64,000 nucleotides of DNA, from the NCBI RefSeq assembly GCF_019711355.1, contig NZ_CP081297.1:2501001-2565000 (forward strand), written 5' to 3'. The notes below the pieces were generated by a model. The model had not been told where the DNA came from, did not search any database, and saw nothing but the letters and a program-made list of their open reading frames with translations. The DNA is from Qipengyuania psychrotolerans (GTDB lineage Bacteria; Pseudomonadota; Alphaproteobacteria; Sphingomonadales; Sphingomonadaceae). Numbering within the stretch: position 1 is the first letter of the stretch; the number at the start of each line of letters is the position of its first letter. Position numbers and translations under genes: made by a program. Shown here in pieces: positions 1-64,000 of the stretch.

Positions 1-1
1 T

Positions 2-2353
2 GGCTGCGAAGGCATGATCGCCCTCGCGCTCGGCAAACACGGCGCAGGCGAACTTAATTATTCCTCCGATATCGACCCCATCCTGCTGTACGATCCGGAT
101 CGTCTGGCGCGCAGGGACCGCGACGAGCCGGGCGAAGCCGCACAGCGCTACGCCCGCGATATCGTGCGCTTGTTGTCCGAGGTCACGAGCGAGGGTTACG
201 TGTTTCGCGTCGACCTCCGCCTGAGGCCCGCAGCGGAAGTCACGCCGCTCGCCATTCCGGTGCTGGCTGCGATCACGCATTATGAAAGCTCGGCGCTGGC
301 ATGGGAGCGCGCGGCCTACATCCGGGCGCGTGCCTGCGCAGGCGACATCGCGGCCGGCGAAGAATTCCTCGACCAGATCCGGCCGTTCGTCTGGCGCCGC
401 AGCCTCGATTTCGGCGCAATCGACGCGGTTCGCCAGCTGACCCGGCGGATCCGCGAACAGCAGAGCGGACCGGCGGCACCGGCACCGGAGTACAACGTGA
501 AACTGGGCCGCGGCGGAATTCGGGAAATCGAATTCTTCGCCCAGACCCACCAGCTCATCCATGGCGGACGCAATCCCGACCTGAGGCACAAGCACACCCG
601 AGGGGCGCTCGACGCGCTGGCCAAGGCAGAACATATCCTTCCGGCCGATGCCGAGGCTCTGGGCGAATCCTATGATGGCCTGCGCCGCATAGAACACCGC
701 CTGCAGATGGTGGCCGACCGCCAGACCCATACGCTGCCTTCCGGGGAGGCGCTCGATAATGCGGCGAAGCTGGACGGTTATGCAGACGGCGCAGTATGGC
801 TGAAGCACATCACCGGCCTGACCGCTCCCGCGGCGCAGCGATATGACGCCCTCCTGGCGGAAGACGAGGTATCGGTGCCTTCCGACAGTCCGCACGTCGG
901 GCCGGCCGAAGCCAGGGCGGCATTGTCGCCGGAACTTGAAGCCCGCGTGAAAGCATGGACCGACGGGCGCTTTGCTCCGCTGCGCAGCACCGCAGCCCTG
1001 TCCGCTTTCGAGGCCATACAGGAGCCGCTGCTGGATTCGCTCGCATCGGCGACCAAACCTGAAAGTGCAGTGGCGCGGTGGGAAACCTTGCTGTCCCGGC
1101 TGACAAGCGCGATCAACCTGTTCCGCTTGCTCGAAGCCAGGCCAGGGCTTTTCCAATTGCTCGCAGATGCGCTTACTCTCGCCCCGCCGCTGGCCAACGC
1201 AATCGCGATGAGGCCGGAACTGGTGGACGCCCTGATCGACCGCAGCGCGCTGGACCTGCCGGGAAGCCGCGAAGAACTTACTGCAGCCATGCAGCGCGGT
1301 GAGCGCGGCGATACTTACGAAGACAAGCTGGACCGCATCCGGATTGTGACCGGAGAGATTCGCTTTGCGCTGGGCGTTCAGTTGATCGAAACCGCGCATG
1401 ATCCGCTGGAAATCGCCGCGGCCCTGTCGCGCACTGCGGAAGCGGCAATCGAGACAGCACAGCACGCTGCCGAAGAGGAGTTTGCCGCCCGGCACGGACG
1501 GATCGAAGGCAGCGAGCTCATAGTCCTGGGTTTGGGCCGGCTCGGCGGAGGATTGCTAACCCACGCCTCCGACCTCGACATCGTTTACGTCTTCACTGGC
1601 AGTCACGAGGGCGAGTCGGATGGAGCACGGCCCCTGGGAGCCACCCTTTATTTTAATCGCCTGGCCCAGCGTGTAAGCGCCGCACTATCCGTTCCGACGG
1701 CGGAGGGCGCACTATACGAAGTCGACACGCGCCTGCGGCCGCAAGGCGCACAGGGACCGCTTGCCGTCAGCCTGGACAGCTTCCTGCGCTATCAGGCGGA
1801 GGACGCTTGGACCTGGGAACACATGGCCCTGATCAGGGCAAGGGCGCTCACCGGAAACGATCAAGCGCGCGTCCAGATCGAGAGCGGGCTGCGCGAGGTC
1901 CTGTGCCGCACGCGCGACCGCCAGGCCCTGCAAACCGACGTCATGAAAATGCGCAGCGAGATGGCGGCATATAAACATCCTCGCGGCCCGCTTGACGTCA
2001 AATTGCTGCGCGGCGGATTGGTCGATCTGGAGTTCGTGGTGCATTACCTGCAATTGCGCGACGGCACGGCGCTGACGCCGCGGCTTGACCACGCGATTGC
2101 CCAATTGATTGATGAGGGATTGCTTCCTGAAGGCCTGGGCGAAGCGCATGACTTGATGACCCGCCTGCTGGTGGGTACGCGGCTCCTCGCACCCGACCTT
2201 GCGATTCCTGCCGGACCGCAAAAAGCAATTCTGGCGAGGCTGTGCCGGGCTGCGGATTTCAAGGCGCTGAAGGCCAGCCTGGGCGATGCGCGGAGCGAGG
2301 TCGCGGCATGCTGGCAGGATGTCTTTGGACAAACACTGGAGATGGACGAATGA
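2..2353 (+). CDS. glnE: Bifunctional glutamine synthetase adenylyltransferase/adenylyl-removing enzyme, 5'-truncated by the window
   Basis: The frame is open from the first bases, so the N-terminus lies outside the window; 783 residues are visible against roughly 950 in the E. coli enzyme. GlnE adenylylates and de-adenylylates glutamine synthetase in the cytoplasm in response to nitrogen status (family knowledge). Two nucleotidyltransferase modules are visible. The first has the metal-binding motif GAGELNYSSDID near the visible start, and the second has GLGRLGGGLLTHASDLDI near residue 510. Each module is followed by the helical GlnE-type region with KLGRGGIREIEF and KLLRGGLVDLEF repeats. The stop codon overlaps the start of the downstream peroxiredoxin gene by four bases (ATGA), which suggests translational coupling. 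Identification is secure; only the start is unknown. Confidence 0.95.
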   Translation, partial: GCEGMIALALGKHGAGELNYSSDIDPILLYDPDRLARRDRDEPGEAAQRYARDIVRLLSEVTSEGYVFRVDLRLRPAAEVTPLAIPVLAAITHYESSALAWERAAYIRARACAGDIAAGEEFLDQIRPFVWRRSLDFGAIDAVRQLTRRIREQQSGPAAPAPEYNVKLGRGGIREIEFFAQTHQLIHGGRNPDLRHKHTRGALDALAKAEHILPADAEALGESYDGLRRIEHRLQMVADRQTHTLPSGEALDNAAKLDGYADGAVWLKHITGLTAPAAQRYDALLAEDEVSVPSDSPHVGPAEARAALSPELEARVKAWTDGRFAPLRSTAALSAFEAIQEPLLDSLASATKPESAVARWETLLSRLTSAINLFRLLEARPGLFQLLADALTLAPPLANAIAMRPELVDALIDRSALDLPGSREELTAAMQRGERGDTYEDKLDRIRIVTGEIRFALGVQLIETAHDPLEIAAALSRTAEAAIETAQHAAEEEFAARHGRIEGSELIVLGLGRLGGGLLTHASDLDIVYVFTGSHEGESDGARPLGATLYFNRLAQRVSAALSVPTAEGALYEVDTRLRPQGAQGPLAVSLDSFLRYQAEDAWTWEHMALIRARALTGNDQARVQIESGLREVLCRTRDRQALQTDVMKMRSEMAAYKHPRGPLDVKLLRGGLVDLEFVVHYLQLRDGTALTPRLDHAIAQLIDEGLLPEGLGEAHDLMTRLLVGTRLLAPDLAIPAGPQKAILARLCRAADFKALKASLGDARSEVAACWQDVFGQTLEMDE

Positions 2354-2820
2354 GCAGTTTCGAACCGGGCGATGCTTTCCCCGATTTCACGATGGAAACG
2401 CCCGATGGCGGAACCGTGACCAAGGCCGATCTGGCAGGCTCGAAGGCGGTGATCTTCTTCTATCCCAAGGACAACACCCCGGGCTGCACCACCGAAGCCA
2501 AGGACTTCAGCGCGATGAAATCCGAATTCGAGAAAGCGGGCACCCGCCTGCTTGGCGTCAGCAAGGATTCGCCCAAGAAACACCAGAACTTCATCGCGAA
2601 GCATGATCTCAGCGTCGATCTAGCCACCGATGCGGAAGAAGGCGGCCTGTCCGACACGCTCGGCGTCTGGGGCGAAAAGATGAATTACGGGCGCACCTAC
2701 ATGGGGATGATCCGCTCGACCTTCCTGATCGGAGAGGACGGCAAAATCCTGCGCAAATGGCCCAAGGTGCGCGTGAAAGGCCATGTGGACGAGGTGCTGG
2801 AGGCAGCTCGCTCCGCATGA
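2350..2820 (+). CDS. bcp: BCP/PrxQ-type thioredoxin-dependent peroxiredoxin
   Basis: 156 residues, typical for the bacterioferritin-comigratory-protein family, which reduces hydrogen peroxide and organic hydroperoxides in the cytoplasm. The peroxidatic cysteine is Cys46 in the YPKDNTPGCTTEA motif. The resolving cysteine that E. coli Bcp carries five residues later is Lys51 here, so the enzyme should work as a 1-Cys type or use another resolving thiol. The start was chosen at the ATG overlapping the glnE stop (ATGA); longer in-frame extensions run into glnE. The gene also overlaps the next gene by ATGA, giving a three-gene coupled unit. Confidence 0.93.
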   Translation: MSSFEPGDAFPDFTMETPDGGTVTKADLAGSKAVIFFYPKDNTPGCTTEAKDFSAMKSEFEKAGTRLLGVSKDSPKKHQNFIAKHDLSVDLATDAEEGGLSDTLGVWGEKMNYGRTYMGMIRSTFLIGEDGKILRKWPKVRVKGHVDEVLEAARSA

Positions 2821-3617
2821 CGTCACTCCGCCGATCCGTTTCCAGCGCCATCCACGACGTACTCTCGACCGGCGAGAAGTCCGCCAAGGTTTTCGCTGCG
2901 CGGCAGGTTGCGCGAGACTGGCGGCTGGGCCGGTTGGAATTCTCGTTCGGGACAGCGATGCCCGCGCGCCCTACCTGGCCCGCCGAACTGCAACTGGCCG
3001 CACCGCAGAATATGCCCCGGCGTGGGCGCGGCGGCTCCGAGAAGGGCCGGATCGCACTGTGGCACGCATTGGCGCATATCGAATTCGTCGCGATCGACCT
3101 GGCGCTCGACATGGCTGGCCGCTTCGGCGAGCAGATGGGCGAGGAATTCGTTTCGGACTTTTTGTCAGTCGCAGCCGACGAAGCGATGCATTTCGCACTT
3201 ATCGAGCGCAAACTGGTGTCCATGGGTTCGTTTTACGGCGCTCTGCCTGCCCATGACGGACTGTGGGGCGCATCTCAGGACACCGCGCATGACGTCGCGG
3301 CCCGGCTGGCCATTGTGCCCATGGTTCTGGAAGCACGCGGGCTCGACGTCACACCTGCCATGCTGGAGCGTGTGCGCTCGCAAGGCGATCAAAATGGCGT
3401 TCGTATTCTGCAGCGAATCCTTGACGATGAAATTCGGCATGTCGCCTTTGGCGCCAAGCACTTTTGTAGGGTGTGCGAGAATCGCGGTCAGAACCCGCCA
3501 GAATCATGGCAGAAATTAGTGACAACGCATTTTTCGGGAGGTCTGAAGCCGCCATTTAACGACTCGGCGCGTTCGGCTGCCGGTCTATCGCGAGAGTTCT
3601 ACGGCGCTATTGCTTGA
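2817..3617 (+). CDS. DUF455 family ferritin-like protein
   Basis: 266 residues, matching the DUF455 family, a ferritin-like helical-bundle family of unknown substrate. Metal-ligand-like Glu and His residues sit in helices: HALAHIEFVAIDLALD, DEAMHFALIERKL and DDEIRHVAFGAKHF resemble the E-x-x-H motifs of di-iron ferritin-like proteins. The start overlaps the bcp stop (ATGA), so this redox-related neighbour is probably co-translated with the peroxiredoxin. A short hairpin (GCCGG/CCGGC, 3653-3668) lies downstream but lacks a U-tract. The family assignment is firm; no function can be stated. Confidence 0.85.
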   Translation: MTSLRRSVSSAIHDVLSTGEKSAKVFAARQVARDWRLGRLEFSFGTAMPARPTWPAELQLAAPQNMPRRGRGGSEKGRIALWHALAHIEFVAIDLALDMAGRFGEQMGEEFVSDFLSVAADEAMHFALIERKLVSMGSFYGALPAHDGLWGASQDTAHDVAARLAIVPMVLEARGLDVTPAMLERVRSQGDQNGVRILQRILDDEIRHVAFGAKHFCRVCENRGQNPPESWQKLVTTHFSGGLKPPFNDSARSAAGLSREFYGAIA

Positions 3618-3725
3618 TTAAGATTTACACCGATAACCCAAACTCACGAGATGCCGGGGGGTTCCGGCGAGAATTAAAAACTTGATCGAGCGGGGAAGGG
3701 ATTACCCACTCGGTCAGAAAGAAAA

Positions 3726-3742
3726 GGGCGCAAAAAGCGCCC
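3726..3742. other. Perfect hairpin in the M23 peptidase 5' region, terminator-like only on the minus strand
   Basis: GGGCGC (3726-3731), an A5 loop, then GCGCCC (3737-3742). Read on the minus strand it is followed by TTTTC, the form of a factor-independent terminator, but no minus-strand gene ends here. On the plus strand it would be part of the 5' leader of the M23 gene, 18 bases before its start. Confidence 0.5.
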
Positions 3743-3759
3743 GATGGACGGGTTTAGCA

Positions 3760-4446
3760 ATGATTTCCAAGCGCAGCACAATTGCAGCTATGATGTTTGC
3801 CGCTGGCATGAGCATCGCAGCCGCACCAGCTCACGCGGAAACGAACACCGCAGCAGCAGCGGTCGGTGCCATCGACGTGTCGAAGGTAACCTCCGAAGGC
3901 GCAGGCGAAGCCGACGAACAGTTCACCGAACTGTTTGCTCGCTGGGAAAACCCGCAGGACAACACATTTTCGGCGATTGCCCCGCAAGTGGCCGTGCCTT
4001 CGCGCATGCCGCTTGAAGATGCGCGCCTGACCAGTGACTATGGCATGCGCACCCACCCGGTGCTGCGCCGCCGCATGGGTCACAAGGGCGTCGATCTTGC
4101 AGCCCCGACCGGCACGCCGATCTACGCCACCGCCGACGGTGTCGTCAGCAAGGCCGAACGTTTCTCAAGCTACGGCAAGTTCGTTTCGATCGAACACGGT
4201 GCTCGCATCCAGACGCGCTACGCACACATGTCGAGCATTGCGGTTCTGGACGGCGCGAAGGTCAAGAAGGGCCAGCTTATCGGCTATGTCGGTTCGACCG
4301 GCCGTTCGACCGGACCGCACCTTCACTATGAAGTCCGCATCGACGGCGAGGCCGTGAACCCGGTTCCGTACATGGTCGAATCGTCCGCTCAGCAGGCTTT
4401 CGCTCTTGCTGTCGGCGAAGGCGGCCAGGGTGGCGGTGAAGAATAA
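3760..4446 (+). CDS. Exported M23 family metallopeptidase (LytM-type peptidoglycan endopeptidase)
   Basis: 228 residues. A clear Sec signal peptide (MISKRST, hydrophobic stretch, AAAPAHA cleavage site near residue 26) sends the protein to the periplasm. The C-terminal half is a LytM/M23 domain. It has the zinc ligands of the HxxxD motif (HKGVD) and the HxH motif (GPHLHYEVR), so the enzyme is likely an active endopeptidase that cuts peptidoglycan cross-links. There is no coiled-coil, unlike EnvC or NlpD. The start was chosen because it places the signal peptide at the N-terminus; an in-frame ATG at 3682 would add a hydrophilic extension. A strong terminator follows, so the gene is transcribed alone or ends its unit. 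Confidence 0.9.
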   Translation: MISKRSTIAAMMFAAGMSIAAAPAHAETNTAAAAVGAIDVSKVTSEGAGEADEQFTELFARWENPQDNTFSAIAPQVAVPSRMPLEDARLTSDYGMRTHPVLRRRMGHKGVDLAAPTGTPIYATADGVVSKAERFSSYGKFVSIEHGARIQTRYAHMSSIAVLDGAKVKKGQLIGYVGSTGRSTGPHLHYEVRIDGEAVNPVPYMVESSAQQAFALAVGEGGQGGGEE

Positions 4447-4487
4447 GATCGCAATCTGATCAGACAGGGCCTTAAGGGTCGCAAGTA

Positions 4488-4515
4488 GGCGCCGGATCAA
4501 ACCGGCGCCTTTTTT
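4488..4515 (+). terminator. Rho-independent terminator after the M23 peptidase gene
   Basis: Eight-base-pair perfect stem GGCGCCGG/CCGGCGCC with loop ATCAAA, followed by six T residues (4510-4515), 41 bases after the M23 stop codon. Confidence 0.92.
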
Positions 4516-4601
4516 CTTGCCCACTGGCCACAGGCAGGTAGGTTTCTTTGCGCAACCGGACGAGTCCAATCAATGGACCGCCAGCACTGAGAGAGGCCAC
4601 T

Positions 4602-6149
4602 ATGCACCCCATCACCCATGCCCAGTCACGCCCGGACCATCCCGCCATCATAATGGCCGGCAGCGGCAAGACGGTGACCTACGGCGAGATGGATGCCTAT
4701 GCCAATCGCTTTGCCCACCTGCTGCGCGCCCGCGGATTGAAACGCGGCGATCATTTCGCGGTGCTGATGGAAAACAACGCTGAGTACCTCCAGATCGTAT
4801 GGGGCGCGCAGCGCGCCGGGACGATGATGGTCCCGATCTCCACCCGCCTGACTGCACCCGAAATTTGCTACATCCTGAAGGATGCCAGTGCGAAGCTGCT
4901 GGTCACTTCGCATGCCTTCGACGATGTGCTGGCCGGTATTCGCGCGGATTGCGCCGACATTCCCTTGCTGTTGGTCGGCGGTGAGGGAGACGAAAGCCTC
5001 GAAAGCGCGCTCGCTGACCAGCCCGCCGGGCCGATCCCGGATCAAGCTCCCGGGCAGTACATGCTCTACTCCAGCGGCACGACGGGCCGGCCCAAGGGTA
5101 TCCGCCCTGCTCCGCCCGAAAACGACGATGTTCTTGCGGTAACCCCGCTGGTCGGCCTTGCCGTGATGGGCGCAGGCTGGCCTGCTGACGGGTCGATGGT
5201 CTACCTCTCACCGGCGCCGTTGTATCATGCCGCACCGCTGGGCTGGTGCACCACGGCGCACCGTGTCGGCGCGACAATCGTGGTGATGGAAAAGTTCGAT
5301 CCCGAAGCCGCGCTGGCCGCCATCGAAAAGTACGGCATTACCGACAGTCAGTGGGTGCCCACCCATTTTGTCCGCATGCTCAAGCTCGATCCATCGGTGC
5401 GCACGAAATACGATCTGTCGACCCATGCCCGCGCGATCCACGCAGCCGCGCCTTGCCCCGTTCCGGTGAAGCGCGAAATGATCGAATGGTGGGGGCCGAT
5501 CATCATCGAATATTATGCCGGCAGCGAAGGCATCGGCATGACGCTGATCAAAAGCGAAGACTGGCTGACGCACCCGGGCAGTGTCGGCAAGGCGATCCAT
5601 GGCACACTGCACGTTTGCGACGAAAGCGGCGAGGAAGTCCCGGCGCAGACCGATGGCCTGCTGTATTTCGAAAACGAGAATATCCCGACCTATCACAACG
5701 ATCCGGAAAAAACCGCGGATGCCATGCACCCCAAGGGGTGGATGACGCTGGGCGACATTGGACATGTGGACGAAGACGGCTTCCTCTACCTCACCGACCG
5801 CAAGAGCCACATGATCATATCGGGCGGCGTGAATATCTATCCGCAAGAGATCGAAAACCTGCTGGTCACGCATTACAAGGTCATGGATGCGGCCGTGATC
5901 GGTGCGCCCTGCCCCGATTTCGGCGAGAAGGTCGTCGCCGTGGTCCAACCGATGGACATGGCCGAAGCCGGAGAGGCATTGGAAGCCGAACTGCGCGACT
6001 ACCTCGAACCGCAGCTTGCCAAGATCAAGATGCCCAAGCTGTTTGATTTCCGGCCCGAACTGCCGCGCGAAGCCAATGGCAAACTATACAAGCGCGAACT
6101 GCGCGACGAATACGCCAGGCTGGCCGAGATAGAGACGGAGCAGGCATGA
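4602..6149 (+). CDS. AMP-dependent fatty-acyl-CoA synthetase/ligase
   Basis: 515 residues of the ANL superfamily, which activates a carboxylic acid to its acyl-adenylate and then to the CoA thioester. The phosphate-binding loop YSSGTTGRPKGI lies near residues 155-166. The hinge/core motif LTDRKSHMIISGGVNIYPQEIE is near residue 410, and the catalytic lysine is in PREANGKLYKREL near the C-terminus. A good ribosome site (GAGAGG, 4590-4595) precedes the chosen ATG; a longer start at 4548 has no such site. The stop overlaps the following P450 gene (ATGA), so the acid substrate may be made or used by that P450, for example a terpenoid, steroid side chain or fatty acid. The substrate is not deducible from sequence. 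Confidence 0.9.
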   Translation: MHPITHAQSRPDHPAIIMAGSGKTVTYGEMDAYANRFAHLLRARGLKRGDHFAVLMENNAEYLQIVWGAQRAGTMMVPISTRLTAPEICYILKDASAKLLVTSHAFDDVLAGIRADCADIPLLLVGGEGDESLESALADQPAGPIPDQAPGQYMLYSSGTTGRPKGIRPAPPENDDVLAVTPLVGLAVMGAGWPADGSMVYLSPAPLYHAAPLGWCTTAHRVGATIVVMEKFDPEAALAAIEKYGITDSQWVPTHFVRMLKLDPSVRTKYDLSTHARAIHAAAPCPVPVKREMIEWWGPIIIEYYAGSEGIGMTLIKSEDWLTHPGSVGKAIHGTLHVCDESGEEVPAQTDGLLYFENENIPTYHNDPEKTADAMHPKGWMTLGDIGHVDEDGFLYLTDRKSHMIISGGVNIYPQEIENLLVTHYKVMDAAVIGAPCPDFGEKVVAVVQPMDMAEAGEALEAELRDYLEPQLAKIKMPKLFDFRPELPREANGKLYKRELRDEYARLAEIETEQA

Positions 6150-7462
6150 TGGCCACGCAGGAGAAGCCCCGCCTCGATCCCGACACTGCCTATGAAGTGA
6201 TCTCTCCCGCAAGTTACGCCGAATGGGGCACCTTGCTCGACACGTTCGACCGCCTGCGCGAGGAAAACCCCGTTGCTTTGGTCGAAGCGCCCGAGGGGCA
6301 ACACCCTCCGTTCTGGCTGGTGACACGCTATGATGACGTGATGCGCATTTCGAAGGACAATGCGACCTTCCTCAACAACCCGCGCTCGGTCGTTTTTAGC
6401 CTGACCGAGGGCATCGAGTTTGCGAAGCAGTTCTCTGGCGGGAGCGAACATATGGTCGCCAGCCTGGTGACCTTCGATGCGCCGGTTCACATGAAGTACC
6501 GCAAGCTGACGCAGGACTGGTTCATGCCCAAGAACCTGCGCGGCCTCGAAGATGAAATCCGCGGAATTGCAAGCGACACGGTGGACCGTCTGCTCAGTGC
6601 AGCCCAAGGCGGCGAGACCGCTGACTTCTGCAAGCTCGTGTCGCAGCCCTACCCGCTCCACGTGGTGATGCAGATCCTTGGTGTGCCGGAAGAGGACGAG
6701 CCGCGCATGCTGATGCTTACCCAGCAGATGTTTGGCGGACAGGACGAAGAATTGAACCAGTCCGGAATGAAGGACATGACACCCGAACAGGTGACCATGA
6801 TCGTCGCGGGAGCGGTGAAGGATTTCGAAGCCTATTTCGCCAAGATCACGGCGGAAAAGCGTGCCAATCCGACAGGCGATGTTGCCAGCACTATCGCCAA
6901 CGCAGTCGTGGACGGCGAACCGCTGAACGACCGCGACATGATGGGCTATTACATCATCGTTGCCGCGGCAGGCCATGACACGACCAGCGCGAGCACTGCT
7001 GGCGCGATGCTCGCGCTCGCCAATGACCCGGAGCAGTGGTCAAGGGTGAAGGCCGACCGCTCGCTGTTACCCGGCATCGTTGAAGAAGCGATCCGCTGGA
7101 CCAGTCCGGTCCAGCATTTCATGCGCACGGCCGCACACGACACCGAAGTTGGCGGTCAGCCGATAGCGGAAGGCGATTGGCTGATGATGAATTACGTCGC
7201 CGCCAACCACGATCCCGCGCAATTCGACGATCCGCGCCGCTTCGATGCAAGCCGCAGCCCGAACCGCCATCTCGCTTTCGGCGCCGGAGCGCACCAGTGC
7301 CTGGGCCTGCACCTTGCGCGGCTGGAAATGCGGATATTGTTCGAAACCCTGCTCGACCGGATCGAGAGCATCGAGCTTGCTGGAGAGCCGCGCCGCGCGA
7401 AATCGACATTCGTGGGCGGGTTGAAGACGCTGCCAGTCAAATTGACGCCAGCCGCGTCCTGA
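6146..7462 (+). CDS. Cytochrome P450 (class I bacterial type)
   Basis: 438 residues. The heme-binding loop FGAGAHQCLG contains the axial Cys385. The I-helix oxygen-activation motif is AAAGHDTTSAS, and the K-helix ExxR is EEAIRW. It is soluble with no membrane anchor, so electrons must come from a separate ferredoxin and reductase. It is translationally coupled to the acyl-CoA ligase upstream (ATGA overlap; an alternative ATG lies three bases later). Overall sequence character is like the CYP108/CYP125/CYP142 group that hydroxylates terpenoids or steroid side chains, but subfamily and substrate are not certain. Confidence 0.92.
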   Translation: MMATQEKPRLDPDTAYEVISPASYAEWGTLLDTFDRLREENPVALVEAPEGQHPPFWLVTRYDDVMRISKDNATFLNNPRSVVFSLTEGIEFAKQFSGGSEHMVASLVTFDAPVHMKYRKLTQDWFMPKNLRGLEDEIRGIASDTVDRLLSAAQGGETADFCKLVSQPYPLHVVMQILGVPEEDEPRMLMLTQQMFGGQDEELNQSGMKDMTPEQVTMIVAGAVKDFEAYFAKITAEKRANPTGDVASTIANAVVDGEPLNDRDMMGYYIIVAAAGHDTTSASTAGAMLALANDPEQWSRVKADRSLLPGIVEEAIRWTSPVQHFMRTAAHDTEVGGQPIAEGDWLMMNYVAANHDPAQFDDPRRFDASRSPNRHLAFGAGAHQCLGLHLARLEMRILFETLLDRIESIELAGEPRRAKSTFVGGLKTLPVKLTPAAS

Positions 7463-7793
7463 CCGAGCGCGGGGAAAGCCATAGGGTGTCCATTTTGGTC
7501 CCTGCGGTACAGACTTGCCTTAACTGCACTCCAAGTCACGATAGCCGCTGACGTGCCGAATTAGACTAGGCCCCAAGAGACCGCGCAGCAAAGCTCACTA
7601 CCGGCCAAGACGAAACAGCCGGGATTCAAGTCAAAGGCCCGTAGAAACGGGAAAAATCGTACAAGCGAAATCCGATTTCCCTCGCTTTTTCGGGACCTTT
7701 CTGCTAGGTGAATGACATGGATAAAACAGTAGCACGATACGCTTTCGGCCTCGGCTGAGAGCGCGGCGTTTTGCGCATTTTAAAGGGGGGATC
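7463..7793. other. 331-base intergenic region upstream of yqiJ, no gene seen
   Basis: No convincing ORF or RNA gene was found. A weak stem CCCGT/ACGGG with an AGAA loop lies near 7638-7651. The last bases before the yqiJ start carry its ribosome site (AAGGGGGG). A sigma70-like promoter for the yqiJ-yqiK pair probably lies within about 90 bases upstream, but no hexamer pair is good enough to place it. Confidence 0.5.
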
Positions 7794-8420
7794 ATGACAT
7801 TGCTGGAGCCGTACAATTTGCCATTCGCAGGCGCGCTCGCGCTGATGCTGGGTGTGTTCGTGATCCAGTTGCTCGGCTTTCTCGATATCGATTTCGATCT
7901 CGACGAGGGCGGCGACGGTGCAATCAGTGCCGGTCCGGTCGACGGGCTGCTAACGCTGCTCGGTCTTGGGCGGATACCTTTCACGATCTGGCTGATCGTG
8001 TTCCTGCTGTCGTTCGCGGCTATCGGGGTAAGCATACAGGAATTGTCGGATAGCCTAATTGGCGCGCCGCTCTATCCCTGGCTCGCCGCCCTGTTCGCCG
8101 GGGCTGGCGCGCTACCGGTAACAGGCGTTCTTGCCCGCCCGCTGGGGCGCATTGTGCCTCAGGACGAAACCACTGCGGTCAGCACGGCCTCGCTGGTCGG
8201 ACGCCGCGCGGTGATCACTGATGGTGTTTCGCGTAGCGGTTCGCCTGCACGGGCCCGGGTCAAGGATATTCATGGCCAGCCCCACCACGTGATGGTCGAA
8301 CCGCACGAAGCAGACAGCGAATTCCACGCAGGGGACGAAATTCTGCTCGTCCGCCGCGATGGAAACACATTTTACGCGACCGCGCTGGCCGAACGCCGCC
8401 TGTCGCCCATGACAAAATAA
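7794..8420 (+). CDS. yqiJ: YqiJ-like inner-membrane OB-fold protein, partner of flotillin
   Basis: 208 residues. About three hydrophobic membrane segments (near residues 10-32, 60-80 and 92-112) are followed by a soluble C-terminal OB-fold-like domain from about residue 125. This is the YqiJ/DUF1449 architecture, functionally comparable to NfeD proteins that partner flotillins. The ribosome site AAGGGGGG sits just before the ATG. The gene lies 12 bases upstream of the flotillin YqiK, the conserved arrangement of this pair, and probably acts in membrane microdomain organisation or envelope stress. Family assignment rests on topology and context and is fairly firm. Confidence 0.85.
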   Translation: MTLLEPYNLPFAGALALMLGVFVIQLLGFLDIDFDLDEGGDGAISAGPVDGLLTLLGLGRIPFTIWLIVFLLSFAAIGVSIQELSDSLIGAPLYPWLAALFAGAGALPVTGVLARPLGRIVPQDETTAVSTASLVGRRAVITDGVSRSGSPARARVKDIHGQPHHVMVEPHEADSEFHAGDEILLVRRDGNTFYATALAERRLSPMTK

Positions 8421-8432
8421 GAAGGAGAGGAA

Positions 8433-10193
8433 ATGGACATTCTATCAAACACGCTGGTGATGGCTGGCGCAGTTATCATCGGCATTCTGGCAATCGGGCT
8501 GTTCCTGGCAAAACTGTACCGCCGAGCTTCGAAGGAAGTCGCATTCGTGCGGACCGGTGTCGGCGGGGAAAAAGTTGTCATGAATGGCGGCGCATTGGTC
8601 CTGCCCGTGTTCCACGAGACCATGCCGGTCAATATGAACACGCTGGTACTGCCCGTGGTGCGCCGGGATGGAGAGGCTCTGATTACGCTCGACCGCCTGC
8701 GGATCGACGTGAAGGCAGAATTCTATGTTCGCGTGAAGCCGGACGGTGATGCAATCGCCATGGCCGCGCAAACGCTTGGCCAGCGCACGATGCAGCCTGA
8801 AATGCTCAAGGACCTCGTCGAAGGCAAGTTCGTCGACGCGCTGCGCTCTGTCGCTGCGGGCATGACCATGAACGAGCTGCACGAACAGCGTGCCGACTTC
8901 GTCCAGAAGGTTCAGCAAGTGTCCTCCAACGACCTCGCCATGAACGGCCTGGAACTGGAATCGGTCTCGCTTACCGGTCTCGACCAAACCAGCATCGAGC
9001 ACTTCAACGCCAACAACGCCTTCGATGCCGAAGGTCTCACCAAGCTGACCGAGCAGATCGAGGCGCGCAAGAAACTGCGCAACGACATCGAGCAGGACAC
9101 GCGCGTCCAGATGGAAACCAAGAACCTGGAAGCCGATACGCGCAGCTTCGAAATCAGCCGCGACAATGAATATGCCCGCCTCGAGCAAGAGCGCGAAGTC
9201 GAAATGCGCCGCGCCAAGCAGACCTCGGAAATCGCCCGCGAGCAGGCCGAGCGTAGCCGCGAGGCCGATGCTGCCCGGATCGAAGCCAAGAAGCAGGTCG
9301 ACGCGCAGCAGATCGAGGCCGACCGCCTCGTGGAAGAGGCGCGGATCGACCAGCAGCGCGCGCTCGAAATTGCCCGGCAGGAGCAACAGATCGCAGTTCA
9401 GAACAAGAGCCGCGAAGAGAGCCAGGCCAAGGCCGAAGCCGACGAAGCCCGCGCCAAGGCGGTTGCCGCCGAGGAGCAGGTTGCGACATCCCGCGAAACC
9501 GAGATTGCAGAGCGTGACAAGCGCATCCAGCTGATCGAGGCATCGAAGGAGGCCGAACGTGAAGCCATCTCGGTCAAGGTGGAAGCCGAAGCCGAAAAGG
9601 ACGCTGCGGCCAACCGCGCCGAAGCGCTCCGCCTCGAGGCACAGGGTGAAGCCGAAGCCGAGAAGCTGCGTGCCGAAGCTGCCCGCGTGCGCTTCGAAGT
9701 CGAAGCCGCCGGTCAGAAGGCGATCAACGAGGCGGCCAACATCCTGTCCTCGGACCAGATCAGCCTGCAGACCAAGCTGCAGCTGCTCAATGTCCTGCCG
9801 GAACTCATCCGGGAAAGCGCCAAGCCGATGGAAGCGATCGATTCGATCAAGATCGTCCAGGTGGACGGTCTTACCCAGAACGGCGGCAGGGGCGCTGGAA
9901 GCGGCGCGGCAAGTGCTGGCGGCGGCTCGGGCAACCTTGCTACCGACGCAGTCAGCGCAGCACTGGCGTATCGGGCACAGGCACCGGTTCTCGACGGCCT
10001 GATGAAGGAGCTGGGTCTCGACGGATCCTCGCTCGGCGGGCTGGTCAAGGAACCGGCTCTTGAAGGCAGCAGTCCGCGCCTTGCAGAGGTGATGGAAGAC
10101 ATCGCCGAGCAGGTTCAGGAAGTCGAAGCGAAAGCCAGGAAGAAGGCCGATGGCGAAGGCGCCAAAGGCAAGGGCACCCAGCCCGGAGCCTGA
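8433..10193 (+). CDS. yqiK: YqiK-type flotillin (SPFH domain membrane scaffold)
   Basis: 586 residues. One N-terminal membrane span (about residues 5-28, ending KLYRR) is followed by an SPFH/band-7 domain to about residue 200. A very long Glu/Ala/Arg-rich coiled coil (about 210-440) comes next, then a Gly/Ser/Ala-rich linker (GGRGAGSGAASAGGGSG) and a charged tail. Flotillins assemble large membrane-bound cages that organise lipid microdomains. The ribosome site AAGGAGAGGAA is excellent. The coiled coil's repetitive codons keep the opposite strand open over the whole gene, which is an artefact. The gene is followed by a strong terminator, so yqiJ-yqiK is a two-gene operon. Confidence 0.93.
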   Translation: MDILSNTLVMAGAVIIGILAIGLFLAKLYRRASKEVAFVRTGVGGEKVVMNGGALVLPVFHETMPVNMNTLVLPVVRRDGEALITLDRLRIDVKAEFYVRVKPDGDAIAMAAQTLGQRTMQPEMLKDLVEGKFVDALRSVAAGMTMNELHEQRADFVQKVQQVSSNDLAMNGLELESVSLTGLDQTSIEHFNANNAFDAEGLTKLTEQIEARKKLRNDIEQDTRVQMETKNLEADTRSFEISRDNEYARLEQEREVEMRRAKQTSEIAREQAERSREADAARIEAKKQVDAQQIEADRLVEEARIDQQRALEIARQEQQIAVQNKSREESQAKAEADEARAKAVAAEEQVATSRETEIAERDKRIQLIEASKEAEREAISVKVEAEAEKDAAANRAEALRLEAQGEAEAEKLRAEAARVRFEVEAAGQKAINEAANILSSDQISLQTKLQLLNVLPELIRESAKPMEAIDSIKIVQVDGLTQNGGRGAGSGAASAGGGSGNLATDAVSAALAYRAQAPVLDGLMKELGLDGSSLGGLVKEPALEGSSPRLAEVMEDIAEQVQEVEAKARKKADGEGAKGKGTQPGA

Positions 10194-10215
10194 TAGCTTC
10201 AACCACAAACGAGGA

Positions 10216-10243
10216 GGGGGCGCGTCACTGCGTCCCCTTTTTT
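10216..10243 (+). terminator. Rho-independent terminator after yqiK
   Basis: Eight-pair stem GGGGGCGC (10216-10223) with GCGTCCCC (10230-10237), one G-U pair, loop GTCACT, then six T residues. Confidence 0.9.
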
Positions 10244-10280
10244 ATTGCGCGACGACACCGCAAGAGCCTAACCGCGCGGC

Positions 10281-11285
10281 ATGAGCGACACGCCCGACTG
10301 GATCATGCCCCCGGAATGGGCCCCGCAAGACTGGCTGTGGATCGGCTTTCCGCACGATCCGCAGGAATGGCCCGAAGTTCTTCCGCGCGCGCAGGAGCAG
10401 ATTGCTGCCTTTGCCAATGCGGTTGCGGAAAGCGGGCAGGAAGTGCGCCTGCTGGTACGCGGCGGTGCCAATGAGGCCCGCGCCAGGCAATTGGTAACAG
10501 CTGGAGTGAAGCTGGAAAGACGCAGCTACGGCGATGTCTGGCTGCGCGATACCGGACCGCTGATCGTTGCAAACCGGGAAGGTGAACAGGCCGCGCGGCG
10601 GTTTGGCTTCAACGGCTGGGGCGGCAAATACTTGATGGAAGGCGACCAGACCATCGGGGCCGAACTGGCCAAAGACGAGGCGCTCCCACTCGAAACCGCA
10701 GACTGGATATTGGAAGGCGGCGCAATCGACGGCGATGGCACCGGCCTTGTCGCCACGACTGAGCAATGCCTGCTCAACCCCAATCGCAATCCGCAACTGT
10801 CGCGGACCCAGATCGAGCGGAGGCTGGGGCGCGATCTCGGCTTTACCCGCGTGTTGTGGCTGGGCGACGGGCTGATCAATGACCATACCGATGGCCATGT
10901 CGACAATCTGGCGCGCTTCGTGGCCGCCAATACGATCGTCATTCCGCGTGCCACAGGCAGCGAGGATCCCAATGCGGCAATCTATGTCGATGCCAAACGC
11001 CGGGCCGAGCAAGCGGGCGTCACGGTGCGCGAAATCCCATCGCCCGGGCTCGTGTCCAGCGGCGACCATATCGAACCAGCCAGCTATGTGAACTTTGCAA
11101 TCACCAGCCATCTGGTCGCCGTGCCGACATTTGGCAGCCCGCATGACGCGGATGGCGTGGCAGCCATCGCTGAACTCTTCCCCGACCGCGCAGTCATCGG
11201 CCTGCCCGGTGATGCCGTGCTGGCAGGCGGCGGCGGCTTTCACTGCGCCAGCCAGCAAATGCCCTCGCCCGGATGGCGACCTTAA
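10281..11285 (+). CDS. aguA: Agmatine deiminase
   Basis: 334 residues of the guanidino-group-modifying (porphyromonas-type PAD) family. It hydrolyses agmatine to N-carbamoylputrescine plus ammonia in the polyamine pathway. Catalytic residues are visible: Cys322 in GGGGFHCASQQ, His in NDHTDGHVDN, and Asp/Glu in WLRDTGP and ILEGGAIDGDGTG. Length is slightly shorter than the usual 340-370. It stands alone here; no N-carbamoylputrescine amidohydrolase (aguB) is in the window, so its partner must lie elsewhere. No strong ribosome site precedes the ATG. Confidence 0.9.
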   Translation: MSDTPDWIMPPEWAPQDWLWIGFPHDPQEWPEVLPRAQEQIAAFANAVAESGQEVRLLVRGGANEARARQLVTAGVKLERRSYGDVWLRDTGPLIVANREGEQAARRFGFNGWGGKYLMEGDQTIGAELAKDEALPLETADWILEGGAIDGDGTGLVATTEQCLLNPNRNPQLSRTQIERRLGRDLGFTRVLWLGDGLINDHTDGHVDNLARFVAANTIVIPRATGSEDPNAAIYVDAKRRAEQAGVTVREIPSPGLVSSGDHIEPASYVNFAITSHLVAVPTFGSPHDADGVAAIAELFPDRAVIGLPGDAVLAGGGGFHCASQQMPSPGWRP

Positions 11286-11296
11286 CGCTTCGTTAG
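11282..11296. promoter_or_regulatory. CtrA-like site (TTAA-N7-TTAG), weak
   Basis: TTAA at 11282-11285 and TTAG at 11293-11296 with seven bases between, one mismatch from the alphaproteobacterial CtrA consensus TTAA-N7-TTAA. It also contains the palindrome TAACG-CTT-CGTTA. Such matches occur by chance. Confidence 0.25.
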
Positions 11297-11319
11297 GATT
11301 TCTCCGCGAGAATGGAGCC

Positions 11320-11448
11320 ATGGCAAAAGCTATCGCTCTCGCACGCACGCATGTCCCGGCCGTTCCGGCGGCTGATATCGCGCGGATGGTGATCGTGAGC
11401 GGCTGCGCCCTCGCGCTGATCCTCGCCGGACCCGCGCTACCCTACTAA
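11320..11448 (+). CDS. Possible 42-residue single-span membrane protein
   Basis: A short ORF with a plausible ribosome site (GGAG, six bases upstream). It has a basic N-terminus (MAKAIALARTH) and one hydrophobic segment (about residues 22-38, MVIVSGCALALILAGP). It overlaps the convergent TauE gene by 12 bases. I do not recognise a family, and it could be spurious. A CtrA-like TTAA-N7-TTAG element lies 24 bases upstream. Confidence 0.35.
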   Translation: MAKAIALARTHVPAVPAADIARMVIVSGCALALILAGPALPY

Positions 11449-12180
11449 CAATTTCCAGACTGCGCCTGCAGCCGCCGTGCCGAGTACGAGCGCGACGCTG
11501 ACTTGCCATTGCCGCGCCGTAACGCGGCCAAATGCGGCGTGACCCAGCAGGTCGCCGGCAAGGACCGCCGGGAATAGCAGCAATGCCAACGCAACCTCGC
11601 GCCACCCCCCGACACCAAGCGCGATAAACAGCGCGGAGGACAGCGGCGTCAGGACGAGGAATATCGCCATCATTGAGGCACGCGCCTCACGTGGGGGCAG
11701 CCGTCCGCGCAAATAGAACGGTGCCATCCCGGGTCCGGGCATCCCCGCAAAACCGCCGAAAAAGCCGGTGAAGAAGCCGGACAATCCCATCGCAGGATGG
11801 CGCGGCATGGCGATCCTGCCCAGCGGGATCACCACGAGCACGAATGCGCCGAGCGACACGAGCGCGATCAGCAAACGCGCCCAATCCGCGCTCAGCGCGA
11901 CAAGTGCCCACAGGCCCAGCGGCATACAGGCAATCGCCAGCAGCGTTACCGGGATCGCTGACCGGTCGGCTTCACGCCGGACCCTGCCGATATCGGTGAG
12001 GCCGATCAGGAACAGCGAGACATTGCCAACCAGCACCGCCTCTTTCGGCGCAATGGTAAGTGCCAGCACTGGCACCATAACGACCGAGAGGCCGAACCCG
12101 GCTAACCCGCGCACGAAACCGGCGACGAGCGCCGTCACGGCAGCAAGGGTCAGCGCGCTGGCAGCTAGGCCTAGGATCAT
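11437..12180 (-). CDS. TauE/SafE family membrane transporter (first of a tandem pair by position)
   Basis: 247 residues, polytopic, with about eight hydrophobic segments and the duplicated TauE/SafE signature (AGFVRGLAGFGLSVVMVPVLAL near the N-terminus, GFFGGFAGMPGPGMAPFYL in the second half). Members export sulfite, sulfoacetate or related organic anions across the inner membrane; the substrate here is unknown. The chosen ATG overlaps the stop of the preceding paralogue by ATGA, and longer in-frame starts lie inside that paralogue. Two paralogues of equal size and direction suggest a duplication, or a two-subunit transporter. Confidence 0.85.
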   Translation of the reverse strand: MILGLAASALTLAAVTALVAGFVRGLAGFGLSVVMVPVLALTIAPKEAVLVGNVSLFLIGLTDIGRVRREADRSAIPVTLLAIACMPLGLWALVALSADWARLLIALVSLGAFVLVVIPLGRIAMPRHPAMGLSGFFTGFFGGFAGMPGPGMAPFYLRGRLPPREARASMMAIFLVLTPLSSALFIALGVGGWREVALALLLFPAVLAGDLLGHAAFGRVTARQWQVSVALVLGTAAAGAVWKLLVG

Positions 12181-12923
12181 CCGAAAGCTTTCGCCATTGC
12201 AGCGATTGCTGCCCCGCCAAGGACCAGCCCTACACACAGCCGCCAGACGCGGTCTTCGATCCTGCCCGACGCTTTGTCGCCCGCCCAATTGCCCAGCAGG
12301 ATGGCCGGGAACAGCAGTACCGCGAGCCAGGGAAGCTGCCAGTCGAGCACGCCCAGCGCCGCGCCCGACACGAGGCCCGCCGCAGACGCGAGAGTGAACA
12401 CCAGCATCATCGAAGCCTTGGTCACTTCGCGCGGGATATCGCGGCCGACATAATACGGCACGACCGGCGGGCCGGGCATTCCCGCGTAACCCGTCATCAA
12501 CCCGCTCAGCAAGCCAACGCCGCTTGTCGTTACCGGCCCATGTGCCAGTGCGCCGCGCCGCGGCAGAAGGACGGCTCCGAAGGCAGACAAAGCGATGAAT
12601 GCGATCACGATCCGCGCGGCATCGATGCCCGTCACGCTCAGGGCAAACAATCCCAGAGGTGCCCCCACCGCTACCAGGGCAGCGATGATCCAGGCCGATC
12701 GCTCTGCCCCGCGCACCAGCCGGCGGATTTGCGACAGGCCGATGAACAGCGACAGGAAATTGGTGAGCAGGACCGCCTCGATCGGCACTAGCGCCAGCGC
12801 CAGGATCGGCACGAGGATGATCGCCATGCCGAACCCGGTCAGCCCGCGAATGAAGGCCGAGCCGAACGCCGCCAGCAACGCCGCCGCGATCTGCGCCGTG
12901 TCAAATGCGTCGAGCAGCGGCAT
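12177..12923 (-). CDS. TauE/SafE family membrane transporter (second of the tandem pair)
   Basis: 248 residues, same topology and motifs as its neighbour (ALLAAFGSAFIRGLTGFGMAIILVPILAL; GLMTGYAGMPGPPVVPYYVG), clearly paralogous. It starts only 10 bases after the thrS stop, so it is probably co-transcribed with thrS, and it overlaps the next paralogue by four bases. Function is inferred as organic anion or sulfite export by family only. The link with threonyl-tRNA synthetase may be just read-through, but it would place the transporters under the thrS leader. Confidence 0.85.
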   Translation of the reverse strand: MPLLDAFDTAQIAAALLAAFGSAFIRGLTGFGMAIILVPILALALVPIEAVLLTNFLSLFIGLSQIRRLVRGAERSAWIIAALVAVGAPLGLFALSVTGIDAARIVIAFIALSAFGAVLLPRRGALAHGPVTTSGVGLLSGLMTGYAGMPGPPVVPYYVGRDIPREVTKASMMLVFTLASAAGLVSGAALGVLDWQLPWLAVLLFPAILLGNWAGDKASGRIEDRVWRLCVGLVLGGAAIAAMAKAFG

Positions 12924-12933
12924 CTATTCCACG

Positions 12934-14949
<2,016 letters not shown>

Positions 14950-15007
14950 GTCACTCGCATTCCGTCTCGTTTCCGGGCGCCCTGCCACAATGGAGCGCGC
15001 ACCGGAA

Positions 15008-15116
15008 GGGCGGTGTCACTGTAGCTGCGATTTCGGGAGGCTGACACCGCACCGCCCGAAACCGGGCGGCGGAGCGCTGCGTCAGGCCGCGCGCACCCGC
15101 CCCCGGGAACCCGGGG
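15008..15116 (-). promoter_or_regulatory. Candidate thrS attenuator: four segments able to form mutually exclusive pairings
   Basis: On the minus strand four segments follow the Thr codons. Segment 1 is GGGCGG (15102-15097, inside the leader ORF), segment 2 is CCGCCCG (15069-15063), segment 3 is CGGGCGGTG (15058-15050) and segment 4 is CACCGCCC (15015-15008). Pairs 1:2 (6 bp), 2:3 (7 bp, loop GTTT) and 3:4 (8 bp) share strands and so exclude one another, as in peptide-leader attenuators. A further 9-bp stem, GCGGTGTCA (15050-15042) with TGACACCGC (15018-15010), competes with 3:4 for the last segment. A stem CCCCGGG/CCCGGGG (15116-15101) directly follows the Thr codons. No U-tract follows segment 4, so how the switch is read out is open. 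Confidence 0.55.
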
Positions 15117-15153
15117 TGGTGGTAGTCGTGGCCGTGAAGCAAGCTTGCATCAT
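15082..15153 (-). CDS. Threonine-rich leader peptide of thrS (23 residues)
   Basis: The ORF reads MMQACFTATTTTTPG and ends RVRAA-stop. Six of the seven codons 7-13 are threonine (ACG, ACG, ACT, ACC, ACC, ACC with one Ala), in a short ORF between phoD and thrS. There is no Shine-Dalgarno sequence before the ATG. A promoter candidate immediately upstream would start transcription at or next to the A of the ATG, so the peptide could be translated leaderless, as known for trpL of Sinorhizobium meliloti. Ribosome stalling at the Thr run when charged tRNA-Thr is scarce would control the downstream pairings. It was inferred from sequence alone; codon clustering is far from what the surrounding composition would give. 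Confidence 0.65.
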   Translation of the reverse strand: MMQACFTATTTTTPGSRGRVRAA

Positions 15154-15160
15154 GGGAAAC

Positions 15161-15188
15161 GAGATAGCGCCGAGGGGCCGAAAGCTCA
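15161..15188 (-). promoter_or_regulatory. Candidate promoter for the thrS leader
   Basis: On the minus strand, -35 TTGAGC (15188-15183), 16-base spacer, -10 TATCTC (15166-15161). The -35 overlaps the phoD stop codon. The expected start point, seven or eight bases after the -10, falls on the A of the leader-peptide ATG at 15153. Confidence 0.4.
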
Positions 15189-16850
15189 ACCGATATCGAG
15201 TGTCCGCGCCCCGGCGAGGGTAGAGATACGCTTGGTAGCGACCACCCCAGCTCCCTTTTCGCGCACGCTGGACAGGAACCGGTATTCGCTGGTGGCACGG
15301 GTGGGTGTAAGTTCGACCGCCATGTAGCCGCGCCGCGCGGAATCCATCCACTTCAGCTCGGGGTTGCGCTGGACCAGAGCGCCCGCAACGTCATCGGGCG
15401 CAATCTGCGGAAGAAACCCTTCGAAACCCGGCGAGCTGACCGACTGACCGCCAAATTCCACGCCAACCTGCTGATCGCAATGAGCAAGGTCGAAAGCCCA
15501 CGCATTGTGCGTGTCGCCGGCCAGGCTGACGAGATTGGCATCGGCGGCAAGCGCGGCCTCGTAGAGGCGCTCGCGCGCGGCTGGATAGCCGTCCCACGCA
15601 TCCATGTTCAGCGGCAATCCGGCGCGTGAAGCGATGGCGCCCGCCACAATGCGGCGCATGATGAAATCGGGAAGTCCATCGGGCAGGCTGTCGGTAAGCG
15701 AAGTTGCCGAGGCCGTTTTGCCCATCAACACCTGCTGGACAAGCACCTGCCACGTCGTTCCGCCCTTGCTGGACCGCATAAGCCCGTCAGCCAGCCAGGC
15801 CTGCTGGTCTTGGCCCAGCACTTCGCGAGAGGGGTCGCGGTATGTCTCTTCGCGGAACGCGGTCAGCGCTGCGACACCCTGTTCGGGGGAAGTCATCCCG
15901 CGCAGCAGCTTGCCGTAATCGAATTGCTCGGAGCGGGCCGACAGCCGCGTTTCCAGGCGGAACAGGGTGGCCAGATCGCCGACTTCATAAGCGGCCCAGG
16001 GCGCGTCCGAAACGGGCATCCATTCGCGGTAGGCGCGGATTGCCGCGGCCTTGCGCACACTCCATTCGCCTTCGCTATCGGGCTGATGGTTCTGCGCGCC
16101 GTCCTTCCAGCTGTCGTTCGCGCTTTCGTGATCGTCCCAGCCGCAGATCATCGGATAGACCTGGTGGAGACGCCTCAGGTCCGGATCGCTGCGATACTGG
16201 GCATAGCGCGCCCGGTAATCGGCCAGCGCAATGATCTCTGACGCCGGGTCGAGCGAGGCACGGTCGCCCAGCCATTCTCCTTCCGACGGATAGGTGCCGG
16301 GACCATATTCGTAGAAATAGTCGCCGAGGTGCAGGGCGCAGTCGAACTCGTTCGTACCGGCGGCATGAGCATATGCGTTGAACCAGCCGAACCCGATGTT
16401 CGAACAGGAAAACACCGCCATGCGCCAGCGCGAGGTCGGGCCTTCCGGCAAGGTGCGGGTGCGTCCGATGTCGGAAACTTCCCCGCCGGGTGCGACGAAG
16501 CGATAGTAATACCAGCGCCCCGGTTTGAGGTCTTCTACCCACGGTTTCACACAGCCATCATTTGCCGGGCTCGCCACAGTTTCGCCCGCCGCATGAGGGG
16601 ACGCAAACGACGTGGTCTCGCTGATTTCCCACACGAGACGGGTTTCCCGGTCGGCCGCAAAGCGCGTCCACAGCAGCACCCGCTCCCGTCCCGGCTCTCC
16701 GCTCGCCACACCGTGGGTGAAACCACCCTTGCTGACTGTGGCCGAAAGTGGCGTTGCCGCCAGACCCAAACCGAGCGCCCCGCCCTTGAGCAGGTTCCGC
16801 CGGTCGAGCGGCAGTATCGGTGAAATTGCAGGCGGCTGGGTTTGGGTCAT
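15186..16850 (-). CDS. PhoD-like Tat-exported alkaline phosphatase/phosphodiesterase
   Basis: 554 residues of the PhoD family, which hydrolyses phosphate mono- and diesters in the periplasm using Ca2+ and Fe3+. The N-terminus carries a twin-arginine signal (PLDRRNLLKGGALGLGLA, Arg pair near residue 17). The PhoD N-terminal domain (SGEPGRERVLLWTRF) and metal-binding motifs follow: FSCSN, HLGDYFYEYG, WDDHESANDSW and SLAGDTHNAWAF. A ribosome site (GAGAGAGGAC) precedes the chosen ATG. Upstream on the other strand begins the XRE module; the intervening 162 bases carry repeated ATGACAA elements. No Pho box was recognised. Confidence 0.92.
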   Translation of the reverse strand: MTQTQPPAISPILPLDRRNLLKGGALGLGLAATPLSATVSKGGFTHGVASGEPGRERVLLWTRFAADRETRLVWEISETTSFASPHAAGETVASPANDGCVKPWVEDLKPGRWYYYRFVAPGGEVSDIGRTRTLPEGPTSRWRMAVFSCSNIGFGWFNAYAHAAGTNEFDCALHLGDYFYEYGPGTYPSEGEWLGDRASLDPASEIIALADYRARYAQYRSDPDLRRLHQVYPMICGWDDHESANDSWKDGAQNHQPDSEGEWSVRKAAAIRAYREWMPVSDAPWAAYEVGDLATLFRLETRLSARSEQFDYGKLLRGMTSPEQGVAALTAFREETYRDPSREVLGQDQQAWLADGLMRSSKGGTTWQVLVQQVLMGKTASATSLTDSLPDGLPDFIMRRIVAGAIASRAGLPLNMDAWDGYPAARERLYEAALAADANLVSLAGDTHNAWAFDLAHCDQQVGVEFGGQSVSSPGFEGFLPQIAPDDVAGALVQRNPELKWMDSARRGYMAVELTPTRATSEYRFLSSVREKGAGVVATKRISTLAGARTLDIG

Positions 16851-16898
16851 GCGGCAAGTCCTCTCTCTCACGCCATGACTGCGCCGGATGGCAGGAGA

Positions 16899-17014
16899 AT
16901 GACAAGTCTCTCGATAAATTATGACAAGCACCCGCTCCACTTTGGAAAGCTCACTTGACATCTAAGAATTGATATGACAAATGTCCTTTACACCAAGAAA
17001 AGGAGACTTGTCAT
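16899..17014. promoter_or_regulatory. Iterated ATGACAA elements in a divergent promoter region
   Basis: ATGACAA occurs at 16899-16905, 16921-16927 and 16974-16980, and inverted (TTGTCAT) at 17008-17014. The outer copies extend to a perfect 10-base inverted repeat, ATGACAAGTC (16899) and GACTTGTCAT (17005-17014). Direct copies are spaced 22 and 53 bases apart, close to whole helical turns. The last copy sits between the ribosome site AGGAGA and the start codon of the 61-residue membrane protein. A -10-like CATAAT for phoD on the minus strand overlaps the second copy. A likely binder is the XRE protein encoded at 17797. Confidence 0.5.
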
Positions 17015-17198
17015 GAAACAGATCCACGCAAGCCTGTTGCTCGCAGCATCGATCATTGGAATTGCGCTGCTGGCCGTGGCCGGCATCGTTCCACAGGAGG
17101 CAGCGCAAATTGCGCCCTTTCTCCTCCTCGCCCTGTTCCCCGGTGCTTGGCTGCATCGTGATCGTTCCTGCAGTCTTCTGAAGCGGGTGCGGCCATGA
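17013..17198 (+). CDS. Small two-span membrane protein (61 residues), unknown function
   Basis: A good ribosome site (AGGAGA, 17001-17006) precedes ATG 17013. The protein has two hydrophobic segments (about residues 6-24 and 31-46) and a basic tail (HRDRSCSLLKRVRP), so it is probably an inner-membrane protein with a cytoplasmic C-terminus. It overlaps the next gene by ATGA, making it the first member of a three-gene coupled module with a larger membrane protein and an XRE regulator. I do not recognise a family. An in-frame ATG at 16974 lacks a ribosome site. Confidence 0.6.
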   Translation: MKQIHASLLLAASIIGIALLAVAGIVPQEAAQIAPFLLLALFPGAWLHRDRSCSLLKRVRP

Positions 17199-17800
17199 AT
17201 GCGCAGCAGAAAGCCGGTTTCACGAAATCGGTCCCGTTCTGGACCGGCCTGACCTTCGCGGCATTTGGCGCGGTCATGGGCCTGGCGCTGACCGACGCGA
17301 TCAATACATCGACTACGCTGATTTTGATGATTGTCCCGGCTGCCCTGTTCTTTCAGGCGATGCGGGTTGCAGGAAACAAATCAGCGTGCGGGGCGAAGGG
17401 CGAGGCGCAGCGCCGCTATATCAAGCGCGTCGCGATCTTCAGCTCGGCATATCTGCTGGTCTTCGCGTTTCAGGTCATGGTGCTGAAGGATACCGATCCG
17501 CCCATCGCCATGCGCGCCGGACTGGCGGTGCTGCCGGGACTGGCGCTGATCGGCATCTTCTGGGCAATTGGCCGCCTCATCATCGAGGAGACCGATGAAT
17601 TCATGCGCATGCTGATCGTCCGGCAGGCACTGATTGCCACTGCCCTGGCGCTGAGCTTCGCCACGATCTGGGGTTTTCTCGAGGCATCCAACGTGGTGCC
17701 GCATATCGATGCCTACTGGTTCGCGGTATCCTGGTTCTTCGGCCAATTCGTGGGCGCGGCATCCAACAAGATCAGTTACGGTTCGTGGGGCGCACTGTGA
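17195..17800 (+). CDS. Polytopic membrane protein upstream of an XRE regulator, unknown function
   Basis: 201 residues with about six hydrophobic segments (starting near residues 15, 38, 78, 105, 140 and 168). The cytoplasmic loop carries RLIIEETDEFMRML, a motif often seen in small membrane proteins paired with Cro/C1-type regulators (DUF2178-like neighbours). It overlaps both flanking genes by four bases (ATGA in front, GTGA behind), so the three proteins are made together. The context suggests that the membrane protein senses something and the XRE protein controls the unit, but this is inference only. Confidence 0.7.
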   Translation: MNAQQKAGFTKSVPFWTGLTFAAFGAVMGLALTDAINTSTTLILMIVPAALFFQAMRVAGNKSACGAKGEAQRRYIKRVAIFSSAYLLVFAFQVMVLKDTDPPIAMRAGLAVLPGLALIGIFWAIGRLIIEETDEFMRMLIVRQALIATALALSFATIWGFLEASNVVPHIDAYWFAVSWFFGQFVGAASNKISYGSWGAL

Positions 17801-17988
17801 AGAACCGCCTCAAGATCCTCCGCGCCGAACGCGACTGGAGCCAGCAACATCTCGCCGACCTGCTCGAAGTCAGCCGCCAGTCGGTCAATGCAATCGAAAC
17901 CGGCCGGTATGATCCTTCCCTACCGTTGGCGTTTCGAATCGCCGATGTCTTCGAGACACAAATAGAAGAGATATTCCTACGCGGCTGA
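17797..17988 (+). CDS. Small XRE/Cro-C1 family DNA-binding regulator
   Basis: 63 residues, almost entirely one helix-turn-helix: KNRLKILRAERDWSQQHLADLLEVSRQSVNAIETGRYDPSLPLAFRIADVF, the compact YozG-like form. The start is taken as the GTG overlapping the upstream stop (GTGA). An ATG at 17785 would add four residues and overlap the upstream gene more deeply. It is probably an autoregulator of the three-gene unit, with the ATGACAA repeats upstream as candidate operator. The 97 bases after it hold no gene. Confidence 0.88.
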   Translation: MKNRLKILRAERDWSQQHLADLLEVSRQSVNAIETGRYDPSLPLAFRIADVFETQIEEIFLRG

Positions 17989-18085
17989 TACCCGCGCTTG
18001 ACTTGTGACCTCCCCGCTTTGAAGAATGCGAATTCGACGGGTGTTCAATTCAATTATTTAAGGACCGGGGGGTCGCAACCTTAAT

Positions 18086-19171
18086 ATGGAACAGACTGAT
18101 ATCGAGGCGGAAAGCGCCTTCGGTTTCGATGGCACGTGGCAGGAATTCGCGAAGATCGCATTTCCCAACCTCTTGCTGACCATCGTGACGTTGGGAATTT
18201 ACCGTTTCTGGGCAACCACGCGCGAACGGCAATATCTGTGGGCGCACAGCCGCTTCGTCGATGAACGGCTTGAATGGACCGGCACCGGCAAAGAGCTGTT
18301 TATCGGTTTCCTGCTGGTCCTCGTTCTCTTCGTCTTGCCGCTGTCGATGTTCAGCTTTGTCCAGCAAGCACTGATCGCGCGCGGCTACGAAGCCGTTGCG
18401 GCTGCCTCCACATTTGCCCTGTTTATCGGCATCCTGTTCCTGACCGGCCTCGCCCGGTTCCGTGCGCTTCGCTACCGCCTTTCGCGCACCCGGTGGCGCG
18501 GGATCCGCGGGGGGAGCAATGATCAGGGCTTCGGTTATGGCTTTTCATACTCCTGGAAGACCATTGTCAGTTATCTGACGATTGGCCTGCTTTTTCCGTG
18601 GTCGATGACCAGCCTGTGGAACGAGCGCATGAGAAAGATGAGCTTCGGCCCGCACGAATTCGATGCGAATGCGGAAAGCGCCAATGTGTTTGCGCGCTTC
18701 CTGCTGTTCTACCTGTCGCCGTTCATCTTCTTCATCGGCGCACTGGTCGCCGGCGCGACCGGCGCCTTGGCGGGCTATGGAATTGGCGGAGAAGATGGCG
18801 CGGCGATTGGCGGAATTGCGATGATTGTCGGCCTGGTGCTGTTCTTCTACCTCGGCCTGGGACTGATCGCCGTTGCATTCTACGCCAAATTCTACCGCGA
18901 AGTCGTCGGCGCAACGAGCTGGGGCGATTTGCGGTTCAGCTTCGAAGCATCGACGATGGACTGGGTGAAGCTGCTTATCGGCGATGTCCTGCTCGTAGTG
19001 TTCACACTGGGCATCGGCTTCATCTTCCTGAGCTATCGTCACTGGAAATTCTTCATGACGCACATGGAAGCCGGCGGCGAAATCCTGCTCGACGATCTGA
19101 CGCAGTCGACCACGGCGACCGCCAAGCACGGCGAAGGTCTCCTCGACGCATTCGATATCGGCGCCATCTGA
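18086..19171 (+). CDS. YjgN/DUF898 family inner-membrane protein
   Basis: 361 residues with about six to eight membrane segments and the DUF898 hallmarks FWATTRERQYLWAHSRF, LARFRALRYRLSRTRWRGIRGG and a second RHWKFFMTH repeat at the end. The family is of unknown function and localises to the inner membrane. It is directly followed, one base after its stop, by an M48 metalloprotease, a gene pairing I recall as recurring in proteobacteria. This suggests a shared envelope or membrane-protein quality-control task (inference). Confidence 0.88.
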   Translation: MEQTDIEAESAFGFDGTWQEFAKIAFPNLLLTIVTLGIYRFWATTRERQYLWAHSRFVDERLEWTGTGKELFIGFLLVLVLFVLPLSMFSFVQQALIARGYEAVAAASTFALFIGILFLTGLARFRALRYRLSRTRWRGIRGGSNDQGFGYGFSYSWKTIVSYLTIGLLFPWSMTSLWNERMRKMSFGPHEFDANAESANVFARFLLFYLSPFIFFIGALVAGATGALAGYGIGGEDGAAIGGIAMIVGLVLFFYLGLGLIAVAFYAKFYREVVGATSWGDLRFSFEASTMDWVKLLIGDVLLVVFTLGIGFIFLSYRHWKFFMTHMEAGGEILLDDLTQSTTATAKHGEGLLDAFDIGAI

Positions 19172-19172
19172 C

Positions 19173-20273
19173 ATGCATGACGATGCCTTCCAACTCGCTG
19201 CGCAGTGGTACGATGGCCACAATGCGGTCCGCCACGAGGGCGTGGCCGTGTGGGATGGAGGGCAATCTCTCAGTCTCACCTCGCCGACCAGTGTCATGGA
19301 CGTGCCTTTCGGCGACTTGACCTGGGGCGAGGAGCGGGGCGGAGAGAAGGTCTATCGCAGGACGAGCGAACCGGATTTCCGGCTCATCCTTCCGTCCGAC
19401 ATTCCGCCCGGTATCGCGGCGCACCTGCCTGCCAAGGCCACCTACGGCGCCTGGGTGGACAAGCTGGGCCTCGGCAAGGCGGCGGCGGCCTTTGCAGCCG
19501 TCAGCATTGCCGCGGTTGCCCTGTTCATGACGGCACCCGAATGGCTCGGCCCCCGCGTGCCCGTCAGTTGGGAGCGCAATCTGGGCGATGCCATGATCGG
19601 CGATTTCGGCGGGCGCATGTGCAGCACGCCTGCCGGAGATGCGGCGATGGCCAAATTGCTCGACGCGGTTGATCCGGCAGAAGAACAGGTCCGCGCAAAC
19701 GTAGCCAATATCGACATGGTCAATGCGGTCGCCGTCCCGGGAGGGCGGGTGATGCTGTTCGACGGGCTCGTCCAGCAAGCAGAAACACCGGAAGAGCTCG
19801 CGGGCGTCCTGGGCCATGAAGTCGGCCATGTCCGCGAACGTCACGTGATGACCGCTTTGCTGCGCCAGTTTGGCCTCTCGATCCTGCTGTCAGGCGCGAA
19901 TTCGGGTGTCGGCGACACTGTCTTCGGCCTCGCCTCGATGGGCTATTCCCGCGATGCCGAGCGCGAGGCGGATATATATTCGCGCGCCCGGATGGCGGAA
20001 AGCGACGTCTCGCCGTTGGGCGCGGCGGCATTCTTCGAACGGCTCGGCGGGAAAAGCAGCAGCGATGACGACGAAGATGGCGACGACGCAGATGCCGAGG
20101 ACAGCGTGGTCGGCTGGATCGCCAGCCATCCGGGCCCCGGTGAACGTGCCCGCGCCTATCGCAAGGCCGCTGAGGGCAAGAGCTTCAAGCCGGTCCTGAC
20201 CAATGAGGAATTCGAAGCGATCAAGTCGATGTGCGCCGAAGACCCGGACGTTGAAGAGTTCGAATTCTTCTAG
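19173..20273 (+). CDS. Membrane-anchored M48 family metalloprotease with N-terminal cytoplasmic domain
   Basis: 366 residues. A roughly 90-residue N-terminal soluble domain comes first, one membrane segment follows (about 105-122, AAAFAAVSIAAVALFMT), then an M48 zinc-protease domain. The zinc motif is HEVGH near residue 212 and the third ligand lies in DAEREADIYS. An acidic insertion (SSSDDDEDGDDADAED, near residue 290) precedes the C-terminal ASHPGPGERARAY motif typical of M48. With one span, the catalytic domain should face the periplasm. It starts one base after the DUF898 gene stop. Confidence 0.9.
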   Translation: MHDDAFQLAAQWYDGHNAVRHEGVAVWDGGQSLSLTSPTSVMDVPFGDLTWGEERGGEKVYRRTSEPDFRLILPSDIPPGIAAHLPAKATYGAWVDKLGLGKAAAAFAAVSIAAVALFMTAPEWLGPRVPVSWERNLGDAMIGDFGGRMCSTPAGDAAMAKLLDAVDPAEEQVRANVANIDMVNAVAVPGGRVMLFDGLVQQAETPEELAGVLGHEVGHVRERHVMTALLRQFGLSILLSGANSGVGDTVFGLASMGYSRDAEREADIYSRARMAESDVSPLGAAAFFERLGGKSSSDDDEDGDDADAEDSVVGWIASHPGPGERARAYRKAAEGKSFKPVLTNEEFEAIKSMCAEDPDVEEFEFF

Positions 20274-20312
20274 GCTTGCATTGAAGGGCGCGCGGCGCGA
20301 CAGCATTGCACC

Positions 20313-21062
20313 ATGAGCCAGACGCAGTTCCACGCAATGCCCGACGGGCGCAAGATCGCCTACCGCTTCTCCGAAGGGAGCGGGCCGACGCTGGTATTCC
20401 TTCCGGGCTATATGTCCGACATGGAGGGCGGCAAAGCGACCGCGCTGTTCGATTGGAGTGAGGGTCAGGGCCGCGCCTGCCTGCTGCTCGACTATTCCGG
20501 ATGCGGCGCAAGCGAAGGCGACTTTGCCGACGGCACCCTCTCCCGCTGGCGTGACGAGGTGATTGCCCTGATCGAGGCCAGGACCAAGGGCGAGATCGTC
20601 GTTATCGGCTCGTCGATGGGCGGCTGGCTGATGTTGCTGGTCGGCCTTGCGCTGGGAGACAGGCTGGCGGGCATCGTCGGCATCGCGTCTGCGCCTGACT
20701 TCACGGACTGGGGGCGAACGGCCGAAGACAAGGCAAGACTGTCAGAAGGCGAAACTGTCCTAGACGAAAATCCATATGGACCAGAGCCTACGCCCATGCA
20801 TTCCGGTTTCTGGATCGACGGCCAGGACCAGCGGCTGCTGGCCGGCGAAATTGCGATCGATGCACCCGTCCGCCTCCTTCACGGCAAGAAGGATGCCGAT
20901 GTGCCTTGGGAAATCAGCGAGAAGCTGGCGGCAGCGCTACGTTCGGATGCCGTTCAACTCACTTATATCAAGGATGGCGATCACCGCCTTTCGCGGCCGC
21001 AGGATATTGCACTGCTGCTGCGGACAGTTGGCGGCCTGCTCGAAGATCTGGATAGCCAATGA
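20313..21062 (+). CDS. Alpha/beta hydrolase (serine esterase/thioesterase-like)
   Basis: 249 residues with an alpha/beta hydrolase fold. The nucleophile elbow is GSSMGG (Ser near residue 106), the oxyanion strand is LVFLPGYMSDMEGGKA, the acid is likely Asp in HGKKDADVPW and the base His is in KDGDHRLSRPQD. It is similar in layout to ABHD10-type cytosolic hydrolases. It overlaps the TPR gene by ATGA, starting a three-gene coupled series. No signal peptide and no clear Shine-Dalgarno site. The substrate is unknown. Confidence 0.88.
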   Translation: MSQTQFHAMPDGRKIAYRFSEGSGPTLVFLPGYMSDMEGGKATALFDWSEGQGRACLLLDYSGCGASEGDFADGTLSRWRDEVIALIEARTKGEIVVIGSSMGGWLMLLVGLALGDRLAGIVGIASAPDFTDWGRTAEDKARLSEGETVLDENPYGPEPTPMHSGFWIDGQDQRLLAGEIAIDAPVRLLHGKKDADVPWEISEKLAAALRSDAVQLTYIKDGDHRLSRPQDIALLLRTVGGLLEDLDSQ

Positions 21063-21895
21063 CTTTGCTCACCGCCTCTCTTGCCCTGCTCTTGATGCAG
21101 GTCGGACCCAATCCCAGTACCGGCGCCATGCCGGGAATTCCCGAGGAACTGGCCGACCGCCCGCCGCGCGAAGGCGCTGCCGATCCGGTCGCGCCAGCGC
21201 GTCTCGGCTCATGCCTCAGGCAGGCAGCGAACACGCCGCAGGCTGCGCTCGATTATGCGCAGGCGTGGCGCGAGACTGCATCGACTGATCTCGAAATGGC
21301 GCAGTCCTCCCACTGCCTCGGACTCGCGCTGGTCCAGTTGGGACGGCTGAGCGAGGCCCGCGAGATCTTTGAACTCGCAAGCGCTGAGGCTCCTGTCGAT
21401 AATCTCGCCTATTCGGCGCGCCTGACAGCAATGGCAGGCAATGCGGCGTTATCGCAGCAAGATCTCGACAGCGCGCTGGACCTGCTCGACCGGGCAGGCG
21501 GGAAAGCGCTGGCGGCTGGTGACGGTGCGCTGGCCGCCGACCTGCGCGTCGACCTTGCCCGCGTCCTTGTCCGGCTTGATCGCCCTGAAGATGCAGCCGC
21601 TGCCCTGACCGAAGCGCGAGAGGCCGATGGTGATGATCCCCAGGCCTGGCTGCTTTCCGCAACGCTATCGCGCCGCCTGTCGCGTCTGGGCGAGGCGGAG
21701 GAACAGATTGAACGTGCCGCCCTGCTGTCTCCGCGAAGCGCGCAGGTCGGGCTGGAAGCGGGAGTGATTGCAGCACTGTCAGGCCGCGAATTCGATGCGC
21801 GTGGCAGCTTCAATTCAGTGCTCGAAGTTGCACCGGACAGCCCGCAAGCCGAACAGGCGCGCACGTACCTCAGCCAGCTAGACGCAAGCGAATGA
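21059..21895 (+). CDS. TPR-repeat protein, probably exported
   Basis: 278 residues. A hydrophobic N-terminus (MTLLTASLALLLMQ) looks like a signal peptide or anchor. The rest is Ala/Leu-rich helical repeats of TPR type (for example SHCLGLALVQLGRLSEAREIFELA, ALLSPRSAQVGLEAGVIAAL). TPR proteins mediate protein contacts, here likely in the periplasm. Four-base overlaps link it to the hydrolase before and the luciferase-like gene after. No specific function can be assigned. Confidence 0.8.
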   Translation: MTLLTASLALLLMQVGPNPSTGAMPGIPEELADRPPREGAADPVAPARLGSCLRQAANTPQAALDYAQAWRETASTDLEMAQSSHCLGLALVQLGRLSEAREIFELASAEAPVDNLAYSARLTAMAGNAALSQQDLDSALDLLDRAGGKALAAGDGALAADLRVDLARVLVRLDRPEDAAAALTEAREADGDDPQAWLLSATLSRRLSRLGEAEEQIERAALLSPRSAQVGLEAGVIAALSGREFDARGSFNSVLEVAPDSPQAEQARTYLSQLDASE

Positions 21896-22866
21896 CCGCT
21901 TATTCCGTCCTCGATCTGGTTCCTGTCCGCGAAGGCGGGACGCTGCCCGAAGCCTTCTCTGCCGCCGCCGCGTTGGCCCAGGCAGCCGAACGAGCAGGCT
22001 GCAATCGCTATTGGGTCGCAGAGCATCACGCGATGGAAGGTGTAGCCGGCGGCGCCGTTTCGGTCGTGCTGGCCCATATTGGCAACGCAACCAGCACGAT
22101 CCGGATCGGATCGGGCGGGATCATGCTGCCCAACCACACTCCCTTCCAGATCGCCGAACAGTTCGGCACTCTCGATGCGCTGTTCCCCGGTAGGGTGGAT
22201 CTTGGCCTTGGGCGAGCGCCGGGGGCCGGGCCGGAACTACAGCGAGCGCTGCGCAAGGATCTCCACCGCGCGGCGGAAATGTTTCCGCAGGATGTCGCCG
22301 AATTGCAGGCCTTCATGGCAGGGGGGACCTCCATCCACCCTACTCCGGGGCTGGGGGCAAAGCCGGAATTCTGGATGCTGGGCTCGAGCCTGTTCGGCGC
22401 GCAGCTGGCGGCCCGGCTGGGCATGGCATACGCCTTCGCCAGCCATTTTGCACCGGACCATCTCGATAGCGCGCTGGAAGTTTATCGCCGTAATTTCCAG
22501 CCGTCCGAGGCGCTGGAAAAACCATATGTGATGGCGGCGATGAACCTATTTTGTGCAGACAGCGAAACCGAGGCGGAAACTCTGGCGACATCGCAAATGC
22601 AAGCCTTCGTGGCGCTGCGCACGGGCACCCCGTCGAAGTTGAAACCACCAATCGCGGGATACCGTGACCAACTGCCCCCGGCGGCGCAGGCCATGCTTGC
22701 GCACATCGGCCAGGCCAGTGCCATCGGCACCCCTGCTCAATGCGCATCGACGATCCGCGCTTTCACCGAACGGACAGGTGCCGACGAGATCATTTTCGCG
22801 GGACCCACGTACGATCCGCAAGCGCGCATAGCCTCGCTCGAAAGCGTGATGTCCGCGCTGGCTTAA
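21892..22866 (+). CDS. LLM-class flavin-dependent oxidoreductase (luciferase-like, MsnO8-type)
   Basis: 324 residues of the bacterial luciferase-like monooxygenase superfamily, with the family patterns RYWVAEHHAMEGVAGGAVSV, RIGSGGIMLPNHTPFQIAEQF and PGRVDLGLGRAPG. It is similar to E. coli YhbW. These enzymes use FMNH2 and oxygen on varied substrates; the substrate here is unknown. The start overlaps the TPR gene by ATGA. It is the last gene of the unit; 172 bases to the glutamate dehydrogenase gene follow without a clear terminator. Confidence 0.88.
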   Translation: MTAYSVLDLVPVREGGTLPEAFSAAAALAQAAERAGCNRYWVAEHHAMEGVAGGAVSVVLAHIGNATSTIRIGSGGIMLPNHTPFQIAEQFGTLDALFPGRVDLGLGRAPGAGPELQRALRKDLHRAAEMFPQDVAELQAFMAGGTSIHPTPGLGAKPEFWMLGSSLFGAQLAARLGMAYAFASHFAPDHLDSALEVYRRNFQPSEALEKPYVMAAMNLFCADSETEAETLATSQMQAFVALRTGTPSKLKPPIAGYRDQLPPAAQAMLAHIGQASAIGTPAQCASTIRAFTERTGADEIIFAGPTYDPQARIASLESVMSALA

Positions 22867-23038
22867 AAACCCTTCTTGGACGCTACGGCACCTAAGCGCG
22901 CATACGTTTGCAAAATTCCTTTTCGCGAGCCTTGCGGGGGCGCTTCAACAGGCCTAATCGCGCTGCGAACGGGTAACGCCCGAAGATGCAATATTACTCG
23001 GCTGCGAAATGATCGCACGCCTTAAGCGAGAGACGTTC

Positions 23039-26000
23039 ATGGGTTCGAGCAGCAGCAAGTCCATCAAAACCCACGCAAAAGCGCTGGCGCAGCATATGCG
23101 CGATTCGCTACTGCCGGGCGATACTCCCTTCGACGAGCATTATCTCGAAGAGGCCGCCAGCTTTCTTGCGGAAACCGCTGTTCAGCGCCGTCTTGGTGAA
23201 CCGGCGATCGCGATCGAATCGATCAGCGACGACCGCCGCTATACCCGCATCGCGATCATCAATGACGATATGCCCTTCCTCGTGGATTCGACCGCAGCAG
23301 CAGTGGCAGCGATGGGGCTTGCCATCGACCGGCTGATCCACCCTGTCGTCCCGGTCGAGCGCAGCGCAGATGGCGCGCTCAAGGAAATCCGCGAAGGCGA
23401 ACCGGACGAAGCGTTCTGGGAATCGATGATCTATCTCGAGGCACCGCGCGTCGATGCCAAGCGCCGCCAGGCGATCGAGGAAACACTGCGCGAGACACTT
23501 GTCGATGTGCGGGCCGCCGTATGCGATTGGCCCAAGCTGCAAGAAGCAATGGCCGCCGACATCAAGCGAATTGATGACGAAGAGGGCGCGGCCCTGCTCG
23601 AATGGCTCAATTCCGGAATGCTGACGCAGCTCGGCCATGTCGTTCGCAACAAGGATGGTTCGCAACAGGATCAGCAGGGTATCTGCCGGACCTCGTCGAG
23701 CGAGTTGCTGGTCGACGCCAGTTACGACCGCGCTTTCGCCTGGTTCGAGGGCAAGGGCGAGGCGCGCACACCGCTGATCATCAAGGCCAACCATGTCTCG
23801 CGCGTGCATCGCCACGTCCCGCTCGACCTGTTCATCGTGCCGCTGCGCGATGGTAAAAAGGTCACTGCGTTGTCAGTTCATGCCGGCGTCTGGACCAGCG
23901 CCGCGCTTGCTTCGCCCCCGCGCAGCGTTCCGATCTTGCGCACCCGTCTCGACAGTATTCGCGACAATCTGAAATTCGACGAAACCGGCCATGCGGGCAA
24001 GGCGCTGGTGCATGCATTGACCGCGCTACCCCATGACCTCGTGATCGGGTTCTCGGAATCCGACACGGCGCGCGTTTCGACCACGATGATGAGCCTGGTC
24101 GACCGCCCGCGCCCGCGCCTGGCATTGGTCGAAGCCCCGCTGGCCCGCCACCTGTTCGCCTTCGTCTGGCTTCCGCGCGACATGCTGTCCACGCAGGTCC
24201 GCATGCAAATCGTTTCGCTGCTGGAAGACAGCGCCAAGGCAAAGCTGCTCGACTGGAGCCTCGAGGTCGAAGGCGGCAATCTCGCCATGTTGCGGTTCGT
24301 GCTCGACATTCGTGAAGGCGCGCAGTCTCCTGATGAAGAAGCGCTCGAACAGCAATTGCAGACACTGCTGCGCGGCTGGGGCGAGGCGGTCGAGAACGAA
24401 CTGCTGTCGTTTGAGGAAAAAGGCCGCGCCGCTGCGCTTGCCATGCGCTTCGCCGATGCCTTCCCCCCCGCCTACCGCGCCCGCTTCGGCCCCCGCGAAG
24501 CCGCTGAAGACATTGCCAGCCTGCGCGCGCTCGGCATTCATTCCGACAACGAAGAAGAAGCACCGCACCGCGGCGCGCGGCTTTACCTGTGCGAGCGCGA
24601 CAACGAACGATGCCTGCGCCTCAAACTGTATCAGGCAGAAGGCAGCCTGCCACTGTCCGATGCGGTCCCCGCACTCGAAAACTTCGGCTTTCACGTCCGC
24701 TCCGAAATGCCCACCGTATTGGAAGAGGGGCGCCTCGGCACGATCCATGACTTTGCGCTGCAGCTTGCGCCGGGGATCGATGCAGAAGACCTGGTCGAAC
24801 GCTCTGCCGGAATCGAAACGGCAATCAGCGCGGTCCTTAATGGTCACGCCGAGAATGACGTATTCAACCGGCTCGTGGTCGAAGCGGGCCTCGATGCGAG
24901 CGAAACCGATTGGCTGCGCGCTTTCTACCGCTACCTGCGGCAGGTTGGCATGGGTTTCACGATCTATACCGTCGTCGATGCGCTGGCCAAGTCGGCCGAA
25001 ATTACCCGCGCACTGATCGACCTGTTCACCGCTCGTCACGACCCCGAATTCGGCAATGGCCGCGATGAGGCGGTGAACAATGCGCGTGAGACCATCCGGC
25101 GCGCATTGTCGCGGGTCAAGGCGATCAACGACGACCGCCTGCTGCGCCTGTACAACTCGCTGATCGACGCCATCCTGCGCACCAATGTGTTCGCTCCGGC
25201 GGCAAACGAGGCGCTGGCGTTCAAGATTGACAGTTCGCTGGTGCCCGGCCTGCCGAAGCCCGTGCCATGGCGCGAAATCTTCGTGTATTCGCGGCGCGTC
25301 GAAGGCATCCATTTGCGCTCCGGTCCGGTCGCTCGCGGCGGCCTGCGCTGGTCCGACCGACGAGACGACTTCCGCACCGAAATCCTCGGCCTGATGAAAG
25401 CGCAGCGCGTGAAGAACGCGGTGATCGTTCCTGCCGGTGCGAAGGGCGGCTTTTATCCCAAGCAGTTGCCCGACCCGTCGATCGATCGCGATGCATGGGC
25501 TGCCGAAGGGCAGGAAAGCTACGAAGTCTTCATTCGCACCCTGCTTTCGGTCACCGACAACATCGTGGATGACAAGGTTGTGCATCCTGAAGGTGTCGTG
25601 ATCACAGATGGCGACGATCCCTATTTCGTGGTCGCCGCCGACAAGGGCACGGCGCGCTTTTCCGACGTGGCCAATGCCATTGCCGAAGACCGCGATTTCT
25701 GGCTCGACGATGCGTTCGCGTCCGGCGGCTCGAAGGGCTACGACCACAAGGCGATGGGGATCACCGCCAAGGGCGGCTGGGTCAGTGTCCAGCGCCACTT
25801 CCTCGAGATGGGCGTCGACGTCCAGACCGATCCCATCGAGGTGGTCGGCTGCGGCGATATGTCGGGCGATGTCTTCGGCAACGGGATGCTGCTGTCGAAA
25901 GCGATCGAGCTGGTCGCAGCATTCGACCACCGGCACATCTTCCTCGATCCCAACCCCGATCCGGCCAAGAGCTGGAAAGAGCGCAAGCGTCTGTTCGATC

Positions 26001-27727
26001 TGCCGCGGTCAAGCTGGGCGGACTACGATGAAGACCTGATCTCACGCGGCGGCGGGGTGTTCGCCCGCGATGCCAAGACGATCAAGCTGTCTAAAACGAT
26101 GCAGGGCGTGCTCGGCATCGATCAGGACGACATCGAGCCCGAAGCGCTGATCTCCGCGATCATGAAGGCGCCGGTCGACCTGATCTGGTTCGGCGGCATC
26201 GGTACCTACATCAAGGCCAGCAGCGAGAATAACGTCCAGGTCGGCGACCCTTCGAACGATGTTCTGCGCGTCGACGGAAACGAACTGCGCGCCAAGGTCA
26301 TCGGCGAAGGCGCCAATCTTGGAGTGACACAGGCGGGCCGGATCGAGTTCGCCCTGAACGGTGGGCGCTGCAACACCGACTTCATCGACAATTCGGCAGG
26401 GGTCGATTGCTCAGATAACGAAGTCAACATCAAGATCGCGCTGGCTGCTGCCAAGCGCGCAGGACGCTTGTCCGAGCCCAAGCGTGTCGAGTTGCTGGAA
26501 TCCATGACCGACGAGGTTTCGGACCTCGTCCTGGAAGACAATCGCCTGCAGGCGCTGGCACTGTCGATTGCGAAGATCGGCGGCGCCCGGGCAATGGCCT
26601 CGCAATTGCACCTGATCGATACGCTCGAAGACAGCGGAGATCTCGATCGCCGGACCGAAGGGCTGGCTGATAACCAGACCCTGCAGCGCCGCGCTGCCGA
26701 CGGGACCGGGCTTACCCGGCCTGAACTCGCCGTACTGTTGTCGACCACCAAGCTGGTGCTGCAGGACGCGATCGAGAACAGCGACCTGCCCGATGATCCA
26801 ATCCTGGAAGACCTGCTGATCCGCAGCTTCCCCGAACCGATGCGCGGAAAATTCCGCAGCCAGATCGAGAACCACCGCCTGCGGCGCGAGATTATCGCGA
26901 CAAAGCTGGCCAATGCGATGGTCAACCGGCTCGGCATTATCCATCCGTTCGAATTGGCCGAAGAAGAGGGCGTCCAACTCTCCGAGGTTGCCAGTGCATT
27001 CGTTGCCGTTGCGCACCTGTTCGATTTGCGCACCTTCTGGGCCGAGCTTGAAACGGCCAAGATGGAAGAATCCGCCCGGCTTCTGTTGTTCGACCGTCTC
27101 GCGGCGGCGAGCGCCAACCTGATGTCCGACGTGCTGCGCACCGGCGCCGGGCGGGTCCAACCCTCCAAGATGGTCGAAGAGCTTGGCACGAACGTGGAAT
27201 TGCTGGTCGAGTCGACCGACCGTTTGCTCGGCAACGAACTGAAATCGCAGTCGCACCGCCTGCATCAGACCTTCACCGATGCCGGGGCACCCGATGCCAT
27301 GGCATCGCGCATCACCCATGTGTTCGACCTGGACGGTTCGGTCGGCCTTGCCAAGCTGGCTGCCGATACCGAAATCGATCCGGAGCCGCTGACCAAGGGC
27401 TTCTCGGACCTCGGCGCTAGCCTGGGCATTGACTGGGCTCAGGGCACTGCCGCCGTGATGAACCCGTCGGACGTGTGGGAACGCCTCCTGGTTTCGGGCA
27501 TCGCCCGCGATTTCCAGCAGATGCGGCTCGAACTGCTTCGCCGGCTGTCCCGGCGCAAAGGGGCGAAGGAAGATATGCCCGCAGTGGTGGCAGCATGGGA
27601 AGCTGATCACGCTACGGCCGTGCGGCAATTCCGTTCGATGGTGGACCGCGCCCAGTCACAGACACCGGTTGCTCCGGCTATGCTCGCCCAGATTGCCAGC
27701 ATGGCCCGCAATCTGCTGGCGCGCTGA
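23039..27727 (+). CDS. gdhB: Large NAD-dependent glutamate dehydrogenase (GDH-180 class)
   Basis: About 1562 residues, the size of the 180-kDa GDH class that oxidises glutamate to 2-oxoglutarate plus ammonia. The N-terminal half holds ACT-like regulatory domains. The catalytic region has GGLRWSDRRDDFRTEILGLMKAQRVKNAV with PAGAKGGFYPK, and the dinucleotide part VGCGDMSGDVFGNGML, ending with a helical C-terminal domain (TRPELAVLLSTTKL). I chose ATG 23039 (MGSSSSKSIKTH), preceded by AGCGAGAGACG. An in-frame ATG at 23009 would add ten residues. It is monocistronic by spacing. With glnE at the other end, nitrogen metabolism appears twice in the window but not as one unit. Confidence 0.95.
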   Translation: MGSSSSKSIKTHAKALAQHMRDSLLPGDTPFDEHYLEEAASFLAETAVQRRLGEPAIAIESISDDRRYTRIAIINDDMPFLVDSTAAAVAAMGLAIDRLIHPVVPVERSADGALKEIREGEPDEAFWESMIYLEAPRVDAKRRQAIEETLRETLVDVRAAVCDWPKLQEAMAADIKRIDDEEGAALLEWLNSGMLTQLGHVVRNKDGSQQDQQGICRTSSSELLVDASYDRAFAWFEGKGEARTPLIIKANHVSRVHRHVPLDLFIVPLRDGKKVTALSVHAGVWTSAALASPPRSVPILRTRLDSIRDNLKFDETGHAGKALVHALTALPHDLVIGFSESDTARVSTTMMSLVDRPRPRLALVEAPLARHLFAFVWLPRDMLSTQVRMQIVSLLEDSAKAKLLDWSLEVEGGNLAMLRFVLDIREGAQSPDEEALEQQLQTLLRGWGEAVENELLSFEEKGRAAALAMRFADAFPPAYRARFGPREAAEDIASLRALGIHSDNEEEAPHRGARLYLCERDNERCLRLKLYQAEGSLPLSDAVPALENFGFHVRSEMPTVLEEGRLGTIHDFALQLAPGIDAEDLVERSAGIETAISAVLNGHAENDVFNRLVVEAGLDASETDWLRAFYRYLRQVGMGFTIYTVVDALAKSAEITRALIDLFTARHDPEFGNGRDEAVNNARETIRRALSRVKAINDDRLLRLYNSLIDAILRTNVFAPAANEALAFKIDSSLVPGLPKPVPWREIFVYSRRVEGIHLRSGPVARGGLRWSDRRDDFRTEILGLMKAQRVKNAVIVPAGAKGGFYPKQLPDPSIDRDAWAAEGQESYEVFIRTLLSVTDNIVDDKVVHPEGVVITDGDDPYFVVAADKGTARFSDVANAIAEDRDFWLDDAFASGGSKGYDHKAMGITAKGGWVSVQRHFLEMGVDVQTDPIEVVGCGDMSGDVFGNGMLLSKAIELVAAFDHRHIFLDPNPDPAKSWKERKRLFDLPRSSWADYDEDLISRGGGVFARDAKTIKLSKTMQGVLGIDQDDIEPEALISAIMKAPVDLIWFGGIGTYIKASSENNVQVGDPSNDVLRVDGNELRAKVIGEGANLGVTQAGRIEFALNGGRCNTDFIDNSAGVDCSDNEVNIKIALAAAKRAGRLSEPKRVELLESMTDEVSDLVLEDNRLQALALSIAKIGGARAMASQLHLIDTLEDSGDLDRRTEGLADNQTLQRRAADGTGLTRPELAVLLSTTKLVLQDAIENSDLPDDPILEDLLIRSFPEPMRGKFRSQIENHRLRREIIATKLANAMVNRLGIIHPFELAEEEGVQLSEVASAFVAVAHLFDLRTFWAELETAKMEESARLLLFDRLAAASANLMSDVLRTGAGRVQPSKMVEELGTNVELLVESTDRLLGNELKSQSHRLHQTFTDAGAPDAMASRITHVFDLDGSVGLAKLAADTEIDPEPLTKGFSDLGASLGIDWAQGTAAVMNPSDVWERLLVSGIARDFQQMRLELLRRLSRRKGAKEDMPAVVAAWEADHATAVRQFRSMVDRAQSQTPVAPAMLAQIASMARNLLAR

Positions 27728-27792
27728 GCAAGGCGTTGATGGCTGCGCGATTTGCTTGACCAAACCGCCGTTTAACGCCAGCCCTGCACCCC

Positions 27793-29019
27793 ATGGACCA
27801 TTACGACATCGTAATTGTTGGGACAGGCCACGGGGGCGCGCAGGCGGCCATCGCACTGCGTCAGGCCGGGCATGAGGACAGCATCCTCATGGTCAGCCGC
27901 GACCGTAATCCGCCCTACGAACGCCCGCCCTTGTCGAAGGATTATCTCGCGGGAGAAAAGCCGTTCGAGAAGATCCTTATCCGACCGGAGAAGTTCTGGA
28001 CGGACCGCGGCATTACGTTGCGACTTGGTGCAAATGCGAACGAGGTTGATCCGCAGACCCACACTATCTCGCTGTCGGACGGCACCAGGGTCACTTATCG
28101 CAAGCTCATCTGGGCCGCCGGGGGCGATGCGCGCCGCTTGTCCTGCCCCGGCGCTGACCTTGCCGGAGTGCATACGATACGCGGACGCCGCGATACCGAT
28201 GCCTTGAAGGAGGACATCGGATCCGGCGGGAAGCGCGCGGTCATCGTTGGCGCAGGCTATATCGGCCTTGAAGCTGCGGCCGTGCTGCGCAAGTTGGACT
28301 GTCAGGTTACCGTTGTCGAAATGCTCGACCGTGTGCTGAAGCGGGTTGCGGGCGAAGAGCTTTCAGATTTCTACGCTGCCGAACACCGCGCGCACGGTGT
28401 CGACCTGCGGCTCAAAACCGGTGTTGAACGCATCGAAGGCGACGGCGAGCGTGTGACCGGCGTGACGCTGAGCAGCGGCGAAACGATCGCATGCGACGTC
28501 GTCATTGCAGGCATCGGCATCGTGCCTTCGGTCGGCCCCCTGATCGCGGCAGGTGCGGCAGGCAGCAACGGCGTCGATGTCGACACATTCGGGCGCACTT
28601 CGCTCGACGATATCTATGCGATCGGCGACTGCGCGGCGCATGCGAACCCCTATGCCGACAATGCAGTCATCCGGCTGGAGTCGGTGCAGAATGCCAATGA
28701 CATGGCGACCGTCGCAGCCAAGGCGATCATGGGCGACAAGCAGGATTACGACGCCGTGCCGTGGTTCTGGTCGAATCAGTACGATTTGCGCCTCCAGACC
28801 GTCGGCATTTCAGCCGGTCATGATGCCTGCGTCCTGCGCGGCGATCCGGCGGACCGGAAATTCAGCCTCATCTACCTGAAGGAAGGCTGCGTGATCGCGC
28901 TGGATTGCGTCAACAACACCCGCGATTACGCGCAAGGACGCAAGCTGGTGGAAGCACGGGCAGAAATTGCTCCGGACCTGCTGGCGGACACCGAAACCCC
29001 GCTCAAAGAGATGCTCTGA
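27793..29019 (+). CDS. FAD-dependent ferredoxin reductase (putidaredoxin/rhodocoxin reductase-like)
   Basis: 408 residues with two Rossmann dinucleotide-binding motifs: FAD site [16 protein letters not shown] at the N-terminus and NAD site [18 protein letters not shown] near residue 150. The second FAD motif is [15 protein letters not shown], and a C-terminal reductase domain starts at [14 protein letters not shown]. These flavoproteins pass electrons from NADH to a [2Fe-2S] ferredoxin serving P450s. Two P450s without reductase lie in the window (6146, 32473), but no ferredoxin gene was found. Its 3' end overlaps the convergent queG gene by 17 bases. Confidence 0.9.
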
Positions 29020-30064
29020 GCCGCTCCAGCGCCCACGACGCGGCCTCGGCGACAACCGGATCGGTGTCTGCTGTCAGCGCTTCGACCTGGCCCAGCAATG
29101 CAGCGTTTCCGCTATTGCCAGCCGCATACAGGCAGTTGCGAACGAACCGGTCCCGCCCGATCCGCTTGATCGGAGATCCCGAGAAGAACTGGCGGAAACC
29201 GGCATCGTCGAATTCAAGAAACTCGCCCAGCTGCGGCGCGATCAGGCTTGCGCGCGGGGCCAGTTTCATATGCCGGTGCGCAGTGTCGGCAAACTTGTTC
29301 CACGGGCAGACCGCAAGGCAATCGTCACAGCCATAAATCCGGTTGCCCAGCGCCTCGCGAAATTCCTCCGGGATCGGACCTTTGTGTTCGATCGTGAGAT
29401 AGGAAATGCAGCGGCCCGCATCGAGGCGATAAGGCTGCGGGAAAGCATCGGTCGGGCACGCGTCCTGACACGCCCGGCATGATCCGCAGCGATCCTGTGA
29501 GGGCACATCGGGAGCAAATTCGAGGGTCGAATAGATCGCGCCGAGGAACAGCCAGCTCCCATGTTCACGGCTGACCAGATTGGTATGCTTGCCTTGCCAG
29601 CCGATGCCAGCGGCTTCGCCAAGCGGCTTTTCCATGACCGGCGCCGTATCCACAAACACCTTGAGCTGGCTTTCCGGCTCGCGCGCGATCATCCAGCGGG
29701 CCAGTGCTTTCAGGGCCTTTTTCACGACATCATGGTAATCGCGGCCTTGCGCATAGACGGACACGCGGGCCTTTTCCGGATCGCCTTCCAGGGCCAGCGG
29801 ATCGACGTCTGGCGCATAGCTCATGCCCAGTGCAATCACGCTCCTGGCTTCGGGCCACAATCCTTGCGGCGAAGCGCGCTGCTGCTTTCGGGCTTCCATC
29901 CATTCCATCGAGGCATGGCGCCCCTCGCCAAGCCATTCTTCCAGGCGAGCGGTGCGCGAAGGCTCCTCGGCCGCAGTGGTAAAGCCGCACGCTGCAAAGC
30001 CAAGCGCCCGCGCTTCGTCGCGCAATTCGCGTTGCAACGCCGCCAATGAGGATTCCTTAACCAA
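29003..30064 (-). CDS. queG: Epoxyqueuosine reductase
   Basis: 353 residues. QueG reduces epoxyqueuosine to queuosine in tRNA, using cobalamin and two [4Fe-4S] clusters. Cluster motifs are [16 protein letters not shown] and, later, [11 protein letters not shown] with [13 protein letters not shown]. The N-terminal part matches the cobalamin-binding reductase domain, and a C-terminal HEAT-like tail ([15 protein letters not shown]) completes it. There is no ATG at the N-terminus: the frame begins with TTG at 30064. A second TTG at 30046 has a better ribosome site (AAGGA seven bases upstream), so the true start may be six residues later. Confidence 0.93.
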
Positions 30065-30108
30065 ACTTACTGTTGCTCCCGTTCACTTGACGCGGTTAAC
30101 GCTGGGAT

Positions 30109-31107
30109 ATGCTTACCGAGCCAGACGCCATGCCGCGACCCCTGACAGGGACTTCGCCCCCACTTGCGATCGAGGCTCATGGCCTCGTCAAGCGGTTCGA
30201 CGATACACTTGCGGTGGACGGGGTCGATATTTCTGTGCCCGAGGGCGCGATCTACGGGATCCTGGGTCCCAACGGTGCGGGCAAGACGACGACCTTGCGG
30301 ATGCTGCTTGGCATTATCGACCCCGACGAAGGGGTGCGCCGGATTTTCGGCCACGATCGTCCGCACGAAATCGCCCGGCTGATCGGATATCTTCCCGAAG
30401 AACGCGGACTTTATCCGGCGATGAAGTGCGATGAGGCCATTGGTTTCATGGGCGCGCTGCGCGGTCTGCCGATGGACGAAGGACGCAGGCGGGGCCGCGA
30501 ATTGCTCGAGAACCACGGACTTGGCCATGCGGTCGACCGGCAGATCCGCCAACTCTCCAAGGGTATGGCGCAGACGGTCCAGCTTCTCGGCACGCTGGTT
30601 CACAAGCCGAAACTGGTCGTGCTTGATGAGCCGTTCAGCGGGCTGGACGCGATCAACCAGGGCAAACTCGAAGTCATGATCCGCGACCTTGCTAACGCCG
30701 GGACCACGGTGATCTTCTCCACCCACGTCATACATCACGCCGAACGCCTGTGCGACGATGTTGCGATCATTGCGGGCGGCCGTGTGCCCTACGCCGGATC
30801 GGTAGATGTCGCGCGGGACCGCATTCCGGCCCAGGTGCGGCTCGAAACAGCCAATGGTGACGGTGACTGGCGCAGCGCTTTGCCCGCCGATGCCGGACAC
30901 GACAAGAAAACGCATGGCGGCCATTTCTGGACATTCCCGGTCCCCGATAGCGGGATCGAAGTCTTGCTGAAGCGGCTTATCGATGGCGGAGCGGGCATCC
31001 TCTCGCTGTCTATCGAACGCGCAGGCTTGCACGATGCGTTTGTTGAAATTGCAGGCGAGGCCGCGGCGCGTGCGCTGGACGAAGATGCTGCCGGGGAGAC
31101 CGTGTGA
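30109..31107 (+). CDS. ABC transporter ATP-binding protein (NatA/ABC-2 export type)
   Basis: 332 residues. Walker A GPNGAGKTTT and Walker B LVVLDEPFSGLD are present, with the signature as LSKGMAQ, the variant common in NatA-like exporters, and switch His in STHVIHHAE. A roughly 90-residue C-terminal accessory domain follows. It works with the downstream permease, overlapping it by one base. The start could be ATG 30109 or ATG 30130 (MPRPLTG); a -35-like TTGACG at 30087 lies very close to the first, which makes the second plausible. Substrate unknown. Confidence 0.9.
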   Translation: MLTEPDAMPRPLTGTSPPLAIEAHGLVKRFDDTLAVDGVDISVPEGAIYGILGPNGAGKTTTLRMLLGIIDPDEGVRRIFGHDRPHEIARLIGYLPEERGLYPAMKCDEAIGFMGALRGLPMDEGRRRGRELLENHGLGHAVDRQIRQLSKGMAQTVQLLGTLVHKPKLVVLDEPFSGLDAINQGKLEVMIRDLANAGTTVIFSTHVIHHAERLCDDVAIIAGGRVPYAGSVDVARDRIPAQVRLETANGDGDWRSALPADAGHDKKTHGGHFWTFPVPDSGIEVLLKRLIDGGAGILSLSIERAGLHDAFVEIAGEAAARALDEDAAGETV

Positions 31108-32324
31108 TGGACAATGCAAGCCGTTTGCCGCTCTGGCGTGCAGCCCTCGTCATTGCACGGCGCGATTTTACCGCGATTCTGTTTTCCAAGGCGTTCCTGT
31201 TCTTCCTGCTCGGCCCGATCTTCTTCGGCGCAATCAGCATCGGGGCGGGCGCATTAGGTGCGAAAGCCGCCGATAGTGCTGATCCGCCAAGGCTCGCGGT
31301 CGCCTTGAGCGAAGTGGAAAGTGCTGCGTTTGCCGATGCGCATTCACGCCTCGATGACGCCGTCCGGCTTCCCGCAATCGCGATCATCACTGCTGACGAA
31401 CCGCGCGAACCCGACGTGTTGCTGGCAGATACCTCGCGCAATTTCGGCGCTGTACTTTCTGGTTCGCTGGCGCAGCCGAAGCTCAGCGGCACCCAGGAAC
31501 GCCTTGAAAGCTGGCAGGGCGAAGTCGCGTTGCTGGCATCGCAGGCAGCTGGCGGAGACGTGAGCGACTTACCCGAAATCTCGCTCCAGCCGACCGCGAC
31601 CAGCGTGGCGACTACGCGCAGCGTGCAGACTGCGACGGCGACGGGCGCGATCACATTGCTGTTCCTGCTCACCATGCTGCTGGCCGGGATGGTGCTGTCC
31701 AATCTGGTCGAGGAAAAGGCGAACAAGATTATCGAGATACTTGCGGCTGCCATTCCTATGGAAGCGGTGTTCTACGGCAAGCTTTTCGCCATGCTCGGAG
31801 TGAGCTTTGTCGGTATTGCCGTATGGGGCGGGATCGCAGGAATAATCCTGTCGCTGGGCAGTGCCGCGATGGGTCCGATCCCTGTACCGGCGGTTGGCTG
31901 GCCCTTGTTCGTGGCGCTGTTCGTGACCTATTTCGCGATGGCTTACCTGCTGATCGGGGCGGTATTCCTGACCATCGGTTCGATGGCGCCGACGGTGCGC
32001 GATGTGCAGACCCTGTCGATGCCTGCGACCATCCTGCAGCTCGCCGTGTTCTTCCTTGCCACCTACGCACTCAGCGATCCGGGTTCCGGGGTCGAGCTGT
32101 TTGCCGTGCTGTTCCCGGTCTCGTCACCCTATGCGATGGTCGCCCGTGCCGCACAGTCGCCAGTCTTGTGGACCCACGCCGCCGCGATTGCCTGGCAATT
32201 GCTGTGGGTCGCGATCTTTGTGCGCATCGGCTCCAGCATGTTCCGCAAACTCGTCATGAAATCCGGAGCCGGAGGGCGCGCGATCAAGGGCCGGGTTGGC
32301 AACTCCAAGTCAGCGAAAGCCTGA
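31107..32324 (+). CDS. ABC-2 type transporter permease (NatB-like)
   Basis: 405 residues. One N-terminal membrane span (near residues 22-50) is followed by an approximately 120-residue extracytoplasmic domain, then five to six spans in the C-terminal half. The layout is that of ABC-2 permeases such as NatB, with LVEEKANKIIEILAAAIPMEAVFYGK as the conserved cytoplasmic coupling region. It pairs with the ATPase directly upstream (TGATG junction; a GTG one codon earlier is also possible). It probably exports an ion, lipid or drug; the substrate is unknown. Confidence 0.88.
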   Translation: MDNASRLPLWRAALVIARRDFTAILFSKAFLFFLLGPIFFGAISIGAGALGAKAADSADPPRLAVALSEVESAAFADAHSRLDDAVRLPAIAIITADEPREPDVLLADTSRNFGAVLSGSLAQPKLSGTQERLESWQGEVALLASQAAGGDVSDLPEISLQPTATSVATTRSVQTATATGAITLLFLLTMLLAGMVLSNLVEEKANKIIEILAAAIPMEAVFYGKLFAMLGVSFVGIAVWGGIAGIILSLGSAAMGPIPVPAVGWPLFVALFVTYFAMAYLLIGAVFLTIGSMAPTVRDVQTLSMPATILQLAVFFLATYALSDPGSGVELFAVLFPVSSPYAMVARAAQSPVLWTHAAAIAWQLLWVAIFVRIGSSMFRKLVMKSGAGGRAIKGRVGNSKSAKA

Positions 32325-32389
32325 ACGCAGTCGCTTTGGTCCAATCCGCCGAGGCGCCCAGCACTTAGGTTCGGATTTGCAACGCACTA

Positions 32390-32404
32390 TTGACACAGGT
32401 GTCA
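32390..32404. promoter_or_regulatory. Promoter-associated palindrome upstream of CYP153
   Basis: TGACAC-AG-GTGTCA (32391-32404), a 6+6 inverted repeat overlapping a TTGACA -35 hexamer (32390-32395), 69 bases before the CYP153 start. The form and place are those of a TetR-family operator; no TetR gene lies nearby. A good -10 was not found. Confidence 0.5.
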
Positions 32405-32472
32405 GTTAGGGCAGGATGTGAGCGAGAGGAAGGCGGCTCCGCGCAAGAGTCGCCCGCTGCAAGGAGAGAAAC

Positions 32473-33810
32473 ATGGCAACTGCCGCTGTAACCCGCCCGG
32501 AATGCCGGACTTCGCCCACCGCCTATGGGGCGTTAACGCAGCATTTTGCCGAACATCCCGAAGAGCGGCCTGAACACCCTCATAAGTGGGACGTCAGTCG
32601 TAGCGATATCTACGCCAATAACACCTGGCACCCGATCTTCCGCGAGATGCGCGAAGCAGGGCCGCTGCACTACATCCCCGAAAGTCCGTTCGGCCCCTAT
32701 TGGGCGGTCGTCCAGCACAAGGCGATCCAGCACATTGAGGCGCTGCCCGAGATTTTCTCGTCCAGCTGGGAACATGGCGGCATCACCATCCTCAACCGGC
32801 TGAGCGAAGAAGAGCTGGCCGAAACCGGCGTGGATCGGCGCGAACTGCCCATGTTCATCGCGATGGACCGCCCGCAGCACACCGGCCAGCGCCGCACGGT
32901 CGCACCCAAGTTCACTCCAAGCGGCATGGCCGAAATGGAAGTCGAAATCCGGCAGCGCACTGGCGAGCTGCTGGATAGCCTGCCGCGCGGCGAAGTCTTC
33001 GATTGGGTCGATAAGGTGTCGATCGAACTGACCACCGGCATGCTGGCAATCCTGTTCGGCTTCCCCTGGGAAGACCGCCGCCTGCTTACATTCTGGTCCG
33101 ACTGGGCCGGCGACACCGAACTCGCCACCGTCCGCGCACTAGACGAGCAGCGCTGGGGCTTCCTCCACGAAATGGCGGCCTATTTCCAGTCGCTCTGGGT
33201 GGAACGTACGCACGACAAGGAACCGGGTGACGATCTCATTTCGATGATGATCCATTCGGAAGCGATGAACCAGATGCGCCCGGAAGAATTCATGGGCAAT
33301 CTGGTGCTGCTGATCGTTGGCGGCAACGACACGACCCGCAATACGATGAGCGGAATCATCCATTCGTTCGACAAGTTCCCCGACCAGCGCAAGCTGTTCG
33401 AACAGGACCCGTCGCTGATCCCGAACGCGGTGCAGGAATGCCTCCGCATGCAGACCCCGCTGGCGCATATGCGCCGCACCTGCACCGAAGATACCGAAGT
33501 GTTCGGTCAGCAGATCAAGAAGGGCGACAAGGTCGTCTTGTGGTATCTCTCGGCCAATCGCGACGAGCAGGTCTTTGAGGACCCGGACAAGCTCGACATC
33601 ACGCGCGAGAACGCCCGCCGCCATATCGCTTTCGGCTACGGCATTCATCGCTGTGTCGGCGCCCGTCTTGCCGAATTGCAGCTGCGCGTACTGCTGGAAG
33701 AAATGCACAAGCGCCGGATGCGGGTGCACGTGGCCGGTGATGTGGAGCGTGTGCGGGCAAACTTCGTCCACGGGTTCCGCAAGATGGAAGTAGAAATCAC
33801 CGAGTTCTGA
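32473..33810 (+). CDS. CYP153-type cytochrome P450, alkane/fatty-acid terminal hydroxylase
   Basis: 445 residues. Heme loop HIAFGYGIHRCVGARLAELQL with axial Cys394, I-helix LLIVGGNDTTRNTMSG and K-helix region QECLRMQTPLAHMRRT match CYP153 closely (family knowledge). These enzymes hydroxylate medium-chain alkanes, alkenes and fatty acids at the terminal carbon and need a ferredoxin and ferredoxin reductase. A strong ribosome site (AAGGAGAG) precedes the ATG. It stands alone with a palindromic promoter element, suggesting inducible expression. A ferredoxin reductase lies 3.5 kb upstream, but no ferredoxin does. Confidence 0.92.
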   Translation: MATAAVTRPECRTSPTAYGALTQHFAEHPEERPEHPHKWDVSRSDIYANNTWHPIFREMREAGPLHYIPESPFGPYWAVVQHKAIQHIEALPEIFSSSWEHGGITILNRLSEEELAETGVDRRELPMFIAMDRPQHTGQRRTVAPKFTPSGMAEMEVEIRQRTGELLDSLPRGEVFDWVDKVSIELTTGMLAILFGFPWEDRRLLTFWSDWAGDTELATVRALDEQRWGFLHEMAAYFQSLWVERTHDKEPGDDLISMMIHSEAMNQMRPEEFMGNLVLLIVGGNDTTRNTMSGIIHSFDKFPDQRKLFEQDPSLIPNAVQECLRMQTPLAHMRRTCTEDTEVFGQQIKKGDKVVLWYLSANRDEQVFEDPDKLDITRENARRHIAFGYGIHRCVGARLAELQLRVLLEEMHKRRMRVHVAGDVERVRANFVHGFRKMEVEITEF

Positions 33811-33897
33811 TTTACGCCGGACCGTAACTTTTTGGCGGTTCCAAGCGTAAGTTCAGGTGCGGCCGTCCATAACCGCGCCATGATTCGGAATGACGAC

Positions 33898-34392
33898 ATG
33901 ATAGACAAACCATCGCGCCGCAGCTTTCTCGGCTGGGCAGGCGCATCCGCCAGTTTCGTGGCCCTGACCGCCTGCGGCTCAGGACCGGCAGAGGCGAAGA
34001 GCTACCCCATATCGCTATCCGAAGCGCAGTGGCGCGAGAAATTGTCCAAGAGCGAGTTCTACGTGCTGAGGCAGGCAGGGACCGAACGCCCCTATTCCTC
34101 TCCGCTCGACAAGGAAAAGCGCGCCGGGACCTTCGTTTGCGCCGGATGCGGGAACGCTCTCTACAGTTCCAAGACCAAGTTCGATTCGCGCACTGGCTGG
34201 CCCAGTTTCTGGGCGCCGATCGACAAGGGCGCAGTGGGCACCAGCACGGACTACAAGATCGGATACCCTCGCACCGAAGTGCACTGCGCCGATTGCGGCG
34301 GCCATCTGGGGCATATCTTCAACGATGGTCCGCGCCCTACCGGCAAGCGTCATTGCATCAATGGTGCCGCGATGGACTTTCGCCCCGCCTGA
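33898..34392 (+). CDS. msrB: Peptide methionine-R-sulfoxide reductase, Tat-exported lipoprotein
   Basis: 164 residues. The N-terminus PSRRSFLGWAGASASFVALTACGSG combines a twin-arginine motif (Arg7-Arg8) with a lipobox (LTAC, Cys26), so the enzyme should be a membrane-anchored lipoprotein exported folded. The MsrB domain follows. The zinc cysteines are in FVCAGCGNAL and VHCADCGGHLGH, with GWPSFW, and the catalytic Cys153 is in RHCINGAAMDF. It repairs methionine-R-sulfoxide in envelope proteins. The start could also be ATG 33880, six residues earlier. The 3' end overlaps the convergent membrane gene by 43 bases. Confidence 0.9.
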   Translation: MIDKPSRRSFLGWAGASASFVALTACGSGPAEAKSYPISLSEAQWREKLSKSEFYVLRQAGTERPYSSPLDKEKRAGTFVCAGCGNALYSSKTKFDSRTGWPSFWAPIDKGAVGTSTDYKIGYPRTEVHCADCGGHLGHIFNDGPRPTGKRHCINGAAMDFRPA

Positions 34393-36185
34393 TCCCGGCG
34401 CACGCGCCAGACCTTGAAAGCTTCCGGCGTACCAAGATCAACCTCTTCGAGCCATTCGGGCGGATTATCCGCGAGGAGTCTTGCAGCGAAGCTGCCCTCG
34501 CCGCCCGCTTTAGCAAGAACATGCGGCTCGGCAATTTCAGTGCAAATCGCGACATAACCAGCCCCGTGACGGTCGATGATCGCGAGCGCCTCTGCCGGTG
34601 TTCCGATAAACCCTGCGATGGTGTCGCGGATGGCGAGATTGGCCCGGTGATGCCCTGTCGCGACGACCGAATGCGGAGTATTGAGCAGCACGAACGGGCC
34701 GACATCCAGAAGTGCGAAAAAGGTCGCTGGCTTAAGCGAGTTGAGCCCCATCGTGCTTCGCGCCAGATCGCAGGACGAATCGCGCACCGGGACGAGCACC
34801 TTTCCGTCCGAAGACTGTCCCACACGCTCACTTCCTCCGCCCAGCAAGCCAAGTGCTGCGCCTGCAACACTTCCCGGCATGATAACGACATAGAGGAGGA
34901 TGGGCGCCACGATCTTGTGCGCAAGCGTCTCCCCTTCGCGCAGGAGCTGTAAAGCACGACTGGCCAACCAGGCGGTGGGAATGGCGCCGATGACCGCTAC
35001 GAAGTAGAGCGAGCGAAAAGTTGCGGCGGCAGCCAGACACGCGATCACGATGAGTACCGTGTACTCGGCCCACCATTGCCTCAGCCAATCGCGTTGGCGC
35101 AGCATGATGGCGATAGAACCGATGCAGGCAATCAGCATGTGAAGGCCAGCGGGAATGTAATCCGTGGGAGCCAGCCTCCAGATCGGCATGCCTTCCTTCA
35201 CATTGGAGTACCAGAATTTGTGCACCAGGGGATCGAGCACGCCGAAAGGTGCCGTGAAGCACTGAGGCGCGGAAAGTGCGATAAATCCGGCACCAATGGC
35301 CCCCGTCAGGATGAAGAGCGCGCCCAAGGTAATCAGGGGTAACCGCTGCCGCGATGCGATCACGCTGGTACCAAGAGCGGCAATCACGAAAAAACCGATA
35401 TGCGGCAGAGTGACAGCATCACAATATGTAGACAGCGCCGAGCCGCTTTTTGTCAGGACGAAAACCACCGCAAGGGTCATCGCCAGTGCCTGCATGTAAG
35501 CGGTAAGCCACACGCGATCGCGGTGATCCAGCGCCCAGCGGATCGCCAGGACGATGCCGAACCCTGCGACAAGCGGCAGGAGTTCGAGGGAGATCATGGT
35601 ACCCAGGCCCATTGCCGTACCTGCGACCGCGCCGCCGCGGATAGGCTGGCGCCACGAGATCGCCCACAGGGCCACGGCGACGCTCAGGATCTGCCAGGCA
35701 TGATGGTCAATCCTGAGCGGCTGCATCTGGACGAGAAAGCCGGACCATAGCGCCAGCACAATCGCCGAAAAAATCGCTGTCTGGCGATCGGCAAGGCGCC
35801 AGGCCAGCCGCGCGACAATCTGCATGACGGCAAGCAGGATCAGCGGAGGCAGGATCAGCGCGGCGACCCATTCCGCCTGTTCCATGCCCAAGAAGGGTTC
35901 AAGCGCCAGAATCAACAGGGCGAGCGGTATATCGACCAGTCTGGACCAGTGCATCATCACGCCTTCGGGCGGATTGATGCGATACTGGTGGAGGTCGAAC
36001 CAGCCTTGGCCCCCAATTAGATCCCGCACCTGGATAAGGCGCAAGACGTCGTCTGGATCCGGAAAGCGTCGCTCTGCAATCAGCGACCAGGCAAGCGCGG
36101 AAATAAACAGCGTCGCGCCGGCCCACACCAGCAGGACTGCAAAGCCCGGCCGAGGGTCATCCCGCAGTCGCCGGTCCGTATTCAC
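34350..36185 (-). CDS. Polytopic GT-C-like membrane glycosyltransferase, putative
   Basis: 611 residues with about 12 hydrophobic segments and a soluble C-terminal domain of about 150 residues. The first extracytoplasmic loop carries FPDPDDVLRLIQVRD, whose Asp-rich element resembles the DD motif of GT-C enzymes (STT3/PMT/ArnT-like) that use polyprenyl-linked sugars. No named subfamily was recognised. It overlaps the GtrA gene upstream by ATGA and sits in a minus-strand series with two GtrA flippase-like proteins and a UDP-galactopyranose-mutase-like flavoprotein, pointing to surface glycan work. Function is inferred. Confidence 0.65.
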   Translation of the reverse strand: MNTDRRLRDDPRPGFAVLLVWAGATLFISALAWSLIAERRFPDPDDVLRLIQVRDLIGGQGWFDLHQYRINPPEGVMMHWSRLVDIPLALLILALEPFLGMEQAEWVAALILPPLILLAVMQIVARLAWRLADRQTAIFSAIVLALWSGFLVQMQPLRIDHHAWQILSVAVALWAISWRQPIRGGAVAGTAMGLGTMISLELLPLVAGFGIVLAIRWALDHRDRVWLTAYMQALAMTLAVVFVLTKSGSALSTYCDAVTLPHIGFFVIAALGTSVIASRQRLPLITLGALFILTGAIGAGFIALSAPQCFTAPFGVLDPLVHKFWYSNVKEGMPIWRLAPTDYIPAGLHMLIACIGSIAIMLRQRDWLRQWWAEYTVLIVIACLAAAATFRSLYFVAVIGAIPTAWLASRALQLLREGETLAHKIVAPILLYVVIMPGSVAGAALGLLGGGSERVGQSSDGKVLVPVRDSSCDLARSTMGLNSLKPATFFALLDVGPFVLLNTPHSVVATGHHRANLAIRDTIAGFIGTPAEALAIIDRHGAGYVAICTEIAEPHVLAKAGGEGSFAARLLADNPPEWLEEVDLGTPEAFKVWRVRRDQAGRKSIAAPLMQ

Positions 36186-36628
36186 GGGCGCTCTGCCGGA
36201 CTGAAAACGATGACCTTGCGCAAGAGATAGGTCACTGCAAAGCTCACCGCGACAGCTGCTACTTTGGCGATGCGCGGGTCCAGGCCGGCATAATCGCCGC
36301 CGCCCACGATTAACGTGGTCAGGCCGAGGCCAATCAGCGCAGATACCACGAACAGAAGCTTCTGCTTGCTCCGGGCAGTGCCGCGCTCGGCAACGCTATC
36401 ATGGAAGACGGTGCGGCTGGACAGCAGCCAATGCACGATGATGCCGAGGGAATAACCGGTTGCCGCCGCGGCGAAAGATGCAACACCGATCGAGAGCAGG
36501 AGCAGAAAACTGCCCAGGTCGACGGCCAATGCACCCACACTCGCCAGAATGTAGCGAACGAGGCGAACATCTCGCAACCGGGTCAGGAAATCGCGCAAAC
36601 TTACTCTCTCACAAGACTTACCGCGCAC
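36182..36628 (-). CDS. GtrA family membrane protein (first)
   Basis: 148 residues with four membrane segments and the GtrA pattern VRYILASVGALAVDLGSFLLLLSIG and YSLGIIVHWLLSSRTVF. GtrA proteins are thought to flip polyprenyl-phosphate sugars or help membrane glycosyltransferases. The frame starts with GTG at 36628. A TTG at 36598 has a better-placed GAGAG ribosome site and may be the true start. It overlaps the GT-C-like gene (ATGA), matching a substrate-supply role for it. Confidence 0.85.
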   Translation of the reverse strand: MRGKSCERVSLRDFLTRLRDVRLVRYILASVGALAVDLGSFLLLLSIGVASFAAAATGYSLGIIVHWLLSSRTVFHDSVAERGTARSKQKLLFVVSALIGLGLTTLIVGGGDYAGLDPRIAKVAAVAVSFAVTYLLRKVIVFSPAERP

Positions 36629-36723
36629 GCGCAGCTCAATTCAGCATGCACCTTGGCAAAACATGGTAAACAAACTGCAAAGGACAGCGATCGAGGCGTG
36701 AGGCACCGGGTGACGAAAAGTGC

Positions 36724-37131
36724 TTATGTCCGGCGGAAAACCACCAACAGGCGGACCAACCAGACGCACAGGAAGCTGAGTGCCATCGCCGCCAGCTTGC
36801 CCAGACGCGGATCGATACCTGCCGCCTGCGTTGTCGATATCACGCCAGCAGTAATGCCGAGGCCAAGCGCGGCAGATGCGGCAAACAGCACCTGCTGCCC
36901 GCCCCGCGCAAGGCCAGGACCGGCGAGGCGGTCAGCAAAAACGAAGCGGCTCGAAATGAACCAGTGCAGGATCATGCCAAGCAGATATCCGCTGATACCG
37001 GCGGCGACCGGGGCCGCTCCGGCAGCCAGCAGGATCAGAAAACTTCCAAGGTCGACCACGGTGCCCGATGCACTGGCCACCATGTAACGCGCGAGCCGCC
37101 AGTGAAGAAGTTTGCCGATCAAGCCTGACAC
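36724..37131 (-). CDS. GtrA family membrane protein (second)
   Basis: 135 residues, four membrane segments, same pattern as the neighbouring copy (ARYMVASASGTVVDLGSFLILLAAG; GYLLGMILHWFISSRFVF; DPRLGKLAAMALSFLCVWLVRLLVVF). The two copies are paralogues, separated by 95 bases that probably contain the promoter of the first. It starts 7 bases after the flavoprotein gene, suggesting co-transcription with it. Confidence 0.85.
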   Translation of the reverse strand: MSGLIGKLLHWRLARYMVASASGTVVDLGSFLILLAAGAAPVAAGISGYLLGMILHWFISSRFVFADRLAGPGLARGGQQVLFAASAALGLGITAGVISTTQAAGIDPRLGKLAAMALSFLCVWLVRLLVVFRRT

Positions 37132-37138
37132 GATGCGC

Positions 37139-38701
37139 TCAAGCGGATTTTCTCACCCGTTCGGGCACGTCGCGGACCGATGCGAGCGCGGCAGCCTGGT
37201 CTTGGGTGACGCTGCGGCTTGGCAGAACCTTTTCGGCACCTTCATCGCCCGCTTCGTGATATTCGGCATCCTCGTTTACGCACCAGGTGTCGTAGATTCG
37301 CTCGCCGGCAAGGATGTTCTCTACCGTCAGCATCGCGGTCATCATCGCGTGATCCTGATTGTTATAGCGGTGCATGCCGTTACGCCCGACGAGGTGCAGG
37401 GTCGGATGCTTTTCTTCCAGCTCGGCGCGCATCGTTTCGACGTTTGCGGCATAATCGCCATCATACACGGGGTAGGCTTTTTCCTGCCGGACCACCGCGC
37501 CGCCGAACACATCCTGCGGATCGCAGAGGCCCAGAATGTTCATTTCCTTCTTGGCGAGTTCGATCAGATCGTCATCAGCCATCGACCACAGGCCATCGCC
37601 TTCGAAACAGAAATATTCGAGGCCGACACAGGCCACATCTTCGTCCGGCACCATTTCAGGCGACCACGAACGGAAATTCTGCACGCGGCCGACCTTCACC
37701 TTGCTGTCGTGGATGTAGATCCAGTTGTCCGGAAAAAGATCGTCCGAACGGATCTTGAGCGCCACGGTCAGGAAGTCGCGGTATTTGAGATCGCTCGCTT
37801 GGATGGTGCTTTCAGGTAGCGGATGCATGCGCCTGGCAAGCTCGCGCATCGGGGCCGAACTGATCGCATGGTCTGCCTCAATGATGATGTCGCCTTGCGG
37901 TCCCTTGGCGCTCATCCGCCAGCCGGTCTTGCCGTCGCTGGCCAGCTGCGAAAGGGCATGGCCCATGAACAACTGCCCGCGGCCGCTGGCGAGCACCTTG
38001 TCGCGAGCTGCATCCCACATCATGCCGGGACCAAGTCGCGGATAGCGGAATGTTTCGAGCAGTGTCTTGGTGGCCATGCCATCGTTAGGGCGCTTGTTAA
38101 GTCCCAGACTACGCTTGAGCCCGTCGATCACAGCGCTCCACAGCGAGAGGCCTTTGATGCGCTGCGCTGCCCAATCTGCGCTCATCTCGTCGCAAGGCAT
38201 GCCCCACACCTTCTCGGTATAGGTTTTGAAGAAGATGGAATAGAGACGCTTGCCGAACTGGTTCGTGGTCCAGTCCTCGAAGCTTTTGACTTCCTTGATC
38301 GGGAACAGCTTGTAGCGAAGATAGGACAGCATGCACGCCGTCGAGCGCAGGATGCCGAGGTTGGACAACGCCTCGAAAGCGCGCAGCGGGTAGCTGTAGA
38401 ATTTGCCCTCGTAGTAGATGCGGCTCATGCGCGGGCGCTGGATGAAATCGTCTTCGCCGAGGATCTCGTTCCACATGTCGACGACCTGCGCGCTCTTCGA
38501 GAAGAAACGATGTCCGCCAATGTCGAAACGATAGCCTTCATGTTCGACCGTGCGGCTGATCCCGCCAACGTAGGTCGGGTCTTTCTCGAGGATGGCCACG
38601 GACTTGCCTTGCTTTGTTAGCAGGTAGGCCGCCGTGAGGCCGGCAGGGCCCGCACCGATGATGGCAACATCGACTTTGAGCGGCTGATTGGTCGTAGTCA
38701 T
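37139..38701 (-). CDS. FAD-dependent oxidoreductase of the UDP-galactopyranose-mutase/amine-oxidase fold
   Basis: 520 residues with an N-terminal FAD-binding motif VDVAIIGAGPAGLTAAYLL, then EKDPTYVGGISRT and FDIGGHRFFSKS, as in the UDP-galactopyranose mutase-like and protoporphyrinogen-oxidase-like proteins found in polysaccharide loci. The C-terminal region NGMHRYNNQDHAMMTAML closes the FAD site. It is much longer than true Glf (about 380), so the substrate is unclear. The ribosome site GGGGGA lies inside the stem of a strong hairpin (separate entry). It probably belongs with the downstream GtrA and GT-C-like genes in lipid-linked sugar chemistry. Confidence 0.8.
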   Translation of the reverse strand: MTTTNQPLKVDVAIIGAGPAGLTAAYLLTKQGKSVAILEKDPTYVGGISRTVEHEGYRFDIGGHRFFSKSAQVVDMWNEILGEDDFIQRPRMSRIYYEGKFYSYPLRAFEALSNLGILRSTACMLSYLRYKLFPIKEVKSFEDWTTNQFGKRLYSIFFKTYTEKVWGMPCDEMSADWAAQRIKGLSLWSAVIDGLKRSLGLNKRPNDGMATKTLLETFRYPRLGPGMMWDAARDKVLASGRGQLFMGHALSQLASDGKTGWRMSAKGPQGDIIIEADHAISSAPMRELARRMHPLPESTIQASDLKYRDFLTVALKIRSDDLFPDNWIYIHDSKVKVGRVQNFRSWSPEMVPDEDVACVGLEYFCFEGDGLWSMADDDLIELAKKEMNILGLCDPQDVFGGAVVRQEKAYPVYDGDYAANVETMRAELEEKHPTLHLVGRNGMHRYNNQDHAMMTAMLTVENILAGERIYDTWCVNEDAEYHEAGDEGAEKVLPSRSVTQDQAAALASVRDVPERVRKSA

Positions 38702-38705
38702 GAAT

Positions 38706-38730
38706 TCCCCCGGCTGTCTTCAAAGCCGGG
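38706..38730 (-). promoter_or_regulatory. Hairpin covering the ribosome-binding site of the flavoprotein gene
   Basis: On the minus strand CCCGGCT (38730-38724), loop TTGAAGAC, AGCCGGG (38715-38709), a perfect 7-bp stem. The Shine-Dalgarno sequence GGGGGA (38711-38706) shares bases with the 3' arm, so folding should hide it. Confidence 0.55.
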
Positions 38731-38744
38731 AGTGAATGAAAATG

Positions 38745-38800
38745 GTTAGCGTAAGGTTAAACCGCCCGCGTTCGCAGGGCCGGCTTGGCCTAACGCTAAC
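38745..38800. promoter_or_regulatory. CtrA-like site and 8-base inverted repeat between the PilZ and flavoprotein genes
   Basis: TTAG-N7-TTAA at 38746-38760, one mismatch from the CtrA consensus. GTTAGCGT (38745-38752) is repeated inverted as ACGCTAAC (38793-38800), the second copy overlapping the PilZ stop codon. This 94-base gap is the likely promoter region of the flavoprotein gene. Confidence 0.35.
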
Positions 38801-39425
38801 TACCTTCCAGCATCATGGGGCATTGCACAGCGGCAGCCATGATTGCGAATTCACGCAGCGAAAAGGTGTTCTCGAAGACGAGGCCGTAATTCGAATCTCG
38901 GCGCCAGCGGACCTTTGCCCTGGTTTCGGGGAAGGCCGGTCCCGAGACGGTGACCGATTGATCGACAGCAAACACGCTATCGCATTCCACGCGTGCGCCC
39001 TGCTGCGAGATGTTGAGCGTTACCGCTTCAGCACTCTGGGTCAGGGTAGACAGGGTGAGCGGAATGGTCAGGTTGAGCCTGAGCTGGCGCTTGGGATAAT
39101 TCCAGGTCTCGTGGATCAGGCGCTCGACCGCCACCGGTTTTTCAAACCGGTAGCTTCCTTCGTTGTCGCCCGCGCGGGTCTGCCTGATCTCGTATCGCTC
39201 TGCGTTTTGCAGTTCGAGCGCCAAGGTCGGATCTGTCGGCAGGGCATGAAATGTCCTGAGCGAAATTCCGGTCGATGATACGTCCCTGACGACGCACAGG
39301 AATTCGCCCTGTCCGCATATCAGCTTGGCCGATCTGATGAGCGAGGTGTACCGCGGCGCACCGCGCTGTTCGCTGTTGACGTAGGCAGACTGGGCCTCGG
39401 ACCCCATACCTGACGAATAATCCAT
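38796..39425 (-). CDS. PilZ-domain protein, putative c-di-GMP receptor with a second degenerate PilZ-like repeat
   Basis: 209 residues from ATG 39425, which has GGGAG upstream; a longer in-frame start at 39524 would cross an inverted repeat. The first PilZ domain has the canonical c-di-GMP motifs R21xxxR25 (RGAPR) and D48xSxxG (DVSSTG). The second half repeats the pattern loosely (KRQLRL and NISQQG), suggesting a degenerate second copy. PilZ proteins change motility, adhesion or exopolysaccharide synthesis on binding c-di-GMP. Its place upstream of the flavoprotein/GtrA/GT-C set fits control of a surface glycan (inference). Confidence 0.85.
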   Translation of the reverse strand: MDYSSGMGSEAQSAYVNSEQRGAPRYTSLIRSAKLICGQGEFLCVVRDVSSTGISLRTFHALPTDPTLALELQNAERYEIRQTRAGDNEGSYRFEKPVAVERLIHETWNYPKRQLRLNLTIPLTLSTLTQSAEAVTLNISQQGARVECDSVFAVDQSVTVSGPAFPETRAKVRWRRDSNYGLVFENTFSLREFAIMAAAVQCPMMLEGS

Positions 39426-39519
39426 GTCCCAATTGTCTCCCAAGAATCCGGCTTTTGCTGACCGGTTGAAGTCTTGGCTTAGCGCCCCTTTGAGCGCCTC
39501 TATTAGGCAGCTAGGTATT

Positions 39520-39539
39520 AACACCTGTATAAAGGTGTT
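39520..39539. promoter_or_regulatory. Inverted repeat in the PilZ gene promoter region
   Basis: AACACCT-GTATAA-AGGTGTT, perfect 7-base arms with a 6-base AT-rich centre that itself resembles a -10 element (TTATAC on the minus strand). It lies about 95 bases before the PilZ start, as expected for an operator or a promoter core. Confidence 0.45.
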
Positions 39540-39591
39540 TCACCAGCAGTAACGGCGGCCCCAATCGGGGGATATTCGCCGGTCTCGAAAA

Positions 39592-39676
39592 TGGTACGGG
39601 TGGCGGGACTCGAACCCGCACGAGCAAAGCTCAGGGGATTTTAAGTCCCCGGCGTCTACCATTCCGCCACACCCGC
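39592..39676 (-). tRNA. tRNA-Leu (anticodon TAA)
   Basis: 85 bases including an encoded CCA. Acceptor GCGGGTG pairs with CACCCGT (G-U at the end). D-arm GGCGGAATGGTAGACGC, anticodon stem GGGGA/TCCCC with loop CTTAAAA giving UAA. A long variable arm TGAGCTTTGCTCG and T-arm GCGGG/CCCGC with TTCGAGT complete it. The long variable arm and UAA anticodon identify Leu. Confidence 0.95.
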
Positions 39677-39749
39677 CTGTCAGGGACGCGTGCCTAGAGT
39701 GAAGCGGCGCTGCCCGCAATCTTGAACGTTGGGAAAGTAGCGCGCGACC

Positions 39750-40031
39750 TTAGTGCTGGTTGAGCTTGTCGCGCATATCCTTGCCAGGCTTGAAATACGG
39801 CACACGCTTGGCCGGCACATCGACGACTTCGCCGGTGCGCGGATTGCGTCCCTGGCGTGCCTGACGCTCCCGAGTCGAAAAAGCACCGAATCCGCGCAGT
39901 TCAACCCGGCCGCCATCGGAAAGCCTCTGGGCCAGTTCCTCGAAGAAGATATCGACCACCTGTTCGACCTCTTCGGGGCGCAGATCGGGGTTGTCTTCCG
40001 CAATCGCGGCAAGAAGTTCGGATCGGATCAT
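39750..40031 (-). CDS. ihfB: Integration host factor subunit beta
   Basis: 93 residues of the HU/IHF family. The DNA-binding arm RNPRTGEVVDVPAKRVPYFKPGKDMRD contains the Arg-Asn-Pro intercalating tip. IHF bends DNA sharply at specific sites as an alpha/beta heterodimer; MIRSELLAAIAEDNPDL is the typical IHF-beta N-terminus. GGGAG precedes ATG 40031; longer in-frame starts would lack the conserved beginning. It stands alone between tRNA-Leu and a GntR regulator. Confidence 0.94.
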   Translation of the reverse strand: MIRSELLAAIAEDNPDLRPEEVEQVVDIFFEELAQRLSDGGRVELRGFGAFSTRERQARQGRNPRTGEVVDVPAKRVPYFKPGKDMRDKLNQH

Positions 40032-40190
40032 ATTCAGGCTCCCTCGATCGCGCTGTTCCGCACGATCCCTGTTGGTTGGCGTGACCCATGCCGCACTCAA
40101 GCTCCCCCTGCGGCAAGATTTAACTTTGCCAGAAGCTCTTTAAGATAGCAATTGTTAATGTCGCCCGCGACTTACGTGGCGAATAGGGGT

Positions 40191-40532
40191 TCAAGCGCCA
40201 GCCAGAAGCTCTTCCGGCTCGATGCCGAGACGTTTCATCCGCGAGGTGATTTCGGGCCATTCTTCTTTCAGGAAAGCCGCGCGTTCACGCTTGCGCAGCG
40301 TTTCTGCGGCGCCGCGCGCGACATACATGCCCACTCCGCGCTGCACCTCGACCAGCCCATCGGCCTGAAACTGCTGGTAAGCCTTGGCAACCGTGAGTGG
40401 GTTTGCGCCCTGTTCGGCAGCGAGCGCCCGAACCGAGGGGAGCATCTGCTCCTCGCGGTAGCGTCCGTCGATGATGGCCGCCGCGATCATGTCGCGCAGC
40501 TTGAGATAGACGGGTTTGCTTTGGTTGCTCAT
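40191..40532 (-). CDS. GntR family regulator, YtrA-like short form
   Basis: 113 residues: an N-terminal winged helix (YLKLRDMIAAAIIDGRYREEQMLPSVRALAAEQGANPLTVAKAYQQF, GLVEVQRGVGMYVARG) and only a short helical tail, which is the YtrA subfamily. These proteins repress nearby transport genes. Here the gene is divergent from a POT peptide transporter, its likely target (inference). The start is ATG 40532 (MSNQSKP). The 203-base divergent region has a -10-like TATTAT for this gene but no clear operator. Confidence 0.9.
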   Translation of the reverse strand: MSNQSKPVYLKLRDMIAAAIIDGRYREEQMLPSVRALAAEQGANPLTVAKAYQQFQADGLVEVQRGVGMYVARGAAETLRKRERAAFLKEEWPEITSRMKRLGIEPEELLAGA

Positions 40533-40735
40533 GGCCGTGTCCCGATTTTCCGAATAGTGCATCAGTGCCATAATACAGCGCGGCGCGCAAGGTTCCCGCA
40601 AAACCCGCATTCATTGCATGGCAAGCTGGTCACTGTTGTAACTAAGGCTTCACATTGGCGCGCGGGCCGCTAGGGTGCGCGCTTTCTACGGCCCGAGAGA
40701 ACGGCCGAAATGTTGATTACGGGGATCGATTTCAC

Positions 40736-42373
40736 ATGAAAGAATTCGCACTTTGGGCAGAGGCGGACTGGATCGCTGCTATCGCAGCTACCGTGCTCGG
40801 GTTGTTTCTCGTCGGCGGTGCCTACGCGGTCACACGCAAGGAGCCGGAATTTGGCGGTCACCCCAAGGGTCTTTACATGCTCTTCTTCGCCGAAATGTGG
40901 GAGCGCTTTTCCTATTACGGCATGCGCGCGCTGCTGATTTTCTACCTGACGCAGCACTGGTTGTTCAACAACACAGCATCAAACGTTATTTACGGCGCCT
41001 ATATCAGCCTCGTCTACATTACGCCGGTCCTTGGCGGGTGGCTTGCGGATAGGTACATCGGCCAGCGCAAAGCGGTGCTGTTCGGCGCGATCCTGCTGAC
41101 CTTCGGGCACTTCCTGATGGCGTTCGAAGGCACCGGCGGTCAGAACGATCCGACGATCAACGTCTTCTGGTTGGCGCTCGCGTTTATCATTGTCGGTTCC
41201 GGCTTCCTGAAAGCCAACATTTCGGTGCTTGTCGGCCAGCTTTATCCCCGCACCGATGTGCGCCGCGATGGCGCTTACACCATCTTCTACATGGGCATTA
41301 ACGTCGGGGCAGCGGTTGGCGCGATCCTCGCTGGCTATCTCGGCTTTACGCTGGGTTGGGAGTACGGCTTCGGCGCAGCTGGCATAGGCATGCTGCTCGG
41401 CCTCGTTGTCTTCGTAGTCGGCAAGCCACTACTTCTGGGCAAGGGGGAACCGGCACAGCCGCTGGCGAAAAACACGGAATTGCTCGTGTACGGCATTGGT
41501 ATCGTTGGCGTAGCGGTGATGTGGGTGCTGATCCAGTACCAGTCGCTTGTTGGCGGTATCATGCTAATTGCCGGTGCGCTGTTGCTCGGTTATGTGCTGA
41601 TCGAGGCGTTCAAACTCGAAAAGCACCCGCGCGAACGCATCTTTGCTGCCCTTTTCCTGATAGCCTTGCAGCCCTTGTTCTGGGGCCTTTTCGAACAGGG
41701 TGGCGGCTCGCTCAACCTGTTCACCAACGAGTTCATCGACCTGCAAGGCGTTCCTGCCCCAATTTTTCAATCGATCAACCCGATCTACATCATCCTGCTC
41801 GCACCGCTCTTTGCAGGCTTGTGGACCTGGCTCGGTCGGAAGGGCCTTGAACCGTCCACGCCTGCAAAATTTGGCCTTGGCCTCGTTCAGCTCGGATTTG
41901 GTTTTCTCGTGCTGGTCTGGGGTGCGGCAACCGTAGGTATTGATGCGAAGATACCTGTGATCTTCCTATTCGGCATTTACCTTTTCCATACCACAGGTGA
42001 ACTTTGCCTCAGTCCTGTCGGCCTGTCGGCTATGAATCGCCTTTCGCCTAAACACCTTGCGAGCTTGATCATGGGCGCATGGTTCTTTGCGACCGCAGGC
42101 GGCGGGTTTGTCGCTGGGGTCATCGGTGCAGCGACCGGCGGCGAAGATGGAGACATGACGCGCGAAGCTGCTCTCGACGTCTACTGGACCATCGGCCTCG
42201 TTTCCATCGTCGTCGGCATCATCGTGGTGCTGATCGCGCGGTTCGTCGCAAAGTATATGCACCTCGACACTCTAGCTGACGACAATGTCGGCGACGACCT
42301 CGAAGGTCAGGGCGAATTCCCCGGCGAACCGCAGGCCGCCGGCATCCACCCGACCACCCGCAACGAGGGCTGA
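40736..42373 (+). CDS. POT/PTR family proton-dependent oligopeptide transporter
   Basis: 545 residues, about 14 membrane spans. The signature EMWERFSYYGMRALLIFYL near residue 50 carries the ExxERFxYY motif that couples protons to peptide binding. A second PTR motif is FYMGINVGAAVGAILAGYLG. It imports di- and tripeptides across the inner membrane. ATG 40736 has GGGGA upstream; an in-frame start at 40655 would add 27 hydrophilic residues. A strong terminator follows, so it is monocistronic. The downstream genes encode exported peptidase-like amidohydrolases and a prolyl isomerase, which suggests a local peptide-use theme. Confidence 0.93.
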   Translation: MKEFALWAEADWIAAIAATVLGLFLVGGAYAVTRKEPEFGGHPKGLYMLFFAEMWERFSYYGMRALLIFYLTQHWLFNNTASNVIYGAYISLVYITPVLGGWLADRYIGQRKAVLFGAILLTFGHFLMAFEGTGGQNDPTINVFWLALAFIIVGSGFLKANISVLVGQLYPRTDVRRDGAYTIFYMGINVGAAVGAILAGYLGFTLGWEYGFGAAGIGMLLGLVVFVVGKPLLLGKGEPAQPLAKNTELLVYGIGIVGVAVMWVLIQYQSLVGGIMLIAGALLLGYVLIEAFKLEKHPRERIFAALFLIALQPLFWGLFEQGGGSLNLFTNEFIDLQGVPAPIFQSINPIYIILLAPLFAGLWTWLGRKGLEPSTPAKFGLGLVQLGFGFLVLVWGAATVGIDAKIPVIFLFGIYLFHTTGELCLSPVGLSAMNRLSPKHLASLIMGAWFFATAGGGFVAGVIGAATGGEDGDMTREAALDVYWTIGLVSIVVGIIVVLIARFVAKYMHLDTLADDNVGDDLEGQGEFPGEPQAAGIHPTTRNEG

Positions 42374-42398
42374 TCGGTCAATCCAAGTGTAACGAAGA

Positions 42399-42430
42399 GG
42401 GGCGCGGAGCAATCTGCGCCCCTTTTCTTT
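42399..42430 (+). terminator. Rho-independent terminator after the POT transporter gene
   Basis: Stem GGGGCGC (42399-42405)/GCGCCCC (42416-42422), 10-base loop, then TTTTCTTT. Confidence 0.9.
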
Positions 42431-42476
42431 GGATTGCGTATTTGCATTGAGGCCGGTTGACGGCATGAAGAGAGCT

Positions 42477-43843
<1,367 letters not shown>

Positions 43844-43847
<4 letters not shown>

Positions 43848-45223
43848 AGCGCGCCCTGACCCTCGCCGCCAGCGCATTGGCGCTGATTTCCGCTCCTGCA
43901 ACAGCGCAGGATTTCGTGATCGTCAACGCGACGCTCGCCACCGGCGACGGTAGCGAGCCGATCGAAGACGGCGTTGTCATCGTTGACGATGGTGCAGTGA
44001 CATTCGCCGGACCCCGCTCTGGTGCGTCGTCTTTCGAGGCGGACGAAGTCGTCGACGTGGGCGGTGCATGGGTAACGCCGGGCCTCTTCGCGACCGTTAC
44101 ATCGTTGGGCCTTTGGGATGTCGGAGCGGTGAGCGAATCCAATGACACGCGCGCCAGCGGATCGCCTTTCAGCGCCGCGCTCGACGTTTCGCCGATCGTC
44201 AATCCGGCCTCTCAGCATATCCTGATCCACCGCGCCGCGGGCATCACCCGCGCTGCCACGGTCGGATCGGCGTCCGGATCAATCTTTGCCGGACAGGGAG
44301 CGATCATCGACCTGGGATCCGATCCCACGGCCGTTACCCGTTCCCGCGCGTTCCAGATGGTGGAACTTGGCGAAGGTGGTGCACGGCTTTCCGGAGGGAG
44401 CCGCGCATCGGCGCAGGCATTGTTCCGCAATGCCTTGCTCGAAGCCACCGAATTCGAGCGGGGCGGCACGCTCCGCAGCCCGGGAGGCGGGCGCGGGACG
44501 ACCATGCAGGGCGATGACATCGGCATCGACAGCCGGATGGCACGCACCAGCAATGATCGTGCATCCGATGTCCTGCTGACCCGCTTCGATGCAGCAGCTC
44601 TCGTGCCCGTAGTGCGCGGCGAACAGCCGCTCTACATCGCAGTGGAACGTGCAGCGGACATCCGCAGCGTGCTGGCGCTCAAGAATGAATTCCCGAGGCT
44701 CGACATGGTTCTGGTCGGCGTCAGCGAGGGCTGGCTTGTCGCATCTGAGATCGCCGCGGCGGGCGTGCCCGTAATCGCCGATGGACTGGATGACCTGCCG
44801 CAAGGCTTCGACCAGCTGGCCAGCACGCAGTCGAACGTCGGCCGCATGGTCAAGGCCGGCGTCAAGGTCGCGATCAATGCTGCCGCGATGGAGAACCCGC
44901 GCAATCTCAATCAATACGCCGGCAACCTTGTCGCACTCACACGCATTCCAGGTGCGGATGGGCTCAGCTGGGGGCAGGCATTTGCGGCCATCAGTTCGGT
45001 CCCGGCCCAAATCAGCGGGATGCAGGGCCGCGCCGGTATCCTTTCACCCGGGGCAAAGGCTGATGTCGTGATCTGGGACGGCGATCCGCTGGAAGTGGGG
45101 TCGGTCCCGACCAGGGTCTTCATCGACGGGGTGGATCAGCCGCTCGACAATCACCAGAGCCGCCTGCGCGAACGCTACCGCGATCTCGACGAAAGCGCCC
45201 TGCCCGAGGCGTACGACTGGTGA
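43844..45223 (+). CDS. Exported amidohydrolase paralogue lacking metal-binding residues (pseudo-enzyme)
   Basis: 459 residues with a Sec signal peptide (MKRALTLAASALALISAPATAQD). The fold matches its upstream neighbour, but every metal ligand is replaced: HxH is now ATVTSLG, the His pair region reads PLYIAVERAADI, the next His region reads LVGVSEGWLVASEI, and the Asp region KVAINAAAMENPRN. The terminal SPGAKADVVIWDGDPLEV motif is kept. It is therefore probably a non-catalytic partner stabilising the active enzyme made from the overlapping gene. It also overlaps the FKBP gene (GTGA), making a three-gene coupled unit. Confidence 0.85.
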
Positions 45224-45729
45224 GCATGCCTGCGGAAATGCGCGGCGCATTGATTGCGCTTGCCGCAGCATTCGCTGCGGTGGGGACCTACACTGCCGTC
45301 GCGCAGGATAGCCCGCCCGACTATTCACAGGACATCGCCTGGATGAATGCGCAGCAGGCGTACATTGCCTCGCTGTCGCCCGAGGACGGGTGGCGGTACA
45401 TGGATGGCGGGCTGCACTGGCGCTATCTCGAATACGCCGGCAGCGATGAAAAGCCTACGCTCGCCGACCGGGTGAAGGTGCACTATGCCGGCACGTTCAT
45501 CGACGGCGAGACTTTCGATTCCAGTTACGAACGCGGCGAACCGGTGACGTTCCCGCTCGGCCGGTTGGTGAAAGCATGGCAGATGGCGATCCCCGAGATG
45601 GGCGTTGGCGATACGATCGAAATCGTCGCCCCTGCCGATCTGGCCTACGGCCCGCTGGGCAAAGGTCCGATCCCGGGCGGCGCGACGCTGGTCTTCAAGG
45701 TCGAGCTTCTCGGAATCGAAAAGCAGTAG
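45220..45729 (+). CDS. Exported FKBP-type peptidyl-prolyl cis-trans isomerase
   Basis: 169 residues. An N-terminal hydrophobic signal (GALIALAAAFAAVGTYTAVAQD) is followed by a linker and an FKBP domain with DRVKVHYAGTFIDGETFDSSYERGEPVTFPLG and the active-site strand IPEMGVGDTIEIVAPADLAYG. It catalyses prolyl isomerisation, probably in the periplasm. The start is taken at GTG 45220, overlapping the upstream stop (GTGA); ATG 45226 is an alternative. Co-translation with two amidohydrolases suggests help in their folding, or in Pro-peptide turnover. Confidence 0.88.
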   Translation: MSMPAEMRGALIALAAAFAAVGTYTAVAQDSPPDYSQDIAWMNAQQAYIASLSPEDGWRYMDGGLHWRYLEYAGSDEKPTLADRVKVHYAGTFIDGETFDSSYERGEPVTFPLGRLVKAWQMAIPEMGVGDTIEIVAPADLAYGPLGKGPIPGGATLVFKVELLGIEKQ

Positions 45730-45785
45730 AATTGCCAACTAGGTTTTGAATTGATACCTACCTTGCACTGTCTTGGGAGGATGAA

Positions 45786-46463
45786 ATGGAAACCGGCCTC
45801 GTTTCGCTGATCGCAGCCTCAACGGCATTCGTGGGAACGCACTTCGCCTTGTCCCACCCCTTGCGCGGTCCGCTTGTCCGGATGCTGGGCGAAGGCCGGT
45901 TCATGGCGTTCTACAGCGTGGTCGCCGCCGCCTGCATGGTATGGATGTATTTCGCTTTCGGTGCGGCGCAGGCTGGCGGGCTCCCGGGAAGCGGCGAGCT
46001 GGGCTGGATCATCGCATCGCTGATCACGCTGCCTGCGCTCGTCCTGTTTCTCGGCTCCTTCAAGAGCAATCCGGCGCTGCCTTCGCCGGGCGCCAAGGAG
46101 TTCGCAGCCCATGAGCCGGCCGGCGTATTCACCGTAACCCGTCATCCGATGATGTGGAGCTTTGCGCTTTGGGCTGTGAGCCACATCATCTTGTGGTGGA
46201 GTTGGCGGACGAATGTCGTGGCGCTCGCGGTGCTGATCCTCGCACTCGTCGGTGCACGGATGCAGGACCGCAAGAAAGAGACACTGATGGGCGGCGCCTG
46301 GCAGGGCTGGGAAGCGCGAACGAGCTTCTGGCCGCGTTGGAGCAGGCTGCCCGGTGCCGGGGCCTTCTTGTGGCTCGCCGCCCTGGGCGCATGGCTGCTG
46401 ATAACGTGGAGCCACATTCATGCGGGCGGAGTTCCGGCCGGTATCTGGCGGTGGATCGGCTGA
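45786..46463 (+). CDS. NnrU family membrane protein
   Basis: 225 residues, about six membrane spans, with the NnrU/isoprenylcysteine-methyltransferase-like element VFTVTRHPMMWSFALWAVSHI. The family was named from nitric-oxide-related loci in denitrifiers; its biochemical role is not settled, and related proteins such as MddA and Z-ISO act on thiols or carotenoids. No denitrification genes are in the window. A strong ribosome site (GGGAGG) precedes the ATG. It ends one base from the convergent enoyl-CoA hydratase gene. Confidence 0.85.
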   Translation: METGLVSLIAASTAFVGTHFALSHPLRGPLVRMLGEGRFMAFYSVVAAACMVWMYFAFGAAQAGGLPGSGELGWIIASLITLPALVLFLGSFKSNPALPSPGAKEFAAHEPAGVFTVTRHPMMWSFALWAVSHIILWWSWRTNVVALAVLILALVGARMQDRKKETLMGGAWQGWEARTSFWPRWSRLPGAGAFLWLAALGAWLLITWSHIHAGGVPAGIWRWIG

Positions 46464-46464
46464 G

Positions 46465-47262
46465 CTAGCTGCCCGTGAAACGTGGCGCGCGTTTTTCCAG
46501 CAGCGCGTCGACACCCTCCTCATGGTCGCCGGTAAGATGCATCAAGGCCTGCGCATTGGCCGCCATTTCCAGTGCCGTGTCATAGGAAACGGATCGCCCC
46601 TGCCGCATCAGGTTCTTGGCTTGACGTAAGGCATGAGGCGGCATGGCCGCGACCTTTGCTGCGAGGGCGCGTGCCTCTTCCATCAGTGCCTCAGGCTCCA
46701 CAACGCGGCTGACCAGTCCCCAATCGAGAGCGGTCTGCGCGTCGATGACATCGCCTGTGTAGAACAGCTCGGCCGCCCGGGCTTCGCCGATGATGCGCGG
46801 CAGGATCCACGTCCCGCCATCACCCGGAATAATGCCCAGCTTGAGGAAGGTCACACCGAACTTGGCCTTGCTGGACGCAATGCGAATATCGCCGAGGCAG
46901 GCAAGGTCGCAGCCCAGCCCGATCGCAGGTCCGTTGACCGCCGCGATCAAGGGCACGCGGATTGCATAGAGCGCGCGCAGGATCTTGTGGATGTTGTTGC
47001 GGTATCCGTCGGCGATCTCGGGAGCGGTGCCGCCGAAATTGCCGGTCTTCTCCTTCATCGCCTTAATATCGCCGCCGGCGCTGAAAGCGCGCCCCGCGCC
47101 GGTCAGGATGACGCAGCGAATATCCATATCCGCGTTGATCGCATCGCAGGCCGCAGCGAATGCATCGCCGTCACCGGCTGCACCCAGCGGGTTCATGCTG
47201 TCGGGCCGGTTCAGCGTGAGGGTTGTGACGTGGTCGGAGGTGTCGGTCTGGAGAAGGCTCAT
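46465..47262 (-). CDS. Enoyl-CoA hydratase/isomerase family protein
   Basis: 265 residues of the crotonase superfamily. The oxyanion hole regions are GAGRAFSAGGDIKAM and AAVNGPAIGLGCDLACLGDIRIAS, and the second catalytic Glu position reads GIIPGDGGTW, with Asp in place of the usual Glu, so the activity may differ from a classical hydratase. Followed by the C-terminal helical region ending in LEKRAPRFTGS, typical for the family. It probably acts in fatty-acid or branched acid breakdown; the acyl substrate is unknown. It is monocistronic by spacing. Confidence 0.88.
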   Translation of the reverse strand: MSLLQTDTSDHVTTLTLNRPDSMNPLGAAGDGDAFAAACDAINADMDIRCVILTGAGRAFSAGGDIKAMKEKTGNFGGTAPEIADGYRNNIHKILRALYAIRVPLIAAVNGPAIGLGCDLACLGDIRIASSKAKFGVTFLKLGIIPGDGGTWILPRIIGEARAAELFYTGDVIDAQTALDWGLVSRVVEPEALMEEARALAAKVAAMPPHALRQAKNLMRQGRSVSYDTALEMAANAQALMHLTGDHEEGVDALLEKRAPRFTGS

Positions 47263-47460
47263 GCCGCGACGCTAGGAGTTCGTGACGCCCTCGTCGAGTA
47301 GCCATGCGCCCGCCGCTTTTGATCCCCCGCAAGAGGGTAAGCCCTCACCCCTTCCCACTCGGTACTTTTACGTATGACGGAGCGCCTCGGGGCTGCGCAA
47401 ACTGGATGTGCGAAATGCCGCAATGGTTGGCCATGGCGGCGACATTGGAAAGGACCGAAC

Positions 47461-47814
47461 ATGACCCAACATCGTAACCCGTTAGTGTCCCTGGTGATCG
47501 GCGCAGTTGTTCTGGCTTTAGCGAATCCGGCAAGCGCGCAGGACAGCGACATCGTCGTTACGGGCAAGGGCAAGGCACCAGCTGGCGCGGAACTCGTCAC
47601 GAGAAAGGTGAGCGTTGGAGATCTTGATCTCGCCACGCCAGAAGGTGAGCAGGAAATGGAGCAAAGGGTGGATGCTGCCGTGAAGCAAATCTGCTGGTCC
47701 CACCCCAAACCTGCGCGATGGCAGGTCAGGCAAAGGGAGGCCTGCAGCAAATTTGCCTGGGATGGTGCGCGGCCCCAGATGAACAGCCTGCTGGAACGGG
47801 CGCGCGGCAACTGA
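47461..47814 (+). CDS. UrcA family exported protein
   Basis: 117 residues. A signal peptide (NPLVSLVIGAVVLALANPASAQD) is followed by a short UrcA-type domain (VSVGDLDLATPEGEQEMEQRVDAAVKQIC, later CSKFAW) with two conserved cysteines. UrcA proteins are small periplasmic proteins common in Sphingomonadales and Caulobacterales, of unknown function. The ribosome site AAAGGA precedes ATG 47461; upstream in-frame starts would not begin with a signal. Confidence 0.82.
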   Translation: MTQHRNPLVSLVIGAVVLALANPASAQDSDIVVTGKGKAPAGAELVTRKVSVGDLDLATPEGEQEMEQRVDAAVKQICWSHPKPARWQVRQREACSKFAWDGARPQMNSLLERARGN

Positions 47815-47879
47815 CGCCAGCATCCCAGCGCAAGTTTGCAGCACGAGGGCCGGTTTTCCGCCCCCTCATGGCGTGAAAA

Positions 47880-49802
47880 TCAGGCCCGCGCCTCTTCAAC
47901 GCCGGCGCTGTTGTGACGTAGCGCGCTGAGAACCTTGTCGACGATCTGCGGAGCATTGAGGCCAGCTTCGTCATATTGCTTCATCGGATCGTCATGGTCC
48001 TGGAAGACGTCGGGAAGGCGCATGGTGCGAACCTTCAAGCCGCCATCAGTAAGGCCCTCGTCGCTCGCGAAGGTGAGGACATGAGCGCCGAGGCCGCCAA
48101 TCGCGCCCTCTTCGACCGTCACTACCACTTCGTGGCTACGCATCAGCTTTTCGATCAGATCGGTGTCGAGCGGCTTGGCAAAACGCATATCGGCGACCGT
48201 GGTCGAAAGGCCCTTGGCTTCCAGCTGATCGGCAGCCTTCTTCGCTTCTTCGAGGCGTGCGCCCAATGACAGGATCGCAACCTTTGAGCCTTCGCGCACA
48301 ATGCGGCCCTTGCCGATTTCGAGCTTCTCCAGCTGTTCCGGAATTTCTACGCCGGTGCCGCTTCCGCGCGGATAGCGGAACGCGATCGGGCCATCGTCAT
48401 ATTCGGCAGCCGTGTACGTCATATGGGCCAGCTCCGCCTCGTCGGCGGCGGCCATCACGACCATATTCGGCAAGGTCGCGAGATAGGTGATGTCGAAGCT
48501 GCCGGCATGGGTGCAGCCATCCGCGCCCACCAGTCCGGCACGGTCGATGGCAAAGCGTACGGGCAGGTTCTGGATCGCTACATCGTGAACGACCTGGTCA
48601 TAGGCGCGCTGCAGGAAAGTCGAATAAATCGCTGCGAACGGGCGCATGCCTTCTGCGGCCAGACCGGCAGCGAAAGTAACCCCGTGCTGTTCGGCGATGC
48701 CGACATCGAATGCCTTGTCAGGGTGCGCCTTGGCAAATTTGTCGACGCCCGTGCCGCTCGGCATGGCGGCGGTGATGGCGCAAATGCGCGGATCGCTGTC
48801 CGCCAGCTTGGCCAGCGTTTCGCCAAAGACGTTCTGATAGGCGGGCGGACCGCCAGAGCTTTTCTTCTGTTCGCCAGTGACGACGTCGAACTTGGCCACA
48901 CCGTGGTACTTGTCGGCGCTGTTTTCGGCGGGCGCGTAGCCTTTGCCCTTTTGCGTGACGACATGGATCAGGACAGGGCCCTGTTCGCTGTCACGCACGT
49001 TTTCCAGCACTGGTATCAGGTGGTCGAGATTGTGGCCGTCGATCGGGCCGACATAATAAAAGCCGAGTTCTTCGAACAGCGTGCCGCCGGTGACCATGCC
49101 GCGGGTATATTCCTCGGCCTTTTCCAATCCGCCCCAGACGCGGCGGCCCAGTTTCTTTGCCAGCCTGGACGCCATCGACCGCAGGCCCAGATACTCGCTG
49201 CTCGACACCATGCGGGCCAGGTAAGCGGAAAGTCCGCCGACCGGAGGCGCAATCGACATGTCGTTGTCGTTCAGGATCACGACCAGGCGATTTCCAGCCT
49301 GTTCGGCGTTGTTCATCGCCTCGTAGGCCATCCCGGCGCTCATCGCGCCGTCGCCGATCACCGCGATGCCGCGGCCCTTGCGGCCCTGCATCTTGTTGGC
49401 CATCGCAAAGCCGAGTGCAGCGCTGATCGAAGTCGAGGAATGCGCTGCGCCGAACGGGTCGTATTCGCTTTCGGCACGCTTGGTGAAGCCTGACAAGCCG
49501 CCGCCCTGGCGGAGCGTGCGGATACGCTCGCGCCGACCAGTGAGGATCTTGTGTGGATAGCATTGATGCCCGACGTCCCACACCAGCTTGTCTTCAGGCG
49601 TGTTGAATACGTAATGGATGGCCGCTGTCAGCTCGACCACACCGAGGCCAGAGCCAAGGTGGCCGCCCGTTGTGCCCACGGCATCGATCATTTCCGCGCG
49701 AAGCTCGTCAGAGAGCTGGCGGAGCTGCGATTGCTCAAGCTTGCGAAGGTCAGCCGGAACGTTGACCGTGTCCAGCAGCGGCGTATCGGGGCGCGTCGTC
49801 AT
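47880..49802 (-). CDS. dxs: 1-deoxy-D-xylulose-5-phosphate synthase
   Basis: 640 residues, full length. It condenses pyruvate and glyceraldehyde 3-phosphate, the first step of the MEP isoprenoid pathway, with thiamine diphosphate. Motifs include [40 protein letters not shown] (N-terminal TPP and substrate His), the [17 protein letters not shown] metal-TPP motif, and the pyrimidine-domain [13 protein letters not shown] with ADRAG-type [11 protein letters not shown]. Isoprenoids feed quinones, hopanoids and carotenoids. No other MEP gene lies in the window. It is transcribed away from the Fur-type gene upstream. Confidence 0.96.
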
Positions 49803-49880
49803 GCCAGAGTCTTACACGCGGTTTCCGAAACTGTCGATGAACGCCTCATCGCAAATCCAGAACGCTTCACCGGCATGCTG

Positions 49881-50348
49881 TCAGGCGGCGCAATCATCGC
49901 ACAGGCCGCGCAGTTCGACGACCGGCCGCACATCGACAAATCCGGCGTCTTTACCCGCTTCGCGCAGCGCGCCGGTGACGCGGTCATCGTCCACATGGAT
50001 GGCCTTCCCGCAATCATCGCAGATCAGGAAAATACAGTCGTGGCGGCAGCCCGGATGAGTGTTGACCAGATAGGCGTTCGCGCTCTCGATCCGGTTCGCC
50101 AGATTGGTCCGCACGAACAGGTCGAGGATGCGGTAGACGCTGTTAGGCGCCACACGCTTGCCGCGCGCAGCTGAAAGATTGTCCGCAATGTCATAAGCGC
50201 TGGCCGGCTTTTCATGCCGGGCAAGTTCTTCGAAGACAGACTGCCGCATGCCGGTCCACTGTTCACCGGAATCGGTCAATGCGCTGCGGGCGGCATCGAC
50301 CAGGTCGTCGCCGGAATGTTCTTTGTGGGCGTGTGCGTGCTGGGCCAT
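49881..50348 (-). CDS. Fur family transcriptional regulator, Zur-like
   Basis: 155 residues. The winged helix VFEELARHEKPASAYDIADNLSAARGKRVAPNSVYRILDLF is followed by a dimerisation domain with a His-rich metal site. The structural zinc cysteines are CDDCGKAIHVDDD and the terminal GLCDDCAA. The second pair at the extreme C-terminus and the short His-rich N-terminus (AQHAHAHKEHSG) are more like Zur than Fur. It would repress zinc-uptake genes under zinc sufficiency; none are in the window. No operator was recognised. Confidence 0.88.
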   Translation of the reverse strand: MAQHAHAHKEHSGDDLVDAARSALTDSGEQWTGMRQSVFEELARHEKPASAYDIADNLSAARGKRVAPNSVYRILDLFVRTNLANRIESANAYLVNTHPGCRHDCIFLICDDCGKAIHVDDDRVTGALREAGKDAGFVDVRPVVELRGLCDDCAA

Positions 50349-50384
50349 GCGGGAGAGGTAAGCTGCCGCCCGCCAAGGTGCAAG

Positions 50385-51065
50385 TTAGTTGCGGCGGAAC
50401 TCGGCCCGATAGAGCGAGGGATAGAGGCGTTTCAGCGCCGAAACCTTGGGCGCGTCCCAGCGCTGGATGTAGGGATGGCGCGGGTTCTTCACCGCGAAAT
50501 CCTGGTGATAGGTTTCAGCCGGGTAGAACTTGCGGGCCGGTTCAACGCTGGTGACGATGGGCTGAGACCACAGTCCGCTTTTCTTCATTTGCGCGAGGTA
50601 GGCCGAGGCAACTGCGCGCTGTTCGCTCGACAGGGGCACGAGTTCGGCGTTGTAATGCGCCCCGCGATCAGGGCCCTGGCGGTTCTTCAATGTGGGATCG
50701 GCAACGACCGAGAAGAAGATCCGCAGCAGTTGATCGTAGCGCACGACGGAAGGGTCATAGACAACCTTCACGGCTTCGACGTGATCGGTCACGCCGGACG
50801 ATACCAGCTTGTAATCCGCCTGCCGCGCGGTTCCGCCATGATAGCCGGAAACGGCGCTGGTCACGCCCTTGGTATGGCTGAACACAGCCTCCACGCCCCA
50901 GAAGCAGCCACCTGCGAAAATGGCTGTCTTGAGGCCGCTGCCTTCCTTAGCCGTGCGCTGGGCCGCGGGTGCTTCGACGATCCTCTCCGCGGCAATGGCC
51001 GGCTGCTGGCAGGCAGAACCTGCAAACAGTGCAGCAGCAGCAAGAGTGGCCGCGAAGCGCCGCAT
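50385..51065 (-). CDS. msrA: Peptide methionine-S-sulfoxide reductase, exported
   Basis: 226 residues. A Sec-type signal (RRFAATLAAAALFAGSACQQPAIAAE) implies a periplasmic location. The catalytic motif is GGCFWG with Cys54, followed by the MsrA core (VSGYHGGTARQADY, DPTLKNRQGPDRGAHYNA, YHQDFAVKNPRHPYI). It repairs methionine-S-sulfoxide in envelope proteins, complementing the exported MsrB 16 kb away. The ATG overlaps the stop of the 39-residue membrane ORF (TAATG), so the two are translationally coupled. The lipobox is poor, so lipidation is doubtful. Confidence 0.92.
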   Translation of the reverse strand: MRRFAATLAAAALFAGSACQQPAIAAERIVEAPAAQRTAKEGSGLKTAIFAGGCFWGVEAVFSHTKGVTSAVSGYHGGTARQADYKLVSSGVTDHVEAVKVVYDPSVVRYDQLLRIFFSVVADPTLKNRQGPDRGAHYNAELVPLSSEQRAVASAYLAQMKKSGLWSQPIVTSVEPARKFYPAETYHQDFAVKNPRHPYIQRWDAPKVSALKRLYPSLYRAEFRRN

Positions 51066-51184
51066 TACAGCAGCGCCGGAATGGCGGAGAGCAGGGCCTC
51101 GCCGTTCGAGAGCGCAACGACCAAGGCTCCGGCGAAAAAGCCGATGCCGAAGTTGCGATAAAGGTCTGGTGTAAAAAGTGTCAT
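51065..51184 (-). CDS. 39-residue membrane microprotein coupled to msrA
   Basis: The ORF reads MTLFTPDLYRNFGIGFFAGA and ends SAIPALL-stop, with one membrane span (about residues 13-28). Its TAA overlaps the msrA start codon (TAATG), an arrangement that favours coupling. It is too short for usual gene finding. No strong ribosome site is present, only a weak AAAGACC. No family was recognised. Support is the clean overlap with msrA, a compact single-span design and absence of a competing gene. Confidence 0.5.
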   Translation of the reverse strand: MTLFTPDLYRNFGIGFFAGALVVALSNGEALLSAIPALL

Positions 51185-51307
51185 GAGTGGTCTTTCGGGA
51201 TGCTTGACCACTTGGTTACAGGCACACCGATTGCAACGCAGTTAATGCGATGGTTGTAATTCGTTCATCCGATCAATGCGCCGAATTAATGAATTAGCCC
51301 GTTCAGG

Positions 51308-52894
51308 TCAGTGCCGGAAATGCCGCATTCCCGTGAAGACCATCGCCAAACCCTTTTCATCTGCTGCCGCGATCACTTCCTCGTCGCGGATCGACCCGCC
51401 CGGTTGGATGATCGCCGTAGCACCCGCTTCGGCGGCAGCCAGAAGGCCATCGGCGAAGGGGAAGAATGCGTCAGACGCAACAGCGCTGCCTACTGTGCGG
51501 GCGGCATCCCAACCATACTTCTCGGCCGCTTCCGCGGCTTTCATTGCCGCAATGCGCGAAGAATCGCGGCGGTTCATCTGGCCTGCGCCAATGCCGGCAG
51601 TCGCGCCGTCCTTGGCATAGACAATTGCGTTCGATTTCACGTGACGCGCGACAGTCCAGGCGAAGAAGCAGTCTTTCAATTCCTGTTCGGTGGGTGCGCG
51701 CTTGGTCACGACTTTCAGATCGGCCTCGCTGATGGCACCATTGTCGCGGGTTTGTACCAGCAGACCGCCGGTGATCGGCTTGACCTGCAATCCTCCGCGC
51801 CGCGGATTGGGCAAATCGCCCGTGATTAGCAGGCGCAGGTTCTTCTTTTTGGCGAAAGCCTCGCGTGCCTCGTCGCTGACGGAGGGTGCGATCACGACCT
51901 CGGTGAAAATCTCGCAGATCGCCGCGGCAGTCTCGCCATCAAGCTCGGTATTGACCGCGACGATGCCGCCGAACGCCGAAACGCTGTCGCAGGCCAGAGC
52001 GTCGTTCCACGCATCGATGAGCGAGGCCGCCTGTGCCACGCCGCATGGGTTAGCATGCTTGACAATGACGACCGCGGGATCGCCGTCTGCAAATTCGGCG
52101 CACAATTCCAGCGCTGCATCCGCGTCGTTGTAATTGTTGTAGCTGAGTTCCTTGCCCTGCAACTGCTCCGCCTGTGCGATACCCTTCGCGTGGGGACCGA
52201 CCGGAGTATAGAGCGCCGCTTTCTGGTGCGGGTTTTCGCCGTAGCGCAGTTCAACCGGCGCCTTGCCATTGACCGCGAGCATTCCGGGGAATGTCTCGCC
52301 CTGGTCTGCGAACGCGAACCACTGGCTGATCATGCTGTCATAGGCAGCGGTTGCGGCGAATGCCTTGGCCGCGCATTTGCGGCGGAAATCGAGCGAGGTT
52401 GCGCCGGTGGCCGACAATTCGCCAATCAGCGTGTCATAATCAGCCGGGTCCGTCACGATCGTCACGAACTGGTGGTTCTTGGCGGCACTGCGGACCATGC
52501 TCGGCCCGCCGATGTCGATATTCTCGATGATCTCGTCGCGATCCGCGCCCTTGGCGACAGTTGCTTCGAAGGGATAGAGATTGACCACCACCAGATCGAT
52601 TGCGCCGATTGAATGCGCATCCATCGCGGCAGCGTGTTCAGGATTGTCGCGCACAGCCAGAAGGCCGCCGTGCACCATCGGGTGGAGTGTCTTCACCCGG
52701 CCATCCATCATTTCCGGAAAACCGGTGAGGTCCGACACGTCGCGCACCTCGAGGCCCGCATCACGCAGCGCCTTGGCCGTTCCGCCGGTCGACACCAGCT
52801 CGACACCCTTGGCGCCCAGCGCCTTGCCGAGTTCTACCAATCCGCTCTTGTCAGACACCGACAGCAGTGCCCGCTTGATCGCCACTTCGCTCAC
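51308..52894 (-). CDS. purH: Bifunctional AICAR transformylase/IMP cyclohydrolase
   Basis: 528 residues. It catalyses the last two steps of purine synthesis, formylation of AICAR and ring closure to IMP. The N-terminal IMP cyclohydrolase domain (about 1-150) has [13 protein letters not shown] and [13 protein letters not shown]. The transformylase domain has [12 protein letters not shown] and the catalytic KHANPCG motif (Lys-His). The start codon is GTG at 52894, and the preceding gene's TAA stop overlaps its GGGG ribosome site. It follows heparinase and rpe in a minus-strand unit. Confidence 0.96.
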
Positions 52895-52901
52895 GTGAAA
52901 A

Positions 52902-54764
52902 TTACCCCATTCGTTTGAGCAGCCAGGGGAACCGTCCCCCGCTGCGCGCAGTCAGTCCGTCGACCACGATTTGCTGAGTAGCATGAGGACGCCCCTGGCC
53001 ATCGACCCAGATGCTGTCTTCGACGCTGCAATTGGCATCGCCGATATCGCCCCCGAGCCGGAATTGCCAGTAGCTGGCGTCGGGCAGAGCGATGTGTACG
53101 CCGCGCCCGTCTTCGGTGGGCTGCGCTTCGGCACCGAGCCCGAGATGGAAGCGCATGGCGAACCCGATCTTGCCGCGCTTACCCTTGCGGCCCGACGGCT
53201 CCAGCACGTCTTCTCCGCGCAGTTCGGTGCCTTCGTCTGACAGCATTAGGATGCGACGGTGAACAAGACCGAAGCGTGCTGCATAGCCATTATGCGCGGC
53301 TTCGAGACGCGCCGCGCCCTTGCTTCCCTGGGTTACGCTATCGCGCGAAAAATCGACTTCTTCGACACCCTTGCCGATCTGGCCGTGGAGCAGGATGGCA
53401 GTGGAATTGGCATCGTCGAGCACCAGCGTGGAATGCGCCGAAGTGCCGCGCAAGCCTTGCTCGATCCGGGCCGGAACCTGCGCTCCGGCCAACGCGGAAC
53501 CGCCGCAATTCACGATGATCCGGTGTGGGCCGTGCGAATATTCGAACGCCAGGGTCGATGCACAGGCGTGGCGCGCATGGCGCGGCTTGGGAGGCGGGGC
53601 GGCGTCGAAAACGAGCACGGCATCGCCGGTGCGAATGCGCTGGTAACCCCATTGATCCGCCTCGACCAAGGGCCGCGTGCGCACACCGCTGGCTGCGATC
53701 AGGGCATCAAGCTCGGCTTCGCCCATTGCGGACGAACCTTGCCAGCTCCCCAGTCCGCGGTCGCCCATTCGCAGACCCAGCAAAGCCGGGACAAGCAGCG
53801 CAAGCATCGTGTCGAGCGCTGCCGGCTGATCGCGGCCCGCCGCGGCATAGCAGGCGCGCAATTCGCTGAGCAGCGCGATTGCCTCTGCCTGCGCCGCCGG
53901 ACAGCGCGAAAGAACGCCGCCGTCTTCACCAACCATCTCGCCCAAAGTGCGCAGCAGGCCCGCTTCGCCGAAAAGCCGCCGCGCCTTGCCATCGGGCAAA
54001 AGCAATCCGGCAGCCACGATCCCGCACCAGCCGGCCGCCTGTGCGAACCGGTCGTCCGCACCGCCCACATGGCGGTCGAGCCAGCGGGCATTTATCTCGA
54101 TCGCTTCAAGCATCTTGTGCTTGAACCGCTCGCCGTCGCCGGTCAGCACCATCGGTGCATGGACCAGCCAATTGAGCAGCCGCAGACCCGCAAGCTCCAC
54201 CGTCCATGCCGGGCCTTTACCGGGCTTGGGGTTTGCTTTGAGCCACGAACTGAAGATGTCGCCAGCTGTCGAGGCGCACTGCGCCCGGGGTGCGCTCGCC
54301 GCCAGGTCGCGCATCCAGGTGAAGCCGTGGACCGCACGAATAAACGGCGGTGTGAGCTTGGACGGCGATCTGAAATCCAGCTTGTCCAGCGGCAGCTTGA
54401 GGCCGCCGACCATCATCTGCCCTGTCCTCAGCGCCATCCCTGCCCGGCGATTGCCGTCCAGTGCGCTTTTGACAGTGCCCAGCAGGCGCGGCTTGGCCGG
54501 CTTGCGCAGGGGAGAAGACAGCACCGGTCCCGGGACGCCCAATTTATAGGCCCAGCGCATTGCCGAATGAATGGGTCCGCTGCGCGGCGGGTGAAAATCC
54601 GACAGGACCAGCGCGCGAGCCGGTTCTATTTCGGCCTCGACTTCGCTTTCGGCAGACGCTTTTACGAGCGGCTCATCAGCATCGCCGAGGGGCAACGCGA
54701 CCTGCTCCTCTTCCGGCGCATCTTCGCGCGCGGCGCTCAGCAGGTCGGAGTGGCCCTCGATCAT
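52902..54764 (-). CDS. Heparinase II/III family protein
   Basis: 620 residues. An acidic N-terminal stretch (about 1-50) is followed by an alpha-toroid-like helical half with [29 protein letters not shown]. The C-terminal half is the heparinase II/III beta-sandwich ([33 protein letters not shown]). Members are polysaccharide lyases for uronate-containing glycans, but many Sphingomonadales copies near purH and rpe have no known substrate. No signal peptide was seen. It overlaps rpe by ATGA and ends 7 bases before purH. Confidence 0.85.
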
Positions 54765-55423
54765 CCCAGCCCCTTGAGCGCTGCGATGTTGGAGGCGTAT
54801 TTGTCTGGACCCCCGCGGAATGTGGCCGAACCGGCCACCAGCACATCGGCACCCGCATCGACGCAGAGCGGCGCGGTCACCGGATCGACGCCGCCGTCGA
54901 CTTGTAGCCGGATATCCTTGCCCAGCGCATCGATCCGTTTGCGGATGGCCTCCACCTTGCGGAGCTGCGAATGGATAAAACTCTGTCCGCCGAAACCGGG
55001 ATTGACGCTCATCACCAGGACGAGATCGACATCTTCCAATACGTAGTCGAGCGCGTCCACGCTGGTGCCCGGGTTCAGGACAACGCCCGCTTTCTTGCCG
55101 AGACCCTTGATCGCCTGAAGGGTGCGGTGGATATGCGGGCCTGCTTCGGGATGAACCGTGATGATGTCGGCACCCGCATCCGCGAAAGCTTCCAGATACG
55201 CATCGACCGGCGCGATCATCAGGTGAACGTCAAAGGTCTTGCTTGTGTGCGGGCGCAGTGCCTTCACCACGGCGGGGCCGATGGTGATGTTGGGCACGTA
55301 ATGCCCATCCATGACGTCGATATGGATCCAGTCGGCACCGGCTTCGTCGACCGCGCGCACTTCTTCACCCAGCCGGGCAAAATCGGCGGAGAGAATGGAA
55401 GGAGAAATCAGCGGAGCAGTCAT
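54761..55423 (-). CDS. rpe: Ribulose-phosphate 3-epimerase
   Basis: 220 residues of the TIM-barrel epimerase family, which interconverts ribulose 5-phosphate and xylulose 5-phosphate in the pentose phosphate pathway. Conserved motifs are [17 protein letters not shown], the metal-binding [30 protein letters not shown] and [14 protein letters not shown] 55423 gives the canonical start; in-frame upstream starts have no family support. No clear ribosome site. The stop overlaps heparinase (ATGA). Confidence 0.95.
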
Positions 55424-55559
55424 ATCGATATCGGGCCTGTCGCCTGGAGCGTGCTTCGCCAAATACGCGCGCGAGGCGCAAGGCCACAAGGAGCACGGCG
55501 CGCTTTTCCACCGCAGTAGAGGCTTTCGGCACCGCTTCAGGTTCGATAAGACGCCGCAA

Positions 55560-55829
55560 ATGGCGGTATTGAAGAAGCTCAAGGACAATTTCGTCGCTAC
55601 CCAGGTCGACGACGAAGTACTGATTGTCGATCTGGACGGGGGCGAACTTTTCTCACTGTCCGGGACCGGTCGTGCGGTGTGGGAAGCCATCGACGGGAAG
55701 CGCGATGCTGATGCCATCGCGGCATTGCTGGCGGCCGCCTATGATGCGGATGAAACCGTGATTGCTGGCGATGTCCGGGCGCTTATCACATCGCTAAGGG
55801 AAGCGGCGTTGATTGCCCCTGTAAAATAA
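55560..55829 (+). CDS. PqqD-family RiPP recognition protein (B1-like)
   Basis: 89 residues, a single PqqD-like fold: [48 protein letters not shown]. In RiPP pathways this domain binds the precursor's leader and presents it to the modifying enzymes. It lies directly before a 44-residue precursor and an asparagine-synthetase-like gene. The ATG at 55560 has no clear ribosome site. A frame running further upstream would overlap the divergent rpe gene. Confidence 0.82.
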
Positions 55830-55830
55830 C

Positions 55831-55867
55831 GTCAAGTTTTTGACCTTGGCGCGGCGCATGGTATGCG
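55831..55867 (+). promoter_or_regulatory. Candidate promoter of the RiPP precursor gene with an overlapping inverted repeat
   Basis: TTGACC (55840-55845), 16-base spacer, TATGCG (55862-55867). The inverted repeat GTCAA-GTTT-TTGAC (55831-55844) overlaps the -35 element. This would allow the precursor to be expressed apart from the PqqD gene, as is common for RiPP precursors. Confidence 0.45.
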
Positions 55868-55890
55868 GGTTCGTGAAAGGCCCCGTATCG

Positions 55891-56025
55891 ATGACCAACA
55901 AACCTGCTCCTGAAATCGGAAAACGCAGCTGGACGCGTCCCGAGCTGGTGCGTCTCGGCACGATCCGTGACATCGCCCAGGGCCCAAGTCCTCTCAATCA
56001 GGCCAATAACAACAAGCGCTCCTGA
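55891..56025 (+). CDS. Lasso-like RiPP precursor peptide (44 residues)
   Basis: The leader element WTRPELVRLGTIRDIAQ (residues 14-30) aligns in spacing with the lasso consensus YxxPxLxxxGxFxxxTx just before a core Gly: W for Y, P and L kept, G kept, I for F, A for T at the penultimate place. The predicted core starts at Gly31 (GPSPLNQANNNKRS), 14 residues, rich in Asn. It contains no Asp or Glu, which the lasso ring bond requires at core position 7-9. AAAGG lies 10 bases before the ATG, a loose but usable ribosome site. It sits between the PqqD-like and asparagine-synthetase-like genes, where precursors usually lie. Confidence 0.65.
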   Translation: MTNKPAPEIGKRSWTRPELVRLGTIRDIAQGPSPLNQANNNKRS

Positions 56026-56047
56026 AAAGCTTCCGGACCAAATTCGA

Positions 56048-57937
56048 ATGATTGCAGGCCGACGCTGGTGGAACGGCGCTGCGAGCGATGATGCGTCGGC
56101 GCTGGCCAAAACGCTGGGCCGGTATACGCGGCAAGCGCCTCAAATCCGCTGCGATGACCGGCTGACACTCATTGCCTCGCCTCGCGACCACATCGGGAGT
56201 GCGCAGGGGGTCGTGGCAGCCTTCACCGGCTGGATCGACAATACGGCAGAGCTGCAGCAGAGGCTGGATCTGGACACCCTTGATCCAGCGCAGATTTACG
56301 CAGCATCGCTGAGCCTGTGGGGACGCGATGCAGATCGGCATATCGTGGGCTCCTACGCAGCGATCGCCCAGCTGAAAGACGGATCGCTGCATCTCGCGCG
56401 TTCGCCGTGGGATGCCCCTCCGCTCTATTATCATTGCGGCAGCGACAGGGCCGTTGCCTCGCCGCTACTGCGGGTGTTGTTCGAAGCGGGCGCGCCCCGC
56501 GAAGTCGATCACGACCGGATTGTGGATGAACTGGCCTATGACTGGCGTTCAGGCGATGACGAGGCCTGGTACAAGGGCATCTTCATGGTCCCGCTTGGTG
56601 CCAGCGTGGGGATCGCCCACGGCAAGCGGGACGTGCAGCGTTGGTACAAGCCTCCCAGTCCGGGCCGCGGCGATGACTACGACGAGGCGGCAACCGTAGC
56701 AGAAGCGCGCCGCTTGCTTGATGAAGCTGCCCGAAAAGCACTCGATTGGGCCAAGGCGCCTGCGGTCACGCTGTCGGGCGGACTGGATTCGACCCTGGTC
56801 ACCGCCTCGCTTCTCGAAGCACTCAGTCAGGACGGCACACTTTCCGCGATTACCTTCGTACCCGACCGCAATTGGCAGGGGGAATGCCCACCAGGTACGA
56901 TGGGCGACGAACGCGATCTGGCCGGTCTGTTCGCGCGGGGCGATCCGCGCATCGACTGGCACATTGCAAGCGACGACATCGGCCCCGCCGACCGTCACGC
57001 AAGAGCGATATTTGGTGCGAGCGAGACTTTCGCTCCCGGCCTGGCCAATGTCGGCATGTATCACGGCGTCTACGAGAAAGCGCGCGCGCTCGGCTGCGAC
57101 ACATTGCTGACGGCAGATTTCGGCAATTCGACTTTCAGTGAAGCGGGCCGCTACGCCTATTGCGAATTTCTGAAGCGCGGGAAATGGCAGGAACTGGCCA
57201 GACTGCTCGCTGCTCGTGCGGACGATGATCGCCCCTTGTGGCGCAGGGTCTTGGCGCTGTCGGTCCTGCCGAACCTACCGGCATCGCTGCGCGGCTTTAT
57301 CCGGGGGCTTGCCCATCCTGCACGCAGGAAGATGGCCGCGCTTGTCACACCGCTTTCCGCCAAGGCGCTGGCCCGGCAGGCCAGCCGGGCAGCGAAGCGC
57401 GGCACGGCCTCCGCATGGTCCGATTTCACCTATGATCGCACCCGCGCAGAGGCGGTGCAGCGCGAATGGCGTGATGCCGACGGTCCGGGCCGCGATGTCG
57501 ACCTCGCGTTCGAGCAGCTTTACGCAGTGCGCAAGCGTGACGTTGCGGCGTATCGCCCGCTTATCGAATTCTGTTGCTCGCTCCCGACCGAGGCATTTGC
57601 ACGGCAGGGCGTTGAGCGCAGGCTCGCCCGAATGATGGGCGAAGGGCGCGTTCCTGACGAGATCCGGGGCAATCGCCTGCACGGCCTGCACAATGCCGAT
57701 TGGCATGCGCGCATTGGCCCAGCCCGGGACGACATGCTCGAGGTCCTCGATACGGCGCGCTCCCACCCGTTTCTGGGCGAGGTCCTGGATATCGAGCGTC
57801 TTACCGCGCTGATCGAAGACTGGCCCGAGCGTCCCGGCTACGATTGGGAGCATGACTGGCCGCGGATGCTGGCACTTCCGCGCGCGATCCTTGCTGCGCG
57901 TTTCATCGGCCATGTCGAAAACCGCAATGACCTTTGA
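56048..57937 (+). CDS. Asparagine-synthetase-like enzyme, lasso cyclase (C protein) homologue
   Basis: About 629 residues from ATG 56048, 22 bases after the precursor. The N-terminal glutaminase-like domain begins MIAGRRWW without the catalytic Cys2 of true asparagine synthetase, so it should not use glutamine. The C-terminal domain has the ATP-pyrophosphatase motif SGGLDST (near residues 243-249) and a second ADFGNSTFS element. In lasso pathways such proteins activate a side-chain carboxylate as AMP ester and close an amide ring. Which carboxylate this enzyme activates is unclear because the predicted core has none except its C-terminus. No good ribosome site was found at the start. Confidence 0.8.
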   Translation: MIAGRRWWNGAASDDASALAKTLGRYTRQAPQIRCDDRLTLIASPRDHIGSAQGVVAAFTGWIDNTAELQQRLDLDTLDPAQIYAASLSLWGRDADRHIVGSYAAIAQLKDGSLHLARSPWDAPPLYYHCGSDRAVASPLLRVLFEAGAPREVDHDRIVDELAYDWRSGDDEAWYKGIFMVPLGASVGIAHGKRDVQRWYKPPSPGRGDDYDEAATVAEARRLLDEAARKALDWAKAPAVTLSGGLDSTLVTASLLEALSQDGTLSAITFVPDRNWQGECPPGTMGDERDLAGLFARGDPRIDWHIASDDIGPADRHARAIFGASETFAPGLANVGMYHGVYEKARALGCDTLLTADFGNSTFSEAGRYAYCEFLKRGKWQELARLLAARADDDRPLWRRVLALSVLPNLPASLRGFIRGLAHPARRKMAALVTPLSAKALARQASRAAKRGTASAWSDFTYDRTRAEAVQREWRDADGPGRDVDLAFEQLYAVRKRDVAAYRPLIEFCCSLPTEAFARQGVERRLARMMGEGRVPDEIRGNRLHGLHNADWHARIGPARDDMLEVLDTARSHPFLGEVLDIERLTALIEDWPERPGYDWEHDWPRMLALPRAILAARFIGHVENRNDL

Positions 57938-57963
57938 TCCGGAGATTTTGACGGACGGCCATC

Positions 57964-59646
57964 GTGGCGCATAGAGCCGGGGCGATGGGGTGGCGTCATA
58001 CTCTGGGCGAAGTGATCGCGATTGGCAGGCCGACACGGTTCATCCGGCTGGTTCTCCTGTCCCTGATTGCTGCGCTGACCGAAGGGTTGGGTTTCGTCCT
58101 GCTCGTACCGCTACTAGCGTCGCTTGGTGGCGCTGGCTTCTCGATTGGGATCGACCTCCCGCAAATCGGGCTAGAGTGGATGCTTGGCCTGTTCGTCGCG
58201 CTGGTGACCCTTCGCGCTGGCGCCGAAGTTCTCCGCCGTCTCGCGGTCCAGGATTTGCGCATGTCCGTGGTCGACGGATTGAGGATGCGCGCAGCCGACG
58301 GTTTGCTGGGCGCGCGCTGGCGCTGGCTGGCAGGGCTGCGCGAAGGCGAGGCAGAGGCGCTGCTCATCAGCGATATCGACCGCTGCGGCTTCGCCGTGGA
58401 GATGGTCGGAAGCCTCGTCCGGCTGGCCCTCGTGCTTGCCGGGCTGTTGGCTGCCGCGCTGGTGATTTCCCCGCTCGCGGCGGTTTCAGGCGCACTTGGA
58501 GGAGCAATCGCCTTCGCTCTGTTCAGCCCAGTCAGGCGGCAGGCCCATCATTTGGGCAAGGCTCTGTCATTGCGATATGACGATTTGCATGCGCAACTCT
58601 CTGCAACCTTGCGCGGCCTCAGAGTCGTCAAAAGCTTCGGCCGCGAGCACGAGCAATCGCGCAAGCTTGAGAAGGACGTCCGCGCCCTGCGCACGACGGA
58701 GCGGGCCTATGTCCGCTCTGCTGCCATCGCGCAGGCGGTCCTTCAGGTTATAGGCGCACTTATCGCAGCAGCCGCAATCTGGCTCGCCCTCGAAAAGCTT
58801 GGAATGCCTCTGGCGAGCGTGCTGGCCCTGGCGGCGCTGTTTGTGCGTGCGCTGCCGCTGTTCGGAGAAATGCAGGCCAGTGCGCAAGGCTGGGCGCACG
58901 ACAGCCCCGCGCTGGACCGCACGCTGCGCCTGATCGAAGATACCTTGCAGCACGCAGAGACACTGTCGTCAGGCGAAATTCCCAAGCTGACGCAGGCGAT
59001 GGTGCTCGAAAATGTCACCGTGGATCATGCCCCCCGGCGCAGCGCACTTGCTGGCGTGAGCCTCACCATTCCGGCGAACAAATTCACGGCGATTTGCGGC
59101 CCCTCGGGTGCAGGGAAGAGTACCCTTGCCGATATTTGCGCCGGTCTCACCGCTCCCGATTCCGGGTCTGTATTCATCGACGGCGCGCAGCTGGGCGAAG
59201 ACAACCGCCTCGGCTGGCGCTCGAGAACCGCCTATGTGCAGCAAGACGCGGTGCTGTTTCCCGGCAGCGTGCGTGACAACCTGCTTTTCGCCAATCCGGC
59301 GGCAGACGAACGCCAGCTGGTTTCCGCCCTGGATTCTGCCAATGCGCAATTCGTGCACGATCTGCCCGGCGGGCTCGATTGCGACCTCGGCAACTGCGGA
59401 CGGGCGATATCCGGCGGAGAGCGGCAACGAATCGCGCTAGCCCGCGCCCTTTTGCGCGGCCCCGATCTCATCGTGCTGGACGAGGCGACCAGCGCACTCG
59501 ACGCCGAGAGCGAGCGCGCTATCGCGCAGGCTCTGCGCGCGCTGACCCCGAGCCGGACCATCATCGCCGTGGCTCACCGCGGGCTCTTGCGCGACATGGC
59601 GGACCATGTCGTCCACCTTTCCGGCGGCAAGCTCGTGGATGTCTGA
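57964..59646 (+). CDS. ABC transporter, fused permease and ATPase (RiPP exporter-like, D protein)
   Basis: 560 residues. About six membrane spans (1-290) precede an ATPase domain with Walker A CGPSGAGKST (near 379), signature ISGGERQRIAL, Walker B LIVLDEATS and the switch His in VAHRG. It has no C39 peptidase domain, so it does not cut leaders itself. It lies 26 bases after the cyclase-like gene. The start may be GTG 57964 or ATG 57985 (MGWRHTL). It probably exports the mature peptide. Confidence 0.88.
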   Translation: MAHRAGAMGWRHTLGEVIAIGRPTRFIRLVLLSLIAALTEGLGFVLLVPLLASLGGAGFSIGIDLPQIGLEWMLGLFVALVTLRAGAEVLRRLAVQDLRMSVVDGLRMRAADGLLGARWRWLAGLREGEAEALLISDIDRCGFAVEMVGSLVRLALVLAGLLAAALVISPLAAVSGALGGAIAFALFSPVRRQAHHLGKALSLRYDDLHAQLSATLRGLRVVKSFGREHEQSRKLEKDVRALRTTERAYVRSAAIAQAVLQVIGALIAAAAIWLALEKLGMPLASVLALAALFVRALPLFGEMQASAQGWAHDSPALDRTLRLIEDTLQHAETLSSGEIPKLTQAMVLENVTVDHAPRRSALAGVSLTIPANKFTAICGPSGAGKSTLADICAGLTAPDSGSVFIDGAQLGEDNRLGWRSRTAYVQQDAVLFPGSVRDNLLFANPAADERQLVSALDSANAQFVHDLPGGLDCDLGNCGRAISGGERQRIALARALLRGPDLIVLDEATSALDAESERAIAQALRALTPSRTIIAVAHRGLLRDMADHVVHLSGGKLVDV

Positions 59647-59767
59647 ATGGGCGAAAGACACGCAATTCAGGCGTAATTCAGAGCCTGATGGTAGAAGATG
59701 CCTACAAAAGTTCGGCGAGTTGCATCTGTGCGCCGCCGGGACAAATGCAATTATGACGGGGCTTTTC

Positions 59768-60268
59768 ATGACCTTCAAACCACTGGCCATCGCCGGTACG
59801 GCAGCGATCGCACTCGCGTCGATAACCGCTGCGGCGCCTGCAGTGGCGCAAACGCGTTACGGACAGAAGATCGCGCATGACCCTGCCCGCTGTGACGGGA
59901 GCACGCCTGGTGTCTGGGTGACCATTTCCGGCATCAAGGAAAGCAAGGGCAAGCTCAGGATCCAGTCCTACCGGGCGACGGATGCTGACTGGCTCGAAAA
60001 AGGCCGCTGGCTGACCCGCATCGAGTCACCAGCGAAAGCGGGCACGATGAAATTCTGCATGCCGATTGCCGAACCGGGAACATACGGGATTGCAGTGCGC
60101 CACGACATCAACGGCAACGGCAAGACCGACATTTTCGCCGACGGCGGAGCGATGTCGAACAACCCCAGTCTCAATATCTTCAACCTTGGCAAACCAAGCT
60201 ACAAGAAGGTTGGCTTCCAGGTGGGGTCCAACGTGGAATCCATCTCTATCCAGATGCGCTACCGCTGA
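59768..60268 (+). CDS. DUF2141 family exported protein
   Basis: 166 residues. A signal peptide (MTFKPLAIAGTAAIALASITAAAPAVAQ) is followed by a DUF2141 domain with VTISGIKESKGKLRIQSYRA and the typical GTYGIAVRHDINGNGKTD element and FADGGAMSNN. It is secreted to the periplasm; the function is unknown. An in-frame ATG at 59753 is an alternative. It overlaps the convergent nucleotidyltransferase-like gene by 10 bases. It follows the ABC exporter by 121 bases, and membership in that cluster is doubtful. Confidence 0.85.
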   Translation: MTFKPLAIAGTAAIALASITAAAPAVAQTRYGQKIAHDPARCDGSTPGVWVTISGIKESKGKLRIQSYRATDADWLEKGRWLTRIESPAKAGTMKFCMPIAEPGTYGIAVRHDINGNGKTDIFADGGAMSNNPSLNIFNLGKPSYKKVGFQVGSNVESISIQMRYR

Positions 60269-61167
60269 TCCCTGCCGGCCCGCCTGCGCGCACGCCATAG
60301 CTCCCAGGCGGCTCCCGGCATCGCGAGAAGCGGGTGCTTTTCCCTGAACGGAGTGACTTCCAGCTTGATGCCGGAATGGCGTTCAAGCTTCCACGCGCCA
60401 TATCGCGCTGCGCCATCAAAGGTCGTAGTAGCCTTGGCGAGACGAAGGATGTTGAGCGGCTTGCCAAGGCGTTCGCGCGCTCTCCACTCGGTCAGAATAG
60501 CTTTGCGCTGCGGCCCGGACAGGCGCGGTGCAAGCACTTCGTTCTCAAGTACATATTCCAGCCCCTGCGCCGTCCACGCCAGCGGCAAGAGCCCGTCGAA
60601 ATGCGCCTTGTTCACCGACAGGATGGAATCCTCGCGGCCGCTTTTCTCGACGCGGAACTCGGCGCGATATGTCGCTTGGAACAGCGCACGCCAGTAATCT
60701 TCGGCGGCACCCCCCGAAGGACCAAGCGCGGCGGCAAAGCGGGTCGCGGTTTTTGCCGCATCTTGGAGGGCTGTCAGCACATTGCCGCGAGCTTCGGTGC
60801 CCGATGCCCAAGCCAGCGTGCAGGGCTGCACAAAGCGCGTCCAGATTGTCGTATCGCGGCTTTCACCGCGTGCAGCCTCGGCAAACTTGCCTGTCGACAT
60901 GGTAGCGATTTTCGCGCGCAGGGTTTCGCCTTGGTGCTCCCACTCCTCATAGCTGACCTTGGGCCAGATTCGTTCGGCCTGCGAACCGGGTAGCAAGATA
61001 TAGAAATCGAGGACGCCATCCAGCGACCCGGTCCTCAGGTTCGATCCGTAGAACAGCACCGCCTCGGCCCCTGCCTGCGTGCCCAGCGAGGCTGCATAGC
61101 GGGCAACCTCGTCTCTCACCGGCCGATCCAGCGCATCGGCGATCCGCTGTTCGAGTGTCTCGCTCAC
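60259..61167 (-). CDS. Nucleotidyltransferase-like protein, possibly Tam41-like CDP-diacylglycerol synthase
   Basis: 302 residues. Near residue 40 VLFYGSNLRTGSLDGVLDFYILLP resembles the G-S and D-x-(D) motif of nucleotidyltransferases, as in Tam41/Mmp37, which makes CDP-diacylglycerol from phosphatidate. The C-terminal region (LAKATTTFDGAARYGAWKLERHSGI) is conserved-looking but not diagnostic. It overlaps the diacylglycerol-kinase-family gene by ATGA. That gene's family makes phosphatidate, which fits a DAG to phosphatidate to CDP-DAG sequence. The family assignment is inference; it could be another lipid-related nucleotidyltransferase. Confidence 0.5.
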   Translation of the reverse strand: MSETLEQRIADALDRPVRDEVARYAASLGTQAGAEAVLFYGSNLRTGSLDGVLDFYILLPGSQAERIWPKVSYEEWEHQGETLRAKIATMSTGKFAEAARGESRDTTIWTRFVQPCTLAWASGTEARGNVLTALQDAAKTATRFAAALGPSGGAAEDYWRALFQATYRAEFRVEKSGREDSILSVNKAHFDGLLPLAWTAQGLEYVLENEVLAPRLSGPQRKAILTEWRARERLGKPLNILRLAKATTTFDGAARYGAWKLERHSGIKLEVTPFREKHPLLAMPGAAWELWRARRRAGRDQR

Positions 61168-62156
61168 GCGCTCACGAAGGTCAGCTCGGGACCTTGGTCG
61201 ATCTGGTAGCTTCCCGCCGGAAAATGCTCGCCGTCGAGAATGAAGGGAGCATCGAGCTTCATGGAGAACGCTTCGGCGGAAAGATGGTGCAGCCCCGCTT
61301 CGGAAAGCCAGCCGGGGTGCCAGCCGGCAAGCACTGCCGGAAGTGCCGCAAAAATCCGCCGGCGGGGCCGGTCGAGAACCGCCAGCCGGATGGGCGCCTG
61401 ACCCTTGCCGAACAACTGGATGCCCATCGGCATGCGCTGGAGGGTGGAGGCGAGCATGATGTGCCGGCGTGAAGGCTGGCCGTGCCTGGAATGCGGCATC
61501 GGTTCGCCCGACGGCGCATAGGCGAGATTCATTTCCGTCCCGCTACGCCATTGATTGGAATTGGAGCCGAACAGAACCTGCGCAATACCCCATGCCGCGG
61601 TTGCGCCCACTGCCAGGGAATCGAAAAAGCCGATCCGGTGCGCATCCTGTCCAGCCTCGATGCCCAGCGTAAACGCGCCAGCACCAATGATGAAGCCGAG
61701 CATTGCAGGCTCGTCACGGTCTTTCGCGGTAACCATCAAGGCCCTGCGTTTGACGCACCTGCCTTCCTCATAAGCCGCGATCACATCTGACAGGCTCCAG
61801 TCCGGCGGTCCGCCCAGATCCACGTTCAGCGCGTTTGTCTTGCCCCGCGGCAGGACCGACAGAACCGGCCAATCGTTTCCGAACACGGCCTGTCCCATTG
61901 TGAGCACGTCGCGCACGGTTCCATCGCCGCCATTGATAATGAGCAGGTCGATACCGTCGGCATGAAGCGCAGACAGCGCCCGGGCGAGATCGTCTTTCGT
62001 GGAGGGCTGCACCACGTCAATCTCGACGCCATCGACGTGCTCCATCGACTGGCCCTTGTTCCGGTGCGAGCGCGAATTGTAGACCATCGCAATGCGCGGA
62101 GCGCCAGAGGCAGGCAGGTGCCCGGCCTCCCCTGCGCTACCGGCGCTATCTCGCAC
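61164..62156 (-). CDS. Diacylglycerol-kinase-family lipid kinase
   Basis: 330 residues of the DAGK catalytic-domain family. The nucleotide motif is LLIINGGDGTVRDVL, with PRGKTNALNVDLGG in the second loop and FILDGEHFPAGSYQI near the C-terminus. It phosphorylates a lipid such as diacylglycerol at the cytoplasmic membrane face. The start is taken at 62156; a nearer ATG (IAMVYNSRSH) near residue 24 is also possible. It overlaps the nucleotidyltransferase-like gene by ATGA. Confidence 0.85.
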   Translation of the reverse strand: MRDSAGSAGEAGHLPASGAPRIAMVYNSRSHRNKGQSMEHVDGVEIDVVQPSTKDDLARALSALHADGIDLLIINGGDGTVRDVLTMGQAVFGNDWPVLSVLPRGKTNALNVDLGGPPDWSLSDVIAAYEEGRCVKRRALMVTAKDRDEPAMLGFIIGAGAFTLGIEAGQDAHRIGFFDSLAVGATAAWGIAQVLFGSNSNQWRSGTEMNLAYAPSGEPMPHSRHGQPSRRHIMLASTLQRMPMGIQLFGKGQAPIRLAVLDRPRRRIFAALPAVLAGWHPGWLSEAGLHHLSAEAFSMKLDAPFILDGEHFPAGSYQIDQGPELTFVSA

Positions 62157-62272
62157 AGATCGGTGGTCGTGAATATTACGCTCCGTTGCGGTTCACGAAA
62201 AAATCCGGACCTCGATAGTCGAGCGGCACGCTGGCGGCAATGCGTGAGGGGCGGCCTCGATAACCGCGATAA

Positions 62273-62349
<77 letters not shown>

Positions 62350-62475
62350 CTAGGCCATCACGCATGTGACGATGGGCGCGCTTAGCAAGGGCTTTTGCAC
62401 CGGGCCAGAGAAATTTCCCGCCCGGTGCGCTCAGCATTAGTAATTTGGCAAGCCGATCCCGATTACCATCGCTGC

Positions 62476-62874
62476 ATGAACGCGCTCAGCCATGAATTCG
62501 ACCTGTCACGCACCACCATGCTGCCGGCGGTGAAACGCGGCGCTGCGCGCGATGCCGACACTACCAAGCTCGCCAGCCAGTGGGATGCCGTCCACGAAGC
62601 CGCAGCCGCCATCGGCGTTCTGGCACAACTTGGCCGAGGTGATGAAGACGACGCGGTAAAGGGCCTGCCCGACCGCGCACTGCAGCTTGGCGGCTTCGAA
62701 TATGAGATGGTCCTGCGCGGCGTCGATGACCTCGCCGCAGTGATGCAGCCGGGACTGCGCGCATTGCTTGCCCTGAGCGCTCAAGGCCAGGACACCACCA
62801 GCGCCGCGCTCACCCTGTGGCAGGAATTCCACAAATCGCGCGATGCCATCATCGGGTTTGCTCCGCTCAATTGA
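62476..62874 (+). CDS. Hypothetical helical protein (132 residues)
   Basis: 132 residues, mostly helical and Ala/Leu-rich (AAAAIGVLAQLGRGDEDDAVKGLPDRAL, MQPGLRALLALSAQGQDTTSAALTLWQEFHKSRDAIIG), no signal peptide or metal motif. I do not recognise the family. ATG 62476 was chosen because the preceding in-frame stretch reads back toward the tRNA gene. It ends 49 bases before mmcB. Codon use is like its neighbours, so it is probably a real gene. Confidence 0.6.
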   Translation: MNALSHEFDLSRTTMLPAVKRGAARDADTTKLASQWDAVHEAAAAIGVLAQLGRGDEDDAVKGLPDRALQLGGFEYEMVLRGVDDLAAVMQPGLRALLALSAQGQDTTSAALTLWQEFHKSRDAIIGFAPLN

Positions 62875-62895
62875 TGCGGTTCGCGGCTTGACCGC

Positions 62896-62910
62896 GTTCC
62901 CAATTTGTTC
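62896..62910 (+). promoter_or_regulatory. LexA (SOS) box upstream of mmcB
   Basis: GTTC-CCAATTT-GTTC exactly matches the alphaproteobacterial LexA operator GTTC-N7-GTTC. It starts 27 bases before the mmcB ATG and follows a -35-like TTGACC (62888-62893), so a bound LexA would block the promoter. Confidence 0.8.
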
Positions 62911-62922
62911 CATTTCGGGGTC

Positions 62923-63426
62923 ATGAGTGATTCCCCGGTTATCGAACCAAGCCCAGCCGTTTCCGGCTCAGAAACCGCCGCCCAGGTCGCGCGCGGCATC
63001 GCGCGGCTGTTTGCACGCAATGATGTCTGGTTGATGCCGGAAATCCCGCTGCGCAATGGCCGAAGGGCGGACCTGATGGGTCTGGATGTCAAAGGCCGGG
63101 TCATCATCGTCGAGATCAAGGTCCAGCGCGGCGATCTGCTGGGTGACGGGAAATGGCCCGATTATCTCGATTATTGCGACCGGTTCTACTGGGGGCTACC
63201 TCCGGCTCTTGATCGCTCACCGCTCGAAGGTGACGGGTATCGTCCCGATTGCTGCGGGATCGTGGTGGCGGATGGATATGACGGCGAAATCGTGCGTCCT
63301 GCCCCGCTCAACCCGCTCGCCGCGGCGCGCCGCAAGGTCGAGGTGGAGCGACTGGCCCGTACCGCCATGCGCCGCATGACCGTTGCAGCCGATCCACACT
63401 GCGCGCCCTGGGGCACCGCCGAATAG
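62923..63426 (+). CDS. mmcB: MmcB family DNA repair protein (SOS-regulated)
   Basis: 167 residues. The core GRRADLMGLDVKGRVIIVEIKVQRGDLLGDGKWPDYLDYCDRFYWGLPP fits the MmcB family, with a nuclease-like D-x(n)-EIK element (Asp and Glu-Ile-Lys of the PD-(D/E)xK fold). In Caulobacter, mmcB is an SOS gene involved in mitomycin C resistance (established knowledge). The LexA box just upstream supports the same control here. ATG 62923 was preferred to 62905, which would overlap the LexA site. Confidence 0.88.
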   Translation: MSDSPVIEPSPAVSGSETAAQVARGIARLFARNDVWLMPEIPLRNGRRADLMGLDVKGRVIIVEIKVQRGDLLGDGKWPDYLDYCDRFYWGLPPALDRSPLEGDGYRPDCCGIVVADGYDGEIVRPAPLNPLAAARRKVEVERLARTAMRRMTVAADPHCAPWGTAE

Positions 63427-63477
63427 AATCGTAGCTGTTATCATTAAGGATCCTGCGGCATAAGCATCGCTGGGACC

Positions 63478-64000
63478 ATGTGGTACGCCATCTTCATTTC
63501 CGCGATTGCCATGACCGGCATAATCGCCCTGCGCTACTTCGCATCAAGCGGAGCGTTTGCGCTCGCCACCAATTTCCGCAAGCCCGGCTACCACTCGAAT
63601 CTCGGGCCGCAGATACGCCGGGAAATCCTCTGGTCGCTCGCGTCGGCAGCGGTCTACGGGATACCGGCAGGGATCGTCGCATGGGGCTGGCAAGAGCGCG
63701 GCTGGACGCAGATCTATACCCAGTGGGACGCGATGCCGCTGTGGTATCTGATTGCTGCGCCGCTCATCTACCTCGTCCTCCATGACACGTGGTTTTACTG
63801 GACCCACCGGCTGATGCACCGGCCAAAGTTGTTCCGGACAATGCACGCGGTCCATCATGCCAGCCGCCCGCCAACCGCCTGGGCCGCCATGAGCTTCCAT
63901 CCGTGGGAAGCGCTTACCGGGGCGATTGTCGTCCCTGCGCTGGTGTTTCTTGTCCCGATCCACATCGCGTCGCTCGGACTGGTCTTGCTGGTTATGACGG
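63478..64000 (+). CDS. Sterol desaturase/fatty acid hydroxylase family protein, 3'-truncated by the window
   Basis: The first 174 residues are visible. Membrane segments near residues 3-20, 45-65 and 85-105 precede the di-iron His motifs HDTWFYWTHRLMH and HAVHHASRPP, and SFHPWEA follows. These match the integral-membrane hydroxylase/desaturase family acting on fatty acids, sterol-like lipids or carotenoids. The frame starts at ATG 63478 with GGGA upstream and is open to the window end. Confidence 0.9.
   Translation, partial: MWYAIFISAIAMTGIIALRYFASSGAFALATNFRKPGYHSNLGPQIRREILWSLASAAVYGIPAGIVAWGWQERGWTQIYTQWDAMPLWYLIAAPLIYLVLHDTWFYWTHRLMHRPKLFRTMHAVHHASRPPTAWAAMSFHPWEALTGAIVVPALVFLVPIHIASLGLVLLVMT

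Follow-up and report, generated by a model that had tools for sequence, protein, structure and literature searches.

A conserved threonine leader ORF with covarying helices upstream of thrS in Sphingomonadales: a candidate ribosome-mediated attenuator

Results

A threonine-rich ORF and competing inverted repeats precede thrS

We analyzed a 64,000-nt stretch of the Qipengyuania psychrotolerans genome (contig NZ_CP081297.1, positions 2,501,001 to 2,565,000; hereafter the window). On its minus strand, the intergenic stretch between a PhoD-like phosphatase gene (PF09423; stop codon 15188-15186) and thrS contains a 23-codon ORF followed by competing inverted repeats. The thrS gene (12934..14949, ATG at 14949) encodes a threonine--tRNA ligase (TIGR00418, 639 bits against a cut-off of 384) with TGS, tRNA_SAD, tRNA-synt_2b and anticodon-binding domains, and a weak Shine-Dalgarno-like GACGGA was found by eye at 14961..14966. 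An earlier note on this DNA had reported a 23-codon ORF with six threonine codons in seven positions, and the ORF is present as claimed: it runs from 15153 to 15082 on the minus strand (23 codons plus stop), reads MMQACFTATTTTTPGSRGRVRAA up to the stop codon, and carries the run ACG GCC ACG ACT ACC ACC ACC at 15115..15135, in which six of the seven codons specify Thr.

The pairing segments, all on the minus strand, were named 0, 1, 2, 3, 5, 4 and 6 in 5'-3' order. Segment 0 (15110..15116) pairs with segment 1 (15097..15107), which can pair instead with segment 2 (15062..15072). Segment 2 has segment 3 (15052..15064) as its other partner, and segment 3 can also pair with segment 4 (15028..15040). 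Segment 5 (15042..15050) lies within the 3:4 loop and pairs with segment 6 (15010..15018), giving a 9-bp stem of GCGGTGTCA (15050-15042) with TGACACCGC (15018-15010). The 1:2, 2:3 and 3:4 pairings and the competing 9-bp stem of the earlier note are thus all found in the window; the 0:1 stem inside the ORF and a two-box element past the 9-bp stem are additional to its description. The fold energy of the window was unremarkable (z -1.84; 9 of 200 shuffles folded as well), so that conservation has to decide whether the element is real.

The element is widespread in Sphingomonadales and lies upstream of thrS

A scan for thrS relatives gave 585 loci, of which the best 80 were kept; their titles named Sphingomonadales, or metagenome-assembled genomes (MAGs) labelled so or merely as Alphaproteobacteria. 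A Thr-rich upstream ORF within 450 nt of thrS was found in 49 of 81 sequences (48 of the 80 best loci plus the window), often in the form M..LLTTTTTTTT...RGR. Three of the 32 other loci (L008, L015 and L042) had the element about 550-570 nt upstream of thrS, which brought the total to 51 of the 80 best-matching loci. The remaining 29 were without it, indicating that thrS does not need the element. Carriers included Qipengyuania, Erythrobacter, Parerythrobacter, Altererythrobacter, Aurantiacibacter, Croceicoccus, Tsuneonella, Porphyrobacter and one MAG named Sphingomonas, among others.

A covariance model (R1) was built from 42 sequences and run on 396 genomes of the order at E <= 0.01. Matches were obtained in 141 genomes, from 25 of 84 genera. 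Upstream position relative to thrS was confirmed for 134 of 136 matches checked: 86 by coordinates and the other 48 (44 divergent matches plus G114, G353, G257 and G360) by inspection of the sequence; the matches in G159, G226, G255, G158 and G210 were outside the checked set. All 86 coordinate-checked matches were upstream and on the same strand, at 39-73 nt in 81 cases, 139-140 nt in two and 547-568 nt in three. All 44 divergent matches had 3-8 Thr in eight codons, a co-occurrence of model and Thr codons that is not fully independent, as R1 includes part of the Thr run. The genome of the window gave one strong match, the next having an E value of 1.5. Five R1 matches came from a class-wide draw of 385 genomes: the same genome, three members of its family, and one false match. 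Weak matches outside thrS at L129 (G240) and L131 (G054), both in the order, and at L121 (G767) were false on reading.

Among the 255 genomes of the order without a match, 26 were inspected over about 600 nt upstream of thrS each, and 25 of these had no comparable upstream ORF. Thr-rich stretches at L132, L193 and L199, from non-matching genomes, were chance features of long frames or of the gene upstream. L139 (G389) carried a decayed element (MPSVNTTSTPANTPASLR) with a poor Thr run and eroded stems, scoring 21.3 bits with filters off; L133, L136 and L132 reached 12-13 bits under the same setting. At one MAG locus (L048) the leader was present and segments 2-6 were missing.

Codon pattern and promoter position point to a translated, probably leaderless ORF

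Among 100 aligned loci, the last five codons of the run had A as first and C as second base in 84-100%, and C as third base in 33, 45, 72, 73 and 79%. Since the Thr codons are kept while their third bases vary, this pattern argues that the leader is translated and that the run is selected at the codon level.

A candidate promoter, P1, was found directly ahead of the ORF. In the window it consists of a -35 box TTGAGC (15189-15184, minus strand), which overlaps the stop codon of the PhoD-like gene, a 17-nt spacer, and a -10 box TATCTC (15166-15161) that ends 7 nt before the leader ATG. An automatic sigma-70 scan of the window listed no promoter, and the P1 pair was not in its output. Its arrangement nevertheless recurs in relatives. 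The search there allowed gaps of 3-13 nt with spacers of 16-19 nt, and shuffled upstream sequence searched in the same way served as control. Of 99 loci, 90 had a 17-nt spacer in the best-scoring pair (mean of 36% in shuffles), 86 had a gap of 6-8 nt between the -10 box and the leader start (28%) and 94 had a score of at least 8 (14%); the mean score was 9.00 against 6.49. The earlier proposal of a -35/-10 pair that would start the RNA at the leader ATG is thus matched by an arrangement that recurs in relatives above shuffled sequence. A Shine-Dalgarno-like site ahead of the leader start codon was seen in one of 99 loci. Given this and the conserved spacing of P1 before the ATG, the mRNA is probably leaderless, with a start predicted at or next to the ATG. 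A transcription start that excludes the leader had been named as grounds for rejecting the proposal; as far as the sequence tells, the conserved P1 puts the start where the leader is included.

Five helices covary across relatives

Covariation was assessed mainly by a swap test, in which the energy of each segment with its own partner was compared with that of partners drawn from other sequences (2000 permutations). L005, L025, L040, L048 and L069 (five of 49 leader sequences) were left out before the first alignment, and L049 and L061 before alignment A1 (42 rows kept). In 44 sequences, permuted partners did as well in 2/2000 cases for 0:1 and in 0/2000 for each of 1:2, 2:3, 3:4 and 5:6. The same values were obtained in 52 sequences outside the model, none of which was at least 90% identical to any model row; native and permuted energies there were -18.8 vs -14.1 kcal/mol for 3:4 and -10.5 vs -8.3 kcal/mol for 5:6. 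L048 and L173 were left out before identity thinning to below 75, 68 and 62%, which left 56, 23 and 11 sequences, respectively. Helices 3:4 and 5:6 stayed at 0/2000 throughout, whereas with 11 sequences 2:3 was indistinguishable from permuted pairs (375/2000) and 0:1 (66/2000) and 1:2 (58/2000) were borderline. Most control pairings gave no signal. Mildly low values were seen for 4:6 (12/2000), 2:4 (39/2000) and 4:7 (58/2000) in the full set of 100, and for 1:3 (17/2000 in the 52 sequences, 48/2000 in the 23 divergent ones).

Pair counts agreed in part. Alignment A2 was fitted to 2:3 and 5:6 only and does not favor 3:4, 1:2 or 0:1. For 3:4 on A2, both sides had changed in 91 cells, where shuffles gave 33.7 and slid versions no more than 27; pairs showing such a change numbered 8 against 6.8, a value reached by 99 of 500 shuffles. 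For 2:3 and 5:6 together, 32 cells were changed on both sides against 15.0 in shuffles (0/500), pairs with both-side change numbered 5 against 3.8 (95/500), and pair types gave 494/500. In a further count, made in 42 sequences, the number of pairs with both-side change was reached by 67 of 500 shuffles. Two of the five pair-count measures were not clearly above shuffles, and 1:2 consists mostly of invariant pairs, for which the shuffle control is weak. Taken together, the comparison of relatives indicates that the helices 0:1, 1:2, 2:3, 3:4 and 5:6 covary, 3:4 most strongly, with 1:2 and 2:3 weaker after thinning. The earlier note had proposed aligning thrS upstream regions from Sphingomonadales and named non-conservation as an objection; in the aligned sequences the Thr codons are conserved together with covarying stems, and the objection does not hold.

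Two further pairings were rejected. A 6:7 pairing had 78% of its cells paired in 42 sequences, but its swap test gave 1998/2000 in the 52 others and 467/2000 in all 100. A distal stem 8:9, just ahead of the thrS Shine-Dalgarno site, reached only 69/2000 and is not claimed.

The predicted fold shifts with ribosome position

By median position, segment 0 starts with the last Thr codon, some 11 nt separate the end of segment 1 from the stop codon, and segment 2 begins some 11 nt past the first base of the stop codon. A ribosome covers about 12 nt downstream of its A site, and this footprint was assumed in equilibrium folding of 98 of the 100 loci (L048 and L173 left out), which ignores the order of transcription. 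With the ribosome at the last Thr codon, a pairing probability above 0.5 was reached for 1:2 in 85 loci, for 3:4 in 57, for 2:3 in 30 and for 5:6 in 15. At the stop codon, the corresponding counts were 92 for 2:3, 79 for 5:6 and 6 for 3:4; with no ribosome, they were 59 for 1:2, 55 for 5:6, 42 for 2:3 and 14 for 3:4. Under a strict switch criterion 44 of the 98 loci switched, and the window was not among them: in its stalled state, 5:6 had a probability of 0.64 and 3:4 of 0.36. The trend is consistent with the direction of the ribosome-position-dependent switch suggested in the earlier note; it is not a proof, and it is weak for the window's own sequence.

Among the features of a classic trp/his attenuator, a short ORF, apparently translated, with a codon run for the amino acid of the downstream gene is present, as are mutually exclusive 1:2, 2:3 and 3:4 pairings. 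An intrinsic terminator, that is, a last hairpin with a U-tract, is absent: no terminator-like site was found in the window and no U-run follows any stem, as the earlier note had seen, so its caution that control may be Rho-dependent or translational stands. In relatives, a CTT after segment 6 belongs with the two-box element.

A two-box element lies between the putative switch and thrS

The two-box element, CTTCC ... TGTGGCAGGG, lies at 14980..15008 on the minus strand. With six loci that carry an inserted gene (see below) left out, 94 of the 100 loci were used, and 82 of them had CTT just past segment 6 followed 19 nt on (start to start) by TGTGCCATGG or a variant, a count that is partly by construction, as 52 of these 94, taken at one fixed offset, supplied the weights for the second box. 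The second box was displaced in 14 loci (offset +2 to +51 from segment 6), and the spacing of 19-20 nt was kept in seven of these; CTT moves along with the second box in L045, L142, L172, L173, L177, L178 and L184. A script found no credible box pair in L005, L048, L069, L128, L130, L176 and L179, of which L069, L130 and L179 look similar by eye. L004, which lacks the leader, retains both boxes 19 nt apart. Across the genome of the window, where the places found were listed in part, the element was not enriched (86 forward and 60 reverse occurrences, against 108 and 123 in the reversed control). A reading of CTTYC as the U-tract of 5:6 was rejected; the motif stays 19-20 nt from the TGTGCCATGG box even when that box has moved relative to segment 6. 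The conserved spacing and the presence in leaderless L004, rather than membership of a known promoter class, suggest that the element is possibly a thrS-proximal promoter, P2, perhaps of an unusual type.

An inserted gene and a different leader elsewhere in the class

Six genomes (G114, G353, G298, G257, G318 and G374) carry an extra gene between segment 6 and thrS, 163-168 codons long in the five cases measured, and the same insertion occurs at L008 of Aurantiacibacter sp. D1-12. The product of the inserted gene (L122-L127 and L008) includes MRYYIDTEFNGTGG. The one protein scanned, from L126, showed a weak relation to RNase AS / Rv2179c-like exoribonucleases, below curated cut-offs. The Shine-Dalgarno site of the inserted gene touches segment 6 (by eye), so that at these insertions 5:6 could also block translation.

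A survey of 24 thrS loci from the other families of this class turned up one, L226, with a Thr leader of another type. From its family (f73; L226, L229 and L243-L271), 31 loci were taken, 28 of them with a located thrS start. Each of these 28 carries a promoter-proximal upstream ORF that ends in RT before the stop codon (for instance ..TTVRT or ..STDRT) and lies 118-154 nt ahead of the ThrS N-terminal motif; MERRFFTAPAVITTVRT and MDRLIFPAPTTLTTVRT are examples. Some of these leaders are low in Thr (2-3 in all). Most of the loci share CGAACTTGA and an inverted repeat of the CGGCCGGG/CCCGGCC type (by eye). These features suggest that the f73 leader is unrelated and would represent a second origin of Thr-leader control in Alphaproteobacteria.

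Discussion

The conserved codon run, the covarying helices and the promoter position make it likely that the element is a ribosome-mediated attenuator tying thrS expression to charged tRNA-Thr. Transcription from P1 would begin at or beside the leader ATG, and the leader would then be translated. When charged tRNA-Thr is scarce, the ribosome would stall in the Thr run, covering segment 0 and leaving segment 1 free; 1:2 would then form and free segment 3 for segment 4, and segment 5 would be trapped in the tight 3:4 loop. With 5:6 unable to form easily, transcription would proceed into thrS. When charged tRNA-Thr is ample, the ribosome would reach the stop codon and cover segment 1, which would let 2:3 and 5:6 form and would lower expression from P1. 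We infer that 5:6 is the OFF state and that it acts before thrS, most likely by factor-dependent termination, which is favored because no U-tract follows the stem. P2 would supply a basal, unattenuated level of thrS, and the switch would then gate P1 only.

Control of thrS is known mainly from E. coli, where ThrRS binds its own mRNA at an anticodon-arm-like hairpin just upstream of the Shine-Dalgarno sequence, and from Firmicutes, where a T-box is used. That precedent would favor a T-box or a ThrRS-bound autogenous operator over a leader peptide here, but we hold this to be highly improbable: no Rfam family, including Thr_leader (RF00506) and T-box, matches the leader region at gathering threshold, the only sub-threshold hit is a chance one on the other strand (RF01093, 16.6 bits), and selection on the Thr codons implies translation; the ThrRS operator was judged by eye. 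A relay driven by the Thr codons might instead hide or expose a ribosome-binding site rather than end transcription. The window's lack of a U-tract fits such translational control, as do the six genomes in which the SD-like GAGG/GCGGA of the exoribonuclease-like gene (by eye) abuts segment 6 and would be crowded by 5:6. In the usual layout, however, about 60 nt that include other conserved sequence separate segment 6 from the thrS start, and inspection by eye showed no pairing with the Shine-Dalgarno region of thrS, so we regard translational control as unlikely.

It is similarly unlikely that 3:4 and 5:6 coexist as an H-type pseudoknot, such that the starved state would be 1:2 plus the pseudoknot, with output through, for example, a paused polymerase or a bound factor. 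The order 3-5-4-6, the short junctions and the median 4-to-6 linker of 9 nt are compatible with this fold, and in 46 of 98 sequences the junctions are of minimal length or longer; by our own segment limits, however, the 3-to-5 junction is 0 nt in 50 of the 98, so that a 7-bp stem could be crossed only if some pairs melt. Still less probable is an action of the leader's main product in trans, as released RNA or peptide, with thrS control secondary. The leaderless trpL ORF of S. meliloti does have trans functions, rnTrpL and peTrpL (PMC7298713). Here, however, the peptide varies widely apart from its Thr run and its stem-coding RGR part, and the element remains in cis upstream of thrS.

Leader-peptide control of tRNA-synthetase genes is a known kind of regulation, represented by pheST and, as a proposal, by thrL-thrS of Streptomyces, and the relay type described here is closest to E. 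coli his. The his attenuator is a relay of six segments whose alternative pairings transmit the ribosome position to the last stem. The present element shares the relay of alternative pairings ending in a last stem; it differs in that segment 3 pairs with a segment beyond 5, enclosing 5 in a loop rather than pairing with it, in having no U-tract, and in controlling a tRNA-synthetase gene. In E. coli pheST, the leader peptide pheM, rich in the cognate amino acid, precedes a tRNA-synthetase gene. Our search, with most subscription journals outside it, found no published description of a thrS leader switch in Alphaproteobacteria or Sphingomonadales. Lopatovskaya et al. (2010; PMID 20198868), by its title a work on attenuation in operons for amino acids and aminoacyl-tRNAs, may include thrS of Alphaproteobacteria and could thereby anticipate some of the present description.

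The statement of the earlier note that no such thrS system was described in Sphingomonadales agrees with our literature search, yet a threonine leader before thrS has already been proposed in S. lividans (PMC8079986), leaderless, with one hairpin and no U-rich tract. The present element resembles that thrL-thrS in its Thr leader ORF before thrS, its leaderless start (here predicted from the promoter) and its lack of a U-rich tract. It has typically five to eight Thr codons in eight, against two in S. lividans thrL (MKRVRPFLETTPGFVPAR); S. lividans belongs to a different phylum, and the passages of PMC8079986 consulted describe no covarying relay; the comparison is one of descriptions. Bacillus hisS leader peptides, which were found by a search for intrinsic terminators (PMC2965389), share with pheST/pheM and the present leader a richness in the cognate amino acid ahead of a tRNA-synthetase gene; the amino acids and RNAs are others. 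The S. meliloti trpLE(G) attenuator is likewise alphaproteobacterial and its RNA begins at the leader ATG (PMC7298713), as predicted here, but it serves Trp biosynthesis and uses a transcription terminator. Leader peptides without a clear terminator are known from mycobacterial cys genes, for which Rho was suggested, and from the actinobacterial LEU element, for which a pseudoknot was proposed; these differ from the present case in genes and phylum, and the same paper covers Streptomyces trpS/leuS leader peptides (PMC1262725). No thrS leader was found in the passages of PMC2330054 consulted.

More broadly, the element may represent a new class of leader-peptide RNA, a reading we offer tentatively and put at somewhat below an even chance: a five-helix relay without an intrinsic terminator that would gate P1 only, with P2 directly after the switch as basal supply, a second client (the exoribonuclease-like gene) in one lineage, and, given the unrelated f73 leader, repeated emergence of Thr-codon control of thrS within the class. 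If true, a Thr-codon switch conserved in Sphingomonadales would be another solution to thrS control, and five covarying helices without a terminator would make a good natural system for how attenuators work without U-tracts in GC-rich bacteria. R1 provides a ready RNA model for annotation.

Some loci carry additional structure at the end of the element. In L005, a further large inverted repeat, GC-rich (about CCCTCACCCCCTCCCGGCCACC ... GGTGGCCGGGAGGGGGTGAGGG), is inserted between segment 4 and thrS, either within the 5:6 region or immediately past it, and the 5' half of a repeat of this type is visible at the corresponding site of L128.
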